In this document: piece by piece, positions 1-64,000 of the stretch | How positions within the stretch are numbered: position 1 is the stretch's first letter | How the letters are laid out: each line of letters begins with the position of its first letter | Source of the DNA: an uncultured Pseudodesulfovibrio sp. | GTDB lineage: Bacteria; Desulfobacterota; Desulfovibrionia; Desulfovibrionales; Desulfovibrionaceae | Length of the DNA stretch: 64,000 nt | NCBI RefSeq assembly: GCF_963675635.1 | Contig: NZ_OY776488.1 | Coordinates: 186,001-250,000, forward strand | Direction: 5' to 3' | Notes under the pieces: model-generated | The model's database searches: none | Told to the model about the DNA's origin: nothing | What the model saw: only the letters and a program-made list of their open reading frames with translations | Program-made: the position numbers and the translations under genes

Positions 1-1
1 A

Positions 2-1198
2 AATCTCCAATTCGTGTCGGTCAGCAAGACTGCGCTTGTCTGTTATGCTATTTCGACTTCAATACTGTATAGATTCTACAGGTCGTTATATCCGAAGGAG
101 TTCGGTCGCCTGCTTCTCTATATTGTTGACATACGAGGGCTCCTGTTCATTGCAATTGTTCTGTCTCAACCAGGTGTCGTCTATCAATCCGCTCTCCAGT
201 TGTTTGCGCTGACGGCCATATTTTTTACGGCGTGTTTTATCGTTTTGCTGTTTATCTGTTTTCGCCGTGGCTACAGCGGATCGCTGATTCTTCTTTGTGG
301 AATAGTTCTGCTCGGCATGAGTTCAACACATGACGTCTATTTTTTGATTTTCAATACCCATGTGGTGAGTCTACTTCCGCTGGGGTTGTTTGCGCTCGTC
401 ATGTCGCAGGCGGGGACTTTGGCGCTACGTTTTTCCAAGTCTTTTGCCGATGTCGAAAGCCTTTCCGAGAAGCTTGAGATCAAGAATATGAATCTCGAAA
501 AGGAAATTGCCGAGCGCAGCCGGTTGGAACGGGAGATCGTGAACATAAGCGAAGAAGAGCGGCGGCGCATTAGCCTGGACCTCCATGACGGGCTGTGCCA
601 GCAATTGACCGGGGCCCGTTTGCGATGTGCCGCATTGTCGTGGGTGAGTCCCGTGCCGAACGGCAAGGACGAGGAATTGCGTCAACTCTCGTTACTTTTG
701 GACGAACTGGTAGACCAGGCATACGACCTGTCCTGCGGCATCTGGCCGCTGGAGCATGGCACCGGAAATACAGGGCCGTCCTTGGAAGACATGGTCAGGC
801 GCTACTCCCGGTTAAGCGGCATCCCAATGAAATTCAGTGACAAGAGGGCCTGCGAAACCTGCCGGAACATGCAAGTGACGCAACTCTACCGCATTGCCCA
901 GGAGGCTATCGCCAATGCCGTCAAGCACGCCAAGCCGGAGAGTGTCGTCATTAGGTTCGATTGCGTCTCGAACGGCCTGGCAACCCTCACGGTTCGTGAT
1001 GACGGCGTTGGCAGGTCTGCGGCAGCGCACTCCAAGGGAGGGCTCGGGATGAGCATCATGGCGCATCGGGCGATGATGATCGGCGGAGAGTTGGAAATTG
1101 TCGATGTGGATGAATCCGAAGGCGGGGGTACTAAGGTTATCTGTTCTATCGCCTGTAATTCAGGCACGCAGAAAAAGTGCAAAGAAGGTGAAGCATGA
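2..1198 (+). CDS. Sensor histidine kinase, 7TM type (5' partial)
   Basis: Membrane sensor kinase cut by the left edge: the frame is open to base 2, so the GTG at 14 need not be the start. The first ~135 visible residues hold several hydrophobic segments, followed by a helical linker (FSKSFADVESLSEKL) typical of kinases with a 7TMR-DISM sensor. The HisKA_3 box EEERRRISLDLHDG gives the phospho-acceptor His near residue 191. The HATPase domain shows an N-box (AQEAIANAVKHA), DDGVGRS and GGLGMSIM. It overlaps the next gene by four bases (ATGA), so it is the cognate kinase of that NarL-type regulator. The ligand is unknown. Confidence 0.85.
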   Translation, partial: NLQFVSVSKTALVCYAISTSILYRFYRSLYPKEFGRLLLYIVDIRGLLFIAIVLSQPGVVYQSALQLFALTAIFFTACFIVLLFICFRRGYSGSLILLCGIVLLGMSSTHDVYFLIFNTHVVSLLPLGLFALVMSQAGTLALRFSKSFADVESLSEKLEIKNMNLEKEIAERSRLEREIVNISEEERRRISLDLHDGLCQQLTGARLRCAALSWVSPVPNGKDEELRQLSLLLDELVDQAYDLSCGIWPLEHGTGNTGPSLEDMVRRYSRLSGIPMKFSDKRACETCRNMQVTQLYRIAQEAIANAVKHAKPESVVIRFDCVSNGLATLTVRDDGVGRSAAAHSKGGLGMSIMAHRAMMIGGELEIVDVDESEGGGTKVICSIACNSGTQKKCKEGEA

Positions 1199-1827
1199 GC
1201 CTCTCAGCCAGCATACTGATTGTGGATGATCATCCGGCCGTGCGCGAAGGGTTGGCTTTGCTGCTTGCCAAGGGGGAGCATACCGTCTGCGGTGAAGCGG
1301 CATGTCGAACTGAGCTGCTGGCCCAGCTCGATTCAGTTTGCCCGGACCTAGTCCTGGTGGACATCTCTCTTGGAGAGGAGAGCGGCTTGGATTGCATTGA
1401 GGATTTGGTTTCAATGAATCTTCCGGGGCTCATCTATTCCATGCACGGGAGCAGCCAACTCGTGAAGCGTGCCTTGAACCGCGGGGCGCGCGGATTTGTC
1501 ACCAAATGTGAAACATCGACCGTTCTTCAGGAAGCGATACAGACCGTACTTGGCGGCAGCATCTATCTGAGCCCTCGTGTCTCCACGAACCTTGAAACGG
1601 ACGATGATATTGCTGACGATTCAGCTCCCCATCCTCAGTTCAGTGAAAGGGAGAGGCAGGCTCTGACGCTTCTCGCACAGGGTGAAACCTACGCAGACAT
1701 CGCATCGGAATTCGACGTGAGCATCCGCACGGTGGAGACGTATTTCAACAGAATGCTGATCAAGCTTGAATTGGATGGCATGAAAGCGCTCAGAAAATAC
1801 GCATTTCGTGAGTACGGGCCGATTTAG
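1195..1827 (+). CDS. NarL/FixJ-type response regulator
   Basis: Two-domain DNA-binding regulator of 210 residues. The receiver has the N-terminal acidic pocket (IVDDH), the phospho-acceptor Asp in LVLVDISLG and the conserved Lys in FVTKCE. The C-terminal LuxR helix-turn-helix starts at FSERERQALTLLAQG and contains the recognition-helix pattern VSIRTVETYFNRML. It is translationally coupled to the kinase upstream and should be phosphorylated by it. A strong hairpin follows about 85 bp downstream. Target genes are not evident, although the secreted TPR operon begins just after that hairpin. Confidence 0.9.
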   Translation: MSLSASILIVDDHPAVREGLALLLAKGEHTVCGEAACRTELLAQLDSVCPDLVLVDISLGEESGLDCIEDLVSMNLPGLIYSMHGSSQLVKRALNRGARGFVTKCETSTVLQEAIQTVLGGSIYLSPRVSTNLETDDDIADDSAPHPQFSERERQALTLLAQGETYADIASEFDVSIRTVETYFNRMLIKLELDGMKALRKYAFREYGPI

Positions 1828-1912
1828 ATGACGAAGTCAAAAGTGGTTTCAGCCTGAACTCGTCGCTTACTTTTACTTCTCCTCCTCTTTCGTCAATCTT
1901 TTTTGGCGTATC

Positions 1913-1946
1913 ATATGTCTGTCCGGAAAAGTCCGGACAGACATAT
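1913..1946 (+). terminator. Perfect 15-bp hairpin, probable terminator
   Basis: Arms 1913-1927 and 1932-1946 are perfectly complementary around a 4-base loop and are followed by TTCTTTT. It closes the kinase/regulator operon. Its core TGTCTGTCCGGA recurs in the hairpin at 2923-2962. Confidence 0.75.
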
Positions 1947-2027
1947 TTCTTTTAAGTCCGTAAGGATATCGCAATCGTTTGATTAGTGAACCTTCATTGA
2001 TCGAAGAAACACGGATGTGAGGAGAAT

Positions 2028-2540
2028 ATGAAACGAATCACTATTGTATTGGCCATCGTATTGGCCTTGGTCTTCGGCATGACCGTCATGTCGCCCGCAG
2101 AGGTTTTGCCCAAACTGTCGTTCAGTAGGCACATTGACCGCGCGTTGAAGAAGGAGCGGTGGGGGCATCCTGAGGAAGCCAAGGAATATTGGCAGAAGGC
2201 TCTTGAGTGCGGCGATGTGCTGATGCAGGCCGTGCCGGACAAGATGATGTATTTTGTCGGGTCGGCACGCTGTTGCTACGCCCTGGGCGAGTATGAACGC
2301 GCAGTCTCTCTGTATAATCAGGCATTGAAAATCAAGGCCGACATGGGCGGTGATCCGGACCTGGCCAAGAATTACCCCTGGGTGTTAGTGTATCTCGGTC
2401 TGACGTATGCCAAGCTTGGCGACACAGCCAAGACCGTCGAAGCGTGGGAACAGGTCCCCTTTACCATCGGTTCCACCTACACGACCATTCAAGATCAGCT
2501 TGCAAAGCTCAAGAACCAACAGACCGCGGAGGTCAAGTAA
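2028..2540 (+). CDS. Secreted TPR-repeat protein
   Basis: A 170-residue protein starting at an ATG preceded by GAGGAGA. The N-terminus (MKRITIVLAIVLALVFGMTVMSPAEV) is a signal peptide. The mature part is helical with TPR-like units: ALKKERWGHPEEAKEYWQKAL, GEYERAVSLYNQALKI and YLGLTYAKLGDTAKTVEAW. TPR domains mediate protein binding, here probably in the periplasm. A second small secreted protein begins immediately after the stop codon, so the two are one transcription unit, bounded on both sides by related palindromes. The specific role is unknown. Confidence 0.75.
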   Translation: MKRITIVLAIVLALVFGMTVMSPAEVLPKLSFSRHIDRALKKERWGHPEEAKEYWQKALECGDVLMQAVPDKMMYFVGSARCCYALGEYERAVSLYNQALKIKADMGGDPDLAKNYPWVLVYLGLTYAKLGDTAKTVEAWEQVPFTIGSTYTTIQDQLAKLKNQQTAEVK

Positions 2541-2541
2541 C

Positions 2542-2883
2542 ATGAGTTCGAACAAATCCCTTTTCATCACACTGGCGCTTTTGGCTATCGTCATGGCTTA
2601 TGTCGTACCCGCTGGCGCCCAGTCGGGTCTTGGAGCGGCTGCAGAAGTTGAAGGCGCCATCCAGTCAGCCATGTCTTCTTCGGCAACGGGAAGCGGGCCG
2701 ACCCTTGGGCAGCTTGGCGGTGTTCAAGCTGGTAGTACGGAAAGTAATGCTGGCCGCAGTGTCGGCTGCGATGGCTCCTCGGGGAGCAATGGCATGTATA
2801 AGGGATTAATAAAAAGCAAGAGGGATATCCATATTGCTGGTTTTGGGAAAGATGGTAAAAAAACTGGGCCTACCAAGATGTGA
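2542..2883 (+). CDS. Small secreted Gly/Ser-rich protein
   Basis: A 113-residue protein I do not recognise. The ATG at 2542 lies one base after the TPR stop, with GGAGG inside the end of the TPR gene as its ribosome site. It has a clear signal peptide ending near VPAGAQS. The mature part is rich in Gly, Ala and Ser (SSATGSGPTLGQLGG), has a single Cys (VGCDGSSGS) and a basic tail (KSKRDIHIAGFGKDGKK). The tight coupling suggests it works with the TPR protein. A longer open frame from 2407 overlaps the TPR gene and is not the likely start. Confidence 0.6.
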   Translation: MSSNKSLFITLALLAIVMAYVVPAGAQSGLGAAAEVEGAIQSAMSSSATGSGPTLGQLGGVQAGSTESNAGRSVGCDGSSGSNGMYKGLIKSKRDIHIAGFGKDGKKTGPTKM

Positions 2884-2922
2884 TCAGGCAGATTTAATCA
2901 TCTCCAATATTGTTGCCAATGA

Positions 2923-2962
2923 ATTTCCTGTCTGGCCGGACTTATCCGGACAGACAGGAAAT
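2923..2962 (+). terminator. 18-bp hairpin with one mismatch
   Basis: Arms 2923-2940 and 2945-2962 pair with one mismatch around the loop CTTA. It lies 40 bp after the small secreted gene and acts as a probable terminator. It shares TCCGGACAGACA with the hairpin at 1913-1946, but no U-run follows. Confidence 0.6.
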
Positions 2963-3127
2963 CGTCCATGATTTATGAATGATACCATCACTCGGCAGGC
3001 GTTGATTGTACTTCTGTCCGAACGCCTGATGCTGAAACGTGAATTGAATGCTGTCTTCGTCAGTATTTTGTTGCTCGCAAGAGCAATACGAATAAATTAG
3101 AACAATATAGCCAAGGGATTGTGTCGT

Positions 3128-5176
3128 ATGACTCCTGTTGTGCCTCCTGTACGTTTTTTCGCCATTTCACTGCTTTGCATTGCAATCCTCTTCCCATTGA
3201 GTGTTTTGGCGGATGATTTCGATGGCCTGGGGCTTGGTACGGGAGGTGTCATTTCCGGTGCTGTTGGTGTCAGTGATGATGGAACTACTGTTGCTATTGG
3301 TGAATTGAGGGGCGGGCAGTGGGTAGGGTATAGTTGGACAAAGGACGGAGGTCGGGTCGATATTGGATTTTTGGGTAATGTGTTTACATTTCCGTCAGCG
3401 ATAAGCGGTGATGGGCAACATATTGTCGGCAGCAGCACGAATGGTGTTGGGGCGTCGGAGGCTTTTATATGGAGTCAGGCCACTGGAGTCATGCGCGGGC
3501 TCGGCAACTTTGGTGGGCACGCATCTGAGGCCACGGCAGTGGATAGAGATGGTACGGTCGTAGTCGGAGTTGCAGACGATGGATCACTGCGTCAAAGAGC
3601 GTTTCGTTGGACAGAGGCTGGCGGTATGGTCAACCTCGAAACTCTTTCCGGCGGGAGATTTGACACTTCAATAGCCCGGGGAGTCAACGGCGACGGCTCC
3701 GTTGTCGTTGGGCAGGGGACTTCGGCTAATGGACTGGAAGCCTTTAGGTGGACACAAGCAAGCGGGATGGTCGGTCTTGGAGACCTGACCGGCGGTTTTT
3801 TCAATTCTTCGGCTCGTGCAGTGAGCGACGATGGTTCGGTTATCGTGGGCAAAGCATCTTCAGACTCCGGGACTGAAGCTTTCAGATGGGTTGAAGGCGT
3901 TGGAATGACGGGGTTGGGCCATCTGGAAGGAGGAACATTCGGAATCGGGTGCTCTGGCGACTTCAAGTGACGGTTCTGTTGTTGTCGGTTTTGGACGGGA
4001 CGTTTCAGGAAAGCAGGCAATGAAATGGACTCAGAATACAGGCATGAAAAGCCTGAAGAGCATTTTGGAAGGCAACGATGTTGATCTTGCCAGCTGGACG
4101 TTAGTCCTGGCAAACAGTGTTTCTGCTGACGGTATCACCATCGTTGGTGAGGGGGTTAATCCGGCAGGTAAGGATGAAGGATTTATAGCCCGTTCTTCGG
4201 GTGTTCTCACTCCCTCTCAGTTAAACACGTCCCTTGCCTCCATGAGCCAGGTCGGCATAACGGCCGCGTCCATGAGCAGGACGAGCGTTTCCGCGATGAT
4301 GGACGCATCCCACGGCGCGATACTCAACACGGCTACAGGTCTTTCCAGTGGTGACGAGATGGACGGCAGGACCCAGTTATGGGTGTCGGCACGCTCATCA
4401 GCGACAGTTCCCTGTCCGGCTCCGACGTTGGCGGCGAGGGCGGCATTGGCGTCACGCACTATCTTGCCAACGGATTGAGCGTTGGCGGCGGTTTGTTTTC
4501 CGGGCAACGCTCCCTGAATACCCCCCACGGCGGCAACCAGAAAACGGCCTTGATCGGTCCCGGCGTCTTTTTGGCTTATGCGCCTGAAGTTGACGGTTTG
4601 CGCATTGAAACCGGCGGCACGTGGCATTACATCGACATGGACCTGAAGCGCGGCTACGCGAATGGAGCCGGGTCCGCGCAATCCAGCGGGTCGTCCCATG
4701 CCTATGCCCTCGGCCTCTATGGACGTGTCGGTTGGGTCTTTCCGATGGCTGATCGTTTCGCCCTCCAGCCTTTTGCCCAATACAATTGGCAACGCGTAAA
4801 GATTGACGGCTATACCGAATCCGGCGGTCCCTTCCCGGCCAGCTTCGATTCCCGTACCGACATCAACAACAGGGCGCGGGTCGGCCTTGAAGCCCAGTAC
4901 GCATGCAACCAGGATCTGGATTTGTGGGCATGGGCCGCATGGGATCACAGCTTCGAGAGTCGTGGAGCTTCCATGAGCGGTCAGTTGACCAGCCTATATG
5001 CTTTCAACTACGGAGGCGGAGCGATCGACCAGAACTGGGGTGATACCGGCGTCGGTGTCAAATGGCGTCCCTACGAAGGCTTCGAAACATTCTCCCGTCT
5101 CGGCTTCGGTATCGACAGCCAGTACAACGCCGAGCCGGACCTTGCCCTGACCTTCGGCCTGGGTTGGGATATCTAA
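3128..5176 (+). pseudogene. HAF-repeat autotransporter, two frameshifts
   Basis: Composite reading of about 680 residues: signal peptide (LLCIAILFPLSVLA), then about six HAF-type repeats (GLGDLTGG..., SDDGSVIVG, EAFRW), then an autotransporter beta-barrel ending in LTFGLGWDI. The open frame breaks near 3940, where TTCGGAATCG reads as a +1 insertion relative to the repeat pattern (the expected phase gives ESGALATSSDGSVVVG). A second break near 4379, in CAGTTATGGGTGTCGG, lacks one G (the expected phase gives QLWGVGTLISDSS). The two shifts compensate, so the barrel returns to the original frame. Either the gene is decayed or phase-variable, or the read has two errors. The product would be a surface protein. 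Confidence 0.65.
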
Positions 5177-5644
5177 ACGCAATTTGGTCTGGCTGCCTTT
5201 GGGGCTTACGGAAGAAAAAGGGATAGAGTGCGCCACATTCCCCAGACTCATTGCGTCGGGGCTGAAGAAACGAACATCACTTCGGAAATCGTCCGCTGCT
5301 TCGTGAATGCTCCATCCGGCAACCCGGCAGATATTGTGAGCGTTCAGGGATGGGAAACGCAAGGGGGGACAGTTATTGGGCGACTTTCATCAGATGTTTG
5401 CGCAGTAAAAGTGTAAGTAAGCAAAGGAAGAGGCGTTGCTCTTTCTGCATGGTCGGCTGAGGGCTCAGAAATTGGTTTCGTGTCCCCTATGTGTCCGCTT
5501 TTTTAACGACACCATACGAAGTTGGTGGCATCACGCGCCATCCGCTCATCGCGCTAGAGCGTGTTTCGAATCAGCTTTTCGATGGATATGTTTCGTTAAA
5601 TTGTTGTATTATGCGATTTTCTCGGCTGACTGCCCTCAAAAATG

Positions 5645-5686
5645 GCATTCAAGATGTCGTGGGTTCGAATCCCTCTATCTCCACTA
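5645..5686 (+). other. tRNA/tmRNA-like 3' end, possible att remnant
   Basis: Bases 5659-5675 form a T-arm around the hallmark loop TTCGAAT (four of five stem pairs), followed by an acceptor-like TATCTCCA and CTA where CCA is expected. An intrinsic terminator follows directly. No matching 5' half (GGAGATA plus D-arm and anticodon arm) is visible upstream. It looks like the 3' end of a tRNA-Ser-type or tmRNA gene, as is left at the attachment site of an integrated element. Confidence 0.4.
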
Positions 5687-5692
5687 CAACAA

Positions 5693-5729
5693 AAAAAATG
5701 ATTTCAAGATAATACTTGAAATCATTTTT
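5693..5729 (+). terminator. Intrinsic terminator after tRNA-like end
   Basis: Eleven-base perfect arms 5698-5708 and 5715-5725 around a 6-base loop, with an A-run before and a T-run after, so it can work on either strand. It fits the terminator of an RNA gene ending at about 5686. Confidence 0.8.
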
Positions 5730-6064
5730 CGTGGTTTTTTGGCTGAAAAGTGTCTTCTGTTGAACATGGTCAAGCCTTCCTTGGGGTCTTATACGTCCAC
5801 CCTAACAAGTGGTCCAATTTTCTGAGGCCACCTCTCTTTGCAGCAATTTCGTTCATGCACCAATCGTAGTCATAAATGAAACTGAAGAAGTGAGTGAACT
5901 TTTTTAGGATCAGAATCAGAGGGGGGAGAGTGACTTTATGGCCACTTCTTTGTCCAAAGCTTTCTTGACAGCCTGCTTGTCGGAGGGTAGGCCGTGACGT
6001 GTTACGATAAATTAAAAAATATACAGATAAAGTATATCTATTAACATGAAGTGGTGTGCATAAC

Positions 6065-6979
6065 ATGGCTCCTGATTCAAGGCAACTGTGCCAAAAGCTT
6101 GAAAACGATTGCGACTTGCGATTTCAGAGCAAGTGGGCCGGGCCTGTCGATTTCAGAGCCAAGAATGATGAACGGCTCCAGCCGCCAGACGAGTCGGGCA
6201 CTTGGGCGTGCCGGTTTAAAAACACTGCTCTGGTAGCATTGTTGCCGGTGGCGGTGCTTGTGACTTGGTGGCTGCTCGGCCATAGGGGCATTCTCAATCC
6301 CTACCTTACCCCTTCGCCAGGCGAGGTCCTGGATGCGGCGCTGAACGCTTTTGCATCAGGTGAGTTGTGGCTGCACTCCTGTGTCAGCCTGGCACGGGTT
6401 TTTGTGGGTTTCACCCTGACCGTGTTCCTGGCCTTGCCGTTGGCCGCACTTCTTTATTCCGTTCCAGTCAGCGAGCGGGTGTTGCGGGTTCCCTTGGAAT
6501 TGTTGCGCATCATTCCTCCGTTGGCTCTGATTCCACTTTTGATCCTTTGGCTGGGGATCGGGGAGGGTTCCAAGCTCGCGGTCATCGTTCTGGCCAGTTT
6601 TTTTCCAATCTTTCTGAATGCTCTCGACGGTCTGAAAAATTCGGATAGGAAGCTGTTGGAAATGGCCGAAACTATTGATCTCACACACTGGGACACCTTC
6701 CGCACAGTGCTTCTCCCTTCAGCTCTGCCTGCGATTATCACCGGATTGCGAATCGGTTTTGGTTATAGTTGGCGCGCCCTGATCGGAGCTGAGCTGATCG
6801 CAGCAGCTTCGGGGCTCGGGTATATGATTCTGGATGCCGAAGAGTTGGCTCGCACCGACAGGATGTTTGTGGGCATCCTCATCATCGGCATACTCGGCTA
6901 TTTGTTCGACGTTATACTTTCACGTCTTGCGGTTTGGATCGGCGATAGGCTGCATTTGACCAAGGAGCCCTGGACATGA
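6065..6979 (+). CDS. ABC permease, SsuC/TauC family
   Basis: Inner-membrane subunit of a nitrate/sulfonate/taurine-type importer. The ATG at 6065 is chosen over a GTG three codons earlier. The first ~55 residues are an unusually long hydrophilic N-terminus. About six membrane segments follow, beginning at LVALLPVAVLVTWWLLG. The cytoplasmic EAA loop that docks the ATPase is EMAETIDLTHWDTFRTVLLPSALPAIITG in outline (E-A near 6660, conserved LP..P). It overlaps the ATPase gene by four bases. Family membership is firm; the substrate (sulfonate, taurine or another small organic anion) cannot be read from the sequence. Confidence 0.85.
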   Translation: MAPDSRQLCQKLENDCDLRFQSKWAGPVDFRAKNDERLQPPDESGTWACRFKNTALVALLPVAVLVTWWLLGHRGILNPYLTPSPGEVLDAALNAFASGELWLHSCVSLARVFVGFTLTVFLALPLAALLYSVPVSERVLRVPLELLRIIPPLALIPLLILWLGIGEGSKLAVIVLASFFPIFLNALDGLKNSDRKLLEMAETIDLTHWDTFRTVLLPSALPAIITGLRIGFGYSWRALIGAELIAAASGLGYMILDAEELARTDRMFVGILIIGILGYLFDVILSRLAVWIGDRLHLTKEPWT

Positions 6980-7734
6980 TCGAAGTCCAGGTCTCAAGGA
7001 TGAGCAAGTGTTATCGGACGGGTGACCGCACCGTCCAGGCCTTGGACAAGGTCGATTTTCAGGTGGAGCCAGGTTCGTTTGTGGCGGTCATTGGCTACAG
7101 CGGATGTGGCAAGACGACCCTGTTTAGGCACATCGCTGGATTGGAACTGCCCGACTTTGGGACAGCAACCTTTCGTGACAGTCGTTCGCGGACCAGTGTG
7201 ACCAGACCAAGGCTGGGCATGGTCTTTCAGGAACCCAGGCTACTCCCTTGGCTGACCATCCGAGAAAATTTGTTGCTGGCTCTGCGGCGAACTCGGTTGA
7301 ACAATCACGAGCAGGCCGTGCATGAGGCTTTAGAGCAAGTGGGCATGCATTCTTTTTCCCAAGCATATCCAGAGCAGCTTTCCGGAGGTATGGCGCAGAG
7401 AGTGGCCTTGGCCAGGGCTCTTTGCCGAAAGCCGGATTTGCTGCTTATGGACGAGCCCTTCGGAGCATTGGATGCCCTGACCCGGTTGCAACTGCAAGTG
7501 GAACTGGCTCGTATCTGGGCCGAACGGCCGATGACGGTGTTGTGTATCACCCACGATATCGGCGAGGCTGTAACCCTTGCCGACCGGGTGCTGGTCATGG
7601 CTGAAGGTCGTATCGTCGATGACAAGCAGGTGCCCCTGCCGCGTCCCCGTCGTTCGGGCCAGCCTCAATTTGAAGCCCTGCGTGAAGGGCTCCTGGATTT
7701 CATACTCACCAACAATAAGGAGCAACTCCTATGA
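6976..7734 (+). CDS. ABC ATPase, SsuB/TauB family
   Basis: Energises the importer. It has Walker A GYSGCGKTT, Q-loop MVFQEPRLLPW, signature LSGGMAQRVALARAL, Walker B LLLMDEPFGALDA and switch His in CITHDIGEA, all canonical for the NitT/TauT ATPases of about 250 residues. ATGA overlaps couple it to the permease before and the binding protein after, giving a strict permease-ATPase-binding-protein order. Confidence 0.9.
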   Translation: MIEVQVSRMSKCYRTGDRTVQALDKVDFQVEPGSFVAVIGYSGCGKTTLFRHIAGLELPDFGTATFRDSRSRTSVTRPRLGMVFQEPRLLPWLTIRENLLLALRRTRLNNHEQAVHEALEQVGMHSFSQAYPEQLSGGMAQRVALARALCRKPDLLLMDEPFGALDALTRLQLQVELARIWAERPMTVLCITHDIGEAVTLADRVLVMAEGRIVDDKQVPLPRPRRSGQPQFEALREGLLDFILTNNKEQLL

Positions 7735-8693
7735 ATGCCCTGTTCAACAAATTGATCCTGTTATGCGCGACCTTGGCGTTTGTGGCGTCGACTGTCACCG
7801 TCGCAGGAGCGCGTGACCTCGATACAATTAACGTTTCCTATGTCAAATCGCCTTTTAACCTGCAAATCATGGTCATGAAGTCCACGGGTATGCTGGAGAA
7901 GACGTTCGCCAAGGATAACATCAAAATCAATTGGGTCGAGATCAACTCGGGAGCCAAACAGTCCCAGGCGTTGGCTGCGGGGTCTCTGGATATTGCTTCG
8001 GTCATCAACACCACCTCGGTGCTTTTGGCCAACGCGGGAGGCAACCCGGTCAAGATTATCGGCGGAGTGAGTCACCCATGTGAGACCTTTGCCATCGTCG
8101 TCCGGTCTGACGGCCCTCAAACTGTGGCTGAACTCAAGGGAAAAACCGTGGCTGGCCCCAAGGGCACCGTGCTCCATCAGATGCTTGCGGTCGCCTTGGC
8201 CAAGGAAGGCCTCAAGGAATCTGATGTGAAGTTCGTTCACATGGGTTTGCCCAAGGCCCGAACCGCGCTTCTGGCGGGGCAGGTGGACGCGGCACTCTTG
8301 GCCGCGAGCCTGGTCATTAAGTCCGAGGAGGCTGGAGCCCGAGTGTTGACGACGGCCAAGGGGCTGGTTCAGCCCATCCTGGTCAGTGCGGCCTCACAAG
8401 ACTTCATCGTCAAGCATCCGGATCTTGTTGCGCGCTACTTGAAGACTTTCCGTCAAGCCATGAAGTTCATCGATGCAGATCCGGAAAAGGCCATCGCCAT
8501 AGGAGCCAAGGAACATGGTATTTCCATACAGGATGCTCATACCCTGTATAACTGGGCCGGATTTACCACCCATCTGTCGGCAGCCGACATCGTCAGCATG
8601 AGGGAGGACATGGTCTTTCTTCAGGACAACAACATGATTAAGACCGCTGTTGACCCGGCTTCGGTTTGCATGCCCGCGGCCTTCATGGAATAG
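7731..8693 (+). CDS. Periplasmic substrate-binding protein, SsuA/TauA type
   Basis: A 320-residue solute-binding protein with a cleavable signal peptide (LILLCATLAFVASTVTVAGA). The mature part shows the NMT1/SsuA fold pattern: an early beta strand (TINVSYVKSPFNLQIMV), a SGAKQSQALAAGSLDIA segment lining the ligand cleft, and ELKGKTVAGPKGT at the domain crossover. It delivers the ligand to the permease of the same operon. By family the ligand would be an aliphatic sulfonate, taurine or a related anion, but this is not proven by residues I can see. Confidence 0.85.
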   Translation: MNALFNKLILLCATLAFVASTVTVAGARDLDTINVSYVKSPFNLQIMVMKSTGMLEKTFAKDNIKINWVEINSGAKQSQALAAGSLDIASVINTTSVLLANAGGNPVKIIGGVSHPCETFAIVVRSDGPQTVAELKGKTVAGPKGTVLHQMLAVALAKEGLKESDVKFVHMGLPKARTALLAGQVDAALLAASLVIKSEEAGARVLTTAKGLVQPILVSAASQDFIVKHPDLVARYLKTFRQAMKFIDADPEKAIAIGAKEHGISIQDAHTLYNWAGFTTHLSAADIVSMREDMVFLQDNNMIKTAVDPASVCMPAAFME

Positions 8694-8717
8694 ACGTATA
8701 GCCCACTTTCGTTGTGG

Positions 8718-8745
8718 CCGGGAAACCCTGGAAGGGGTTTTCCGG
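8718..8745 (+). terminator. Hairpin after the ABC operon
   Basis: Arms 8718-8728 and 8735-8745 form an 11-bp stem with one G-U pair, 24 bp after the binding-protein stop codon. The T-tract is weak, but the position fits a terminator. Confidence 0.55.
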
Positions 8746-9583
8746 TTGCAACGCGTTGATCTGCTGCAACGCGACATGCATAATCGCCCCGAGACAGAAT
8801 TCCTTTAGGATTTAACAGAAGAAGCTCGCCAACCGTGCAACGCGGATAGATCCTGTTCGAGTTTTTCCCCACCGAACAATCCCGATTCACTTGGAGAGTC
8901 CATGGATATCTCCACCATCCACGACTCGCAACGAGCTATGCCCCTGTGCGCTCCTAGTTGCCGTTTGCTGACGAACTCAGTGACTGGCGCGTACCCTGAC
9001 ATGGAATCTCGGACAACATGGGCGTTGAACTCAACAGTAAATCTTCCTCTCTTCTCGGATTTCGGAAAGCCTCCTGTGGATTCCACATGACCACCACATA
9101 CTGTGCTCCAGTTCCTTAGGCCACGTGTCCTTTCACGGGGGGTCGGTTGAAAAGTGGGTCGCCGTTGTCCTTTTAGGTGACAGGAGTGTCGCCCTTTCGC
9201 GGAGGGGGGGATTGATGCTCCGGCCTTGAAACCAGCTTTGTACAGTTGTTTGTAGCCTCCTCATTGGGGCGTTGAGCAATGTCGGAGTATGCGGGCGTTT
9301 GGTTGGTATGGTCATGTGTCTTTATAAAAACAGACTGCATGTCCGTTCTTTCTTTCCTGTGCCTTATGTCCCAATCCACATCCACCGGGACCTTCAGTGT
9401 TTTTTGTAGGCATGTTTCATTTCCGGCTTCGAAAAAAGCGCAATATAGGTTGACTGATAAAATGTTGAGAAGTTTGTTCGTTGAGAGATCCAACCTTGGC
9501 AGACTTCGTGATTTCAATGGTCCTGTTCGCTCTTGTAATATGGCGTGCAAAGGGAATGTGTCTTCAAAACTTTTTATCAATGA
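8746..9583. other. Gene-free region of ~840 bp
   Basis: I find no gene with a ribosome site and recognisable protein. The longest open frames (9279-9593 plus, 9173-9622 minus) overlap each other and look like chance. It may be an eroded gene, but I cannot name it. Confidence 0.4.
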
Positions 9584-9600
9584 TGGCACGTAGATTGCTG
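9584..9600 (+). promoter_or_regulatory. Sigma-54 promoter for 9782 operon
   Basis: TGGCAC-N5-TTGCTG matches the -24/-12 consensus with exact spacing. It lies about 180 bp upstream of the kinase-like/pseudo-receiver gene and its SulP partner. Confidence 0.65.
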
Positions 9601-9781
9601 ATAGGGTTTTCGAACCGATCACGCAACATGCTTCGACTTTCGCCCGAATGATCGACTGGAATGCCGAAACAATGAAAGCAGTGCCAGTCGCAGTTGATCA
9701 AGCAGTTTGTGCAGCCGGATGTATTCTGAGTGTGTCTAACCTGTTGCCGCCAGAAAATGGCGGGATGTAACGAGAGAGATA

Positions 9782-11311
9782 ATGATTGCCATCACCGTTT
9801 TCAACGGCCTGTATTGTAGCGCTCATCAAGTGGTTGAGGAAATGATGCATGCCACGGGATATCGTTTGGTAACCGACCAGGAAGTCATCGCTGACGCTGC
9901 CAAGTTGTCCGGCATGGACGAAGATGTCCTGGCAGGTGTCTTCCCAAGTGAGAAATATGCCGCAAAATCTCGCAGTTCATACAATGGCGAGGCTGTCGGC
10001 TGGCTGCGTCTTGCCATGGCATACAAACTTTCCGAAAGACGTAATTTGATATTTCACGGCTACTCGGCCCTTCTTCTCCCCCCGAAGATGCAGCATGTCT
10101 TGCGGGTATGCCTTGTTTCCGAAATCAAGGAACGTATGCTGGAGGGCGCACGAGCGGGAGAATGCCCCGAGCAGGAGCTGCGTGACCATATTTTCGCGAA
10201 CGATCTGGCCCGGGCCAATTGGGTCATGACCCATACTGACAGCACTGATCCCTGGGATGAGTGTCTCTACGACCTTGTTCTTCCTGTGGCATCCCAGAGT
10301 GCTCGGCAGAGTGCGTGCCGGGTCATGGAATTATTGTGTAAAGTTGCCGCGCAAAACGGGGACTCTTCCCGAGAAAGTTTGGATGATTTCCTGTTGTCCG
10401 CAAAGGTTCAGGTGAATATTTCCCACTGGGGTAATTGCGTTTCCGTTACCGCCAAAGGGGATTCGATCTCACTGAGTTTCAACGAGCATGAAAAGACCTT
10501 AAGCGAGGTGAACCGTGATCTGTGCGATCTCGTTTCTGGTCTTGATGGCGTGAAGAGCGTGTATGTCTGCATCGACAGGTTGTATAATCAGGCTGACGTC
10601 CACTGTATGCCGAGACGCCGGCCCCCATCCCGCAATCGTGCCAACAGTAGTTCTGGTGGAGGGGCGTTCGATTTGTCACTTTGCGAATCGTCCGGTCGCC
10701 GGAGGGAGGACTTCGCGCTGGCAGCCAGGGTTCATGCCGTTTTGGCCCGAGATGGTTATCCCATTTCTGTTTATGCAGATGACGGTGCTATTTCCCTGGC
10801 AATCATGAGTCATGCGACTATGTTGCAAGTTGTTGCGCGAAAGCTGTGCAGCCTTGTTTCACGCATCGATGGCGTAAAGAATGTTGAAGTAGGGCTTGTT
10901 CAGACCTATCACAAGACGCCAGCATATAGCGGCTTGAGGCAGAGAATGGCGTCCCGGATTTTGCTTGAGGATGACCGAAAATTCCCTCTGTCTCTGCCCG
11001 AATGTCTTCGGACACGCGATCACATATCCATTGCTGTGTACGATGGGGAAACGGTTCTAAGTGACAATAATGAACGCAAACCGGAAATTGTCCTTCTTGA
11101 CGCCGATCTACCCGGACTCGACGGAATTGAGGCAGTCCGGCGGGTGAGACTGAATAATCCCGAAGCAAAGCTGCTCGTCATCTCTGACCGAGAGCGCGAT
11201 GATTATATGAACATGGGCGTTTCCGCCTACCTCCACAAACCTGTCACAGCCGCAGTCCTGGGTGATGCCATCAGAGGCGCAGCAGCAGGTACTCTTTACA
11301 GCTCGGTTTGA
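9782..11311 (+). CDS. Cytidylate-kinase-like, double BON-like, pseudo-receiver protein
   Basis: A 509-residue multidomain protein. Residues 1-190 resemble the cytidylate-kinase-like family (MIAITVFNGLYCSAHQ, YRLVTDQEVIADAAKLSG), but the P-loop Lys-Ser/Thr is absent, so catalysis is doubtful. Two repeated modules follow (near 205-270 and 315-380), each ending in a BON-like LCDLVSGLDGVKSVYV / LCSLVSRIDGVKNVEV. The C-terminus (about 400-509) is receiver-like with LLDADLPGLDG, VISD and YLHKPV, but lacks the N-terminal Asp pair. The SulP permease gene follows about 190 bp downstream on the same strand, so a role in controlling anion uptake is plausible. Domain assignments are by pattern. Confidence 0.6.
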   Translation: MIAITVFNGLYCSAHQVVEEMMHATGYRLVTDQEVIADAAKLSGMDEDVLAGVFPSEKYAAKSRSSYNGEAVGWLRLAMAYKLSERRNLIFHGYSALLLPPKMQHVLRVCLVSEIKERMLEGARAGECPEQELRDHIFANDLARANWVMTHTDSTDPWDECLYDLVLPVASQSARQSACRVMELLCKVAAQNGDSSRESLDDFLLSAKVQVNISHWGNCVSVTAKGDSISLSFNEHEKTLSEVNRDLCDLVSGLDGVKSVYVCIDRLYNQADVHCMPRRRPPSRNRANSSSGGGAFDLSLCESSGRRREDFALAARVHAVLARDGYPISVYADDGAISLAIMSHATMLQVVARKLCSLVSRIDGVKNVEVGLVQTYHKTPAYSGLRQRMASRILLEDDRKFPLSLPECLRTRDHISIAVYDGETVLSDNNERKPEIVLLDADLPGLDGIEAVRRVRLNNPEAKLLVISDRERDDYMNMGVSAYLHKPVTAAVLGDAIRGAAAGTLYSSV

Positions 11312-11501
11312 CGCCGCAGGTACTGGAGCTGTCCGCAATCCAGATTGAGGAGTCTTCACCCGGTGGGGTGGCATGAGCTTCTTTTTCCCGAGGGCAGGGC
11401 ATGTGCGCCATTAATTCGCGCACGTTCCCTTTCCCGGAAATGGCGCGTGCCGAATGACGCTGTTATTGTGCTTATAGAACATAATCTTCAAGGAATACAA
11501 A

Positions 11502-13157
11502 ATGATGGCAAACGGTTATAGTTTGAAAACCCTGCGTGGAGATGCGTTGGGAGGGCTGACCGCTGGCATTGTTGCCTTGCCACTTGCTTTGGCTTTCGGA
11601 GTGGCATCGGGCGCTGGTCCAGCCGCAGGTTTGTACGGGGCTATCGCCCTCGGTTTTTTTGCAGCCCTGTTTGGGGGCACCCGGACGCAGGTGTCTGGAC
11701 CGACTGGGCCGATGACCATAATAGCCGCTTCGGCCATAGTGGCGTATCCAAATGACTGGCAATATGTAGTGGCCGTTTTCCTGGTGACAGGATTGATACA
11801 GGTTGTACTTGGCGCTGCACGTCTGGGTTCTTTTGTACGGTTCATTCCTTACCCGGTGGTTTCGGGTTTCATGAGCGGAATCGGCGTCATCATCATTCTT
11901 CTTCAAATACAGCCGTTGCTGGGGGGGGCCTCAGTCAATTCTCCGATGGCGGCAATTCTTGGCATGGGGTCTGCTTTAGCCAGCATCCAGTGGCCAGCGC
12001 TCCTCTTGGGATTGCTGACTGTATGCGTAGTCTTTCTTATCCCTCCCAAGGTTACACGCATCATTCCTTCGCCTCTCGTTGCCCTGCTTCTAGGGACAGG
12101 TATTGCCTCGTGGTTCAATATGGATGTTGCCACGATCGGCGAAATTCCTTCGACGCTCCCTGTCCCCGCATTGCCTGGCTTTGCCGTTTCCGAGATCGGG
12201 CGGATCTTCGGCTTGGGAGTGGTCCTCGCCGCATTGGGAACCATAGACTCTCTCTTGACATCCATCGTGGCTGACTCTCTTACTCGAGAAAAACATAATT
12301 CGAATCGTGAACTTATCGGGCAGGGGATCGGTAACATGATTGCGGCTATGTTCGGAGGTCTTCCCGGAGCTGGCGCCACTATGCGGACGGTCGTAAATAT
12401 TAAGGCTGGAGGCTCTACACGAGTGTCCGGCATGGTTCATTCCCTGTTTCTTCTGGCCGTACTGCTTGGCCTCGGTCCCTTGGCGTCATGCATTCCCTTA
12501 ACCGTGCTTGCCGGCATTCTGGTAAAAGTCGGCGTGGATATCATTGATTATCGAATGATTTCACTCATAAAAAAAGCTCCTCGTGCGGATTTTCTGATCA
12601 TGGCTGTCGTCTTTGGCGTCACGGTTTTTGTGGATCTCATCGTTGCTGTAGCCGTGGGAATGACTCTCGCAGCAATGATGGTTGCCATTCGTACTGCCCG
12701 ACAGTGCAGCGTGAGCATAACGGAAGTCGAGAATTGTTCAAATGCCGTTGAGGCCGAAGACTCTATTCAGCGTGAAACCGACTATCGGATTCAGGTTGTG
12801 ACCATTCGTGGACCGTTTTTCTTCGGCACTACAGCCAATATGCAGGACAAACTGGCTACGATGCTCGGGACACAGGTCGTGGTGTTGAACTGTCTGGATG
12901 TGCCTTTTATGGATCTTTCAGCGGTATTCGCGTTGAGCGAAACCGTGGAAAAGTTGCAATCGGCCAATGTATCTGTCCTGCTTGCCGTAAGAGATGACCA
13001 ACGCGACAAACTGCAACGACTTGGATTGGGGAAGATTCTCGACAAGAATGCCTATTTCGGGAGCCATGAGTCGGTACTGGCTGCTGCGCGATCCATATTG
13101 GTGCAGGACGGCACGGGCCTCACCTGCAAAGTCGGTGAGCAACATCAAGCGGTTTGA
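11502..13157 (+). CDS. SulP family anion permease with STAS domain
   Basis: A 551-residue transporter of the SLC26/SulP family. It has a membrane domain of some 12-14 segments with the early signature LPLALAFGVASGAGPAAGLYGAI and the GPTGPMT motif. A cytoplasmic STAS domain follows from about residue 430, containing NCLDVPFMDLSAVFAL. Members move sulfate, bicarbonate or other anions, often with Na+ or H+. In this organism sulfate import for respiration is likely, but bicarbonate cannot be excluded. It is preceded by the kinase-like/pseudo-receiver gene in the same direction. Confidence 0.9.
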   Translation: MMANGYSLKTLRGDALGGLTAGIVALPLALAFGVASGAGPAAGLYGAIALGFFAALFGGTRTQVSGPTGPMTIIAASAIVAYPNDWQYVVAVFLVTGLIQVVLGAARLGSFVRFIPYPVVSGFMSGIGVIIILLQIQPLLGGASVNSPMAAILGMGSALASIQWPALLLGLLTVCVVFLIPPKVTRIIPSPLVALLLGTGIASWFNMDVATIGEIPSTLPVPALPGFAVSEIGRIFGLGVVLAALGTIDSLLTSIVADSLTREKHNSNRELIGQGIGNMIAAMFGGLPGAGATMRTVVNIKAGGSTRVSGMVHSLFLLAVLLGLGPLASCIPLTVLAGILVKVGVDIIDYRMISLIKKAPRADFLIMAVVFGVTVFVDLIVAVAVGMTLAAMMVAIRTARQCSVSITEVENCSNAVEAEDSIQRETDYRIQVVTIRGPFFFGTTANMQDKLATMLGTQVVVLNCLDVPFMDLSAVFALSETVEKLQSANVSVLLAVRDDQRDKLQRLGLGKILDKNAYFGSHESVLAAARSILVQDGTGLTCKVGEQHQAV

Positions 13158-13601
13158 CGAGATAATTCAATAAAACAAGGTTGTTAATAGTTAACATGCA
13201 TGCGCCGTTCCCTTGTTCAGGGAGCAGCCTCTCGCACTATAACTTCCGGCCAAGTGGCACATTTGTACTCGGTGATACAAATTGTACCTGCCATGCTTTT
13301 CACGACAATAGGTCTAGCGGTGCAACACGTTCTTTATATCGTTGACGTTGCAACGGGGTATTGCGCCCCATCCACGTCCGCGTTTTACGGGAAATTTGAT
13401 GAGCGAATTCAAATATAGATCGTCATTCCCCTTGGTGACCATTCATATGATAGTTTTTTTCATAACTTTTATTCTTTATTCTTATTTTTAATGACTTAAA
13501 AACTTCAAATCTCTAACCGTCAGGTATGTTAGTATATTTGTTGTTATAAAAAATGAAGGCGTAAAAAGTAAAAAGAATACCCTGTTCGATAATTTGGTCT
13601 T

Positions 13602-13659
13602 TTAACGGGACTACACGTCAGGGAAATTACGGTCTGTGCCGTGTTTTCGGTCCCGTTAA
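13602..13659. ncRNA. Structured element, long interrupted hairpin
   Basis: Arms TTAACGGGAC (13602-13611) and GTCCCGTTAA (13650-13659) pair perfectly. Inside, ACACG (13613-13617) pairs with CGTGT (13640-13644), or alternatively ACGG (13629-13632) with CCGT (13639-13642). It lies between convergent genes, 445 bp from SulP, so it is not an ordinary SulP terminator. It may be a small RNA or an element end. Confidence 0.4.
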
Positions 13660-13816
13660 CCATATCAAATATTTTTTTGATTGACCCGGATTGGACTGAG
13701 CTTGATTTTAAAAAACTGGGTCATGGTTCAGGGTGGAACTCGGTACCTAAGAGATACTTTTGTATATCCATAAAGAGAGTTAACCGCTGAATTCATTCAA
13801 AGCATCTCAAGAGTCA

Positions 13817-13898
13817 GGGGGGTACTGTTTCTGTCTCAAACAGGTGAGAAGGCTTGGGAGGACCGTCCTTCCAAGCCTTCTCGCTGGCTGTACCCCTT
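13817..13898. ncRNA. Three-way-junction-like structured element
   Basis: Outer stem GGGGTAC (13819-13825) with GTACCCC (13890-13896). Inside it are a small hairpin TGTTT/AAACA (13826-13842) and a long hairpin 13846-13882 whose arms GAGAAGGCTTGG and CCAAGCCTTCTC extend through AGGAC/GTCCT. It could be a bidirectional terminator or a structured small RNA. Confidence 0.45.
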
Positions 13899-13965
13899 GA
13901 CACAATGGGACTCATTTTCTGCATCTGCTCATATGAGAAAACGAGTTGCCTTTTCCGAAATGTAT

Positions 13966-13995
13966 CTCGGGCCCGACCCTGAGGTCGGGCCCGAG
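13966..13995 (-). terminator. 13-bp GC-rich hairpin after the adhesin gene
   Basis: Perfect arms 13966-13978 and 13983-13995 with loop CTGA, starting 11 bp past the adhesin stop codon on the minus strand. There is no strong U-run, but stem strength and position suggest termination. Confidence 0.65.
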
Positions 13996-14005
13996 TTGGT
14001 TGTAG

Positions 14006-17000
14006 TTAAATGATTGCATCGTTTCCGGAGTCGATAATGGACTGGATCAATGCGTTCAAATCGTCACTGGTTGTGATTTCCACGACCTGATTGACCGCAT
14101 CGTTCACTGGGGTGACGCCCAGAAGGTTGACAACAATGTCATCACTTCCGTCGATGTCGGTGAATACGAGGTTCACGTCATTGGTGTTGGATGTGATCTC
14201 GACCGTAGCACCTTCCAGATTGCCCAGAGCGAGGCTGTCAACATCGCTGAAGTCGAAGATGTCGATAGAGGTTGCATCACTTCCGAGGTTCTCGGGATCA
14301 ATGACTATCATGTCTGATCCTGCGCCGGAGTAAACGTCGTCACCATCTACGGGGAAGATGACGTCGTCGCTGGCGCTGCCCAGCACTGTGCCGGAGCCGC
14401 CCAGAACATTACCTGTGTTTACATTCAACGAGACTTCGATGAATGCGGTGTCAGTGCCGCCGGAACCATCCGATACTGTGTATTCGAAGACATCGGTAGA
14501 ACTTGAATCGAGGTTCTGCCATCCGCCTTCGCCGTTTACTTCTTCGAACGGGGTGTATGCCCATTCTCCGGTGTCGTAGACCTTCAGCGAACCGAATTCA
14601 CCGTTGATGGAGAAGTAATCTCCGTCAATGTCACTGCCCGTGGTCGGCGTGTTGCCGGGGGCGTTAGTGCTATCGACATCGGTTACGCTCAGTTCGAGCA
14701 GGCTCATGTTGCCTGCGGCGACTGCGGAGTCAAAGTCCACGTTGTCCACGTCGTAGTCGTTCGCAAGTACATTGCCATCTGCCACGCCGGAGATGGAGCT
14801 TTCTCCACCAGTCACGGTGGTCAGGCTTTCCATGCCGAATGAACCGTCAGGTATGAAGACGATGGTGTCGAATTCAAAGCCCGGGGTGATGTATACAGCG
14901 TTTCCGACGTTGGTGAACAAGGTAGGAGTCCCGCCTCCAACGGGGTAGACATATGCATTTACGTGGTTTGAACCCTGAGCGATGAATTCGATGCTGAACG
15001 AAGTTTGAGGATCATCGAACTCGAAGGTGATCTGCTCAGTGGCGCCGGTGTCGTCGACCTTTTGGTCATCACTGGGACCGCCTGTGTAGATACCGAGGTG
15101 TTGATCGTTGCCCCAGGTGGTGAATGCGACATCGCTGACGGGATCTCCGAAGCTGTCAAAAGCCTGGGCAGTCAGTGAGTAGCCAGGACCGTTGTAGACA
15201 GAGCCGGAGATATTGCTCCAATCATCAATGACGGTGACGACCGAGGTCTCGATGAATATGTCATGAGAGCCGTCATGAACTGCGATGGGGGTGTCGTTGG
15301 CCGGATCAATGGTGATGGTCAACGTTGCCGTATCTGTCAGTGCGCCGCCGGATTGGTTGTCGGACACCTCATAGGTGAAGACATCTGTAACTGCCGCGTC
15401 ATCGATGTTCAACGGATCGGTCGCATCCTTATCCTCGACGTAGTGGTAACTTCCGTCCTCATTTATGTACAGGGTGCCCCAAACTCCTTCGATCACATGG
15501 TCAGCCACATATTCGGTACTGGTCCGGGCAGGCGGAGTGCCGCCGCCGGTGTAGTCGATGCCGGAGACCGTGAGTTCGGGCGTGCCGATATCGCCGAGAT
15601 CAACGTTGTCGATGTCGGTGTCATTTGCGAGCACGTTGCCGAACACATCTCCTGCCGCAGCTGCGTCCACTGCCTCGGTAAAGGCGTTGGTATCAAGCGT
15701 CGCGACCGGCGAGTCGTTGGCACCACTGATGGTGATGGTCAACGTTGCCGTGTCTGTCAGTGCGCCGCCGGACTGGTTGTCGGACACCTCATAGGTGAAG
15801 ACATCCGTGACCGGTGCATCGTCGGTGTTCAGCGGATCTGTTGCGTTCTTGTCCTCGACATAATGGTAGCTGCCGTCGTTGTTCAGGTACAGGGTGCCGA
15901 ACTCGCCTTCCACAATGTGGTCAGCCACGTAGGCCGTGCTGGTGCGGGCAGGCGGAGTGCCGCCGCCGGTGTAGTCGATGTCGGAGACCGTGAGTTCGGG
16001 CGTGCCGACTTCGCCGAGATCAACGTTGTCGATGTCGGTGTCATTTGCGAGCACGTTGCCGAACACATCTCCTGCCGCAGCTGCGTCCACTGCCTCGGTA
16101 AAGGCGTTGGTATCAAGCGTCGCGACCGGCGAGTCATTGGCACCACTGATGGTGATGGTCAACGTTGCCGTATCTGTCAGTGCGCCGCCGGACTGGTTGT
16201 CGGACACCTCATAGGTGAAGACATCCGTGACCGGTGCATCGTCGGTGTTCAGCGGATCGGTTGCGTTCTTGTCCTCGACATAATGGTAGCTGCCGTCGTT
16301 GTTCAGGTACAGGGTACCGAACTCGCCTTCCACGATGTGGTCAGCCACGTAGGCCGTGCTGGTGCGGGCAGGCGGAGTGCCGCCGCCGGTGTAGTCGATG
16401 TCGGAGACCGTGAGTTCGGGCGTGCCGACTTCGCCGAGATCAACGTTGTCGATGTCGGTGTCATTGGCGAGCACGTTGCCGAACACGTCTGCTGCCGCGG
16501 CTGTGTCCACTGCCTCGGTAAAGGCGTTGGTATCAAGCGTCGCGACCGGCGAGTCATTGGCACCACTGATGGTGATGGTCAACGTTGCCGTGTCGGTCAG
16601 TGCGCCGCCGGACTGGTTGTCGGACACCTCATAGGTGAAGACATCCGTGACCGGTGCATCGTCGGTGTTCAGCGGATCTGTTGCGTTCTTGTCCTCGACA
16701 TAATGGTAGCTGCCGTCGTTGTTCAGGTACAGGGTACCGAACTCGCCTTCCACGATGTGGTCAGCCACGTAGGCCGTGCTGGTGCGGGCAGGCGGAGTGC
16801 CGCCGCCGGTGTAGTCGATGTCGGAGACCGTGAGTTCGGGCGTGCCGACTTCGCCGAGATCAACGTTGTCGATGTCGGTGTCATTGGCGAGCACGTTGCC
16901 GAACACGTCTGCTGCCGCGGCTGTATCCACTGCCTCGGTAAAGGCGTTGGTATCAAGCGTCGCGACCGGCGAGTCATTGGCACCACTGATGGTGATGGTC

Positions 17001-20000
17001 AACGTTGCCGTATCTGTCAGTGCGCCGCCGGACTGGTTGTCGGACACCTCATAGGTGAAGACATCCGTGACCGGTGCATCGTCGGTGTTCAGCGGATCGG
17101 TTGCGTTCTTGTCCTCGACATAATGGTAGCTGCCGTCGTTGTTCAGGTACAGGGTACCGAACTCGCCTTCCACGATGTGGTCAGCCACGTAGGCCGTGCT
17201 GGTGCGGGCAGGCGGAGTGCCGCCGCCGGTGTAGTCGATGTCGGAGACCGTGAGTTCGGGCGTGCCGACTTCGCCGAGATCAACGTTGTCGATGTCGGTG
17301 TCATTGGCGAGCACGTTGCCGAACACGTCTGCTGCCGCGGCTGTATCCACCGCCTCGGTAAAGGCGTTGGTATCAAGCGTCGCGACCGGCGAGTCATTGG
17401 CACCACTGATGGTGATGGTCAACGTTGCCGTGTCGGTCAGTGCGCCGCCGGACTGGTTGTCGGACACCTCATAGGTGAAGACATCCGTGACCGGTGCATC
17501 GTCGGTGTTCAGCGGATCTGTTGCGTTCTTGTCCTCGACATAATGGTAGCTGCCGTCGTTGTTCAGGTACAGGGTACCGAACTCGCCTTCCACGATGTGG
17601 TCAGCCACGTAGGCCGTGCTGGTGCGGGCAGGCGGAGTGCCGCCGCCGGTGTAGTCGATGTCGGAGACCGTGAGTTCGGGCGTGCCGACTTCGCCGAGAT
17701 CAACGTTGTCGATGTCGGTGTCATTGGCGAGCACGTTGCCGAACACGTCTGCTGCCGCGGCTGTATCCACTGCCTCGGTAAAGGCGTTGGTATCAAGCGT
17801 CGCGACCGGCGAGTCATTGGCACCACTGATGGTGATGGTCAACGTTGCCGTATCTGTCAGTGCGCCGCCGGACTGGTTGTCGGACACCTCATAGGTGAAG
17901 ACATCCGTGACCGGTGCATCGTCGGTGTTCAGCGGATCGGTTGCGTTCTTGTCCTCGACATAATGGTAGCTGCCGTCGTTGTTCAGGTACAGGGTACCGA
18001 ACTCGCCTTCCACGATGTGGTCAGCCACGTAGGCCGTGCTGGTGCGGGCAGGCGGAGTGCCGCCGCCGGTGTAGTCGATGTCGGAGACCGTGAGTTCGGG
18101 CGTGCCGACTTCGCCGAGATCGACGTTGTCGATGTCGGTGTCATTGGCGAGCACGTTGCCGAACACGTCTGCTGCCGCGGCTGCGTCCACTGCCTCGGTA
18201 AAGGCGTTGGTATCAAGCGTCGCGACCGGCGAGTCATTGGCACCACTGATGGTGATGGTCAACGTTGCCGTGTCTGTCAGTGCGCCGCCGGACTGGTTGT
18301 CGGACACCTCATAGGTGAAGACATCCGTGACCGGTGCATCGTCGGTGTTCAGCGGATCTGTCGCGTTCTTGTCCTCGACATAATGGTAGCTGCCGTCGTT
18401 GTTCAGGTACAGGGTACCGAACTCGCCTTCCACGATGTGGTCAGCCACGTAGGCCGTGCTGGTGCGGGCAGGCGGAGTGCCGCCGCCGGTGTAGTCGATG
18501 TCGGAGACCGTGAGTTCGGGCGTGCCGACTTCGCCGAGATCGACGTTGTCGATGTCGGTGTCATTGGCGAGCACGTTGCCAGCGACAATTGCTGCCGTGG
18601 CTTCGTCAATTGCTTCGGTGAACGCACCGGTATCCACAGCTGCCACAGGGGCATCGTTGGAACCGTGGATAGGTATAGTCAGAAGGGCGTAATCAAACTT
18701 GTCACCATCCCACATACTGTAACTGAAGGTTTCGATGAGGTCGTCTTCAGTGTTCAGCGGGTCAGCCTTCTCCTGGTCAAGAACATATTCATAGGAACCG
18801 TTCGTGTTGATAGTGAGCGTCCCGTATTGCCCTTCAACCGTCAGAACGCCATTTTCAGGCGTGTCGTCGTACTGGTAGGTGTCGTAACTGTAAATGCTAG
18901 TGACACCCAGTTCGATGACTCCGTTGGGGTCTGTAGGAATCAGGTCCGCATACGCAGGGTCAAGGTCTTCATATCCGATGTTGTCGACATCGGAATCATT
19001 ATGGAGAACGTTGCCGGTGGTGATTGCAACCCCTGCAACGATTGAGCCTTGTTCAATGATGTCATCAACAGGGGTGTCATTGAAGGCGTCTGGTGCGTCG
19101 TTGCGGCCGACCACGGTGATGGTCAACGAAGCCACGTTGCTGCTGTTGCCGTCGGGATCGATTGCTGTGTAGTTGAATACTTCTTCAACTTCCTGACCTT
19201 CCCGAAGGGGGTCCGCCAGATTCTGGTCGAGTTCATAATGATATGAGCCGTCTGCATATACAGTCAGGATGCCATACAGGCCATTGACCTGGACTCCTGC
19301 ATCGGTCACTGCAATTGCGTCAGGATTGTTTCCTGTAAAGTCTTCTCCGACGAAATCGATTGCATTGACCGAAAGTTCGGTCAGAGCGCCACCTGTTTCG
19401 GGGTAGTCTATGTTGTCAGCGTCGTAGTCGTTGAGAAGCAGGTTGCCTTCAACAAATCCGAGCGGTCCTTGTCCGTTTTCAGTTTCTTCTCCTTCGCCTC
19501 GATTCCATTCATCCTCTATAATGATGTTTACATCGTCGACGGCTACGGGAGGAGTCGGTTCTTCAAGCAATTCGACCGGAATAGGATCGGGCGCTTCTAC
19601 TGAGTGTGTGTCATACGCATCGCCCTGGCCTCCGAGAGCATCCAGGCCAGCAAAAAGACTTCCAGCATCATCAGAATAAGCACCTGCGCCCGAACCGGTT
19701 GCACCGGCATCAGCCGCAGTCTCAATATCTTCTGTTGTGGCTTGGTCCGTCCCTTCAAATGCGAAAAGATACACGCCGCCCGGAACCATTTCGCCGTCCA
19801 TCATTTCAAAGACAGGCGGGTTATCCATTTCAGCAAAAAGCAGATAATCGACAAGGATTATCTTGCCACCGCCTTCTACAAGTATTTCCAAGTTATTTCC
19901 ATTACCAATGAATTCCGCTTCGGAAAGATCAAAGGTAAACTTTATCAGAGTATCCGCCGTAAGTTGATACGACGTTGACTCGCCTGGGCCAGGCAATGAG

Positions 20001-20044
20001 ATCCGCAGTACAGGGATCTGTTGGGTGGTAGTGGTATCAGCCAT
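14006..20044 (-). CDS. Giant VCBS/cadherin-like repeat adhesin (type I secreted)
   Basis: A 2012-residue surface or secreted protein with no Sec signal peptide, as expected for type I secretion. Residues 1-155 form a distinct N-terminal domain rich in Ala/Gly/Asp near its end. Two diverged VCBS repeats then precede eight nearly identical repeats of 140 residues (core NVLANDTDIDNVDLGEVGTPEL, then GTLYLNNDGSYHY, FTYEVSDN). After these come a lectin-like stretch, one more VCBS unit and an acidic C-terminus with RTX-like Gly/Asp turns (GDDVYSGAGSDMI). The composition is strongly acidic and Ca-binding in style. AGGAGG lies 6 bases before the ATG. No type I exporter genes are in the window. Confidence 0.9.
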   Translation of the reverse strand: MADTTTTQQIPVLRISLPGPGESTSYQLTADTLIKFTFDLSEAEFIGNGNNLEILVEGGGKIILVDYLLFAEMDNPPVFEMMDGEMVPGGVYLFAFEGTDQATTEDIETAADAGATGSGAGAYSDDAGSLFAGLDALGGQGDAYDTHSVEAPDPIPVELLEEPTPPVAVDDVNIIIEDEWNRGEGEETENGQGPLGFVEGNLLLNDYDADNIDYPETGGALTELSVNAIDFVGEDFTGNNPDAIAVTDAGVQVNGLYGILTVYADGSYHYELDQNLADPLREGQEVEEVFNYTAIDPDGNSSNVASLTITVVGRNDAPDAFNDTPVDDIIEQGSIVAGVAITTGNVLHNDSDVDNIGYEDLDPAYADLIPTDPNGVIELGVTSIYSYDTYQYDDTPENGVLTVEGQYGTLTINTNGSYEYVLDQEKADPLNTEDDLIETFSYSMWDGDKFDYALLTIPIHGSNDAPVAAVDTGAFTEAIDEATAAIVAGNVLANDTDIDNVDLGEVGTPELTVSDIDYTGGGTPPARTSTAYVADHIVEGEFGTLYLNNDGSYHYVEDKNATDPLNTDDAPVTDVFTYEVSDNQSGGALTDTATLTITISGANDSPVATLDTNAFTEAVDAAAAADVFGNVLANDTDIDNVDLGEVGTPELTVSDIDYTGGGTPPARTSTAYVADHIVEGEFGTLYLNNDGSYHYVEDKNATDPLNTDDAPVTDVFTYEVSDNQSGGALTDTATLTITISGANDSPVATLDTNAFTEAVDTAAAADVFGNVLANDTDIDNVDLGEVGTPELTVSDIDYTGGGTPPARTSTAYVADHIVEGEFGTLYLNNDGSYHYVEDKNATDPLNTDDAPVTDVFTYEVSDNQSGGALTDTATLTITISGANDSPVATLDTNAFTEAVDTAAAADVFGNVLANDTDIDNVDLGEVGTPELTVSDIDYTGGGTPPARTSTAYVADHIVEGEFGTLYLNNDGSYHYVEDKNATDPLNTDDAPVTDVFTYEVSDNQSGGALTDTATLTITISGANDSPVATLDTNAFTEAVDTAAAADVFGNVLANDTDIDNVDLGEVGTPELTVSDIDYTGGGTPPARTSTAYVADHIVEGEFGTLYLNNDGSYHYVEDKNATDPLNTDDAPVTDVFTYEVSDNQSGGALTDTATLTITISGANDSPVATLDTNAFTEAVDTAAAADVFGNVLANDTDIDNVDLGEVGTPELTVSDIDYTGGGTPPARTSTAYVADHIVEGEFGTLYLNNDGSYHYVEDKNATDPLNTDDAPVTDVFTYEVSDNQSGGALTDTATLTITISGANDSPVATLDTNAFTEAVDAAAAGDVFGNVLANDTDIDNVDLGEVGTPELTVSDIDYTGGGTPPARTSTAYVADHIVEGEFGTLYLNNDGSYHYVEDKNATDPLNTDDAPVTDVFTYEVSDNQSGGALTDTATLTITISGANDSPVATLDTNAFTEAVDAAAAGDVFGNVLANDTDIDNVDLGDIGTPELTVSGIDYTGGGTPPARTSTEYVADHVIEGVWGTLYINEDGSYHYVEDKDATDPLNIDDAAVTDVFTYEVSDNQSGGALTDTATLTITIDPANDTPIAVHDGSHDIFIETSVVTVIDDWSNISGSVYNGPGYSLTAQAFDSFGDPVSDVAFTTWGNDQHLGIYTGGPSDDQKVDDTGATEQITFEFDDPQTSFSIEFIAQGSNHVNAYVYPVGGGTPTLFTNVGNAVYITPGFEFDTIVFIPDGSFGMESLTTVTGGESSISGVADGNVLANDYDVDNVDFDSAVAAGNMSLLELSVTDVDSTNAPGNTPTTGSDIDGDYFSINGEFGSLKVYDTGEWAYTPFEEVNGEGGWQNLDSSSTDVFEYTVSDGSGGTDTAFIEVSLNVNTGNVLGGSGTVLGSASDDVIFPVDGDDVYSGAGSDMIVIDPENLGSDATSIDIFDFSDVDSLALGNLEGATVEITSNTNDVNLVFTDIDGSDDIVVNLLGVTPVNDAVNQVVEITTSDDLNALIQSIIDSGNDAII
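15301..18660 (-). repeat. Eight tandem 420-bp repeats inside the adhesin gene
   Basis: Eight in-frame copies of 420 bp. The terminal copies (15301-15720 and 18241-18660) are diverged; the inner ones are almost identical at DNA level. Variant bases alternate between neighbouring copies (TGTCGGTCAG with GGATCTG, TATCTGTCAG with GGATCGG), implying duplication of an 840-bp double unit. Confidence 0.95.
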
Positions 20045-20675
20045 GACATCCTCCTGAAATATGACCTATGTGGGTCATGCAAATTGGTTTCATTCGTGTC
20101 TATAAAGATATACGAACGAAAACAGGAGGAGTATACAATCTGAAAAGTGAATTAACTCGATATATTATGCTGTGTAAAAAAAGTGAATTTGCTGTGGTTT
20201 TACGAGTTTTGGTGTAGTCTGTTTGGGGTCATTTTAGGTGTTTAAATTGAATTTAAAAATGTTTTCCACAGTTGATCGTGGAAAACACTCTGGGTATACA
20301 GAGATTTTCAACTGTTGGTTTCCAGCGATAGTAATGCGTATCATTCCTGAATTATTGATTCCTCGCGGCAGTGAAGAAAAAGTGAAGTTTTTTTTATGAA
20401 TAATTCATACCTTTAAAGTCTGGTTTTATGGAGAAGAAATCTCTCAATAGCTTAAATTTCCCTTGAAAGGATGTGGGGATGTTCTCTTGTAATAATCCTT
20501 TCTGATTTTTGATGTATAAAGTGGTGTGCTGATTCCACTATGCGAGTATTTCCCGGTTCGGTGAGGTGCATGGGGCAGTCCTTTCCAAAAGCCAGGGGAG
20601 TTTTCTATTTGTGAGTGCACTTTATATATGACTATAAAAACACACTTTGTTTAACTACATATGCCTTTGCCGTCT
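20045..20675. promoter_or_regulatory. AT-rich upstream region of the adhesin gene
   Basis: About 630 bp without a gene. It must hold the adhesin promoter (minus strand) and the 3' end of the yitT transcript. A TGACC/GGTCA inverted pair sits at 20061-20076 just before the adhesin ribosome site. I do not see a sigma-54 motif. Confidence 0.4.
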
Positions 20676-21572
20676 TCAATAAATCTTTCGACGCGAGAAG
20701 CTTGATCCGATGACTGAGAATGTGTTCTCCACGATGAACAATGCATTTTCGTCAAGGGTGAATGTGATTTCTTCAAGCTTTTTGAGTTGCACGTTGTTGA
20801 CGACGGTCATCAAAACATTTCTTTCTTGGCGGGAATAGGCTCCGAAGCCTTTCAGAAAGGTTGCGCTTTGTTTGAGTTGGTGGAGGATATTGTCACTGAT
20901 CTCGTCGGCCATGTTGGAGATGATGAGGACCACCTTTCTTTGGTTGAACATTGAGAGCGTTTGTTCCACTATAGTGGCGGTAATGAAAACCATAATCAGG
21001 GATGCAATGATGACATCAAGCGGAAGTTTCATAATACTGCCGCAGAAAAGGATTGCATTGAATACTAGGTAGACTTTCCCTATTCCAATATTGAAGCGTT
21101 GGAACAGGTATATGGCGATGACATCGAGTCCTCCGTTGGATCCCAGAGATCGAAGAACGAGTCCGGCCCCAAAACCCGTGATGACACCACTGGCGATGGC
21201 TGCATAGAGTTGGTTCCCCACCGGGATATGAATCGTGATGGATGTATAGAACAGTGTCGTGGCAATGGTTGCATAGGCACTGTAAAGGAAGAATCTTCTG
21301 CTGACCTTGAAGTATGCAAATATGAATAAAGGAATATTCAGCAGAAAATTAATCCAGCCTGGATCCAGGAAATCCGTGGCGTAATACATAAGGGACGCAA
21401 GGCCAAAAATGCCACCGGTCACCAATTCATGCGGTACCGCCAGGCTTTTTACTCCAATGGAAACAATGAGTGAGCCGGTGGTGATAAGACAGAGATTCCA
21501 CCATGTGGAATAGGCTATATCAAGTCGAAAGTTCGGCCCTTTGCCGAGATGCGATCTGCTTGTGCCAGACAT
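20676..21572 (-). CDS. YitT family membrane protein
   Basis: A 298-residue protein with about five to six membrane segments, matching the YitT_membrane domain (start near WWNLCLITTGSLIVSIGVKSL, and FGAGLVLRSLGSNGGLDVIA). A C-terminal DUF2179-type cytoplasmic domain follows (VLMTVVNNVQLKKLEEI). GGAGAG precedes the ATG. The gene start lies 53 bp inside the end of the acetyltransferase gene, so it is co-transcribed with the acetyl-beta-lysine genes. The function of the family is not established; export or transport of a small molecule is possible. Confidence 0.8.
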   Translation of the reverse strand: MSGTSRSHLGKGPNFRLDIAYSTWWNLCLITTGSLIVSIGVKSLAVPHELVTGGIFGLASLMYYATDFLDPGWINFLLNIPLFIFAYFKVSRRFFLYSAYATIATTLFYTSITIHIPVGNQLYAAIASGVITGFGAGLVLRSLGSNGGLDVIAIYLFQRFNIGIGKVYLVFNAILFCGSIMKLPLDVIIASLIMVFITATIVEQTLSMFNQRKVVLIISNMADEISDNILHQLKQSATFLKGFGAYSRQERNVLMTVVNNVQLKKLEEITFTLDENALFIVENTFSVIGSSFSRRKIY

Positions 21573-22380
21573 TCATGCTCTCCAATTTGCCTGCTATCTG
21601 TGTATTATTGTGCAGGGTGCCGCCAAAGGCATATCCCGCTCGCCCAAAAACGATATTCATACCGAAACTTTCCGCTCGTGCAATGGTGTAAAGTGTGTTG
21701 AGCGCGAGATTTTTCGCGGCCTGCTCCATAACGAGCAGGAGTTGACCAGCCGCCCCTTTCCCCTGATATTCCGGGAGTGTTGCGAAATCGGTCATCTCTG
21801 CGCATTGCCACTCTGTGTCGATCTCCATGGAAGCGGCGGCCACAAGCCGATCCTTTGAGAGAATGCCGAAATAGATAGTATTCGAAAGCATGGACTTGCG
21901 AATGAAGGCGGGGTCATCGACAGGGAACGGGTATGTCTTGAATACTTCGCCATATAACGCGGCCAGCTTGTCAGCATTCCCGAGGCGGAGCCGGAGAATC
22001 TCGTGGTTCGACGACTGTATGGGCTGTGTGCCGGACTTTTGATCCGTCAGATTAAGGACAGCAGATATCCGTTCGATATCTTTTGGAATTGCCCGGTTCT
22101 GATCCAGATATTTACTTATGAAATATCCGGCACTTTCTCCTTTGTGCATGAACGGTACCCGTGCTTCATCAATAAAGCCGAGTGCGGCAAAGTGGGGCAC
22201 ATCCTGAGCCTGAACCTTGGCAAAGAGTTTGGTATACCCGTTCTGCCTTCCGATTTCATATATTTCATATGCAATTGCAGGCAGATCCTCCGAATCAAGT
22301 TTCATCAGATAAACCCTGTCATTGGCCGGTCCATGTTGAATTATCGATTTTCCACGATGAATGATCTCATCAGGCTGCAT
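21520..22380 (-). CDS. ablB: Beta-lysine N6-acetyltransferase
   Basis: GNAT enzyme of 286 residues that acetylates beta-lysine to N-epsilon-acetyl-beta-lysine, a compatible solute. The start is taken at [12 protein letters not shown], 11 bp inside the aminomutase gene. A longer frame would run 26 codons further into it. The C-terminal acetyl-CoA site shows [23 protein letters not shown] (Q/R-x-x-G-x-G/A) with AMAEMTDFA-like strand order. Its position directly after lysine 2,3-aminomutase is diagnostic of the abl pair. Confidence 0.85.
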
Positions 22381-23683
22381 CGTCTCTCCTCTCGATCCGC
22401 TCGTTGTTTTCCGGCGTGAGGCTGGTGGTGTCGTCCCAATCAGACAGGAGTTTTTCAATGCCTATGGCCTTTTCTTCTGCGTCTTCTTCCTTGAGTTGGA
22501 GGTTGCAGTTGGAGCATTCGCGATCACAGAAGTTGGGTTCGTATGAGTTCGGTTCATTGTATGTCGTGATGACACCTTCATAGTTCCTGAGAATGACTTT
22601 GTCGGCTCCCCAGGAGACTATGTAATTGGGCATGACCGGGATTTTTCCGCCACCACCCGGGGCGTCGACCACGTATGTTGGTACGGAGAAACCGCTGGTA
22701 TGACCACGTAGGCTTTCGATGATCTCGATGCCTTTTCCGACCGGAGTGCGGAAGTGGGTCAATCCTTCCGAAAGGTCGCACTGATAGAGATAATAGGGAC
22801 GTACTCGGTTCTTTACGAGCTTCTGGTTCAACGTCTTGATGAGCCGCTGACAGTCATTGATTCCGGCCAGGAGAACACTCTGGTTTCCGAGTGGGATACC
22901 TGCGTCGGCCAGCTTTTGCAGTGCTCGGCGTGAAGATGCGGTCAGTTCGCGTGGGTGATTGAAATGGGTGTTGATCCAAATCGGATGGTGCTTTTTCAGC
23001 ATGTTCACGAGTTCATCCGTTATGCGATACGGGAGAACCACGGGCATGCGGGTTCCGATGCGCACGACTTCGACATGCTCGATTTCCCGGACCTTGGTCA
23101 GGAGCCAATCCAGTTTTTCGTCGGAAAGCATAAGCGGGTCACCGCCCGAAAGCAGCACGTCACGGATTTGTGGCGTATTGCGGATGTATTCCAGCCCCTG
23201 CTCCAGATCGACAGAGGACGGAATGGAGTCTACGTCACCGACTTTGCGCTTGCGTGTGCAGTGACGGCAGTACATCGAGCAGGTGTTGCTGATGTGAAAA
23301 AGTACGCGGTCCGGGTATCGGTGGGTGATTCCAGGAGCGGGGCTGTCTTCGTCTTCGTGCAACGGATCAGTCATGTCGTAGCGTCCGATTTTCAATTCTT
23401 CTGGTGAAGGGAAGGATTGACGAAAGACCGGGTCGTTCCTGTAGTCCTCAGTATCAATAAGCGAGAGGTAGTATGGCGTAACGGACATGGGGAACTTCAG
23501 AGTCGTCCGTGTGAATATCTTTTTCTCATTTTCAGAGAATGTTATCCCGAGAACACGTTCAAAATCGTCCACGGTCTTGATTGAATTGCGTATATGCCAT
23601 TTCCAATCGGTCCAATCCGATTTGGATGCAGATTCACGCAATGTCTCCGCGACTTCCTGTTGGTGTTCATTGAATATCGACAA
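22370..23683 (-). CDS. ablA: Lysine 2,3-aminomutase
   Basis: Radical SAM, PLP-dependent enzyme of 437 residues converting L-lysine to L-beta-lysine. The radical SAM cluster motif is CSMYCRHC within [32 protein letters not shown] follows, and the PLP-binding lysine region lies in the C-terminal half ([17 protein letters not shown]). A C-terminal Cys group ([12 protein letters not shown]) fits the zinc site of this family. The start is a TTG with AAGGAG seven bases upstream, 13 bp after the ABC ATPase gene. It is part of an operon of lysine-type uptake, aminomutase and acetyltransferase. Confidence 0.92.
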
Positions 23684-23696
23684 ATTGTCTCCTTGG

Positions 23697-24434
23697 TTAA
23701 AGTATCTGACTCAGGAATTCCTGAGTCCGGGCTTCGGCTGGTTTATCGAATATTCTCGCAGGAGTATCTTTTTCCAGAATGACTCCTTCATCCATGAAGG
23801 CCACAGTGTCTGCAACTTCACGGGCAAAGCCCATTTCATGTGTAACTATCATCATGGTCATGCCGTCTTCGGCCAGCGTCTGCATGACGGACAGCACCTC
23901 GCCCACCAGCTCCGGGTCGAGGGCGGATGTCGGTTCGTCAAAGAGCATGACATCCGGCTCCATGGCCAGCGCGCGGGCGATGGCAACTCGTTGTTTTTGC
24001 CCACCGGACAATGTGTTTGGATATGCATTCTCTTTGTCGCTCAGGCCGACCTTGTTCAAAAAATATTTTCCGATCTTTTTGGCGTCCTTTTTCTTCATTT
24101 TCTTAACCTGCGTCGGGCCTTCAGTGACGTTGCCAAGCACGGTCATGTGCGGGAACAGATTGAAGTGCTGAAAGACCATGCCGACTCGGGCCCGCAGCGC
24201 GTTGATGCGCTTTTCATCGCCGGATAATTCCCAGCCGTTGATCTCTACTTCGCCTTGTTGGAATGTTTCGAGGTAGTTGACACAACGGAGCAATGTCGAT
24301 TTTCCGGAGCCGCTGGCCCCGATGACGCAGAGGACTTCCGATGGAAGGACGTCCAGATTGATGCCTTTGAGAACATGGTTGTCCCCGAACCACTTGTTCA
24401 GTTCCGAGATCTTGATAATGGGTGTTTCGCTCAT
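23697..24434 (-). CDS. Polar amino-acid ABC transporter ATPase
   Basis: GlnQ/HisP-family ATPase of 245 residues. It has Walker [10 protein letters not shown], signature [15 protein letters not shown], Walker [15 protein letters not shown] and switch IVTHEMGFA, typical of polar amino-acid importers. It lies between the permease and ablA, suggesting the cargo is lysine for beta-lysine synthesis; this is inference from context. Confidence 0.92.
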
Positions 24435-24436
24435 TG

Positions 24437-25099
24437 TTATGCCTGCACACCGTCAACATCGAGCCGGGACTCGATAAAACGGAAAGTTTTGCTGAAGATA
24501 GCCGTGTAAAAAAGATAAAAGAGTGCCGCGATGAACAGCATTTCCATCATCATGTAGTTGGACGAGGCCAGTTGCTGGGATTTGAGCAGCAGTTCGTTGA
24601 TGGTGATGGTGCTTGCCAGGGACGAATCCTTCAAAGCGATAATGAATTGGTTGCCTAAGGCTGGTATGGCCCGTTTGAATGCCTGCGGCAGAATAATGCG
24701 GATCATCGAACGGGAGTGGGTCATGCCAAGGCTTCGGGCCGCTTCCATTTGTCCTTCGGAGATGGAAATGATCGCGCCACGAAATATCTCTGCGAGATAT
24801 GCGCCATTGTGAATGCCAAGCGCCAACGTGGCTGCGGTCAACGCGTCAAAGCCCACCACACTGCGCAGACCGAAATAGATGAACAGGAGTTGGAGCAACA
24901 GGGGGGTACCCCTGATTATATAAATATAGGCACGGGCCGGGAGATTGAAAAATGGCTTTTGGGATATGCGTAGAAATGCAGTGCCGAGCCCGAGGCCAAG
25001 CCCGAGAAGAATCCCCATCGTCGTGATTTTGATGGTCATCCACGCCGCGGGTAAAAAGAATGGAAGGTACTTCGCAAGCACGGTGAAATCGAAATACAT
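24437..25099 (-). CDS. Polar amino-acid ABC transporter permease
   Basis: HisM/GlnP-family inner-membrane subunit of 220 residues. It has about five hydrophobic segments and the family motif [15 protein letters not shown] near residue 85. The EAA loop is [26 protein letters not shown] in outline (E-A---G----LP). The gene ends two bases before the ATPase gene. Upstream lies a hairpin separating it from the binding-protein gene. Confidence 0.9.
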
Positions 25100-25129
25100 G
25101 ATGTGTTCCTAGGTTGAATATAAAAAGGT

Positions 25130-25155
25130 GCGGCGTTTCCCGTGGGAAACGCCGC
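25130..25155 (-). terminator. Intercistronic hairpin with U-run
   Basis: Perfect 11-bp arms 25130-25140 and 25145-25155; on the minus strand the stem is followed by TTTTT after three bases. It sits between the binding-protein and permease genes, so it probably acts as a leaky terminator that makes binding-protein mRNA more abundant. Confidence 0.75.
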
Positions 25156-25177
25156 GTCGGGAGAGGAGGATTTGCCG

Positions 25178-25963
25178 CTATTGAACAGTGATATCAGTCT
25201 TGAGCCACTTCTTGCTCAGTTGCGAGAGGGTTCCGTCTGTGTGCATGGCTGTCAAAATGGTGTTGATCTGCGAGAGCAGAGTATCGTCGCCTTTGCGAAA
25301 GGCAACGGCAATATCTTCACTGCGTAACGGCATTCCGAGCAGGGCTATGTCGAATTTTCCACTGTTCAGGGCGTTTACGCCGACGACGCGGTCGGTGATA
25401 ACGCCATCAACGACTCCGTTGTTCAGTTCGGTCAGGGTGTGGGTGTCGTCCTTGTAGAGTTTCACATCCCCTGCACCGAGTTGCTCGGCATCGGTGGCGA
25501 AGGTTGTTCCTGTGACCACGCCGATTGTCTTGTTCTTGAGCTGATCTGGCGCTGTGTATGAAGCTCCATTCTTGATGAGCAACTGGGCTCCGGAATAATA
25601 ATATGGAGTGGAGAAATTGACGACTTCAAGCCGCTTTTCTGTGACCGCCATGCTGCCAAGGATGCCGTCGTAAACACCGGAACGCAGTCCCTCGATAATG
25701 CCGCTCCATTCGGTGGTCACAGGCTTGAGTTCGACGTTGAGCCGTTTGGATACTTCCCGGGCAACATCGACATCAAAACCGACGAGTTCGTTGTTGTCAT
25801 TGTAAAAGTTGAAAGGCGGGTAACCACCGCTCATGGCAAAACGGATTTCTCCGGCTTCCTTGACGCGAGTCAGTGAATCTTTGTTTTCTTCCGAACAACC
25901 GGCAAGCATGACCGAGAAGAGCGTGACCGTGATAACGGCCAGTGTAAGACGAATTCGTTTCAT
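25178..25963 (-). CDS. Amino-acid-binding lipoprotein (SBP_bac_3)
   Basis: Solute-binding protein of 261 residues. The lipobox MLAGCSEEN marks a lipid-anchored periplasmic protein. The mature part follows the family pattern: IRFAMSGGYPPFNFYNDNNELVGFDVDVA, TTEWSGIIEGLRSGVYDGILG, and LKNKTIGVVTGTT. The conserved acidic and arginine ligand residues expected for the alpha-amino acid group are in these segments. It is first gene of the minus-strand transport/abl operon. Lysine is the likely ligand by context only. Confidence 0.9.
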   Translation of the reverse strand: MKRIRLTLAVITVTLFSVMLAGCSEENKDSLTRVKEAGEIRFAMSGGYPPFNFYNDNNELVGFDVDVAREVSKRLNVELKPVTTEWSGIIEGLRSGVYDGILGSMAVTEKRLEVVNFSTPYYYSGAQLLIKNGASYTAPDQLKNKTIGVVTGTTFATDAEQLGAGDVKLYKDDTHTLTELNNGVVDGVITDRVVGVNALNSGKFDIALLGMPLRSEDIAVAFRKGDDTLLSQINTILTAMHTDGTLSQLSKKWLKTDITVQ

Positions 25964-26248
25964 GAAGTCTCCTATGGAGTTTTGAGGTAACAGTTCCTTG
26001 GCATTATGATGAACTGTTTGTTGTTGAATGAGGAATCTCCAGCAAGATGTTCACTGTGAAGCGCGACGATCAATATAAGAAAAAAAGCGGCGAGTAGAGG
26101 CGCGACAACAATGACGGCATCAGTTGCATCGAAAGTGAATCCCTTGACTGAGAAATGCATCGTTCTTGTGTACAAGTGGTTAGAAGTTGTTTCACTATGA
26201 GTGAAACAGCTTCAGGCATCCCCGACAAGGGGGGATGGCGGGTATCTT

Positions 26249-26270
26249 TCGGGTATTCTTGTATACCCGA
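26249..26270 (-). terminator. Small hairpin after the PAS-LuxR gene
   Basis: Eight-base arms TCGGGTAT (26249-26256) and ATACCCGA (26263-26270) abut the stop codon of the regulator gene. There is no U-run. It is a weak terminator candidate. Confidence 0.35.
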
Positions 26271-27485
26271 TCAGGACAGCGATGGCTTTTGGCGCAGGTA
26301 GGTGAAAAGTGAGGCTTTTCTTCCTCGTAGGCCGAGTTTTTTGCGAATGTTCTTTCGGTGAGTCTGGACGGTTTCGAATGCCATGTTGAGAAGCTGTGCT
26401 ATGTCTTTGCCGCTTCGACCCAGTTGTATGAGTTGGCAAATTTCCATTTCGCGCGGGGAGAGTCGCAGCAGTTCGGAATCGAATTCCCCGGATGATTCGC
26501 TGGCAAGGTCCACGAGTTGCTCTTCGATGACGTTTTTGTACCCTTCGCGCACTTCAGCGGTGTCAGACGTTGTGATGCGTTCCAGTGCCGGGAGCATTCG
26601 TTTCTTGACCTGGTTGGTCAATTGTTCCCGCATTTCCTTGCGTTCTTCCTCAACGGATTTGATGACCTGTCGCAACGCAATTTCCTTTTCTTTTACTTCG
26701 GCCTTTTTTTCCTGCAGATCTTCCTTGAGTTCAACGTGTGCCGTCAGGTCGTGAAGAATGAGTTGATACAGGGAATAATCGGTAAAAACGATCTTGCGAA
26801 GGGTCGCCTCAGCTGGAAAACCGTCGCCCTCACCATCGATGGCGACCACGGCTTCAGTCCACAGCTCCTTGGCTTTGAGTGTGTTCATGGCGTTGCGAAG
26901 CGGTGTGTGAAAACGTTTGCCGAAGAGTGTCCTGACATCTTCTCCGGTCAGTCGTTGTTCTGACTGCGCGTGTTGTTCCTGAGCCGTGGTGTTGGCCGCA
27001 AGGATGAGTCCCGCCTCGTCGATGAGAAAGGTTGAATCCAGGGCGGTATCAAAAAAAGCGTTGAACAGGGTGATGGAATCCGACCAACCGGAAATATTGT
27101 CTTCAAGCCGTTCTTCATAGTTTTCATAGAGAGCTTCCATCGGACGGTTGTCGGTTGCGATAACAACGTATCCTTCCTGAGCATAGACTGTAGAAGGAAG
27201 AGGGATGATTCTGAGTAAGAAACTCCAGTCATCATTGCAGGATATTTCATGAATGTTCAGTGGCGAGAATTTTCGCAAGGTGTCCTCAAGCGAGACTGTC
27301 TCCAAGGACAGAACCTCCCAGAAGGGAATGCCTTTCCGGTTCATTGCGGGGAGATAATTGAGCTGGACGCCTCTTGATTCAAGTACCTTGCCATGCTCGT
27401 CTGCAAAGAAAATCGTGTCGTTCCAAGCGTCAACCACATCGCCTGGATCCGAAAACGTGGGAGTTACTGTTGTTCTGTTACTCAT
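26271..27485 (-). CDS. PAS-domain LuxR-type transcription regulator
   Basis: A 404-residue cytoplasmic regulator without a receiver domain. There are two PAS-like stretches (about 15-120 and 140-255, e.g. TALDSTFLIDEAGLILAANTTAQEQ). A charged coiled coil follows (about 260-305), then a LuxR helix-turn-helix at LSPREMEICQLIQLGRSGKDIAQLLNMAFETVQTHRKNIRKKLGL in outline. This PAS-coil-LuxR layout is common in Desulfovibrio. It lies about 300 bp upstream of the lysine-type transporter/abl operon in the same orientation and is a candidate regulator of it, perhaps sensing redox or a small molecule. Confidence 0.8.
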   Translation of the reverse strand: MSNRTTVTPTFSDPGDVVDAWNDTIFFADEHGKVLESRGVQLNYLPAMNRKGIPFWEVLSLETVSLEDTLRKFSPLNIHEISCNDDWSFLLRIIPLPSTVYAQEGYVVIATDNRPMEALYENYEERLEDNISGWSDSITLFNAFFDTALDSTFLIDEAGLILAANTTAQEQHAQSEQRLTGEDVRTLFGKRFHTPLRNAMNTLKAKELWTEAVVAIDGEGDGFPAEATLRKIVFTDYSLYQLILHDLTAHVELKEDLQEKKAEVKEKEIALRQVIKSVEEERKEMREQLTNQVKKRMLPALERITTSDTAEVREGYKNVIEEQLVDLASESSGEFDSELLRLSPREMEICQLIQLGRSGKDIAQLLNMAFETVQTHRKNIRKKLGLRGRKASLFTYLRQKPSLS

Positions 27486-27999
27486 ATGTCCAGGCTATCA
27501 TGGCGGTTGAGCAATGAAAACCTCACATCCAGAATGAAACAGGGGAACGTGCCTACTTTGTGCAAACCTTAGAGAAATATGGATAATCGCTTTGGAAACG
27601 ATACATAGCTAGATAGCGTCTGTGCCGGATATCCATTCGATACCCAGTCACTTTCTTTACCTTTGAGCATGGTGTTTATGCTCTTAGTCATCCCTAACGG
27701 GGCTTGCGCAGTAAAGGAGATTCCATCGTGTTGTCGAGATAAAGAGTGCGACCTCATGATTCGTCAGGGTACCCCTCTTCTCATCTGATACAGCCGTTCA
27801 TGGATTGCGGTGAATCTGTTGTAACTGGCACTCCTATCTTGTCTGCTTGTTTCTTTGCGTAACCCATCCGTATTTGGCAAAACGATTTTTTGCCAGTCTT
27901 GTATTCTGTTTTGCGTTATTTTTTATAAAAAAATCCATTTTTCAAAATGGTTACGCTAATCTGCCTTATTGGTGATTTCTATCGTGCAAAGGGGGTTCG

Positions 28000-28016
28000 T
28001 GGCACACCCGTTGCTA
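28000..28016 (+). promoter_or_regulatory. Sigma-54 promoter of the 28081/rnf unit
   Basis: TGGCAC-ACCCG-TTGCTA is a near-perfect -24/-12 element, 65 bp upstream of the 203-residue gene that leads into the rnf genes. The remaining ~510 bp back to 27486 hold hairpins (for example TTTGGCAAAA/TTTTTGCCAG near 27875) but no gene. Confidence 0.8.
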
Positions 28017-28080
28017 ACAATCCGTGTGTTGGAACGCAGTATTACTTGAAAAAGACTGTTTAACATAAGGAGAATTCACG

Positions 28081-28692
28081 ATGGAACTCGTCTTTACCAT
28101 TCATGGTCATTCCTGTGACCTCGCCCTGCATCCAGTGTCTGCAAAGACTGTACGACTTATCAATGAACACGGCTCAGATATCTACTCCATGAAGCCCATG
28201 GATTGGTGGCGTAATGGGAAGACCAATACCTGGGGAATGCGGATTGATGATGAATGCGCAATTTCAGTTACCTTGGACGGCAAGCCCATAGATTTTGAAC
28301 GGAGTTCGATTACTTCTTCTCCCGTGAAGATACGGCGTCGGATGTATTTGGAGAGTCGAGCGAAGTATGTTGTTGTGTTCGGTTTTGACAATGAAATCTG
28401 CAAGTTTTCCTGGAAGTGGAGCGATGTAACGGACTTCGATCCGGCCAAGTTTGAATTCATGGTGCACCAGTGGGATCGTATTATGGGCGTGGATAATTAC
28501 TTTATTCTTGACGATATGCTCTACGACGGCAGGTTCGCGTGCGACCATCACTGGTGCGAAGCACAAGGGTTTACCCTTGTGGAACCGAAAGTAATCGATC
28601 TGGAACAGGTTCGGCAGGAACTGCAGGAAAAGGGAGTCATTGACCACAGGGGAAGCCACTTCCCCTCACCAACGGTTGGTGTTGAGAGCTAA
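28081..28692 (+). CDS. Unknown 203-residue protein leading the rnf operon
   Basis: I do not recognise this family. The start has AAGGAG nine bases upstream and a sigma-54 promoter just before it. The product is soluble, without signal peptide or membrane segment. It is rich in Trp, Asp and His, with a WRNGKTNTWGMRID segment, a central FGFDNEICKFSWKWSDV, and a possible metal site CDHHWCEAQG near residue 158. It stands first in a co-directional run of cytochrome c-rnfCDGEAB-apbE and shares the sigma-54 control seen at the nif promoters. A role tied to nitrogen fixation or electron supply to it is inferred from position only. Confidence 0.65.
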   Translation: MELVFTIHGHSCDLALHPVSAKTVRLINEHGSDIYSMKPMDWWRNGKTNTWGMRIDDECAISVTLDGKPIDFERSSITSSPVKIRRRMYLESRAKYVVVFGFDNEICKFSWKWSDVTDFDPAKFEFMVHQWDRIMGVDNYFILDDMLYDGRFACDHHWCEAQGFTLVEPKVIDLEQVRQELQEKGVIDHRGSHFPSPTVGVES

Positions 28693-28779
28693 GATCATTT
28701 GCCACAATGGTTTGATGGAACGGCATCAGCAGCTGAGGAATCATAACAATGCCTATGCCGCACATAAGTCGAATAACGT

Positions 28780-29274
28780 ATGAGAAGGATTGTTTTGTCT
28801 AAAAACAAATATACCCCCATAGCGATCATTGTGACGGTGTTGCTGTCAACAGCTGTTGCTTTGATTCTATGGCCGGAGGAAAAACGGACTGATCCGGTGC
28901 GTGTGGTCATGGACAATGCCGGAGGGCGGGTCATTTTCGCTCATCTCACTCATGTGAAAGATTATGGGTATGAATGTGCGGATTGCCATCATGACGATAT
29001 TGGTCGGGCTTTCCCCGTTGCCTGCGGGAATTGCCATCCCGTGGAATTTGGAGAGAAATTCCGGTCTGAGCACGGAAGGCGGTTCGCTGATGACATTGCA
29101 TGTTTGCGTTGTCATGTCGAAAGACCATCCGGTCCTCTTGTGGCGGAAGAAAGACCTATTATTGAAGATATCCCTCTCAGGGCTGATGCCTTCCATCAAC
29201 AATGCATGCAATGCCATGAAGAGAACGGCGGCCCATATGGTGACGATACCTGCCATGAATGCCATGCGAGGTAA
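28780..29274 (+). CDS. Membrane-anchored pentahaem cytochrome c
   Basis: A 164-residue protein with an uncleaved N-terminal membrane anchor (IAIIVTVLLSTAVALILW) and five CxxCH haem motifs: CADCHH, CGNCHP, CLRCHV, CMQCHE and CHECHA. Extra His residues (FAHLTH, FHQQ) can supply distal ligands, as in class III cytochromes c. It faces the periplasm, next to rnfC. In Desulfovibrio an Rnf-associated multihaem cytochrome links the complex to the periplasmic cytochrome pool; that role is assumed here. Confidence 0.88.
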   Translation: MRRIVLSKNKYTPIAIIVTVLLSTAVALILWPEEKRTDPVRVVMDNAGGRVIFAHLTHVKDYGYECADCHHDDIGRAFPVACGNCHPVEFGEKFRSEHGRRFADDIACLRCHVERPSGPLVAEERPIIEDIPLRADAFHQQCMQCHEENGGPYGDDTCHECHAR

Positions 29275-29279
29275 AATGC

Positions 29280-30422
29280 ATGCTTAGAATCAACTATTCT
29301 CTCAAGTCGGATTCCAGACAACCCATCACCGATGTACCGATGCCGGCAGAACTCAATATGCGAATACGCAATCTTGTTCTTAAAACCGGCAAGGGAAAAC
29401 AGGTTGAGTGCGGCGAAATTATTGCCGAACATCCATCCCAGTCAGGTGGGGCGTCTCATGCTGCTGCTTCTGGCAGGACTCAAGTCGTCAATTACCATCA
29501 TCTGACAATACAATGTGATGGTGAAGGTCGTTCAGTCTCGCCCGTAGATGTCGCATCCATGGGGCCGGGCAAACAGCTTCTGCGAACTCTGCAACGGCTT
29601 GGCATTGATGTTACGCCACTGGGGAGGGCCAGTCTTCTGGTTGTCAACGGGTTGAACCCGGAGCCTGGCATCTCCGTTGCCGGATATCTTTTGGAGAACG
29701 AGCGTGAAGTCTTGAAAGTGGGACTCAAGCTCGCAAAAAAACTCATTGTTCCAGTGAGGACTGTACTGGCTGCCCCGTCTTCTTCCTGCTTTTTGACTGG
29801 GACGGAAACAATGAAGGTTAAACCGAAATACCCGGCCTCTCTCAACGTCCTGACCGTTAAAGCTGTCACAGGCAAGGAATACCCCGAAAATACACAGGTC
29901 ATGAGTCTCATGGATCTCTATGAACTGGGACGTGTGGCGCTTACAGGCCTTCCGTTGACATCAACTATCATGACCATCAAAGGCCATAATTACCGTGTAC
30001 CGATCGGTACGCCCATCAGGCACTTGCTTGGCATTATGGATATCCCGGTTTCAAACGGCGATACGGTCATACTGGGTGGCCCGTTTCGTGGTGAGGCCGT
30101 CTATTGCCTCGATGAAGGGGTGAGTAAGAGGTCTTATGGCCTTTTCGTGATTTCTCGTGGGGAATTCCCACCGATCGAAGATGCCACGTGCATCAACTGC
30201 GGTGAATGTGTGCTGAATTGTCCTGGGCGAATTCAACCCAATCTTATCAGCCGGTATGCGGAATTCGAGATGTTCGAAATGGCCGAAAAACATGGTTTGC
30301 ACAGTTGCCTTGAGTGCGGGCTGTGTTCCTTCAACTGTACGGCCAGAAGACCATTGCTTCAATATATCCGTCTCGCCAAGGAACAATTGCTGTCTAGTGG
30401 GCGGACACCAACACAGGCGTGA
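29280..30422 (+). CDS. rnfC: Rnf complex subunit C
   Basis: Peripheral subunit (380 residues) that binds NADH and FMN and passes electrons to the Rnf core. The start is MLRINYSL at 29280, with GAGG eight bases before it. The N-terminal and SLBB-like middle domains are followed by two 4Fe-4S motifs, CINCGECVLNCPGR and CLECGLCSFNCTAR, near residues 305 and 345. There is no long C-terminal extension as in enterobacterial RnfC. It begins five bases after the cytochrome gene stop. Confidence 0.92.
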   Translation: MLRINYSLKSDSRQPITDVPMPAELNMRIRNLVLKTGKGKQVECGEIIAEHPSQSGGASHAAASGRTQVVNYHHLTIQCDGEGRSVSPVDVASMGPGKQLLRTLQRLGIDVTPLGRASLLVVNGLNPEPGISVAGYLLENEREVLKVGLKLAKKLIVPVRTVLAAPSSSCFLTGTETMKVKPKYPASLNVLTVKAVTGKEYPENTQVMSLMDLYELGRVALTGLPLTSTIMTIKGHNYRVPIGTPIRHLLGIMDIPVSNGDTVILGGPFRGEAVYCLDEGVSKRSYGLFVISRGEFPPIEDATCINCGECVLNCPGRIQPNLISRYAEFEMFEMAEKHGLHSCLECGLCSFNCTARRPLLQYIRLAKEQLLSSGRTPTQA

Positions 30423-30463
30423 CAGCGTTGATTGATTCAAAAATGATATCAAAGGGTTAATAT

Positions 30464-31435
30464 ATGAGTTCCCCTGTAGTTAAGGCGATGTCAAACATTG
30501 CCATTCGGTTGACGGTGTCGCCAGCCCCGCATTGGCGCAGCAGGCGCACCATACACAAAATGATGCAGGCGCATTTGCTGGCGATTCTCCCTGCCGTCTT
30601 GATGTCGGTGTATATGTTTGGCCTTCAGTCCATGGCTGTTGTCGGTCTGGCTGGTTCAGTGGCTGTCATTACTGAAGTGCTCTGTCTGAAGTTGCAGGGA
30701 CGCGAAGTCAATGTGGATAACTTTACTGCTTTGTACGAAGGGATCCTTTTTGCCTTTCTTCTTCCGGCCACGGCCCCATGGTGGCTGGTTTCTGTCGGGG
30801 CTATTTTGACGATTGTGTTGGGACGTGCCGTTTTCGGCGGATACGGTACCAATCCTGTTTGTGCGCCGCTTGTGGCGTGGGCCTTTTGTCGTCTTTCATG
30901 GCCTGCGGCCATGGATATTGACTTGAATCTCTCGCATTTCCTTATCAATGCGCCTTTGGATCAGCTCAAATACTTCGGAGTACAGAGTCTCTCCCAATTT
31001 AATTATATGGAACTGTTCTTAGGGAAACAACTCGGGGGTCTTGGCTCCTCGCAGGTAGTCGCGCTCCTGGCTGGCGGTCTCTACCTTCTTGGGACCGGCT
31101 GGCTTCGCGCCTTTATTCCGGTGGCATTTTTCATCGGCGTTGGTGCAGCCTCCAGTGTGTTCTGGCTTATCGATCCAACTTTTTATGCGGACCCCATGTT
31201 TCATTTGCTTGCCGGTTCCACGGTTTTCGGAGCATTTTTCCTGGCCCCGGACGTAGCCTCAAGTCCTGTTGGAATGCTGCCTCAGGTCCTTTTCGGCTTC
31301 ATTGCAGGTGGTATGGTTGTCATCATTCGGGTTTATGGGGTTTACCCTGACGGTGTGCCGTTTGCGATTATGCTTGCGAACCTGCTCAGTCCGTTGTTGG
31401 ACAACGTCCGGCCCAAGCCCTTTGGAGGCAAATAG
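30464..31435 (+). CDS. rnfD: Rnf complex subunit D
   Basis: Membrane subunit of 323 residues with about nine hydrophobic segments. The family start SPAPHWRSRRTIHKMMQ and the later LFLGKQLGGLGSSQVVALLAGG and FFLAPDVASSPVG identify it. RnfD/NqrB proteins normally carry covalent FMN on a Thr in an SGAT motif preceding the FLG segment. I do not find SGAT here; the region reads LINAPLDQLKYFGVQSLSQF. The ion-translocating role is known for the family. Confidence 0.9.
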   Translation: MSSPVVKAMSNIAIRLTVSPAPHWRSRRTIHKMMQAHLLAILPAVLMSVYMFGLQSMAVVGLAGSVAVITEVLCLKLQGREVNVDNFTALYEGILFAFLLPATAPWWLVSVGAILTIVLGRAVFGGYGTNPVCAPLVAWAFCRLSWPAAMDIDLNLSHFLINAPLDQLKYFGVQSLSQFNYMELFLGKQLGGLGSSQVVALLAGGLYLLGTGWLRAFIPVAFFIGVGAASSVFWLIDPTFYADPMFHLLAGSTVFGAFFLAPDVASSPVGMLPQVLFGFIAGGMVVIIRVYGVYPDGVPFAIMLANLLSPLLDNVRPKPFGGK

Positions 31436-31438
31436 GTG

Positions 31439-32008
31439 ATGCGTGAAATCATTCATATGCTCGTGGTGTTATCTGTTATCTGTGCCAGTTCCGGTGCGCT
31501 TCTGGTCAATTTGAAACAGAGTACGAAAGATCAGATCGAGCAACAGGTTCTTACCTATGTGCAAGGCCCGGCCCTTCTCTCCGTTTTGGAGAATCATGAC
31601 AATAACCCTATCGCGGAGCGGGTGACCATAGACGGAGTGACCGTGTTTCCGGCTTTGCGGGACGGAAAGCTCGTTGGCGTGGCTGTAGAGACGTTCGCCC
31701 CTGGATACTCCGGTGATATCGGCGTGATGGTGGGGTTTGACGTTCAAAAGGATGAACTGCTCGGCATCGGTATTACAACTCAGACGGAAACACCGGGGCT
31801 GGGGACGCGCATTACAGCGCCTTCATTTGTCGCCAAGTTCAAATCACACGGGCTGGAGTCGATGAATCTGACGTCCAAAGGCGGCGATATCGACGGGATA
31901 TCTGGTGCGACCTATTCATCTGTCGGCACTGTGGATGCCGTGCGTCGGGCGATAGAGCTCTATCAGTCCATAAAACCAAAAATCAGCACACAATGGGCGA
32001 ACTCATAG
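31439..32008 (+). CDS. rnfG: Rnf complex subunit G
   Basis: A 189-residue subunit with an N-terminal membrane helix (IIHMLVVLSVICASSGALLV) and a periplasmic FMN domain. The flavinylation motif DGISGATYSS near residue 158 supplies the Thr modified by ApbE, which is encoded at the end of this operon. An in-frame GTG lies one codon before the chosen ATG. The gene starts three bases after rnfD. Confidence 0.92.
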   Translation: MREIIHMLVVLSVICASSGALLVNLKQSTKDQIEQQVLTYVQGPALLSVLENHDNNPIAERVTIDGVTVFPALRDGKLVGVAVETFAPGYSGDIGVMVGFDVQKDELLGIGITTQTETPGLGTRITAPSFVAKFKSHGLESMNLTSKGGDIDGISGATYSSVGTVDAVRRAIELYQSIKPKISTQWANS

Positions 32009-32016
32009 GAGAGGGC

Positions 32017-32691
32017 ATGCATCGTATCATCAAGGAATTTGTAAAAGGCCTGTGGGCGGAATTACCGCCATTTAGAGTGCTTCTCGGCCTGTGCCCGACC
32101 TTGGCCGTAACGTCCTCTGCTGAAAACGGTCTCGGCATGGGAGTGGCGGTAGTCGCGGTTTTGACCCTGTCCAATCTTATTGTTTCCGCGTTGCGTAAAA
32201 TCATTCCGCCCAAAGTGCGTATCGCGTGTTTTATCGTCATTGCGGCGTCTCTGGTGGTCGCAGTTGAATTGCTCATGCAGGCTTATGCCTATCCACTGTA
32301 CCAAAAACTCGGTATTTTTGTGCCTTTGATCGTTGTGAACTGTCTTATTTTGGGGCGGGCCGAAGCGTTTGCATCCAAAAACGGCATGCTTGTTTCCGTT
32401 GCCGATGCTCTGGGCATGGGAATCGGTTTCACTCTGTCTTTGACGTTTCTGGGGGCTTTCCGTGAAGTATTGGGACTCGGCACAGTCTTCGGCTTTCCGG
32501 TTCTCTGGCAGTCCTTTGAACCCGCCGGTCTTATGGTCATGGCTCCGGGGGCGTTTATTGCGTTGGGATTCATTTTGGCGGGCATGAATGCCCTTGGCAA
32601 ATGCCTTAGTCGAAAAAGAGAAGTTGTCCCGGCACGTCTGGACTCAACCTGCTCGCAATGCGGTGCCTGTGGTTTTCAGGCTGAAAAGTAG
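32017..32691 (+). CDS. rnfE: Rnf complex subunit E
   Basis: Membrane subunit of about 224 residues, homologous to NqrD, with some six helices (VNCLILGRAEAFASKN is the family signature). The start at 32017 is preferred because GGAGAG precedes it; an upstream ATG at 31993 lies inside rnfG. The C-terminus ends in CSQCGACGF, three closely spaced cysteines not expected in this subunit. Confidence 0.9.
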   Translation: MHRIIKEFVKGLWAELPPFRVLLGLCPTLAVTSSAENGLGMGVAVVAVLTLSNLIVSALRKIIPPKVRIACFIVIAASLVVAVELLMQAYAYPLYQKLGIFVPLIVVNCLILGRAEAFASKNGMLVSVADALGMGIGFTLSLTFLGAFREVLGLGTVFGFPVLWQSFEPAGLMVMAPGAFIALGFILAGMNALGKCLSRKREVVPARLDSTCSQCGACGFQAEK

Positions 32692-32706
32692 AAGGAGTTG
32701 GCGGTA

Positions 32707-33282
32707 ATGGAATATTTCATCCTTTTTATTTCAGCGATTTTTATCAATAACATAGTCCTTGTTCAGTATCTTGGAACCTGCCCGTTCATGGGGACTTCCA
32801 AGTCCACTGACGTTGCCATGGGCATGGGAGGAGCGGTCATATTCGTCATGCTTATGGCCACCGCGCTGACATGGCCTTTGCAGCAATATGTGCTCAAGCC
32901 CTACGGGATCGAATATCTCCAGACCATACTGTTCATTTTGGTCATTGCATCTCTGGTGCAGTTCGTTGAGATGTTTCTGAAAAAGCTCATCCCGCCGCTG
33001 TATTCTTCATTGGGTTTGTTTCTTCCCCTTATTACTACCAATTGCGCCGTACTGGGTGTGGCCATCATGGTTCAACGCAGTGAATTCTCGTTTGTGAAGG
33101 CTATGGTCTACTCACTTGCTTCGGGAGCGGGTTTCATTATCGCGCTGGTTATTATTTCGTCTATCCGGGAAAGAGCGGATATCGCTCCTGTTCCGTCTGT
33201 TTTCAAAGGGGTTCCCATTGCCTTGATAACGGCCGGCATAATGTCTTTGGCCTTTTTTGCCTTCAAGGGCATGGCGGCCTGA
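32707..33282 (+). CDS. rnfA: Rnf complex subunit A
   Basis: A 191-residue membrane protein, homologous to NqrE, with six helices and signatures FINNIVLVQYLGTCPFMG and LITTNCAVLGVAI. It forms the membrane-embedded core with RnfE; conserved Cys in TCPFMG and TNCAV ligate the intramembrane iron site described for Rnf/Nqr. GAAGGAG lies nine bases before the ATG. Confidence 0.93.
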   Translation: MEYFILFISAIFINNIVLVQYLGTCPFMGTSKSTDVAMGMGGAVIFVMLMATALTWPLQQYVLKPYGIEYLQTILFILVIASLVQFVEMFLKKLIPPLYSSLGLFLPLITTNCAVLGVAIMVQRSEFSFVKAMVYSLASGAGFIIALVIISSIRERADIAPVPSVFKGVPIALITAGIMSLAFFAFKGMAA

Positions 33283-33306
33283 TGCGTAAAGAAAGAGAGA
33301 ATTAAA

Positions 33307-35421
33307 ATGGTTACCTCTTCGATTCTTATATTGTTTGTAGCGGGACTCTGTGCAGCGGCTGTCCTGGCTGTTGCTTCCAAAGTCCTCCATGTGGAGGAAG
33401 ATCCTCTGATTGCCGAGGTTGAAGCCTGTCTTCCCGGAGCGAACTGCGGAGGCTGCGGGTACCCCGGGTGTTCGGCTGCGGCGAAAGGCATTGTGGAAGG
33501 TGATGCCTTGCCAACTATCTGTGTGGCCGGTGGCAACGAAATAGCGGAGCAAATTGCCAGGGTCATGGGGGCTGATGTCACTTTTAAAGAGCCGAAAGTT
33601 GCCCATAATATTTGCAGAGGCGGCTCCCGTGCGAATCGCATATTTGATTATGAGGGCATTCACGACTGCCGGGCTGAAGCACTGCTTTATGGCGGTGACA
33701 AGATCTGTGGTTTGGGTTGTATCGGCATGGGAACCTGCGTCAAAGTTTGTGCTTTTGATGCGCTTCGTCTTAACAGTGACAACCTTCCGGTCGTGGACAT
33801 GAACGCTTGCCGCTCTTGCGGAAAGTGCGCTGAAGTATGTCCTACGGGAGCGATCCGTCTCAGCGGTATGACTCAGGATCTGCTCCACCTGAACAAAGGG
33901 GATGATTGTCTGGCCCCATGTATGCAGAAATGTCCGGCTCAGGTCGATGTCAGCGTTTATATCAATCAATTGAAACGGGGTGATATGCGTGGAGCCTTAT
34001 TGACCATCAAAGAACGGAATCCGCTCCCCCTGACAGTTGGGCGTCTTTGCCCTGCCCCCTGTGAAACCATTTGTCGCCGTAACATCGTAGGTGAAGGCGT
34101 AGCGATTCATACCCTGCTTCGTTTTGTCGCTGACTGGGAAATGGATTCTGGCGTACGTGTCAAGGTGGATTGCAATCCGCCTACCGGACATCGCGTGGCA
34201 ATCATTGGAAGTGGGCCTGCCGGGCTTTCCTGTGCATATTTCTTGCGCCGTATCGGGCATGAACCAGTCATTTTTGAAAGACGGGAACAGGTTGGCGGCA
34301 TGTTGCGAGGCGTTATCCCCGAATATCGGCTCCCCAGAAAGGTCGTTGATTGGGAAGTACAGTCCATACTCGACCTTGGAATAACAGTTAAAAATGGTGT
34401 TGAATTTGGCAAAGACTTCACCCTGAGTGACCTTGAAAGTGAAGGGTATGAGGCTATTTTCATTGCCACCGGAGCGTGGAAAGTTCCTCCGTTGGATATT
34501 GAGAACAGCAATGTCACGGGCATCGTCAGTGCGGTCGACTTTCTGGTAAATGTGGACAGAAAGACTACAGCGCTCAAAGGAAAAAAAGTTGTGGTTATCG
34601 GCAACAGCAATACAGCCATGGATGTGGTGAGCAGTTGCGTACGCCTTGGCAGTGAGGTCCATGTCCTTATTCCGTGCATTCAGCGGAAAATGTCCGCCAA
34701 CAAGAATGAAGTGAAACGGGCCTCCGAAATTGGTGGAAACCTGCTCTATTTGACGAGCCCGACCCGCATTCTTGCTGAGAATGGGAAAATGACGGGTATA
34801 GAATATTGTGAGTTGCAATATGATGATCCGCAAAAGGCGACCGGCAAAGCCAAGCCGATCAAGGGAACGGAAAAAATACTCACCGCAGACTTGCTTGTGG
34901 TCGCTACGGACAGGATTGTCGACGAGTCTCCGTTCAAGGATCAGAATGGTGAGTTCCTGTTCAGTATGGATTCAAAAAGCGGTGGCATCAAAAGTGATCC
35001 AACGACGCTGCAAACCGACATCCCGCATGTTTTTGCCGGGGGAGAGGTACATACTGGGCGTAACATAATCATTCAGGCCGTGGCTGATGGGCGTCGTGCG
35101 GCTCGCGCCATTCATTATTTTGTTTCCCAAGGGGATATCCCTGATTCTGAAAATCCGCAGTTGCGCATTATCCCGGAGACAATCCTCAAGGATATGCATG
35201 TTACGTATACTATTCCTCGCATCAACGTTCCAGAAATAACAGTTGAAGAACGAAAATCGACGTTCAGGGAAGAGGTCAAAGGCGGTATTACGTATGAGGC
35301 AGCCCGCAAGGAAGCCAGCCGTTGCCTGCGGTGTGGGCTCACCTGTTACGACTCTGAGGCCGGTGCGGAATATGCGGTTGATGCCGATGTGAAAAAGTTT
35401 TGCGAGATGGGCAGGGAGTGA
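33307..35421 (+). CDS. rnfB: RnfB fused to GltD/NfnB-like flavoprotein
   Basis: A 704-residue fusion. It starts with a membrane helix (SILILFVAGLCAAAVLAVA), the RnfB 4Fe-4S motif CGGCGYPGC and two ferredoxin motifs (CIGMGTCVKVCAF and CRSCGKCAEVCPTG), which together make a standard RnfB of about 190 residues. From about residue 200 comes a GltD-like cysteine region (CLAPCMQKCPAQ, CPAPCETICRR). An FAD site (AIIGSGPAGLSCA) and a second Rossmann site (VVVIGNSNTAMDVV) follow, and the C-terminus holds CLRCGLTC. The extra module could exchange electrons with NAD(P)H or another soluble donor at the Rnf entry point. Confidence 0.9.
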   Translation: MVTSSILILFVAGLCAAAVLAVASKVLHVEEDPLIAEVEACLPGANCGGCGYPGCSAAAKGIVEGDALPTICVAGGNEIAEQIARVMGADVTFKEPKVAHNICRGGSRANRIFDYEGIHDCRAEALLYGGDKICGLGCIGMGTCVKVCAFDALRLNSDNLPVVDMNACRSCGKCAEVCPTGAIRLSGMTQDLLHLNKGDDCLAPCMQKCPAQVDVSVYINQLKRGDMRGALLTIKERNPLPLTVGRLCPAPCETICRRNIVGEGVAIHTLLRFVADWEMDSGVRVKVDCNPPTGHRVAIIGSGPAGLSCAYFLRRIGHEPVIFERREQVGGMLRGVIPEYRLPRKVVDWEVQSILDLGITVKNGVEFGKDFTLSDLESEGYEAIFIATGAWKVPPLDIENSNVTGIVSAVDFLVNVDRKTTALKGKKVVVIGNSNTAMDVVSSCVRLGSEVHVLIPCIQRKMSANKNEVKRASEIGGNLLYLTSPTRILAENGKMTGIEYCELQYDDPQKATGKAKPIKGTEKILTADLLVVATDRIVDESPFKDQNGEFLFSMDSKSGGIKSDPTTLQTDIPHVFAGGEVHTGRNIIIQAVADGRRAARAIHYFVSQGDIPDSENPQLRIIPETILKDMHVTYTIPRINVPEITVEERKSTFREEVKGGITYEAARKEASRCLRCGLTCYDSEAGAEYAVDADVKKFCEMGRE

Positions 35422-35424
35422 GTC

Positions 35425-36495
35425 ATGGGTAAAAAACAATTCAGTCGCAGAGACATGCTGCGGATTGCCGGAACACTCGCTTTGGGAACGGCTTGTCTGC
35501 CGACCACTGTCTCAGCGGCAATACATATGGTTGATTCTGTTCGACTGGATGATAAACGGTATAAGGTCAGTGAAACGCGCTTTCTGATGGGAACGTTTGT
35601 GTCGGTGACCGCAGTCCATGAGTCGGAAGAGGCGGCTTGGCTGGCTTCCGACAAGGCGTTTGGAGAAATCGATCGCCTTTGTCTGATTTTTGATCGGCAT
35701 AAAACCGATACACCCATTTCTTTGCTGAACACGACTGGCAGGTTGGGAGACGTTTCTCCTGAATTGCTTGTGGTGGCAAAAAAAGCCATTGATTTTAGCA
35801 GAGTGTCTGGCGGAGCGTTCGATAGCACCGTTTTGCCGGTTGTGAGCATGTTGGAAAGCAATGCACCTTTGCATGGCAGACTCTCTCTTTCCGATAAAAA
35901 TGTCATTGAGGCGTTGGATCTTGTGGATTCCGAAGCGGTCAGCCTGTCTTCGCGTGAAATTCGATTTGAGAAGCAGGGCATGGGCATGACGCTGGACGGT
36001 ATCGGCAAGGGATTCATCGTGGATCGGGCCTCGGATGTTCTCGTTGCGAACGGCGTGACAAACCATCTGATAAATGCAGGTGGAGATATCCGGTCCCGAG
36101 GGAGACTTTCCAGTGAACATCCATGGACTATCGCCATTGAAGACCCTGCAAAAAAAGGTCACTACCCGGCTGTCATCGAATTGGAAGACGCAGCCGTGGC
36201 TACATCCGGGGGCTATGAAGTGTATTATGACAGGCAGCGTTCCAGTCATCACGTCATCAATCCGCGCACTGCGCGTTCACCGATGCAAAGTGTCAGCGTG
36301 TCGGTCACTGCGCCGACAGCGATGGAAGCTGATGTCATGTCCACCGCTGCCTTTGTCATGCCCCCCAAATCCGGGATACGGTTTATAAACAATCAGAAGG
36401 GCAGCGAAGGCTTGATTGTCGGTCATTCAGGGAACGACCTGGGGTCACGCAACTGGGGATGCTTGCTGAAAAAGGGAATTCTTGCAGTTCTCTAA
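35425..36495 (+). CDS. apbE: FAD:protein FMN transferase
   Basis: ApbE of 356 residues, which attaches FMN to the Thr of RnfG. A twin-arginine-type signal (SRRDMLRIAGTLALG) directs it to the periplasmic side. Family features include MGTFVSVTAVH, the active-site region LDGIGKGFIVDRA, NAGGDIRSRG and the HHVINPRTARSP segment near the C-terminus. It starts three bases after rnfB. Confidence 0.92.
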   Translation: MGKKQFSRRDMLRIAGTLALGTACLPTTVSAAIHMVDSVRLDDKRYKVSETRFLMGTFVSVTAVHESEEAAWLASDKAFGEIDRLCLIFDRHKTDTPISLLNTTGRLGDVSPELLVVAKKAIDFSRVSGGAFDSTVLPVVSMLESNAPLHGRLSLSDKNVIEALDLVDSEAVSLSSREIRFEKQGMGMTLDGIGKGFIVDRASDVLVANGVTNHLINAGGDIRSRGRLSSEHPWTIAIEDPAKKGHYPAVIELEDAAVATSGGYEVYYDRQRSSHHVINPRTARSPMQSVSVSVTAPTAMEADVMSTAAFVMPPKSGIRFINNQKGSEGLIVGHSGNDLGSRNWGCLLKKGILAVL

Positions 36496-36507
36496 GGAAT
36501 GAGATCT

Positions 36508-36663
36508 ATGAAACATGGCAATCGTGATCCCCAATCTGTTTTGTTCAGGCTCCCTCCAAGTCAAAGAACGGCAAGGCGCAGTAAGGAAAAGCCTTATGCT
36601 AAAATGGGTCAAGCGGGGCCGTTTCGCGTTAACTCAATGGGTTGCATGAATTGCGGCAGATAG
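36508..36663 (+). CDS. Small basic protein with C-terminal CMNC
   Basis: A 51-residue open frame, 12 bp after apbE, with AAGGA nine bases before its ATG. It is strongly basic in the middle (SQRTARRSKEKPYAK) and ends MGCMNCGR. The last 55 bases overlap the 3' end of the MORN-like gene on the other strand. I do not recognise it. Spacing and ribosome site suggest it is a real last gene of the rnf operon. Confidence 0.5.
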   Translation: MKHGNRDPQSVLFRLPPSQRTARRSKEKPYAKMGQAGPFRVNSMGCMNCGR

Positions 36664-37466
36664 GGTGCCGAAAAGAATAAATGGTTTTTTTTGGGTATCT
36701 GGTGGGATGGGGATTCCGGATTAGTGCTGAAAGACACGGCCTGTTCATGGAATTCCACAACCATAGGCATGATCTCCGTCTCTGTATCGCTACAATAACT
36801 TTCACGGTATTGCGGAGTGAAACAGGACATTCTCCCGTCCGGGTGGATTGCCTTGATCTGGCTCAATGTCGTGGACACTCGAACGACTTCGCCTCTGTGG
36901 TCGAAAACAAGCGAGTTGGTGTCGCCATTGATTCCTACCGCATCGGGGTCATAGGCCATGACCTTGCCGGCTGTGGTTTGGGTTGGAAGAGGGTTGGCAG
37001 GCTCCAATGAGCGCACACTCCCATCCGGGTAGAAGCTGATTCCCATACGCGCAATGAACTGTCCTTTTGGTGTTGCAACGATGACAGTCTCTCCCGGACA
37101 CAAGGTGATACTGCGGACTGCCTCATCTTCGTAGAAACTGATGCTGATGATTCTGGTTGTGATGCTGCCGATCGGAGTGTGCAGGGTCACGGGTCGCGTC
37201 ATCGCCATTTCATCGTCTTCACTCCAGCATCCTGAAAGTTTCCCGTTGAGGGGAAATACCCTGTTGAGCGAGCCGTTTTCGTGGAAAGTGATCAGTTCGG
37301 CGGGAATATCGCCTGCCGGAGTACCGATGCTTGTCTGGTGTTCCAAGGGCAGTGATTTCGGTGTGCCGTTTTCATGATACATGACCGGCAGAAGTTCCTT
37401 TTTGCGAAGGTCGTCTGTCGTATGCTGCGGGGTCAGTTCTCCATAACGCGTGGTGAGTGTCTTCAT
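36609..37466 (-). CDS. MORN-like repeat protein
   Basis: A 285-residue protein built of repeated units of the type V-x-FHENGS/FYPDGSVRSLxL (HENGTPKSLPL, FHENGSLNRVFPLNG, SFYEDEAVRSITLCPG, SFYPDGSVRSLEP, IHPDGRMSCF). These resemble bacterial MORN-repeat variants. The start at MKTLTTRYG overlaps the stop of the small secreted gene by ATGA. No signal peptide is visible. It lies downstream of nifV in the same direction, so it is probably expressed with it. The role is unknown. Confidence 0.7.
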   Translation of the reverse strand: MKTLTTRYGELTPQHTTDDLRKKELLPVMYHENGTPKSLPLEHQTSIGTPAGDIPAELITFHENGSLNRVFPLNGKLSGCWSEDDEMAMTRPVTLHTPIGSITTRIISISFYEDEAVRSITLCPGETVIVATPKGQFIARMGISFYPDGSVRSLEPANPLPTQTTAGKVMAYDPDAVGINGDTNSLVFDHRGEVVRVSTTLSQIKAIHPDGRMSCFTPQYRESYCSDTETEIMPMVVEFHEQAVSFSTNPESPSHQIPKKNHLFFSAPYLPQFMQPIELTRNGPA

Positions 37467-37708
37467 GAGAAAATCCTTCGAGTCGGAATCTGTTTGTTCA
37501 AACCGTGGATGATTGTTCGGCTGAACGCAGGCATGTTCGGTTTGCCGGTGCACAGGATGGTGGTGGAATCTGTCACGATCACTATGAGTGAAAGCAGACC
37601 TGCAGTGTCGAGGTGCATAAATGAGTCGTGGAAAGCTCCGGCCTGAGCCGGGCCGGCCATGGCACATATCCAGCAGAATATCAGAAAGGTTTTTTTCAGC
37701 AGTCGCAT
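37463..37708 (-). CDS. Small secreted protein between nifV and MORN gene
   Basis: An 81-residue protein with a clear signal peptide (MRLLKKTFLIFCWICAMAGPAQA/GAF). The mature part is about 57 residues, with a hydrophobic stretch LLSLIVIVTDSTTILC. GGGGG lies before the ATG, 14 bp after nifV, and the stop overlaps the next start (ATGA). I do not recognise the family. Coupling on both sides argues that it is a real gene of the nifV operon. Confidence 0.6.
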   Translation of the reverse strand: MRLLKKTFLIFCWICAMAGPAQAGAFHDSFMHLDTAGLLSLIVIVTDSTTILCTGKPNMPAFSRTIIHGLNKQIPTRRIFS

Positions 37709-37722
37709 ACGACCCCCTTTAC

Positions 37723-38820
37723 TTAATGCAGTTTTGTCAGTTCAGTCAGTTCCTGTGTGGTTAACGGGCGTTCAAGTTGCCAGGAGAGTTGTCTCACCGC
37801 TGTGACAAGTTCCGGGATTCTTTTTTCCGGGTAGACGATTTCATTCTCTCCAAGGGCAAGGCGGATTGCGCTCCGGCCGCTTTTTCCGCCCACCGCGACA
37901 GTGCGGTCTGCACCGATTGTGTCGGGATCGTATGGCTCAAAAATTTCGGGTGATTTACCGAGAGCGTGGGCGTGGATACCTGATTCGCACGCAAAGATGT
38001 CCTTGCCTGCAACCGCTTTGGTGCGGGGAATCGGAACACCGGCAGTATGGGATACGAAATCGCAGAGTTCAAGAAGTTCACCAGTTTCATACGCATGACT
38101 TTTCTCCTTTAAGGTAAGGTGTGCTGCAAGTTCTTCCGTGGCGGCAATGCCGGAACGTTCTCCGATGCCGAGTACGCTGCAATCCGCATAGTGAGCGCCT
38201 GACTCCAGGGCGGTGACGGCGTTGCCGGTGGCCATGCCGAAATCGTCGTGACAGTGCACGGCGAGATCAATGCCCAAATCCCGGCTGAATGAGTGCACCA
38301 GTTTCGCCATTTTCAGAGGTGTCAGGATGCCAAGGGAGTCGGCGAGCCGGATACGGGAGGCGCCCATTTCCCGGGCAATGTGCCCGGCGGTGAGAGCAAA
38401 ATCTTCATCGGCGCGGGAAATGTCTTCCAGACCGACGGAAATATACTCGATACCAAGGATTCCGGCCGTGAGAACGGTCTGGGCCAGGCGTTCAAGCAGC
38501 CCCTCACGGTCGGTTCCAAGGCGTTTATAAATATGAAGATCAGAGACGGGAATGCCGATGTTCACCCGGTCCACGTTCAGGGCGGCAGCCTTGCGGATAT
38601 CTTCGCCACGACAGGGAGACCATATGCTCAGGGCTGTGTTCCCGGTTATGGGCCGGATGCGGTCGACGAGTTCTTCAAGATCGTCCTGTCCCACCCATCC
38701 GATTTCGATTTCATCAACACCAAGAGCCAGAAGCCCTGAAAGAATCTGTACCTTCGTCTCTGTGGTGAAGTAAGCACCGAACAACTGTGCGCCTTCCCTG
38801 AGTGTCGTATCTATAAGCAT
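37723..38820 (-). CDS. nifV: Homocitrate synthase
   Basis: Makes homocitrate, the organic ligand of FeMo-co, from acetyl-CoA and 2-oxoglutarate. It has 365 residues with the catalytic start IDTTLREGAQ, the metal-binding HCHDDFGMATGN and FACESGIHAHAL of the alpha-IPM/homocitrate synthase TIM barrel. It lacks the regulatory C-terminal domain of leucine-biosynthesis LeuA. It is transcribed away from nifH, from its own sigma-54 promoter at 38878-38864. Confidence 0.93.
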   Translation of the reverse strand: MLIDTTLREGAQLFGAYFTTETKVQILSGLLALGVDEIEIGWVGQDDLEELVDRIRPITGNTALSIWSPCRGEDIRKAAALNVDRVNIGIPVSDLHIYKRLGTDREGLLERLAQTVLTAGILGIEYISVGLEDISRADEDFALTAGHIAREMGASRIRLADSLGILTPLKMAKLVHSFSRDLGIDLAVHCHDDFGMATGNAVTALESGAHYADCSVLGIGERSGIAATEELAAHLTLKEKSHAYETGELLELCDFVSHTAGVPIPRTKAVAGKDIFACESGIHAHALGKSPEIFEPYDPDTIGADRTVAVGGKSGRSAIRLALGENEIVYPEKRIPELVTAVRQLSWQLERPLTTQELTELTKLH

Positions 38821-38863
38821 GATGAGACTCCTTGAGATTCATGTGTACGATGATTCCTATTGA

Positions 38864-38878
38864 GCATTATCAGTGCCA
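38864..38878 (-). promoter_or_regulatory. Sigma-54 promoter of nifV
   Basis: On the minus strand TGGCAC-TGATA-ATGC, with exact -24/-12 spacing, 44 bp upstream of the nifV start codon. The -12 box departs from TTGC by one base. Confidence 0.65.
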
Positions 38879-38946
38879 AACTTGTTGTTTTTTCTATCCA
38901 TCTGAAATCAAAGGCAAAGTGTTGTCTCCCGTCTGCTTGTCTAAAT

Positions 38947-39012
38947 CCTACACTTTTGTCGCTTCCTACACTTTTGTCCGTGGCTGGTGTGGATACCTAC
39001 ACTTTTCGTAGG
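38947..39012. promoter_or_regulatory. Three CCTACACTTTT repeats, candidate NifA enhancer
   Basis: Copies start at 38947, 38965 and 38996; the third ends in GTAGG, making CCTAC-N7-GTAGG. The cluster lies about 70 bp from each of the two outward-facing sigma-54 promoters. Each copy also completes a TGT-N8/9-ACA, not the textbook TGT-N10-ACA. Confidence 0.55.
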
Positions 39013-39036
39013 TGCTTCTCCCTGTGTCGATTTTAA

Positions 39037-39972
<936 letters not shown>

Positions 39973-40017
39973 ATTAACCAATAGTAAATAAATTTAAATA
40001 ATTAGGAAGGGATAGAA

Positions 40018-40368
40018 ATGATGATCATGGTAAGAGCAATTGTACGCCCCGAGAAAGCGGATGATGTCCTGGCTGCACTCATGGACAACGGTTTTCCTGC
40101 TGTCACCAAGTACTCTGTGGCTGGCCGCGGCAAGCAGCGCGGCATCAAGATCGGTGAAGTTACTTATGACGAGATTCCCAAGACCATGCTCATGAGCGTG
40201 GTCAAGGCCGAGGATAAGGATTTTGTCATCAATACCATCATGGACGCGGCCCGCTCCGGCGTGAAAGGCGCGTATGGGGATGGCAAGATATTCGTCGCAC
40301 CAGTTGATGACGTCTACACCATTTCCTCCGGCGTGTGTGACACCGCTGTCGCCGAGGAGGCCGCGTAA
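40018..40368 (+). CDS. nifI1: Nitrogenase regulatory PII-like protein NifI1
   Basis: GlnB-family protein of 116 residues (MVRAIVRPEKADDVLAAL, and the C-loop GDGKIFVAPVDDVYTI). Encoded between nifH and nifD, as in methanogens and anaerobic bacteria, NifI1 and NifI2 form a complex that switches nitrogenase off when ammonium is present and releases it with 2-oxoglutarate. The T-loop region (KQRGIKIGEVTYDEIPKTML) differs from ordinary GlnB and has no uridylylated YRG motif. Confidence 0.92.
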   Translation: MMIMVRAIVRPEKADDVLAALMDNGFPAVTKYSVAGRGKQRGIKIGEVTYDEIPKTMLMSVVKAEDKDFVINTIMDAARSGVKGAYGDGKIFVAPVDDVYTISSGVCDTAVAEEAA

Positions 40369-40742
40369 TGAAGGAAGTAATCGCAGTCGTGCGCATGAAC
40401 ATGATGAACAAGACCAAGTCCGCCTTGAACGATGCAGGCATCGATGCCTTCTTCGCTCATGAGGCTCAGGGTCGCGGAAAAGGGTTCGTCAATACGGCCG
40501 TCCTGGAAGGTGCGGAAAGCGGATATGAAGAAGCCGCCGCCGTCCTTGGCGAAAAGGGCAAGTTGTACCCCAAGCGCATGGTAACGGCAGTGGTCCCCGA
40601 CAGATTGGTTTCCGATGTGGTGGAAGCCATCACCAGGGTCAACCAGACCGGCAAGCCGGGCGATGGCAAAATATTCGTCATGCCCATGGGAGACGCCGTG
40701 CGTGTCCGTACCGGAGAAGTCGGCGAAAAGGCCGTAGTTTAA
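40368..40742 (+). CDS. nifI2: Nitrogenase regulatory PII-like protein NifI2
   Basis: Partner of NifI1, 124 residues, starting on the last base of its stop codon (TAATG). The PII pattern MKEVIAVVRMNMMNKTKSAL and TGKPGDGKIFVMPMGDAVRVRTGE is intact. The longer T-loop (NTAVLEGAESGYEEAAAVLGEKGKLYPKRM in outline) is typical of NifI2. It acts post-translationally on NifDK. Confidence 0.92.
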   Translation: MKEVIAVVRMNMMNKTKSALNDAGIDAFFAHEAQGRGKGFVNTAVLEGAESGYEEAAAVLGEKGKLYPKRMVTAVVPDRLVSDVVEAITRVNQTGKPGDGKIFVMPMGDAVRVRTGEVGEKAVV

Positions 40743-40764
40743 GCGTATTTAAGGAGAATTCGAG

Positions 40765-42405
40765 ATGGCAAAGACGACAAAGCTGGCAAAGCTTGACCCC
40801 GCCGAGATCAAAAAGGAGATGCTCGCGAAGTATCCCCCCAAGGTGGCTCGCAAGCGTGCAAAGCAGATAATGATCAACGAAGCCCTGGAGAATGAAACAC
40901 CGCCCGAAATTGTGGCGAACGTCCGCACCATCCCCGGCATCATGACCATGCGAGGCTGCACCTACGCAGGCTGCAAGGGCGTCATCATGGGACCGACCCG
41001 TGATATCGTGAACCTTGTGCACGGTCCCATCGGTTGTAGTTTCTATGCATGGCTCACGCGCCGCAACCAGACGGACGGCGGTGGTCCCGAGGGTGAAAAC
41101 TTCATGCCCTATTGTTTTTCAACGGACATGCAGGACCAGGACATCATCTTCGGTGGAGAAAAGAAACTCGCGGCCGCCGTTCAGGAAGCCTACGACCTCT
41201 TTCACCCCAAGGGCATCGCTATTTTCGCAACCTGTCCCGTTGGACTCATCGGTGATGATATCCACGCCGTAGCCCGTCAGATGAAAGAAAAACTCGGTGA
41301 CTGCAATGTGTTCGCCTTCTCCTGTGAAGGGTACAAGGGCGTGTCCCAGTCAGCCGGTCACCACATCGCTAACAATCAGGTCTTTACGCACCTTGTCGGT
41401 GAAAACACCGAGCCCAAGAAGGGCGAGTACAAGATCAACCTTCTCGGCGAGTACAACATCGGCGGTGACGGTTTCGAGATCGACCGTGTTCTGAAGCTGT
41501 GCGGTATTACCAATATTGCCACCTTCTCCGGCAACTCTTCCTATGACCAGTTTGCTTCGGCGCAACATGCCGATTTGAGCGCTGTCATGTGTCACCGGTC
41601 CATCAACTACGTGGCTGACATGCTTGAAACCAAATACGGCATCCCGTGGATCAAGGTGAACTTCATCGGTGCCGAAGCGACTGCCAAGTCCCTGCGCAAG
41701 ATAGCACAATACTTTGAAGACAAGGCACTGATTGATCGTGTCGAGGAAGTCATTGCAGCGGAGATGCCAGCGGTCAAGGCTGTGGTCGAAGATGTCAGAA
41801 CCCGTACCGAAGGCAAGACTGCCATGATGTTTGTCGGCGGTTCCCGCGCCCATCACTACAACGAACTCTTTGTTGAAATGGGTATGAAGACCATCTCCGC
41901 CGGTTACGAGTTCGGTCATCGTGACGACTACGAAGGACGTCACGTCATCCCGGATCTCAAGGTCGACGCAGATTCCCGAAACATCGAGGAGTTGGTCATC
42001 GAAGCTGACGAAAAATACTACAATCCCCGCAAAACGCCTGAGCAGCTTGAAGCACTGGAGGAATCCGGTCTGAAGTTCAAGCATTACGCCGGGCTGGATG
42101 CAGACATGGATCAGGGAACCATCATTGTTGATGACCTGAACCAGTACGAAGCCGAAAAGCTGGTGGAAATCATGAAACCGGACATCTTCTGCGCCGGTAT
42201 CAAGGAAAAGTTCTCCATCCAGAAACTGGGCATCCCCATGAAACAGTTGCACAGCTACGACTCTGGCGGACCGTATGCCGGGTTCAAGGGCGCCATCAAT
42301 TTCTACAAGGAAATCGATCGTCTCGTGAACAGCAAGGTCTGGAGCTACATGAAAGCCCCATGGCAGGAAAACCCGGAACTTACCGCAACGTTCGTCTGGG
42401 AATAA
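40765..42405 (+). CDS. nifD: Nitrogenase MoFe protein alpha chain
   Basis: 546 residues, longer than the Azotobacter type because of an insert of about 50 residues around 385-440, as known in Clostridium pasteurianum NifD. P-cluster ligands are in MRGCTYAGC, GPIGCSFYAW and ATCPVGLIGDD. FeMo-co ligands are Cys in MCHRSINYV and His in LHSYDSGGPYAG. The active-site SAGHHIANN and Val of CKGVIMGP are present, so this is a Mo enzyme. AAGGAG precedes the ATG. Confidence 0.97.
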   Translation: MAKTTKLAKLDPAEIKKEMLAKYPPKVARKRAKQIMINEALENETPPEIVANVRTIPGIMTMRGCTYAGCKGVIMGPTRDIVNLVHGPIGCSFYAWLTRRNQTDGGGPEGENFMPYCFSTDMQDQDIIFGGEKKLAAAVQEAYDLFHPKGIAIFATCPVGLIGDDIHAVARQMKEKLGDCNVFAFSCEGYKGVSQSAGHHIANNQVFTHLVGENTEPKKGEYKINLLGEYNIGGDGFEIDRVLKLCGITNIATFSGNSSYDQFASAQHADLSAVMCHRSINYVADMLETKYGIPWIKVNFIGAEATAKSLRKIAQYFEDKALIDRVEEVIAAEMPAVKAVVEDVRTRTEGKTAMMFVGGSRAHHYNELFVEMGMKTISAGYEFGHRDDYEGRHVIPDLKVDADSRNIEELVIEADEKYYNPRKTPEQLEALEESGLKFKHYAGLDADMDQGTIIVDDLNQYEAEKLVEIMKPDIFCAGIKEKFSIQKLGIPMKQLHSYDSGGPYAGFKGAINFYKEIDRLVNSKVWSYMKAPWQENPELTATFVWE

Positions 42406-42424
42406 GTAGGGAGATTATAAGATA

Positions 42425-43798
42425 ATGTTACTCAGACACACACCAGAAGAAGTTGCTGAACGCAAGGCCCTGATGATCAACCCTGCCAAGACGTGTCAGC
42501 CTATCGGCGCCATGTATGCCGCACTCGGTATCCACGGTTGTCTGCCCCACAGTCACGGTTCCCAGGGGTGCTGTTCCTATCACAGATCCACGTTGACCCG
42601 GCACTACAAGGAACCGATCCCTGCCGCTACCAGCTCCTTCACCGAAGGCGCATCCGTATTCGGCGGACAGTCCAACCTTGTGCAGGCCATTGATAACATC
42701 TTCACCGTTTACGAACCCGATGTCATCGCAGTGCATACGACCTGCCTGTCCGAGACTATCGGCGACGACCTGAAGCAGATTCGCGACAAGGCCATGAAGG
42801 ACGGCAAAATTCCTGAAGGCAAGACCGTCATCGGCGCACCCACCCCGAGTTATGTCGGTTCACATGTCACTGGTTTCTCCAGCATGGTCAAGGCAATGGC
42901 GGAACTGGCTGAACCGACCGGCACGAAGAACGGCAAGGTCAACGTCATTCCCGGCTGGGTTGAACCCGCTGACATGGCTGAAATCAAGCGTCTCTCCGCA
43001 CTGGTCGGCGTGGATATTACCCTGTTCCCGGATACCTCCGGCGTTCTCGATGCACCGCTGACTGGAGAATATTCCATGTTCCCGCAGGGCGGGGTGACTA
43101 TCCCTGAACTCAAGGGGGCAGGCGATGCCATCGGCACACTGGCTCTGGGCGAGTGGTGTTCGGCAGACGCCGCGCGCTGGCTGGATTCCAAATGCAAGGT
43201 GCCGTGCACAATCCTTGATATGCCTTTCGGATTGGCTGCCACCGACCGTTTCGTCGACGTGTTGCGGACTGTGGCCGGAGTCAACGTGCCCGATACCGTA
43301 GCTCATGAGCGCGGTCAGTTGGTGGATCTCATTTCCGACATGCACCAGTACTTCTACGGCAAGAAAGTGGCCATCTGGGGCGACCCGGATCAGCTCATTG
43401 CCATGACGGAATTCCTGGTCTCCCTGGACATGCAGCCCCTCTATGTCGTCACCGGCACGCCGGGCAAGAAGTTCGAGAAGCGTATTCAGGAGATCTGTGC
43501 CGACCAGCCTTTCGAGGTCAAGGTCAAGGCCAAGGGCGACATGTTCCTGATGCACCAGTGGATCAAGAACGAGCCGGTCGACCTGCTCATCGGCAACACC
43601 TACGGCAAGTATATTGCCCGTGACGAGGATATTCCGTTTCTGCGCTGGGGCTTCCCCATCCTGGATCGCCAGGGGCACCAGTACTTCCCGACAGTCGGCT
43701 ACAAGGGCGGACTTCGATTGCTCGAAAAGATGCTTGATCTTTTCCTGGATCGTAAAGACCGCGACGATTCCGAACAGACCTTCGAGCTCGTCCTCTAA
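42425..43798 (+). CDS. nifK: Nitrogenase MoFe protein beta chain
   Basis: 457 residues, lacking the ~50-residue N-terminal extension of Azotobacter NifK; this matches the clostridial type and complements the long NifD. P-cluster cysteines are in AKTCQPIGAMYAALG, SQGCCSYHRSTL and TTCLSETIGDD. It lies 19 bp after nifD. A 9-bp hairpin (43813-43838) in the gap to the next gene may set the mRNA level of the downstream part. Confidence 0.96.
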   Translation: MLLRHTPEEVAERKALMINPAKTCQPIGAMYAALGIHGCLPHSHGSQGCCSYHRSTLTRHYKEPIPAATSSFTEGASVFGGQSNLVQAIDNIFTVYEPDVIAVHTTCLSETIGDDLKQIRDKAMKDGKIPEGKTVIGAPTPSYVGSHVTGFSSMVKAMAELAEPTGTKNGKVNVIPGWVEPADMAEIKRLSALVGVDITLFPDTSGVLDAPLTGEYSMFPQGGVTIPELKGAGDAIGTLALGEWCSADAARWLDSKCKVPCTILDMPFGLAATDRFVDVLRTVAGVNVPDTVAHERGQLVDLISDMHQYFYGKKVAIWGDPDQLIAMTEFLVSLDMQPLYVVTGTPGKKFEKRIQEICADQPFEVKVKAKGDMFLMHQWIKNEPVDLLIGNTYGKYIARDEDIPFLRWGFPILDRQGHQYFPTVGYKGGLRLLEKMLDLFLDRKDRDDSEQTFELVL

Positions 43799-43812
43799 CA
43801 TCCTGTTTCCCT

Positions 43813-43838
43813 GCAGCAGAGCTTTTCATCTCTGCTGC
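43813..43838 (+). promoter_or_regulatory. Intercistronic hairpin after nifK
   Basis: Perfect arms GCAGCAGAG (43813-43821) and CTCTGCTGC (43830-43838). There is no U-run, so it is more likely a processing or 3'-stabilising element protecting nifHDK mRNA than a terminator. Confidence 0.5.
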
Positions 43839-43871
43839 GGGGAATAACCCCCAAACCATCAAGGTGTACTC

Positions 43872-45041
43872 ATGGAACCGACCATCGCATACGTTAACCA
43901 CCCCTGTTTTGGCATCTCATCCCGCAAGAAGGTCGGTCGGATTCACCTGCCCGTTGCTCCCCGTGCCAATGCACGCATCAAGTTCGCGAGTACGGACAAG
44001 CCTTCTTCCGCCATCATGCCGGCTGATGCCCTGAATATGCTGACCCGGACGATCGAGGCGGGCAATCCAGTGGGCATCGTCGGTATTACCGGCCCCGGTG
44101 ATCCCATGGCGGTACCTGAATACACGCTGGAAACATTGCGTCTGGTCCGTGAAAAATATCCGGATATGCCGTTGTGTCTGACAACGATCGGTATCGGCTG
44201 CGCCGAGTATGCCGAGGAGTTGGCAAAAGTAGGCGTGATGCATGTGTCCATACTGGTTGATGCCGTCACACCTGAAGTGGCTGACACGCTGTATGCATGG
44301 ATTCGTCCCGCAAAGCACACCATGCCGCTGTCAAAGGGCGTCGAAGTCCTTCTGAACGAGCAGGCCAGGGCTGTTATCGCGCTGAAAAAGGCCGGTATCA
44401 CAGTCAAGATCAATACCACTGTCTATCCCGGTTACAACGCCGGTCACGTGGAGGAGATTGCCGCGACCATGGCTGCATTGGGTGCGGATATCATGGCCAT
44501 TGTTCCGTATCGTCCCGAGGCTGAATCCGTGGACGTTCCGAATGAACCCGACATGGAATTGATTGCGACCGTCTGCGATCGTGCCGCCCGGCACATGAAT
44601 CTCATGCCCTTGTGGGACCAGTGCGGCGAAAAGATCGTCGGCCTCAGAGAACCCGAAGAGATGGGAAAACCTTCCGATGTCATGCCGAAGCCGACGGCAA
44701 AGCGGCCTAATGTGGCTGTTGCCAGTTCAAACGGCATGGAAGTGGATCTGCATCTGGGACATGCCTCGACATTGCTCATTTACGGGCCTCGCGAAGATGG
44801 TCTCGCCTGTCTGCTGGAGACTCGTCAGGCTCCTGACCCCGGAGCGGGTTCCTCCCGCTGGGAACAGATGGGCGTATTGCTCGAAGACTGTTTCGCCCTG
44901 CTGACCTCCAATGCGGGAGAGAAGCCGAGAAAGAATTTAAGCCGTCTGGGCGTGTCCGTGGTCATCACCGATGGAGAAGTGGAAGGGACCGTGGACATGT
45001 TGTTCGGCGGTGGCAAGAAGAAGGGCAAGTGCCGCAAGTAG
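43872..45041 (+). CDS. NifB paralogue lacking the radical SAM cysteines
   Basis: 389 residues, co-linear with the true NifB at 48646 but with the CxxxCxxC motif gone. The NifB segment PKCNIQCNYCNRKYDC aligns without gaps to PRANARIKFASTDKPS here (Cys to Ala, Ile, Ala and Ser). It keeps the N-terminal HPCF, HLPVAP, ITGPGDP and a late DQCGEK, but loses the GSCGR cysteine and one of the CKRC pair. A NifX/NafY-like domain follows from about residue 275 (VAVASSNGMEVDLHLGHASTLLIYG), with a Lys-rich tail. It cannot carry the SAM cluster; it may hold or hand over an Fe-S precursor. It is co-transcribed with nif genes. Confidence 0.85.
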   Translation: MEPTIAYVNHPCFGISSRKKVGRIHLPVAPRANARIKFASTDKPSSAIMPADALNMLTRTIEAGNPVGIVGITGPGDPMAVPEYTLETLRLVREKYPDMPLCLTTIGIGCAEYAEELAKVGVMHVSILVDAVTPEVADTLYAWIRPAKHTMPLSKGVEVLLNEQARAVIALKKAGITVKINTTVYPGYNAGHVEEIAATMAALGADIMAIVPYRPEAESVDVPNEPDMELIATVCDRAARHMNLMPLWDQCGEKIVGLREPEEMGKPSDVMPKPTAKRPNVAVASSNGMEVDLHLGHASTLLIYGPREDGLACLLETRQAPDPGAGSSRWEQMGVLLEDCFALLTSNAGEKPRKNLSRLGVSVVITDGEVEGTVDMLFGGGKKKGKCRK

Positions 45042-45072
45042 CGGTTATCAAAAAAACGAAGGAGAGAATGGA

Positions 45073-45375
45073 ATGGCTATCCCCGGAAGAATGATCATCT
45101 GTTGTCAGAGTTTTCGCGCCAAGGGCGATCCCAAAGGCATCTGTCACAAGCAGACCGACGGTTTCCTGCAATATATCGAAGAAGAAATTATCGACCGCGG
45201 TATCGACGCGCTGGTTGTCGCCACCAGTTGTCTCAAACAGTGCGAATCCGGCCCGATCATGGTTGTCCAGCCTGAGAACTGGTGGTTCAAGGGTGTCGAT
45301 TCCGAAGCCGCCATTGATGAAATTCTTGATGCCCTTGAAGACGGCGAAGCCTGTGCGGACTATTTAGCCGCATAA
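45073..45375 (+). CDS. Thioredoxin-like 2Fe-2S ferredoxin
   Basis: 100 residues with the cluster pattern Cys11-x12-Cys24 and Cys53-x3-Cys57 (CCQSF..., GICHK, TSCLKQC) and the signature ENWWFKGV. It matches the 2Fe-2S ferredoxin family of Clostridium pasteurianum, a protein reported to bind the MoFe protein. AAGGAGAG precedes the ATG. Placed between the NifB-like gene and nifE, it probably serves nitrogenase or cofactor assembly. Confidence 0.88.
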   Translation: MAIPGRMIICCQSFRAKGDPKGICHKQTDGFLQYIEEEIIDRGIDALVVATSCLKQCESGPIMVVQPENWWFKGVDSEAAIDEILDALEDGEACADYLAA

Positions 45376-45391
45376 TCAGGGAAAGAGTCCG

Positions 45392-45847
45392 ATGCCTGAA
45401 GCCGTATCCGTTTGTCCCGCAGGACATGAAGACCTTGAGAGTCTGGTTGTATTGCTCGAAACACTGTTTTCCATCGAGGAGGATTTTGTCGTCGATCAGG
45501 CAAAGCAGCGGCGCGGACTGGAACTGATGCTGAACAATGGTCGGGGATGCATCCTTGCCGCGAAAGCTGCTGACGGGACTGTCGTCGGCATGTGTTCGGG
45601 ACAGTTGACGGTTTCCACGGCTGAAGGCGGCCCTGCCGTTTTGATTGAGGACGTCATTGTCCAGCAGGACTGGCAGGGCCAGGGCATCGGGACAAAGCTC
45701 ATGGACGGGATCACCGCATGGGCCAGGGAAAATGAAGTGACCCGGCTTCAACTGCTTGCGGACAGGCAGAACCTCCCGGCCCTTGACTTCTACAAACATC
45801 TTGGATGGCAGCCAACGCAACTGGTCTGTCTGAGAAACCGACTGTAA
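45392..45847 (+). CDS. GNAT acetyltransferase in the nif operon
   Basis: A single-domain GNAT of 151 residues. The acetyl-CoA motif is VQQDWQGQGIGTKLMDG (Q-x-x-G-x-G), preceded by IEDVIV and followed by LPALDFYKHLGWQPTQLV. It lies 16 bp after the ferredoxin gene and 31 bp before nifE, so it is co-transcribed with nif. The acceptor is unknown; it could be a nif protein or a small amine. Confidence 0.85.
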   Translation: MPEAVSVCPAGHEDLESLVVLLETLFSIEEDFVVDQAKQRRGLELMLNNGRGCILAAKAADGTVVGMCSGQLTVSTAEGGPAVLIEDVIVQQDWQGQGIGTKLMDGITAWARENEVTRLQLLADRQNLPALDFYKHLGWQPTQLVCLRNRL

Positions 45848-45878
45848 TGCCTGATGCATCAATTCATGAGGGGAAGAT

Positions 45879-47264
45879 ATGAGTACTACTATATTGGAAG
45901 AAAGAAAGGACCAGATCCACAGGACAGGTGAGGGCGATACCGACATCGCCTGCAACCGGGAGTCACTGGCGGGTGCGGTCAGTCAGCGGGCCTGCGTCTT
46001 TTGCGGCTCCCGTGTGGTGCTCTACCCCATAGCCGACGCCCTGCACCTGGTGCATGGCCCCATCGGCTGCGCGGTGTATACATGGGATATCCGCGGCGCG
46101 CTCTCCAGCGGCCCGGAATTGCACCGCCTTTCATTCTCCACGGATCTGCAGGAACTGGATGTTGTCTTCGGCGGCGAGAAAAAATTGGCAGCCGCTCTGG
46201 ACGAACTTATCGACCGGCACAGCCCCAAGGCGGCCTTTGTCTATTCGACGTGCATTGTCGGTCTCATCGGTGACGATTTGGAAGCGGTTTGCCGAAAAAT
46301 GTCCGAGGAAAAGGGTATCCCCGTTCTGCCGGTGCAGTCCGAAGGATTCAAGGGAAGCAAACGCGAGGGATATCTTGCGGCATGCAAGGCCATGTTCAAG
46401 CTCGTCGGAACGCGTGAGACGACCGGCATATCGCCTGTTTCCATCAATATTCTCGGTGACTTCAATCTGGCCGGAGAAATCTGGATCATTCGCGAATATT
46501 TCGAGCGCATGGGCGTCGAGGTCGTGGCCAACGTGACGGGCGACGGACGTGTCGATGATATCTGCCGCTGCCATGGCGCGGCGCTCAACCTCGTGCAGTG
46601 TTCCGGCGCGACCCTCGATCTCGCCAAGATGATGGAAGAAAAATACGGCACACCACACCTTCGGGTTTCCTATCTCGGCATTGAGGACATGGCGGATTCC
46701 CTCTATCAGGTCGCTGATTTCTTCAAGGACAAAGATCCCGGCATTGTCGCGCGGACCGAAGCATTGGTGCGCGAGGAATTGCAGAAGCTGATGCCGGAGC
46801 TTGCCCGTTATCGCAAGGATCTCGAAGGCAAGAAGGTCGCCATGTACGTGGGCGGTTCCTTCAAGGCGTTCTCTCTGCTCAAGGCATTTCGTCATCTCGG
46901 CATGAAGGTCGTCATGGTCGGCTCCCAGACCGGGACCAAGGAAGACTATGCCGAACTGGAACAGATTGCCGATCCCGGCACGATCATCGTGGATGATGCC
47001 AACCCGTTGGAACTGTCTCAGTTCATCAAGGAAAAGGACGTGGATATTTTTGTGGGCGGCGTGAAAGAACGTCCCATTGCCTTCAAACTCGGCGTGGGGT
47101 TCTGCGATCATAATCACGAACGCAAAGAGGCTCTGGAGGGATTTGTCGGCATGCTCAATTTTGCCCGTGAAATTCATTCCTCGGCCATGTCCCCGGTCTG
47201 GCAGTTCGCGCCGCGTCGCGCCAACCGTATAACTGTCGAGAAAAAGGAGGCCGTCAATGAGTAA
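45879..47264 (+). CDS. nifE: FeMo-co scaffold protein NifE
   Basis: 461 residues, homologous to NifD. Cluster-binding cysteines are in RACVFCGSRVVLYP, GPIGCAVYTW and STCIVGLIGDD. With NifN it forms the scaffold on which the NifB product matures to FeMo-co. It overlaps nifN by eight bases, so the two subunits are translationally coupled. Confidence 0.95.
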   Translation: MSTTILEERKDQIHRTGEGDTDIACNRESLAGAVSQRACVFCGSRVVLYPIADALHLVHGPIGCAVYTWDIRGALSSGPELHRLSFSTDLQELDVVFGGEKKLAAALDELIDRHSPKAAFVYSTCIVGLIGDDLEAVCRKMSEEKGIPVLPVQSEGFKGSKREGYLAACKAMFKLVGTRETTGISPVSINILGDFNLAGEIWIIREYFERMGVEVVANVTGDGRVDDICRCHGAALNLVQCSGATLDLAKMMEEKYGTPHLRVSYLGIEDMADSLYQVADFFKDKDPGIVARTEALVREELQKLMPELARYRKDLEGKKVAMYVGGSFKAFSLLKAFRHLGMKVVMVGSQTGTKEDYAELEQIADPGTIIVDDANPLELSQFIKEKDVDIFVGGVKERPIAFKLGVGFCDHNHERKEALEGFVGMLNFAREIHSSAMSPVWQFAPRRANRITVEKKEAVNE

Positions 47265-48630
47265 GGTGATCACCAAGGCTTCCAAGCCGAATTATGTGTC
47301 CACCACCAACGCCTGCAAACTGTGCACGCCGCTCGGAGCCTCCATGGCTTTCCGGGGCGTCGAAGGGGCCATCCCGTTCCTGCATGGTTCCCAGGGCTGC
47401 GCGACCTACATGCGTCGCTACGTTATTTCGCATTTTCGTGAGCCGGTGGATATAGCTTCCTCGGCTCTGGGGGAAAAGCAGGCGGTCTATGGCGGCGGTG
47501 TGAACCTCAAGAAAGGTGCACTCAATGTCATGAAGAAATACGAACCCAAGCTCATCGGTGTGGCGACCACCTGTCTGACCGAGACTATCGGTGACGATGT
47601 TCCCATGATCCTGAAGGAGTTCTTTGACGAATTCAGCGACCTTGATCTGCCGGAAATCGTGCATGTTTCCACCCCCAGTTACAACGGTACCCACACCGAC
47701 GGCTGGCACGGTGCGGTCCGTTCTCTTGTGGAACAGTTGTGTACAACCAGGGCTGCAGACGCCGAGCGGGTGAACATTCTGCCCAACATGGTGTCCTGCG
47801 AAGACGTTCGGCATTTGCAGGATATCTGTCGCGATTTTGGTATCGGAGCAACGATCTTGCCCGATATTTCAGAAACGCTCGATGGCCCGGCTCTGGAGGA
47901 TTATGTGAAGATTCCTTCGGGCGGCACGACATTGAACGAGATCAGGGAAATGTCCGGTTCCAGGGCGACCATCGAGTTTGGCCGCTGTTTGCCAAAGCAT
48001 ACAGGAGGCACGAGTCTGCAAACTGCTTTTGGTGTGAAAAATCATCGTATCGGTCTGCCCATGGGCTTGCGCGAATCGGATCGTTTCTTTGAAACCCTCG
48101 AAGATATTACCGGCGACTCTATGCCGCAGCGGTATGAATTGGAACGCGGTCGACTGGTGGACGCTTATGTGGACGGGCATAAATACGTGTTCGGCAAACG
48201 GGCAGTTGTCTACGGCGAAGAAGATCTTGTCGCCGGACTTTGTGCTTTTTTGGCCGAGATAGGTGTGGATGTCGTGCTCGCAGGTACGGGGTCACGCAAC
48301 AAGGGACTCGAAGCCGCCATCGCTTCGGTCACGAACGGTGTGGCCCGTATGGCTCCTCAGGTGCGGGAGGGAGTGGATTTTCATGATATCGCCGAAGAAG
48401 CAGCGGCCCTGAAACCCGACCTGCTTATCGGGCATTCCAAAGGGTATCGTTACGCCAAGGAATGGAACATCCCAATTATCCGTGTCGGTTTCCCCATTCA
48501 TGACCGATTCGGAGGCCAGCGCATCCTGCATCTTGGCTACAAAGGTGCGCTCAACTTGTTTGACATGATCGTCAACGCGGTCATCGAGAAGAAACAGTCT
48601 GATAGCGATATCGGTTACGGCTACATATAA
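47257..48630 (+). CDS. nifN: FeMo-co scaffold protein NifN
   Basis: 457 residues, homologous to NifK. It has TNACKLCTPLGA, GSQGCATYMRRYV and TTCLTETIGDD at the positions of the NifK cluster cysteines. There is no fused NifX domain at the C-terminus, which ends soon after DRFGGQRILHLGYKGAL; NifX-like domains are instead found on NifB and the NifB paralogue. Confidence 0.95.
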   Translation: MSKVITKASKPNYVSTTNACKLCTPLGASMAFRGVEGAIPFLHGSQGCATYMRRYVISHFREPVDIASSALGEKQAVYGGGVNLKKGALNVMKKYEPKLIGVATTCLTETIGDDVPMILKEFFDEFSDLDLPEIVHVSTPSYNGTHTDGWHGAVRSLVEQLCTTRAADAERVNILPNMVSCEDVRHLQDICRDFGIGATILPDISETLDGPALEDYVKIPSGGTTLNEIREMSGSRATIEFGRCLPKHTGGTSLQTAFGVKNHRIGLPMGLRESDRFFETLEDITGDSMPQRYELERGRLVDAYVDGHKYVFGKRAVVYGEEDLVAGLCAFLAEIGVDVVLAGTGSRNKGLEAAIASVTNGVARMAPQVREGVDFHDIAEEAAALKPDLLIGHSKGYRYAKEWNIPIIRVGFPIHDRFGGQRILHLGYKGALNLFDMIVNAVIEKKQSDSDIGYGYI

Positions 48631-48645
48631 AGACAGGAGAGCATC

Positions 48646-49914
48646 ATGACGAAAGACACCACCAAGCACCCATGTTTCAATAAGGAAACCGCAGGAAGTT
48701 GCGGTCGAGTTCATCTCCCGGTCGCACCGAAATGCAATATTCAGTGTAATTACTGCAATCGCAAGTATGATTGCGTGAACGAGTCCCGGCCCGGTGTGAC
48801 CAGTGGCATTCTCAAGCCGTATCAGGCCGCCGAATACATGGACAAGGTACTGGCGAAAGAACCCCGTATCACTGTGGCGGGTATCGCTGGTCCCGGTGAC
48901 CCTTTTGCCAATCCCGCCGAAGTGCTTGAAACCATGCGTCTGCTCAATGAGAAACACCCGCACCTGCTGTTCTGCCTGTCCAGCAATGGTATGGGTATCT
49001 TGCCATATCTCGATGACATTGCCGCACTTGGTGTGTCTCATGTGACGATCACCATGTCTGCCGTGGACCCGGTTATCGGAGCGAAAATATACGCCTGGGT
49101 CAAGGACGGCAATGTTGTTTATCGCGGTGAACAGGGTGCCAAGATTCTGCTTGAGCGCCAGCTTGCGGCTATCAAGGGCCTCAAGGAACGGGGTATTACG
49201 GTCAAGGTCAATTCCATCATTATCCCCGGCATCAACGATGAACACATCGTCGAAGTCGCTCAAGTCGCCGCAGAACTCGGCGCGGATATCCAGAACATGA
49301 TCCCGATCAAGCCTACGGCTGACACGCCTTTTGCCGGAATTCCAGAACCCGGCAAGGAGACGGTATTGCCGTTGCGTAGGGAAGCTGGTGTGTTTATCGA
49401 GCAAATGACTCATTGCAAGCGGTGCCGGGCGGATGCTGTTGGTCTGCTGGGTGATGACCAGTCCGCATCTCTGTGCGGCACGCTTCGGGCGTGTTCCAAA
49501 CTCAAGCCTCTGGATGTGGAAATGGCCCGTCCTTATGTGGCTGTCGCCACCCGCGAGGGCATGCTTGTCAATCAGCACCTGGGTGAGGCCAAGGGTTTTC
49601 AGATATGGGGTGAAGCAGATGGCGCATTCCGTCTGGTCGAAGACCGTCAGGCTCCCAAATCGGGTTGCGGTCCTCAGCGTTGGACCGATCTCGCCACAAC
49701 ACTCAAGGATTGTCGCGCGGTCCTGGTTGCCGCTGTGGGTGAAACTCCCCAGATGCTTCTCGAAGAGCATGGCGTCAAAACCCATGTCGTGAACGGCTTT
49801 ATCGAAGACGGCCTCCGGGCTGTGTACCATGGAGGTGATTTGGCATCGCTGAAGGGTCGACGAAGCGGTATCGGTGGTGCGTGCTGCACTGGCACCGGGA
49901 CAAGCTGCGGGTAG
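48646..49914 (+). CDS. nifB: FeMo-co biosynthesis protein NifB (radical SAM-NifX fusion)
   Basis: 422 residues. It makes NifB-co, the 8Fe-9S-C precursor. The radical SAM motif is CNIQCNYC, with the additional K-cluster cysteines in HPCFNKETAGSCGR, RKYDC and THCKRCRADAVG, plus IAGPGDP in the SAM pocket. A NifX-like domain begins near residue 300 (VAVATREGMLVNQHLGEAKGFQIWG). The C-terminus is Gly/Cys rich (GGACCTGTGTSCG). It is last gene of the operon and is followed by a strong terminator. Confidence 0.96.
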   Translation: MTKDTTKHPCFNKETAGSCGRVHLPVAPKCNIQCNYCNRKYDCVNESRPGVTSGILKPYQAAEYMDKVLAKEPRITVAGIAGPGDPFANPAEVLETMRLLNEKHPHLLFCLSSNGMGILPYLDDIAALGVSHVTITMSAVDPVIGAKIYAWVKDGNVVYRGEQGAKILLERQLAAIKGLKERGITVKVNSIIIPGINDEHIVEVAQVAAELGADIQNMIPIKPTADTPFAGIPEPGKETVLPLRREAGVFIEQMTHCKRCRADAVGLLGDDQSASLCGTLRACSKLKPLDVEMARPYVAVATREGMLVNQHLGEAKGFQIWGEADGAFRLVEDRQAPKSGCGPQRWTDLATTLKDCRAVLVAAVGETPQMLLEEHGVKTHVVNGFIEDGLRAVYHGGDLASLKGRRSGIGGACCTGTGTSCG

Positions 49915-49939
49915 GAGACTCCCCGATATATGCATACAA

Positions 49940-49972
49940 GAAGCCCCGCCGGTTATGAACCGGCGGGGCTTC
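49940..49972 (+). terminator. Strong terminator between nifB and nifA
   Basis: Perfect 15-bp GC-rich arms 49940-49954 and 49958-49972 with a 3-base loop, followed by TTTCG. Between convergent nifB and nifA, it probably serves both strands. Confidence 0.9.
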
Positions 49973-50001
49973 TTTCGTGGGGTGGGAGGTATGTCGGAGA
50001 A

Positions 50002-51567
50002 TTATGCTTTGGCTTCTTTCATGCGTCTGAGTCGAGCACGGCCTTCGGCTATCATTGATTCAAGGCCGTGTTTTTTTACCCGGTAGCCCATCTGGCGGGC
50101 GCTCAACCCCAGTGCTTCCGCGGCTTTGTATTGCAGCCATCCACTTCGTTCCAGTGCGGCCATGACTTCATTACGTTCAACGTCTTTGAGGGACGTCCCG
50201 TGAGAGGGCATGTTTTCATTGGATCGAGTGCCCTCCTGCACGGCAGCTGTCTGACCCGGAGCGAGATATGATTTGAGAAATTCCAGACTTATCCGTTCAG
50301 AATCTGACATGATGACAAGTCGTTCGATGAGGTTTTGCATTTCACGAACATTTCCAGGCCAGTCGTAGCGGATCAGCGCATCCAGTGCTGTAGCGGTGAA
50401 GTGGATGGAACGACCATAATCATCGGCCATCTTGTGCAGGAAATGATTGAGCAGGCCGGTAATGTCTTCCTTGCGTTCTCTTAGTGCCGGAACACGCAGG
50501 GGGAAAACGTTCAGGCGGTAGTATAGGTCGAGGCGGAACTCTCCGCGTTCAACAAGATCGCCGAGGTCCCGGTTGGTAGCGGCAAGGATGCGGACGTCAA
50601 TGGTTCTTGTCCGGTTGGAGCCGAGGCGTTCCAGTTCCTTGTCCTGCAGGACTCGCAACAGTTTCGCTTGGAGTGCTATGGGCAGTTCGCCGATTTCATC
50701 AAGAAAAATAGTCCCGCTGTCCGCTTCTTCGAAACGCCCTGGACGAGAACCTGACGCACCTGTGAATGCACCTTTCTCATGCCCAAATAATTCGGATTCC
50801 AACAGATTTTCCGGGATGGATGCACAGTTGATCTTGATGAAAGGATGCCCTTTACGCTCTGACAGTTCGTGGATGATCTGCGCAATAAGGGTTTTTCCGA
50901 CTCCGGATTCTCCAAGCAGGAGAACAGTGGCTCGCGTTGGTGACACTTTTTCCATCTGTCGTTGCACTTCCACCATGGGTGCGCTCTCACCGACGATATA
51001 GGGGCCGTTGGATTTCTTTGAAATCTGATATTTGAGTGAAGTATTCTCCCGTTTGAGAACAGCCTCCCGTTTCATGATCTTTTCGTTCAGACTGATGAAC
51101 TGTCCTATGAGTGTGGCAACGACTTTGAGAAAATCGATATCTTCATCAAAGGCAATTTCGTCTTCGAATAATCGGTCCACGTTCAAGACGCCGATGGGGT
51201 CGCCATGAAGAATGATAGGGACGCCGATGAAGGAAATCATGCCGCGCTGTATCTTGCGTGCTCCCGTCTTATCGAGAAACAGTGGTTCTTTGCTGATGTC
51301 CGGCACGTAGAACGGTTCACTTGTCTGAAAAATGCGTCCGGTAACGCCCTCATCCAGCCGATAGACTCCGCGTTCTTTTTCTTCCGCTGACAGACCATAG
51401 GATGCGTTAATGGACAGTTGTCCGGTTTGGGGGTCGTACAACGTCACCGTTGCCCGTTGCATGGAAAGCTGTTCGGACATGATCCGCAGCACACCGCTCA
51501 GGGCCGACTCAAGATTGAGGGCTGTGTCGATAGCTTGGCAGATGGCAAGCAGTGCCGAGTGTTTCAT
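50002..51567 (-). CDS. nifA: Nif-specific sigma-54 activator
   Basis: 521 residues from [11 protein letters not shown]. It has a GAF domain (about 20-165), then an AAA+ sigma-54 activation domain with Walker [15 protein letters not shown] in [11 protein letters not shown], Walker [11 protein letters not shown] and [10 protein letters not shown]-terminal Fis-type helix-turn-helix follows ([20 protein letters not shown]). The interdomain Cys pair of oxygen-sensitive rhizobial NifA is absent. A sigma-54 promoter upstream fixes this start over the one 16 codons earlier. It should activate the nifH, nifV and perhaps rnf promoters. Confidence 0.93.
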
Positions 51568-51597
51568 TCCATGTACAGTAGAAAGCATGCATGTGTA

Positions 51598-51614
51598 GAG
51601 CAAACAGAGTGCCA
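51598..51614 (-). promoter_or_regulatory. Sigma-54 promoter of nifA
   Basis: On the minus strand TGGCAC-TCTGT-TTGCTC with exact spacing; transcription would begin near 51588, about 20 bases before the nifA ATG. It implies autoregulation or control by another activator. Confidence 0.7.
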
Positions 51615-51783
51615 ACAGTGATTTTTTTAAGTAATCGTTTAATTCTAGATAGTTGACTGGTTATTGGCAATTCTAATAATAACAAATATGTCAACAAAGG
51701 GAGGGGGAGTGAACAAAGATGGGATTAAAACACGCATCCCGGGGCCGAAAAAATGTGTCGCTATTGGGCAGAAAATGATGGGA

Positions 51784-51814
51784 GGAGAGGGAGTCTTGCG
51801 AGGATTCCCTCTCC
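51784..51814 (-). terminator. Hairpin after the AAA+ regulator gene
   Basis: Arms GGAGAGGGA (51784-51792) and TCCCTCTCC (51806-51814), about 50 bp past the stop at 51863 on the minus strand, with a loose T-rich tail. It is a probable terminator insulating nifA. Confidence 0.5.
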
Positions 51815-51862
51815 GTATATCTCGATGCCATGGTGGAATCGAACAGTTCGGCTTGTAGGGCG

Positions 51863-54376
51863 TTATGAATTCGTGACTACCTCGTATCGCGTGGACGGTC
51901 CTTTCCCCTGTTTGACGAGCAAGCCTCGTTTGACGAAGTCCTGTAGATCATAGATCGCTGTTCGTGTAGGCAGGGAACCACTGACCAGATCCTGATATTC
52001 CTTTCGGGTCACGGATTTTTTCTTTTGTATGTGAGGCCAGGCTTCTTTCTGTCGGACGTTTAAAGGAGATGTCAAAGCAGGGGGGGGCGTGGGTTTCGGA
52101 TTGTTCAAGGGTGTTTCAACAACTTCTCTTGGCGGTGCAGGGCGCGTCTCGACTCGTTCAGCAACTGGTTGGTATACATCGTTCTCCAAGCGAATTTCTT
52201 CCGCCTGAATGATGTCGTTTTCTGCCATGACTGCGGCTCTGGTAATGCAGTTGACGAGTTCTCTAATATTTCCGGGCCATTGGTAGTTGACGAGTTTTGC
52301 AAGTGCGCCCTTGCTGAGATCAAGTTTTTCACGTCCTGCGAGCTGTTCCGCCTGGTTGAGGTAATACACGGCGAGCATCGGAATGTTTTCACGATGTTCT
52401 CTGAGGGCCGGGGTCGTGATGGAAACCACTTTGAGTCGATAATAGAGATCTTCCCTGAATTCTCTGCGTTCGATCAGGTCAGGGATGTCCACATTGGTAG
52501 CCGCGACAATCCGAACATTGACGGCAAGCTCCTTGTCGCTCCCAAGCGGTTTGATTTTGCGCGACGCAATGGCTCTGAGCAAGGATTGCTGTACTTTGGG
52601 CGAAGCTGACTGGATTTCATCCAGAAACAGTGTACCGCCGTCCGCTTCAATGAACGCTCCGTTTCTATCTTCCTTGGCTTCCGAGAATGCGCCTTTGACA
52701 TGACCGAAGAGGGCGTCGAGCAAGAGGTTTTCATCCAGAGCGCCGCAGTTGATCGAGATGAACGGATTGTCCGAACGGTTGCTGTGGGCATGAATGGCCT
52801 CAGCGACCAACTGTTTTCCGGTACCAGTTTCACCGGAAATGAGTACATCCACTTCCACCTGCGCAGCCTTCAGAATGTTTACCTTCATATTTGAAATGAT
52901 GGGACCGATGCCGATGATCTCAGGTATGCGGCTCAGTTCCGCTTCGGCAAGGGTTTCCCGCTCTCGTTTCAGCGGCGCTCGTTCTCGGTTATTGACGTTG
53001 AGTATGGTTTCATCCTTGGCTTGGATCTCCACCACCTGCTGTTTGACCTTGCGGATGATAACATTGATCGCAGTCTGGAGTCTGGTGATGTCTGCGCCGC
53101 TGTATGGCAGGTTGATTTCTTCCATCTCTTCCAATGAATTTAATGAATCAAGACTGGTTGCCAAGGCATGGATAGGTCGGGTGAGGATACGGCCGAACCA
53201 GAAAACAAGACAGGAAATGAGGGCTATGGCACCGGCGGTGACAAAGAGCATGACATCCAGATTCTTGTAGCCCGCAATGATGGGGAGCTGGCTTCTGTCG
53301 ACAAAGATGACACCGCCGAACGGGGTCGGGCGGCCTGTGCTGTCGCTCAAGAAACGGATTGGTGCGTAACTGAAATAAAATGAGTTTACCGCTGACTCGC
53401 CGATGCGCTCTTCTGCAACCTGCGTGAGTCCGCTTTTTCCGTTGTTAATGTCTTTGACTGCGGCCCAATAGCGAACATGGTTTTCATTGGGTCTGAAAGC
53501 TGCTGCATGGCCGTCTTTGCCAAGAGTGCCGCTGAAATTTTCTCTGGCAAGATAGGTGGTCAGTTTATTATCAGCCTCATTAAAATCTTCGGATTGAAAA
53601 AGCATCCAGCCTTCGCTGTTGAGGAAATAGCTGAATCGCAGTTCGTTGCTTCGGGGAAATGCCCACAACGGTGATTCTTCTGAATTGTACCAGGAAAGAA
53701 TATTGCGAACATCTTTCGCTTTTACCGAGAGGAAGAGAATGCCTGGAGGTGATGTTTCATCGCCGGGAAAGTATGTGTAAAAGCGCAGAATACGTGTTTT
53801 GATGTGACGATTTGAAGCTGTATCGCTAGGGATGGGATAGGTGGTTTCAATGATGTCTGAAGGCAGCACCTGCCCAATTTTGAGTGAGCCTAATTTTTCC
53901 AGTTCTTCGAATGGGTTCGGGTGTATGGCGCCAAATTCACTGGCGGGTACCTCATGTATCTCGCCATCATGTTGTATGAGCGCAAAAGGTTGGCCTCCCG
54001 AGGCCGGGATGAACGAAAGTTCAAAATATCTGGTACCCCCCGAGTGGATGTGCTTTTCGAGCGTGGAACGCAATTCGGTCGGCTTCATGGTTCCCTGTGC
54101 AAAGAAAAGAAGGTCGACTCGACATTGATCGAAAAACTGCTCCATCTCATGTGCCATGGCCAGGGTATGCATTTTGACGGATCGCTCTACGGCGATGTCA
54201 ATGAAGTCTTCAGAAACGGTGTATGATGCATACCCGGTTACAAGAAGTATGGCGACGATGGGAGGGAGCAGGGCAAGCAGGAGTTTCCCTCGCAATCCAA
54301 GTCTATGTGCGATTGACGATGTGATTCCGGTGCGACCTGATTGTGTGGAATGGTCAGTCGTATGAGTCTTGGTCAT
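51863..54376 (-). CDS. Membrane sensor with AAA+ domain and winged helix
   Basis: 837 residues from MTKTHTTDHS, with GGGGAG before it. A transmembrane helix (LLLALLPPIVAILLVTGYASY) is followed by a periplasmic Cache-like sensor (about 60-375), a second helix (MLFVTAGAIALISCLVFWF), a HAMP-like linker and a coiled coil. The AAA+ domain (about 500-735) has Walker A GETGTGKQ, Walker B GTLFLDEIQ, the arginine finger FREDLYYRL and WPGNIREL. The sigma-54 loop reads GAFSEA instead of GAFTGA. The C-terminus is a winged-helix-like segment (VTRKEYQDL, TAIYDLQDFVKRGLL), not a Fis domain. It is divergent from the histidine kinase. Confidence 0.8.
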   Translation of the reverse strand: MTKTHTTDHSTQSGRTGITSSIAHRLGLRGKLLLALLPPIVAILLVTGYASYTVSEDFIDIAVERSVKMHTLAMAHEMEQFFDQCRVDLLFFAQGTMKPTELRSTLEKHIHSGGTRYFELSFIPASGGQPFALIQHDGEIHEVPASEFGAIHPNPFEELEKLGSLKIGQVLPSDIIETTYPIPSDTASNRHIKTRILRFYTYFPGDETSPPGILFLSVKAKDVRNILSWYNSEESPLWAFPRSNELRFSYFLNSEGWMLFQSEDFNEADNKLTTYLARENFSGTLGKDGHAAAFRPNENHVRYWAAVKDINNGKSGLTQVAEERIGESAVNSFYFSYAPIRFLSDSTGRPTPFGGVIFVDRSQLPIIAGYKNLDVMLFVTAGAIALISCLVFWFGRILTRPIHALATSLDSLNSLEEMEEINLPYSGADITRLQTAINVIIRKVKQQVVEIQAKDETILNVNNRERAPLKRERETLAEAELSRIPEIIGIGPIISNMKVNILKAAQVEVDVLISGETGTGKQLVAEAIHAHSNRSDNPFISINCGALDENLLLDALFGHVKGAFSEAKEDRNGAFIEADGGTLFLDEIQSASPKVQQSLLRAIASRKIKPLGSDKELAVNVRIVAATNVDIPDLIERREFREDLYYRLKVVSITTPALREHRENIPMLAVYYLNQAEQLAGREKLDLSKGALAKLVNYQWPGNIRELVNCITRAAVMAENDIIQAEEIRLENDVYQPVAERVETRPAPPREVVETPLNNPKPTPPPALTSPLNVRQKEAWPHIQKKKSVTRKEYQDLVSGSLPTRTAIYDLQDFVKRGLLVKQGKGPSTRYEVVTNS

Positions 54377-54473
54377 GGCATTCTCCCCGTGTAGCAAGCT
54401 TCAACAATGCATAACGAAATTTATACTCTTGATTGTGCGGTTATTCTTCTCTTCTGTCAGTGTCAATCATTTT

Positions 54474-54490
54474 TGGCATAACGGTTGCTT
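54474..54490 (+). promoter_or_regulatory. Sigma-54 promoter of the Cache kinase
   Basis: TGGCAT-AACGG-TTGCTT with exact -24/-12 spacing, about 115 bp upstream of the kinase start codon. Confidence 0.6.
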
Positions 54491-54606
54491 AATCATATTC
54501 GAGTTTAATAAATCTCGCGATATTGGTTTGCACGATTTATTAACTATTTGTAATAATTAGATAAATAAAACGCAGCTTTTTGCGCAAAATCAGGCAGCGA
54601 AATTTT

Positions 54607-56286
54607 ATGAATGAGAAAGCCATGTTTTCCGGAGTTCACAGGCTGCTTTTTATTTCCATGATAATCGTTCCGGCCGTTCCGTTGTTTCTGGCCGCCGCAA
54701 TCGGGTATTACTCATATGTTGGTACTACGAAGAAATTTGCTACCAATGCAATAGAGCAGGTTGCTGTCGACCACAGGAATATGATTGCGGATTTTCTTGA
54801 TGAACGCCGAACAGACCTCGAAACGCTTCTGGCGCTCGTGAACATTGATGTATTGCGCGGGCCTGTCGGACAGGCTGAGATCAGTCGAATACTCCGGGCT
54901 TCCGGCAGCGTATTTCAGGACATGGGGGTTATCGACCCCACTGGCCGACAGATAGCTTACAGTGGGCCGTATGCTTTGGTTGGGAAGGTATATGCGGATG
55001 CTGCCTGGTTTAAAGAGACCCTTAAACATGGGTATTACATCAGTGATGTTTTTCTCGGTTATAGAAATGTCCCGCATTTTATCGTTGCGGTTGCTCGCCG
55101 AATTCAGGGCAAGACATGGGTATTGAGGGCGACCATTGATTCCAAGTTGTTTGGTCGTCTTGTCGAACAGGTGAGTATTGGAGATTCAGGGGAAGCATAT
55201 ATTCTGAACAGAGATGGTTATTTACAAACCGATCGCCGTTCACACGGTGAGTTGCTGGAGCGTGACGACTTTAATTATCCAACCCATGAAGGGTCAGTCA
55301 TGGCGTTTACCGGAAAGGATGGTGGGGCTGAGTATTTGTTTGCCTCGGCAACCATGAATGACGGGAAATGGCGTCTGGTTGTTCGTCAGAAAAAGGAAGA
55401 AGCCTTTCAATCCACCATGGCAGCGGTGTATACGGTTTTGTTGATACTCGTGTGCGGCGGCGTGGTTATCGTGTTTCTTGCCGTGATAGTGAGCCGAAGA
55501 GTTTGGGATACTTTGCACAGGCAGGCAGAGGAAGTCTGTGTCTTGGAAAATCAATTACTTCAAGCCGCCCGTTTGGCGGAGCTGGGTGAAATGGCGGCAG
55601 GATTCGCTCATGAAATCAATAATCCCTTACAGGTTATGAAGACTGACACCGCTCTATTGGAAATAACTTTGAGTGATCTGGTGGAAAAAGGCACAGATCC
55701 GGTTCTATGCGCCGAAGCACAGGAAGTTGTCGATCAGTTCTCAATTCAGATTGGCCGGTGTGCGGCCATAACCCGTGAGATCCTCCGCTTCGGGAGGCAT
55801 GATGCGCCGGAGTTGCAGCCTGTAGTTCTGACACAATATATCCCCGAAGTCGGAGCAATGGTGCAGACCAAGGCGGAAGTGCATGGTATAGATCTTCATT
55901 TTGAAGTGGATGCGAATGCTCCGACCATATCGGCAGACCCCGGACAGTTGCAGCAGGTCATGATCAACTTACTGAACAATGCCATTTATGCCGTGGTGGA
56001 CAGACATGGAACCGAAGGCGGTGAGATTGCTGTTTCCGTAAAGAATATTCAGGGAAGTGCCGTCATCCGGGTTGCTGATAATGGGACCGGGATGACTCAG
56101 GAAGTTCAGAATAAGATATTTATTCCTTTCTACACGACAAAGCCTCCGGGAAAAGGCACGGGCATGGGGCTTCCTGTGTGCCACACGATCATTGATTCAC
56201 TCGGCGGTGAATTGGCTGTGGAAAGTGTCCGAGGAGAAGGGAGCACATTCGTTATTACGTTACCGGGCTTGAATTCCAAGCCCTGA
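54607..56286 (+). CDS. Cache-domain sensor histidine kinase
   Basis: 559 residues from MNEKAMFSG; the ribosome site is weak. Two membrane helices (near residues 15-40 and 275-300) enclose a periplasmic dCache sensor (DFLDERRTDLETLLALVN, then the ligand pocket region). A HisKA domain with GEMAAGFAHEINNPLQVM carries the phospho-acceptor His. HATPase motifs are INLLNNAIYAV, VADNGTGMT and GTGMGLPV. It has no receiver of its own; the stand-alone receivers at 59652 and 60109 are possible partners. Confidence 0.88.
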   Translation: MNEKAMFSGVHRLLFISMIIVPAVPLFLAAAIGYYSYVGTTKKFATNAIEQVAVDHRNMIADFLDERRTDLETLLALVNIDVLRGPVGQAEISRILRASGSVFQDMGVIDPTGRQIAYSGPYALVGKVYADAAWFKETLKHGYYISDVFLGYRNVPHFIVAVARRIQGKTWVLRATIDSKLFGRLVEQVSIGDSGEAYILNRDGYLQTDRRSHGELLERDDFNYPTHEGSVMAFTGKDGGAEYLFASATMNDGKWRLVVRQKKEEAFQSTMAAVYTVLLILVCGGVVIVFLAVIVSRRVWDTLHRQAEEVCVLENQLLQAARLAELGEMAAGFAHEINNPLQVMKTDTALLEITLSDLVEKGTDPVLCAEAQEVVDQFSIQIGRCAAITREILRFGRHDAPELQPVVLTQYIPEVGAMVQTKAEVHGIDLHFEVDANAPTISADPGQLQQVMINLLNNAIYAVVDRHGTEGGEIAVSVKNIQGSAVIRVADNGTGMTQEVQNKIFIPFYTTKPPGKGTGMGLPVCHTIIDSLGGELAVESVRGEGSTFVITLPGLNSKP

Positions 56287-56299
56287 TGGGCAGTGGGTT

Positions 56300-59200
56300 C
56301 TAGGTGTCAGGCTGTCTCCTGTAGTGGGCTGCCAACGTATCAAGTTCGTGCAGATAGTCAGGGTATCTGAGCAGATAGAATGCCAGAGCCTTGGGGAAGT
56401 TCCGTCCGACCAGCCCGTCCACGAAGAGACGCGCAATGGTTTTCTCTTGTGAAAGAATCTGTTGGGACGCAATGAACACTTCCAGCTCATCCCGGTTCAT
56501 GTTTTCCAGAGCCAACCTGAGCGCTTCGCGCGCTCTTGGTTTGTACGTACGAATATAGAGCAGATCGAGCGCATTCGCGATGACTTCCGGGACATGGCTT
56601 GGAGTTGATTCCTCGGATAGTTGAATAAACTCATCCGGTGAATTCAATGTGCCAAGCATGTCTCTGGTAGGATATTTGATTTCCAGCCGAGAGAATATTT
56701 CGATGACCTGTTTGATTTTTTCAGAATAGTCCCAATGACGCATGGCGATATTGTTGCCACGGTCGGCAAGCCCTTCAATAACACCGGCAACGCAGTCTGA
56801 AGCCAGTTTGGATATGACTGCTGCCCAGAGTTGAAGGATCGCAGCTACATCCGCGGCCCCGGAAGCGATCAGGATTGCTCCGACTCCCCAGTTTAAGAGC
56901 ATAGCTACCGGAATAGACAGGACACTTCTGAAGAAATTACCGATAGCCGCTTTTCGCGGGAGCCCCCTGATGATGTTATGACTTGAAATGTATACTCCGT
57001 TCGTGAGCGCCATAATGGTGTATAGAAGGAGGGGACTGGTCATGGTGGTAATGCCGAACCCCTGATCGAGTACGACTGATTTACACAGCCAGTCGAGCAG
57101 CGGTACCGAGAAACCAGTGTAAAGCAGTGAGTCTGAAATGCGTTCCCAGTTAATGTAGTCATTCCAACTCAGATACGGTGAGCGTCGAAGACCACCGCCG
57201 CCAAGAACGGATTGGATGACATTTCGCAGACCCGTGATTGAGAACCAGATAACACCGCCAAGATACGCCAGCACCCACCAGTCCTTGGTCAACGAGAATG
57301 TCAGGAACGCAGGGATGAAACCTATGAGGATTTTGGCCGCATTCTTGAGTGTTGTGTTGAGTGTGCCTGTTGACTTGCGATGTGGAGATTTTTCATCATC
57401 ATAGAGACTCAGGCCGTTCCCTTCCTGATTTATGCCGCCCAGAGAGACGACATTGCCACATCCTTCGTTGTCGACATGGTATCCGGCAATGTGCCAACTG
57501 TGTTTTGTTTTGCACATTATGTTTCGCAGTCCGGGCATGTGGCAGAGAGTTTTGGCAATACCTTTCGAGCGCACGAGTCGATTGCGCGGCGGAATAAATT
57601 CAATGGACTGAGTTGTATCTCCTGACACTGGAATGCAGTTTGCCATAGGTCTGTTTCTGACTTCCTGCTGCGACCTGAGTGGGAGTGTGTCAACCACGGC
57701 GAACCCCATCCCATGGGAGCGTGTCGATCGTCCTGTGGAACCACTGCCAATTTTTGTCTTGAGCGGTGTGCGCTTGTAGTATTCAAGGAGTGCGCTGAAA
57801 TCGGAAAGGATGGGCATCAGCCGTTCAGCTTTTTCTTCTGCCTCAATTGTCTTTTTTTCATGTAACTGGCCGATGCATTGACGAATCGTCCGCTTGAGTG
57901 TGACAGCGTTTTGTTCGTTCAGAGAGCGTTGCAACAGACTGAAAGGCTTGCGCTGACGGACGATGAATTCGGTCAGACATTTGATGTTGAAGACTTCAAA
58001 GTGTGAAATTCGTCCTTTGCAATCATACAGCAGTTCAATGGCATCGGACAGGTCTAGTTCTGAAAGGATCAATGTCAATTGGCTTGTATGACTGACCCGT
58101 CGCAGTCTGAGGGTCAGTTTCGCAGGGGAAAGTTGCAACAATTCAGGACCGGAACCATCGGAAGATGGCGTGTCAGGATCAGGAATGTCCGGGTTTTCCT
58201 GAGGAACGAGATATCGGGCGACAATCGTATCTGCATCAAGTGAATCAAGTGATTCCAGTTGCATGGCGATAGAAGCCATAGTGTCATAGTCAATATTCTC
58301 ATTCGCGTTTTCTCTCTTCAGTTCTGCCACGCGTTCAGCGAACAGCGGAAGAGCCACTTCATGAATATGACTGCCGAGGTGAAAAATTGACGGCTGCCCG
58401 GTACCGATTGTTTTGGCAACATCCTTGTAATCAATGCATGGCAGACAGATGCCGAATTCCTGATGAATTGATTTCCTGTGTACGTCGTTGAATGCCTCGG
58501 TGGCAGCCTGCACATATGCGGTTCTGTACGCCTGTACCTCGCGGCCCCGTTGCATCAGTTCCTGGACACTCTCCTGATTGAAAAAACTGTCTACGTCTGC
58601 ATTGTCACGGAGTCCGTCTGGCCCCCAGACGATCTTGACGAACCTATCGCCATGTTTCGCCTTGTATTCGATGCCAACCGAGACTGAAATATCGAGAATG
58701 TGGGCCGAAGAAAAGAGTTCTCTGGCCACAGACGGTTCCATGAAGTCGTAATAGACGACTGTGAGGCGGCGGATACCCTTGATCCAGGCATCCATGATGA
58801 GATGGGTTGCCGACTTTCTGCCCTTGCTGTTGGCGTCGTGCACCCTATCGTCGAAAGTAACCTGATTCCATTCCTCAGGCATTTCAAGCAGATGATACTT
58901 TTTTAGTTGCTGCCGGATGAAACGTGTTTTTCCGATAGCTGCTTTTCTGAATTCGTGCGCCAGTTTCAACTGTTTGTCTTTATCATCTCTCGCTCGAATC
59001 AACTCCTTGCCGATTTGAAGGAGGACTCTGGCCCGGTTGTTGCGCATGCCACCACCGGCGGCGGACATAGTCTCGTCACGAAGTGCGATAAGGGCTTTTA
59101 TTCTGTCGGAAGCCTGATCAGATTTCAGGGATTGAAGCAGGTGCATGATCGCATAAGCGATTCTGAGTCCACGTTCAGCTGCAAGTTCCTTGATGCCGTG

Positions 59201-59326
59201 TGGCTTGAGATATGGCTCCAAAAGCGTTTTGAAATTGGATCTGTCGGCTTCTCTTGTCAAAAGATCATCAAGAATTTCAAGTAGCTTATAATCATTTTTA
59301 TCGTAGTGAAAAAGATCAGTCAGCAA
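56300..59326 (-). CDS. Large membrane protein of unknown function
   Basis: 1008 residues that I cannot assign with confidence. The N-terminal ~170 residues are helical and charged. At about 180-350 there is an alpha/beta-looking segment with Asp/His/Glu clusters (VVYYDFMEPSVARELF, SVGIEYKAKHGD, FHLGSHIHEVALPLF) reminiscent of PHP-type metal sites. A Cys-bearing stretch at about 590-650 (NCIPVSG, LCHMPGLRNIMCKTKHSWH) precedes four or five membrane segments at about 685-850 and a helical C-terminus. It is convergent with the kinase gene (14 bp apart). Confidence 0.75.
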   Translation of the reverse strand: MLTDLFHYDKNDYKLLEILDDLLTREADRSNFKTLLEPYLKPHGIKELAAERGLRIAYAIMHLLQSLKSDQASDRIKALIALRDETMSAAGGGMRNNRARVLLQIGKELIRARDDKDKQLKLAHEFRKAAIGKTRFIRQQLKKYHLLEMPEEWNQVTFDDRVHDANSKGRKSATHLIMDAWIKGIRRLTVVYYDFMEPSVARELFSSAHILDISVSVGIEYKAKHGDRFVKIVWGPDGLRDNADVDSFFNQESVQELMQRGREVQAYRTAYVQAATEAFNDVHRKSIHQEFGICLPCIDYKDVAKTIGTGQPSIFHLGSHIHEVALPLFAERVAELKRENANENIDYDTMASIAMQLESLDSLDADTIVARYLVPQENPDIPDPDTPSSDGSGPELLQLSPAKLTLRLRRVSHTSQLTLILSELDLSDAIELLYDCKGRISHFEVFNIKCLTEFIVRQRKPFSLLQRSLNEQNAVTLKRTIRQCIGQLHEKKTIEAEEKAERLMPILSDFSALLEYYKRTPLKTKIGSGSTGRSTRSHGMGFAVVDTLPLRSQQEVRNRPMANCIPVSGDTTQSIEFIPPRNRLVRSKGIAKTLCHMPGLRNIMCKTKHSWHIAGYHVDNEGCGNVVSLGGINQEGNGLSLYDDEKSPHRKSTGTLNTTLKNAAKILIGFIPAFLTFSLTKDWWVLAYLGGVIWFSITGLRNVIQSVLGGGGLRRSPYLSWNDYINWERISDSLLYTGFSVPLLDWLCKSVVLDQGFGITTMTSPLLLYTIMALTNGVYISSHNIIRGLPRKAAIGNFFRSVLSIPVAMLLNWGVGAILIASGAADVAAILQLWAAVISKLASDCVAGVIEGLADRGNNIAMRHWDYSEKIKQVIEIFSRLEIKYPTRDMLGTLNSPDEFIQLSEESTPSHVPEVIANALDLLYIRTYKPRAREALRLALENMNRDELEVFIASQQILSQEKTIARLFVDGLVGRNFPKALAFYLLRYPDYLHELDTLAAHYRRQPDT

Positions 59327-59387
59327 GGTGAGTCTCCGTGATTTTCGTTGGTGATGTTTGTTGTATACCGTGCATCATCCATGCCTT

Positions 59388-59411
59388 GCCATACTGTATG
59401 GCTTTTTTTTT
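59388..59411 (+). terminator. Orphan intrinsic terminator
   Basis: GCCATA-CTG-TATGGC followed by nine T, a textbook intrinsic terminator on the plus strand. No plus-strand gene precedes it; the 1008-residue gene starts 62 bp upstream on the other strand. Confidence 0.7.
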
Positions 59412-59581
59412 GTCTCGCATTTTTGTCTGCAATCATGGGGCGTAACAACTCCATGGAGCGACGCCTGTCTCTTTTCCTTTTGCATCGGTTTCCTTCGTAT
59501 ATTGCCTGATTTTGCATCTGGCAATACCGTTTCGCAACTCGTTTTGCTAATAAAAATCTCATTAAATCAAATAGTTATAAA

Positions 59582-59598
59582 TGGCACACGGGTTGCTA
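59582..59598 (+). promoter_or_regulatory. Sigma-54 promoter of the receiver/SLC13 operon
   Basis: TGGCAC-ACGGG-TTGCTA is a near-perfect -24/-12 element, almost identical to the one before the rnf unit at 28000. It lies about 55 bp upstream of the first receiver gene and rules out starts further upstream. Confidence 0.8.
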
Positions 59599-59651
59599 AA
59601 GAGAAGCCATTGTTCACGAATTATCAAGCAGGTCAAATAGACGGTGACACC

Positions 59652-60089
59652 ATGGAACAATTGAAAATTTTGCTTGTAGACGACGAAGAGCGTCTGCTCA
59701 GCACTACAAAAAAACTCTTCGAGAAAATGGGCATTTATGCCCTGACAGCTTCCTCCGGCAAGGATGCTCTTACTGTTCTGGAAGAGCAAGCAGTTGATGT
59801 CGTGTTTCTCGATATCAAGATGCCCGGCATGGACGGCATGGAAACGTTGCAGCGCATCAAGAAGAACTACCCCCTCATGGAAGTCATCATCCTGACCGGG
59901 CATGCCACCATGGAAACTGCGGTGGAATGTCTCAAGCTCGGTGCGCTGGATTATCTCATCAAGCCTGTCAGCATGAAAGATTTTCTCGGAAAAGCAGAGG
60001 AGGCTTTTGAAAAGGTAACGCTTCAGAAACAGAAAATTCATTCTGCCCGTATGGTCGATGCGACTGGGGGGCAGGGTGGTCTGCGTTAG
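59652..60089 (+). CDS. Single-domain response regulator
   Basis: 145 residues starting MEQLKILLVDDEERLL. The receiver is complete: acidic pair VDDE, phospho-acceptor Asp in VVFLDIKMPGMDG, Thr in ILTGHA and Lys in DYLIKPVS. There is a short C-terminal extension and no output domain. It acts by protein contact or phosphotransfer. It is followed by a second receiver gene 19 bp on, and the kinase at 54607 is a possible donor. Confidence 0.88.
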   Translation: MEQLKILLVDDEERLLSTTKKLFEKMGIYALTASSGKDALTVLEEQAVDVVFLDIKMPGMDGMETLQRIKKNYPLMEVIILTGHATMETAVECLKLGALDYLIKPVSMKDFLGKAEEAFEKVTLQKQKIHSARMVDATGGQGGLR

Positions 60090-60108
60090 ATAACATTAGG
60101 AGGTTGAA

Positions 60109-61008
60109 ATGGTTAAAATCAAGGTCCTCATGGTTGATGATGAGGAACGCTTCCGTACCACGACGGCTAAGATATTGGCCCGTAAGGGATTTGAAACAAT
60201 ACTTGCAGAGAGTGGTGAAGAGGCTTTGGACAAATTGGACCAGAGTCCCGACGTGGTGATTCTGGACGTCAAGATGAGTGGACTGGATGGGCATGCCACT
60301 CTGAAGATCATCAAGGAACGTCAGCCGGATACGCCGGTCATAATGCTGACCGGACACGGAGATGTCCCCGGCGCACGCAAAGCCTATGAGACGGGTGCCT
60401 TCGACTATCTGGCAAAACCCTGCGACGTGGACCTGTTGAGCGCCAAAATTCAGGACGCTTACGAGTACGCAACCAAAGTCGCTTATATCGAAAAAATGGC
60501 CGGGGACATCATGATTCCCCTTGAAAGATATACGAGAATCGACGTCAACAGCACTGTCCGTGACGCGATTGCCGCTCTTGAAACTGCCATGCGTGAGTTC
60601 CTGGCAACGGATCGACTCATGGATACCGGCCATCGTTCCGTGTTGGTGACCGGACCTAATAATGATGTTGTCGGTTTGCTCAGTCCGCTGGATCTCATTG
60701 ATGCCATCAGACCCGAGTATCTCTCGGCACCGAAGCCTTCAATGGCCGATACGCTGCAATATTCCACCATGTTCTGGCAAGGCCTGTTCACTTCCAGAGT
60801 CAAGGAAATAGTGGACAAACCAGTCCAGACATTCATGTCCGATTATCTTCCCGTCATCGATGCACAGGCCAACCTCATGGAAGTTGCCAACACCATGGTG
60901 ACGCTTCCTGCGCGGCGCATGCTGGTCCAGGACAATGGGAAGGATGTGGGTATCGTCCGTGAGCAGGAGCTGTTTTACGAGGTCGCAAAGATCATTTCAT
61001 CCAGCTGA
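60109..61008 (+). CDS. Response regulator with CBS-pair domain
   Basis: 299 residues. The N-terminal receiver has MVDDEERF, VVILDVKMSGLDG, IMLTGHGD and YLAKPCD. Residues about 130-295 look like two CBS motifs (MIPLERYTRIDVNSTVRDAIAAL, RSVLVTGPNNDVVGLLSPLDLIDAI, FMSDYLPVIDAQANLMEVANTM, RRMLVQDNGKDVGIVREQELF). CBS pairs bind adenine nucleotides, so the protein may combine phosphorylation with energy-state sensing. It sits directly before the SLC13 transporter gene, whose activity or expression it may control. Confidence 0.8.
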   Translation: MVKIKVLMVDDEERFRTTTAKILARKGFETILAESGEEALDKLDQSPDVVILDVKMSGLDGHATLKIIKERQPDTPVIMLTGHGDVPGARKAYETGAFDYLAKPCDVDLLSAKIQDAYEYATKVAYIEKMAGDIMIPLERYTRIDVNSTVRDAIAALETAMREFLATDRLMDTGHRSVLVTGPNNDVVGLLSPLDLIDAIRPEYLSAPKPSMADTLQYSTMFWQGLFTSRVKEIVDKPVQTFMSDYLPVIDAQANLMEVANTMVTLPARRMLVQDNGKDVGIVREQELFYEVAKIISSS

Positions 61009-61041
61009 CTTTGATTGAAGTTCAACACACAGAGGTTAACA

Positions 61042-62892
61042 ATGGCTCAAGAAAAGAAAAAGGCGACCGGTTACGATAAGTTCGTCAATTGGAAGCTGTT
61101 AATAATTCCGGTTATTCTGTTTACTGTGATCCTTCTTCTTCCGATTCCCGACGGCATGAAAAACGTAGGAATGCAGTATTCGGTCGGTCCCAAAGTCGTA
61201 ACCCAATATATTGCACAGGAAGTTTTCGGCAAGAAAAGTGCTGATTGTACACAGTGGGAAGTGCTGACCGCTCGCATGATGGAACAGAACATGCGTATGG
61301 GCGCTCTGTCAAAAGAGCGGTTCGTCAAGCGTGATCTGAAGTGGGCCAAGAAATACAAGATCCCTGCTGATTCAACCAATTTTCAACGGGCCATGCAATA
61401 TGTAGTGGAGTCCATTCCCCCTGAAACCTATAGGGCTATCATGAAAAGTGCCTTCGATCTAAGGACGAAGGGACTTGAATATGACAACTTGTCGGATAAG
61501 GATAAGGTCAATGCCGACAAGGGGGCATGGAAGATCAAGGTCGCCATCGCTCTGGTGGTATTCGTTGTCTTCTGCTTCATGACCGAGTGCATGCCTCTTC
61601 CGGGCGTAGCCTTCTGTATCGGTCTGATTCTCGTCTTTTCAGGAGTTGTCTCACGAAGTCAGGTCGCCGGTCTGTACTGGTCTGATGCCTGCTGGTTTAT
61701 CATGGGTTCGCTCATGTTTGCAGCAGCCTTTGTCAAGACAGGTGTGGACAAGCGCATGTGCTTGATGATGTTCCGCAAATTGGCGGTGCCTAACGTGCGA
61801 TGGATTACGTTGATCTTCTTTATCGTGATCAGTCCGCTGGCGGCGTTCATTTCCGACCATGCCCTGGCAGCCATGTTCCTCCCCATCGGTATGCTGCTCT
61901 ATCAGAACAGCCTGACCGATGAAGTCCCTGAGGACAAGGAACTCGCCAAGATGCTGATGATTACCATCGCAATGGCGTGTAACATCGGTGGCCCCGGCGC
62001 TCCGTCCGGCGGTGCTCGTAACGTTATCATGATGACATATCTCAGCGACATGTTCGGCATGGACATTGGGTACGCCCAGTGGATCGCCTATTGTATGCCG
62101 TTTGTTATTGTCATGATTCCGATCACATGGCTCGTAACCAACATGATCTTCAAGCCTCGTATTACGTCTCTTGCTCCGGCAATGCGCCATCTTGAAGGTG
62201 AAATCAACAAGATGGGTAAGTGGAACAAGCATCAGATATGGGCAATGATCATCTTCGTGGTCATGGTTTTCGGATGGTTCACAGAGAAGGCCTTCTTCCA
62301 GATGGGAATATACCCAATTCGTCTTGGCATCGGCGTCATCGCGGTTGCCGGCGCTGTGGCCTACTTGCTGGCCGGTGTTGTCAACTGGCGTGATTATCAG
62401 GAAAAAGTCGATTGGGGTGTTGTTTGGTTGTACGCGGGTGCTATCATCTTCGGTCGCACTCTTGATGTCACTGGTGCTGCCTACTGGCTGGCACAGTCCG
62501 TCATCGACATGCTGGCACCGTTGGGCATGAGTCAGGGTATCCCGCTGATGCTTACCTCAAACGGATTGACAGCAGTCCTTACCAACCTGATGGCTGATGG
62601 TCCGGCCGCTGCCGCAGTCGGTCCTATCACTCTCAACATGGCGAGTATCGTCCATCCAGGAACCACGTTCCTGCCGTTCATGGCAATGGCAACAGCTGTA
62701 TCTTCATCGTTTGCCTACTGCCTGATCATCGGTACGCCGCCGAACGCTATCGTGTATGCCTCCGGGTATCTGGAACCCAAGGACTATCTCCGTGTCGGTG
62801 TCCCGATGTGGTTTATCGCCAACATCATGATCGTGGTGCTGACAGCCGTGTACTGGACCGGAATAGGATTCAACGATCTACCATCGTTCTGA
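61042..62892 (+). CDS. SLC13/DASS family anion symporter
   Basis: 616 residues from MAQEKKKATGYDK, with AGAGGT seven bases before it. One N-terminal membrane helix is followed by a soluble region (about 50-160). Then come some eleven helices with the DASS motifs GGPGAPSGGARNVIMM and the second hairpin TSNGLTAVLTNLMADGPAAAAVGP, and IIGTPPNAIVYASGY near the end. Family members couple Na+ to dicarboxylate or sulfate uptake. In a sulfate reducer either sulfate or a C4-dicarboxylate is plausible. Confidence 0.88.
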   Translation: MAQEKKKATGYDKFVNWKLLIIPVILFTVILLLPIPDGMKNVGMQYSVGPKVVTQYIAQEVFGKKSADCTQWEVLTARMMEQNMRMGALSKERFVKRDLKWAKKYKIPADSTNFQRAMQYVVESIPPETYRAIMKSAFDLRTKGLEYDNLSDKDKVNADKGAWKIKVAIALVVFVVFCFMTECMPLPGVAFCIGLILVFSGVVSRSQVAGLYWSDACWFIMGSLMFAAAFVKTGVDKRMCLMMFRKLAVPNVRWITLIFFIVISPLAAFISDHALAAMFLPIGMLLYQNSLTDEVPEDKELAKMLMITIAMACNIGGPGAPSGGARNVIMMTYLSDMFGMDIGYAQWIAYCMPFVIVMIPITWLVTNMIFKPRITSLAPAMRHLEGEINKMGKWNKHQIWAMIIFVVMVFGWFTEKAFFQMGIYPIRLGIGVIAVAGAVAYLLAGVVNWRDYQEKVDWGVVWLYAGAIIFGRTLDVTGAAYWLAQSVIDMLAPLGMSQGIPLMLTSNGLTAVLTNLMADGPAAAAVGPITLNMASIVHPGTTFLPFMAMATAVSSSFAYCLIIGTPPNAIVYASGYLEPKDYLRVGVPMWFIANIMIVVLTAVYWTGIGFNDLPSF

Positions 62893-62965
62893 CGATGCTG
62901 AAATAACCGTTAAAACCGGCGGCCCGTCCTACGGGCGGGTCGTCGGCCTTAACAGGAGAAGACCA

Positions 62966-63115
62966 ATGAGACAGGCAAAAAACAGTGAAAAGACTTTCGT
63001 TCATGAAAAGGGCGTGACGTATTTTTCAAAGCATACCGAACGGCGCGTGCTGTTTGTTATGACCATGGCAATGCTCATCTGGGGTGTTGTCGAATATTCA
63101 AAGGATCTCTTTTAG
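62966..63115 (+). CDS. 49-residue single-span membrane peptide
   Basis: Small open frame with AGGAGAAG six bases before the ATG. It has a hydrophilic, basic N-terminus, then one membrane segment VLFVMTMAMLIWGVVEY. It stands between the SLC13 gene (73 bp) and the Yip1 gene (12 bp). Small single-span peptides often join transporters; here that is inference from position. Confidence 0.65.
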   Translation: MRQAKNSEKTFVHEKGVTYFSKHTERRVLFVMTMAMLIWGVVEYSKDLF

Positions 63116-63127
63116 GGAGCAGGAACA

Positions 63128-63682
63128 ATGAAAGCAACATGTGCAGCAGACGCCAGAATGGGCATCAGGGAATACTTCGACGTCATTTTTACTGTCATGC
63201 GGTCCCCGGCCCGGCATTTTGAACGGGTCGCATCGGAGTCCGGATCGCGTCGTGCTCTGTTCTTTCTCATGATTTCTGGAATTTTCTATTGTTCCGTGAG
63301 CATGACCTATTTCTTTGAAAACTCGTTGGTCATGGGTGTCGTCATGATGGCCAACGCGGTGCTCATGCCCGCTCTTGGAGCGGTCTTCAGCTTCATCCTT
63401 CTAGGAATGACGGGACAGGGAAGAGTGCCGTACGGCAAAGTGTTTAACGTCTACGCTTATGCCAGCGGGGCGGTCATGGTCGTTTCCTGGATTCCGGGAC
63501 TCGCCATCGTGATGGAACCCGTTCGGGCCGTGCTCGTGGCTATAGGGCTGTTCAAGGTGGCGGAAGTCAGCAAGCTCAAGGCCGTCTTCATCGTTGTGAT
63601 GACAGCGTTTCTGCTGTTGGTGTTTTTCTGGGCTGCGGCTCCTTTGGTTATCGAATTGCGAGATCTTTCTGTGAGGATGTGA
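63128..63682 (+). CDS. Yip1-like membrane protein
   Basis: 184 residues with a short N-terminal cytoplasmic helix (YFDVIFTVMRSPARHFERVASESG) and about five membrane segments. The arrangement, including MRSPARHF and the GAVFSFILLGMTGQGRVPYGKVFNVYAYASG region, fits the bacterial YIP1 family. The function is unknown. It is last in the sigma-54-driven transporter operon. Confidence 0.65.
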   Translation: MKATCAADARMGIREYFDVIFTVMRSPARHFERVASESGSRRALFFLMISGIFYCSVSMTYFFENSLVMGVVMMANAVLMPALGAVFSFILLGMTGQGRVPYGKVFNVYAYASGAVMVVSWIPGLAIVMEPVRAVLVAIGLFKVAEVSKLKAVFIVVMTAFLLLVFFWAAAPLVIELRDLSVRM

Positions 63683-63733
63683 CCGATTCGGCGCAAACGT
63701 ATTGGTGATTGCATTCCTTACCCTCCCCATCCA

Positions 63734-63760
63734 GGCCGGGGGCAAGCCCCGCCCCCGGCC
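63734..63760 (+). terminator. GC-rich hairpin before the last gene
   Basis: Perfect 10-bp arms GGCCGGGGGC (63734-63743) and GCCCCCGGCC (63751-63760). There is no U-run. It may end or attenuate the SLC13 operon, 52 bp after the Yip1 stop. Confidence 0.55.
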
Positions 63761-63791
63761 CAGGCATGAAAAGAGACGAGTGGAGATTCAT

Positions 63792-64000
63792 ATGCAGAAA
63801 ATCAAGTTGCTTCTTGTTGACGATGAAAAGGATTTTCTCACGGTGTATGCACGGCGTTTCGTTCGCAGAAACGCCGATATCACCCTTGCGTCCAGTGGGC
63901 AGGAGGCCATCGACAAGATTCGGGCCATAGATTTCGACGTGGTTATTCTCGACGTCATGATGCCTGAAATGAACGGCATTGAAACGTTGCGGCGCATCAA
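63792..64000 (+). CDS. Response regulator (3' partial)
   Basis: The start codon ATG at 63792 opens a receiver domain that runs off the window: acidic pair in LLVDDEKDF and phospho-acceptor Asp in VVILDVMMPEMNG. Only the first 69 residues are present, so the output domain, if any, is not visible. Confidence 0.85.
   Translation, partial: MQKIKLLLVDDEKDFLTVYARRFVRRNADITLASSGQEAIDKIRAIDFDVVILDVMMPEMNGIETLRRI

Follow-up and report, generated by a model that had tools for sequence, protein, structure and literature searches.

Why would a nif operon that contains a working nifB also contain a second nifB-like gene without the radical-SAM cysteines? The question is raised by an open frame at 43872..45041 of the window, the whole 64,000-nucleotide stretch of DNA from an uncultured Pseudodesulfovibrio sp. 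that was analysed; all features of the window given below lie on its forward (+) strand. The frame has an ATG start and encodes a protein of 389 aa, referred to here as the paralogue. Full-length alignment with the NifB encoded at 48646-49914 gave 34% identity over 396 columns (E 3e-74), confirming the kinship along the whole length that had been claimed in a first-pass annotation of the DNA.

The paralogue and its operon

The canonical NifB (48646..49914, 422 aa) contains CxxxCxxC and scores 381.8 bits against TIGR01290 (cut-off 343.65), compared with 168 bits, below that cut-off, for the paralogue. It begins 3.6 kb after the end of the paralogue and 4.8 kb after its start. The operon order is nifH-nifI1-nifI2-nifD-nifK-paralogue-ferredoxin-GNAT-nifE-nifN-nifB, with the operon head from nifH to nifK (39058..43798) and nifE-nifN (45879..48630) identified by profile matches. 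nifK (42425..43798, TIGR01286) lies directly 5' of the paralogue across a 73-base gap. Directly 3' is the gene for a [2Fe-2S] ferredoxin-like protein (45073..45375; NF041612 47.8 bits, below the cut-off of 150), followed by that for a GNAT acetyltransferase (45392..45847, PF00583), a common next gene; the GNAT gene follows the ferredoxin in many nif operons, whether the paralogue is present or absent.

Homology to nifH sets in near 39142, about 28 residues into the longest nifH ORF, which starts at 39058. A sigma-54-like site with one mismatch (39081-39096; eight such sites occur in the window, with 2.7 expected) lies 5' of the homologous start and thus between the two nifH starts, which suggests that the later start is probably the true one and that the operon is probably sigma-54 driven.

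Loss of the radical-SAM site

The barrel domain of the paralogue (about residues 10-262, 43899..44657) was recognised by PF04055 and keeps GPGDP, Q164 and N189, but the match starts at profile position 29, compared with position 2 in canonical NifB, and the domain is predicted to be inactive. The lost CxxxCxxC site corresponds to residues 30-39 (43959..43988), where A32, I36 and A39 stand in place of the three cysteines: NifB Cys30 aligns with Ala32, Cys34 with Ile36, and Cys37 with Ala39 in two alignments and a gap in the third. NifB Cys43, a K1 ligand by alignment, falls in a gap in all three, as part of a 10-residue shortening, which two of them divide into gaps of 7 and 3 columns. The first description, in which the three cysteines and the next one are all replaced, thus holds for the loss of the three radical-SAM cysteines but not for the next, Cys43. 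ExRP is also absent from the window paralogue, the alignments giving TDKP or a gap there.

All three radical-SAM cysteines are absent in each of the 28 aligned Pseudodesulfovibrio paralogues. A larger conservation set was obtained by pooling all loci, which gave 92 paralogue rows or, less four duplicates, 88 distinct sequences, for comparison with 54 NifBs. None of the three cysteines is found in 75 of the 88, one in 13, and two or more in none. A read error or a loss in one strain is ruled out by these counts.

Among 60 barrel positions invariant in NifB (at least 96%), 13 are kept in at least 90% of the paralogues and 21, the catalytic motifs among them, in fewer than 20%. Over the 92 rows, duplicates included, NifB Cys43, E46, R48, P49, T136, N217, Q253, H256, C257, R261 and A264 have each been retained in 0-1%, the ExRP residues E46, R48 and P49 being at 0% in columns that are alignment-dependent. 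GPGDP is kept in at least 90% of these rows, and A81 of AGPG in 12%. The TxTxN motif is missing (T134 77%, T136 0%; SILVD in the window paralogue), as is Cx2CRxDAxG on the K2 side (C257 about 1%, C260 40%, R261 about 1%, D263 18%, A264 0%). With the cluster site and the catalytic motifs lost, the paralogue should, by established radical-SAM chemistry, perform neither SAM cleavage nor carbide insertion, which agrees with the earlier proposal that it is non-catalytic.

Cysteines left in the window paralogue include Cys12 (HPC), Cys251 (DQC), Cys102, Cys313 and Cys340; the first-pass annotation had counted only those of HPC and DQC and had suggested them as cluster ligands. For Methanosarcina NifB, the relevant passages of PMC7145814 and PMC6053413 assign C50/C54/C57 to the SAM cluster, C30/C63/C129 and H43 to K1, and C264/C274/C277 to K2. 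Mapping of these ligands by alignment onto the Pseudodesulfovibrio paralogues revealed that three K1 ligands remain and that the SAM-cluster site is lost entirely, along with one K1 cysteine and some of K2. Cys102 aligns with the third K1 cysteine, and the HPC His, the HPC Cys and the HLP His are present in 28 of 28 members of the genus. HPC belongs to the NifB motif fingerprint of PMC5715403; across the 88 paralogues, its Cys occurs in 64 and its His in 32, at columns where the alignment is uncertain outside Pseudodesulfovibrio, and Cys251 of DQC, on the K2 side, in 36. Because they are clade-bound, the HPC and DQC cysteines cannot carry a function common to the paralogue family, and family-wide cluster binding through them was ruled out.

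A more restricted form of the idea is that Cys12, His25 and Cys102 bind a K1-like [4Fe-4S] cluster or an 8Fe cluster, feeding NifB or storing its product. Three of the four K1 ligands (Methanosarcina Cys30, His43 and Cys129) are kept in 29 of the 88 sequences while the radical-SAM cysteines are lost, namely in 27 of the 28 from Pseudodesulfovibrio, in a Desulfovibrio MAG (L040) and in Halodesulfovibrio (L064, with one radical-SAM cysteine left). The set is missing in the other 59, and the column of the fourth ligand (Methanosarcina Cys63) is never Cys, being a gap in 86 of the 88; a scaffold of this kind is therefore at best a lineage-specific extra, and we regard it as very improbable. The Halodesulfovibrio paralogue (L064, 4001-5152) retains part of the deleted loop in addition to its one radical-SAM cysteine, and may be an intermediate, possibly an early form.

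Conservation of the NifX-like tail

The C-terminal part of the paralogue (about residues 276-382, 44697..45017) is a NifX-like domain (PF02579 33.9 bits, cut-off 26.3) containing His294 and Cys340. All 11 NifB-invariant tail positions are kept in the paralogues, compared with 13 of 60 in the barrel, and the conserved function thus seems to reside in the tail together with a maintained barrel fold. Among the 88 paralogues, His294 and Cys340 are present in all and Cys313 in 80. Thirteen positions are specific to the paralogues (at least 90% of the 92 rows), nine of them in the tail.

A search of the tail against solved structures returned two matches, both weak, 1p90 (E 0.069) and Azotobacter NifX 9ian (E 0.14). 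The database entry for 1p90 is a hypothetical protein, which we take to be the NafY core domain. His294 (codon 44751..44753) aligns with the His of the HFG motif in both structures, corresponding to His35 of NifX, and is thus a predicted ligand of NifB-co/FeMo-co. NifX is described in PMC13128457, in its account of the NifEN-NifX structure, as passing NifB-co to NifEN, with His35 coordinating the apical iron at one apex of the cluster. The same account has residues Asp144-Glu158 of Azotobacter NifX bind a positive patch on NifE. The C-terminus of the paralogue is basic in 88 of 88 sequences (median +5), so this tethering is not copied and any contact with NifEN would differ.

With the NCBIfam NifX model TIGR02663, the window paralogue gave no match at E 0.001, and one of 49 members did (E 8.4e-4). 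The nif operon of the window contains no standalone NifX-like gene, and the whole-protein search of the 29 Pseudodesulfovibrio genomes that carry the paralogue found no standalone tail, except in G008, where the gene is seemingly split across two contigs. Elsewhere in the window genome, PF02579 matches four further places outside the nif operon, one of them below the cut-off, and two of these four proteins have the HFG motif, making further carriers possible in this genome.

Distribution and company of canonical NifB

In a search of 60 genomes, the paralogue was found in 29 of 36 from Pseudodesulfovibrio, that of the window included, with no stop codons inside the matches in the genus. Five of the seven non-carriers lack NifB by TIGR01290 (G005, G011, G015, G025 and G035; best 27 bits). 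The other two, G009 and G031, possess NifB together with a nif cluster whose ferredoxin gene comes straight after nifK. Among the 29 carriers, canonical NifB was detected in 27, the exceptions being G020 and G029, which are 87% and 82% complete.

Across the phylum Desulfobacterota, the paralogue occurs in at least 17 of 395 sampled genomes, from at least seven families; the figure is a lower bound because at most four candidates were scored per genome. Fifteen of the 17 are rows of at least 384 bits; the other two, G424 (335 bits) and G356 (in two pieces), were recognised from their loci. All 17 also encode canonical NifB: 14 score over the TIGR01290 cut-off, and the remainder are the window genome and G435 and G356, in which NifB is known from C-terminal fragments at contig edges. 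The paralogue is thus accompanied by canonical NifB in the genus, in the phylum sample and in three further genomes, in all but two incomplete genomes.

A contig scan gave 553 loci, and among the best 80 of these, 58 have the paralogue, and the other 22 have canonical NifB alone; within these 80, canonical NifBs intermix below about 41% identity. The carriers among the best 80 are recorded as Pseudodesulfovibrio, Desulfovibrio, Halodesulfovibrio, Desulfobulbaceae, Desulfocapsaceae, Candidatus Electrothrix (cable bacteria), Desulfarculaceae, and unclassified Deltaproteobacteria or Proteobacteria. The cysteine-less NifB paralogue is a family trait of several sulfate-reducer groups with nif genes.

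Other NifB-like frames were seen in the searches. Barrel-only ORFs of 318 and 345 aa (L153 1983-2939 in G013 and L152 1050-2087 in G231) occur in genomes that also encode a two-domain NifB, and possibly serve another nitrogenase or another use. In G394 (L149 2891-5650), NifB lies within a 919-aa frame, and several other genomes of genus g15 have such frames of 928-989 aa, probably a fusion.

Gene order in relatives

With the window excluded, the first recognised nif gene 5' of the paralogue is nifK in 82 of 87 loci, and the ferredoxin is the next recognised gene 3' of it in 85, the other two loci ending there. Of the five exceptions on the 5' side, L061 and L071 start near a contig edge, and L079, L080 and L086 (Desulfobulbaceae, Electrothrix) have no nifK within about 4 kb upstream. 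In these last three, the paralogue, ferredoxin and GNAT genes remain together away from nifK; their genomes contain nifD matches (two over the cut-off and one in two pieces) and canonical NifB. In G455, the paralogue, nifD and nifB lie on a single contig within 20 kb.

The place after nifK is occupied by related proteins in other operons. Three genomes of g12, another genus of the same taxonomic order (L030-L032), encode a NifX-like protein of 115-128 aa between nifK and the ferredoxin, 44-46% identical to the paralogue tail. In Pantoea, a 'NifB/NifX family' protein, presumably NifY, follows nifK and nifT. NafY and NifY resemble the paralogue in having two domains, a NifX-like C-terminal half and a place after nifK; unlike in NafY, the N-terminal domain of the paralogue is a NifB barrel.

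The paralogue might accordingly be a counterpart of these proteins that binds apo-NifDK and aids insertion of FeMo-co, its barrel replacing the N-terminal domain of NafY. Both the position behind nifK and the Pantoea arrangement favour such a role, and it agrees with the gene order almost as closely as that of a NifB-co carrier does. It is less easily reconciled with the loci in which the paralogue stands apart from nifK and keeps company with the ferredoxin and GNAT genes, or with the barrel itself, which is that of NifB and whose predicted partner (PMC13031127) is NifEN. On balance, we consider a NafY-like role at NifDK unlikely.

Phylogeny and selection

A barrel tree was built from 34 paralogues and 32 of the 54 NifBs. 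The two lie on opposite sides of one branch (support 100/99) in this unrooted tree, which contains long rows for L140_P, L137_P, L138_P and L153_B. A single origin of the paralogue is the simplest reading of the tree. Repeated independent loss of the cysteines is not required, as all 34 sampled paralogues fall on one side of that branch. The tail tree, of 107 columns, groups the paralogues with support of only 76/0 and places the standalone proteins of L030-L032 with NifB tails (90/48) rather than with paralogue tails; with so few columns, it does not decide whether the tail and the barrel have a common history.

Median dN/dS values were calculated from nine genomes, using pairs with dS below 1.5, the pair sets differing slightly between genes. 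The paralogue gave 0.395 (28 pairs), about twice the value for NifB (0.197, 23 pairs). Values for the neighbouring genes were 0.118 for nifK (35 pairs), 0.139 for nifE (33), 0.199 for nifN (23), 0.140 for the ferredoxin (27) and 0.078 for nifH (31). Across all 28 members of the genus, the median for the paralogue was 0.317 (295 of 378 pairs). In the 14 closest pairs, dN/dS was 0.12-0.45 for the barrel and 0.03-0.35 for the tail, the tail being lower in 12. The paralogue is thus under purifying selection, yet more loosely constrained than its neighbours.

The first-pass annotation had taken the intact frame and the operon position to argue against decay, and the comparative data bear this out. 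A slowly decaying, functionless duplicate could account for a dN/dS about twice that of NifB and for the absence of the gene from G009 and G031. However, all 88 distinct paralogues are open (L061 being cut by a contig end), each of the best 80 of 553 loci has an open paralogue or NifB frame, the matches in the genus are free of stops, the place in the operon is common, dN/dS is well below 1, and 13 paralogue-specific positions are held at 90% or more. Decay is extremely unlikely.

Predicted fold

The predicted structure of the paralogue alone (pLDDT 86, pTM 0.75) consists of a NifB barrel and a NifX-like domain. The five best PDB rows are all NifB, from four entries, with TM by target length of 0.79-0.93. 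After NifB, the model matches other radical-SAM enzymes and the NifX chain 9ian_F (E 6e-7).

A full NifB-like fold might allow the paralogue to act as a regulator: without activity of its own, it would adjust the supply of NifB-co by pairing with NifB or by competing with it for its docking site on NifEN. The presence of canonical NifB alongside wherever checked, except in two incomplete genomes, would suit this. A pure regulator would, however, have no need of a cofactor ligand kept in 88 of 88 sequences or of the intact 11 tail positions, and PMC7145814 describes the NifB variants of Methanosarcina as monomeric. Such regulation is therefore rather improbable.

A proposed role in NifB-co transfer

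A carrier is the best reading of a presumably inactive NifB that is retained beside a working one and whose aligned NifB-co ligand is intact. We tentatively propose, with slightly less than even confidence, that the paralogue is a NifB-derived pseudoenzyme that carries NifB-co as NifX does and is docked by its dead barrel. The working NifB would make NifB-co, which His294 in the tail of the paralogue would take from it. The NifB-shaped barrel would then dock to a partner of NifB itself, either the valley of NifEN or its homologue NifDK, which is encoded alongside the paralogue, and the docked protein would hold the cluster or hand it on rather than make it. In PMC13031127, docking in the NifEN valley is predicted for a NifB that consists of the barrel alone, which suggests a possible purpose for the dead barrel. 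The paralogue possibly takes the place of a separate NifX protein, such as the g12 protein found at the same place in the operon. A carrier or chaperone of NifB-co was among the roles first suggested for it, and is the one favoured by the conserved NifX-type His and the 11 tail positions.

Several observations count against a carrier. NifB itself has a tail of this type, so that the tail of the paralogue may be conserved on other grounds. The dN/dS of the paralogue is about twice that of NifB, and the nif-bearing genomes G009 and G031 manage without the gene. The NifX model recognises just the one member in 49, other PF02579 proteins are possible carriers, and the tail tree groups the paralogues with support of no more than 76/0 and puts L030-L032 among the NifB tails. 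A carrier would be compatible with a modest phenotype, given that NifX is dispensable for diazotrophic growth in Azotobacter (as summarised in PMC13128457) and that joint loss of nifX and nafY is severe in Leptolyngbya (PMC6428710).

The emptied barrel might itself be a second site, with the [8Fe-9S-C] cluster or a 4Fe precursor bound in the NifB cavity and the tail His as a ligand, making the paralogue a storage and hand-over station between NifB and NifEN or NifDK. We know of no described nitrogenase pathway with a dedicated station of this kind, and judge the proposal distinctly improbable.

Relation to known systems

The paralogue shares with two-domain NifB (TIGR01290) its fold, domain order, location in a nif operon and a NifX-like tail with His and Cys, and differs in lacking CxxxCxxC, ExRP and CxxCRxDA and in the deletion of the fourth K1 cysteine. 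It resembles NifX in its NifX-like domain, with the putative cofactor-binding His aligned, and in the place that a standalone NifX-like protein takes in the three g12 genomes. Unlike NifX, which is small and single-domain, it has 389 aa, a basic C-terminus and, ahead of the NifX-like domain, a NifB-like barrel of about 250 residues. A radical-SAM fold serving as a metallocofactor chaperone has a precedent in HemW, but HemW, as outlined in PMC10320005, keeps a [4Fe-4S] cluster and carries heme, whereas the paralogue is without the cysteines.

In a survey of 390 putative NifBs, Arragain et al. 2017 (PMC5715403) dropped 28% for missing motifs, mostly Cx3Cx2C, and considered them misannotated NifX. 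By that description, the dropped sequences are like the paralogue in combining a NifX domain with the lack of a radical-SAM motif; the paralogue, for its part, has a barrel, folded in silico. Beyond this remark, the open-access text searched describes no conserved cysteine-less NifB homologue.

The paralogue is apparently already in print as a nifB. The portion of PMC11505543 that presents the nif cluster of Pseudodesulfovibrio lists nifB_1 and nifB_2 with no comment there on the motif, and by place and content one of the two is taken to be the paralogue gene. If the paralogue were counted as NifB, searches for diazotrophs would be misled, as would those for NifB parts for engineering. How NifB-co exits NifB and is transferred to NifEN is a live question, addressed in two structural papers of 2026 (PMC13128457, PMC13031127). 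If the paralogue is indeed a carrier, it would be a natural NifB without the chemistry, one that separates docking and carrying from catalysis and would offer a tool to trap the hand-over.
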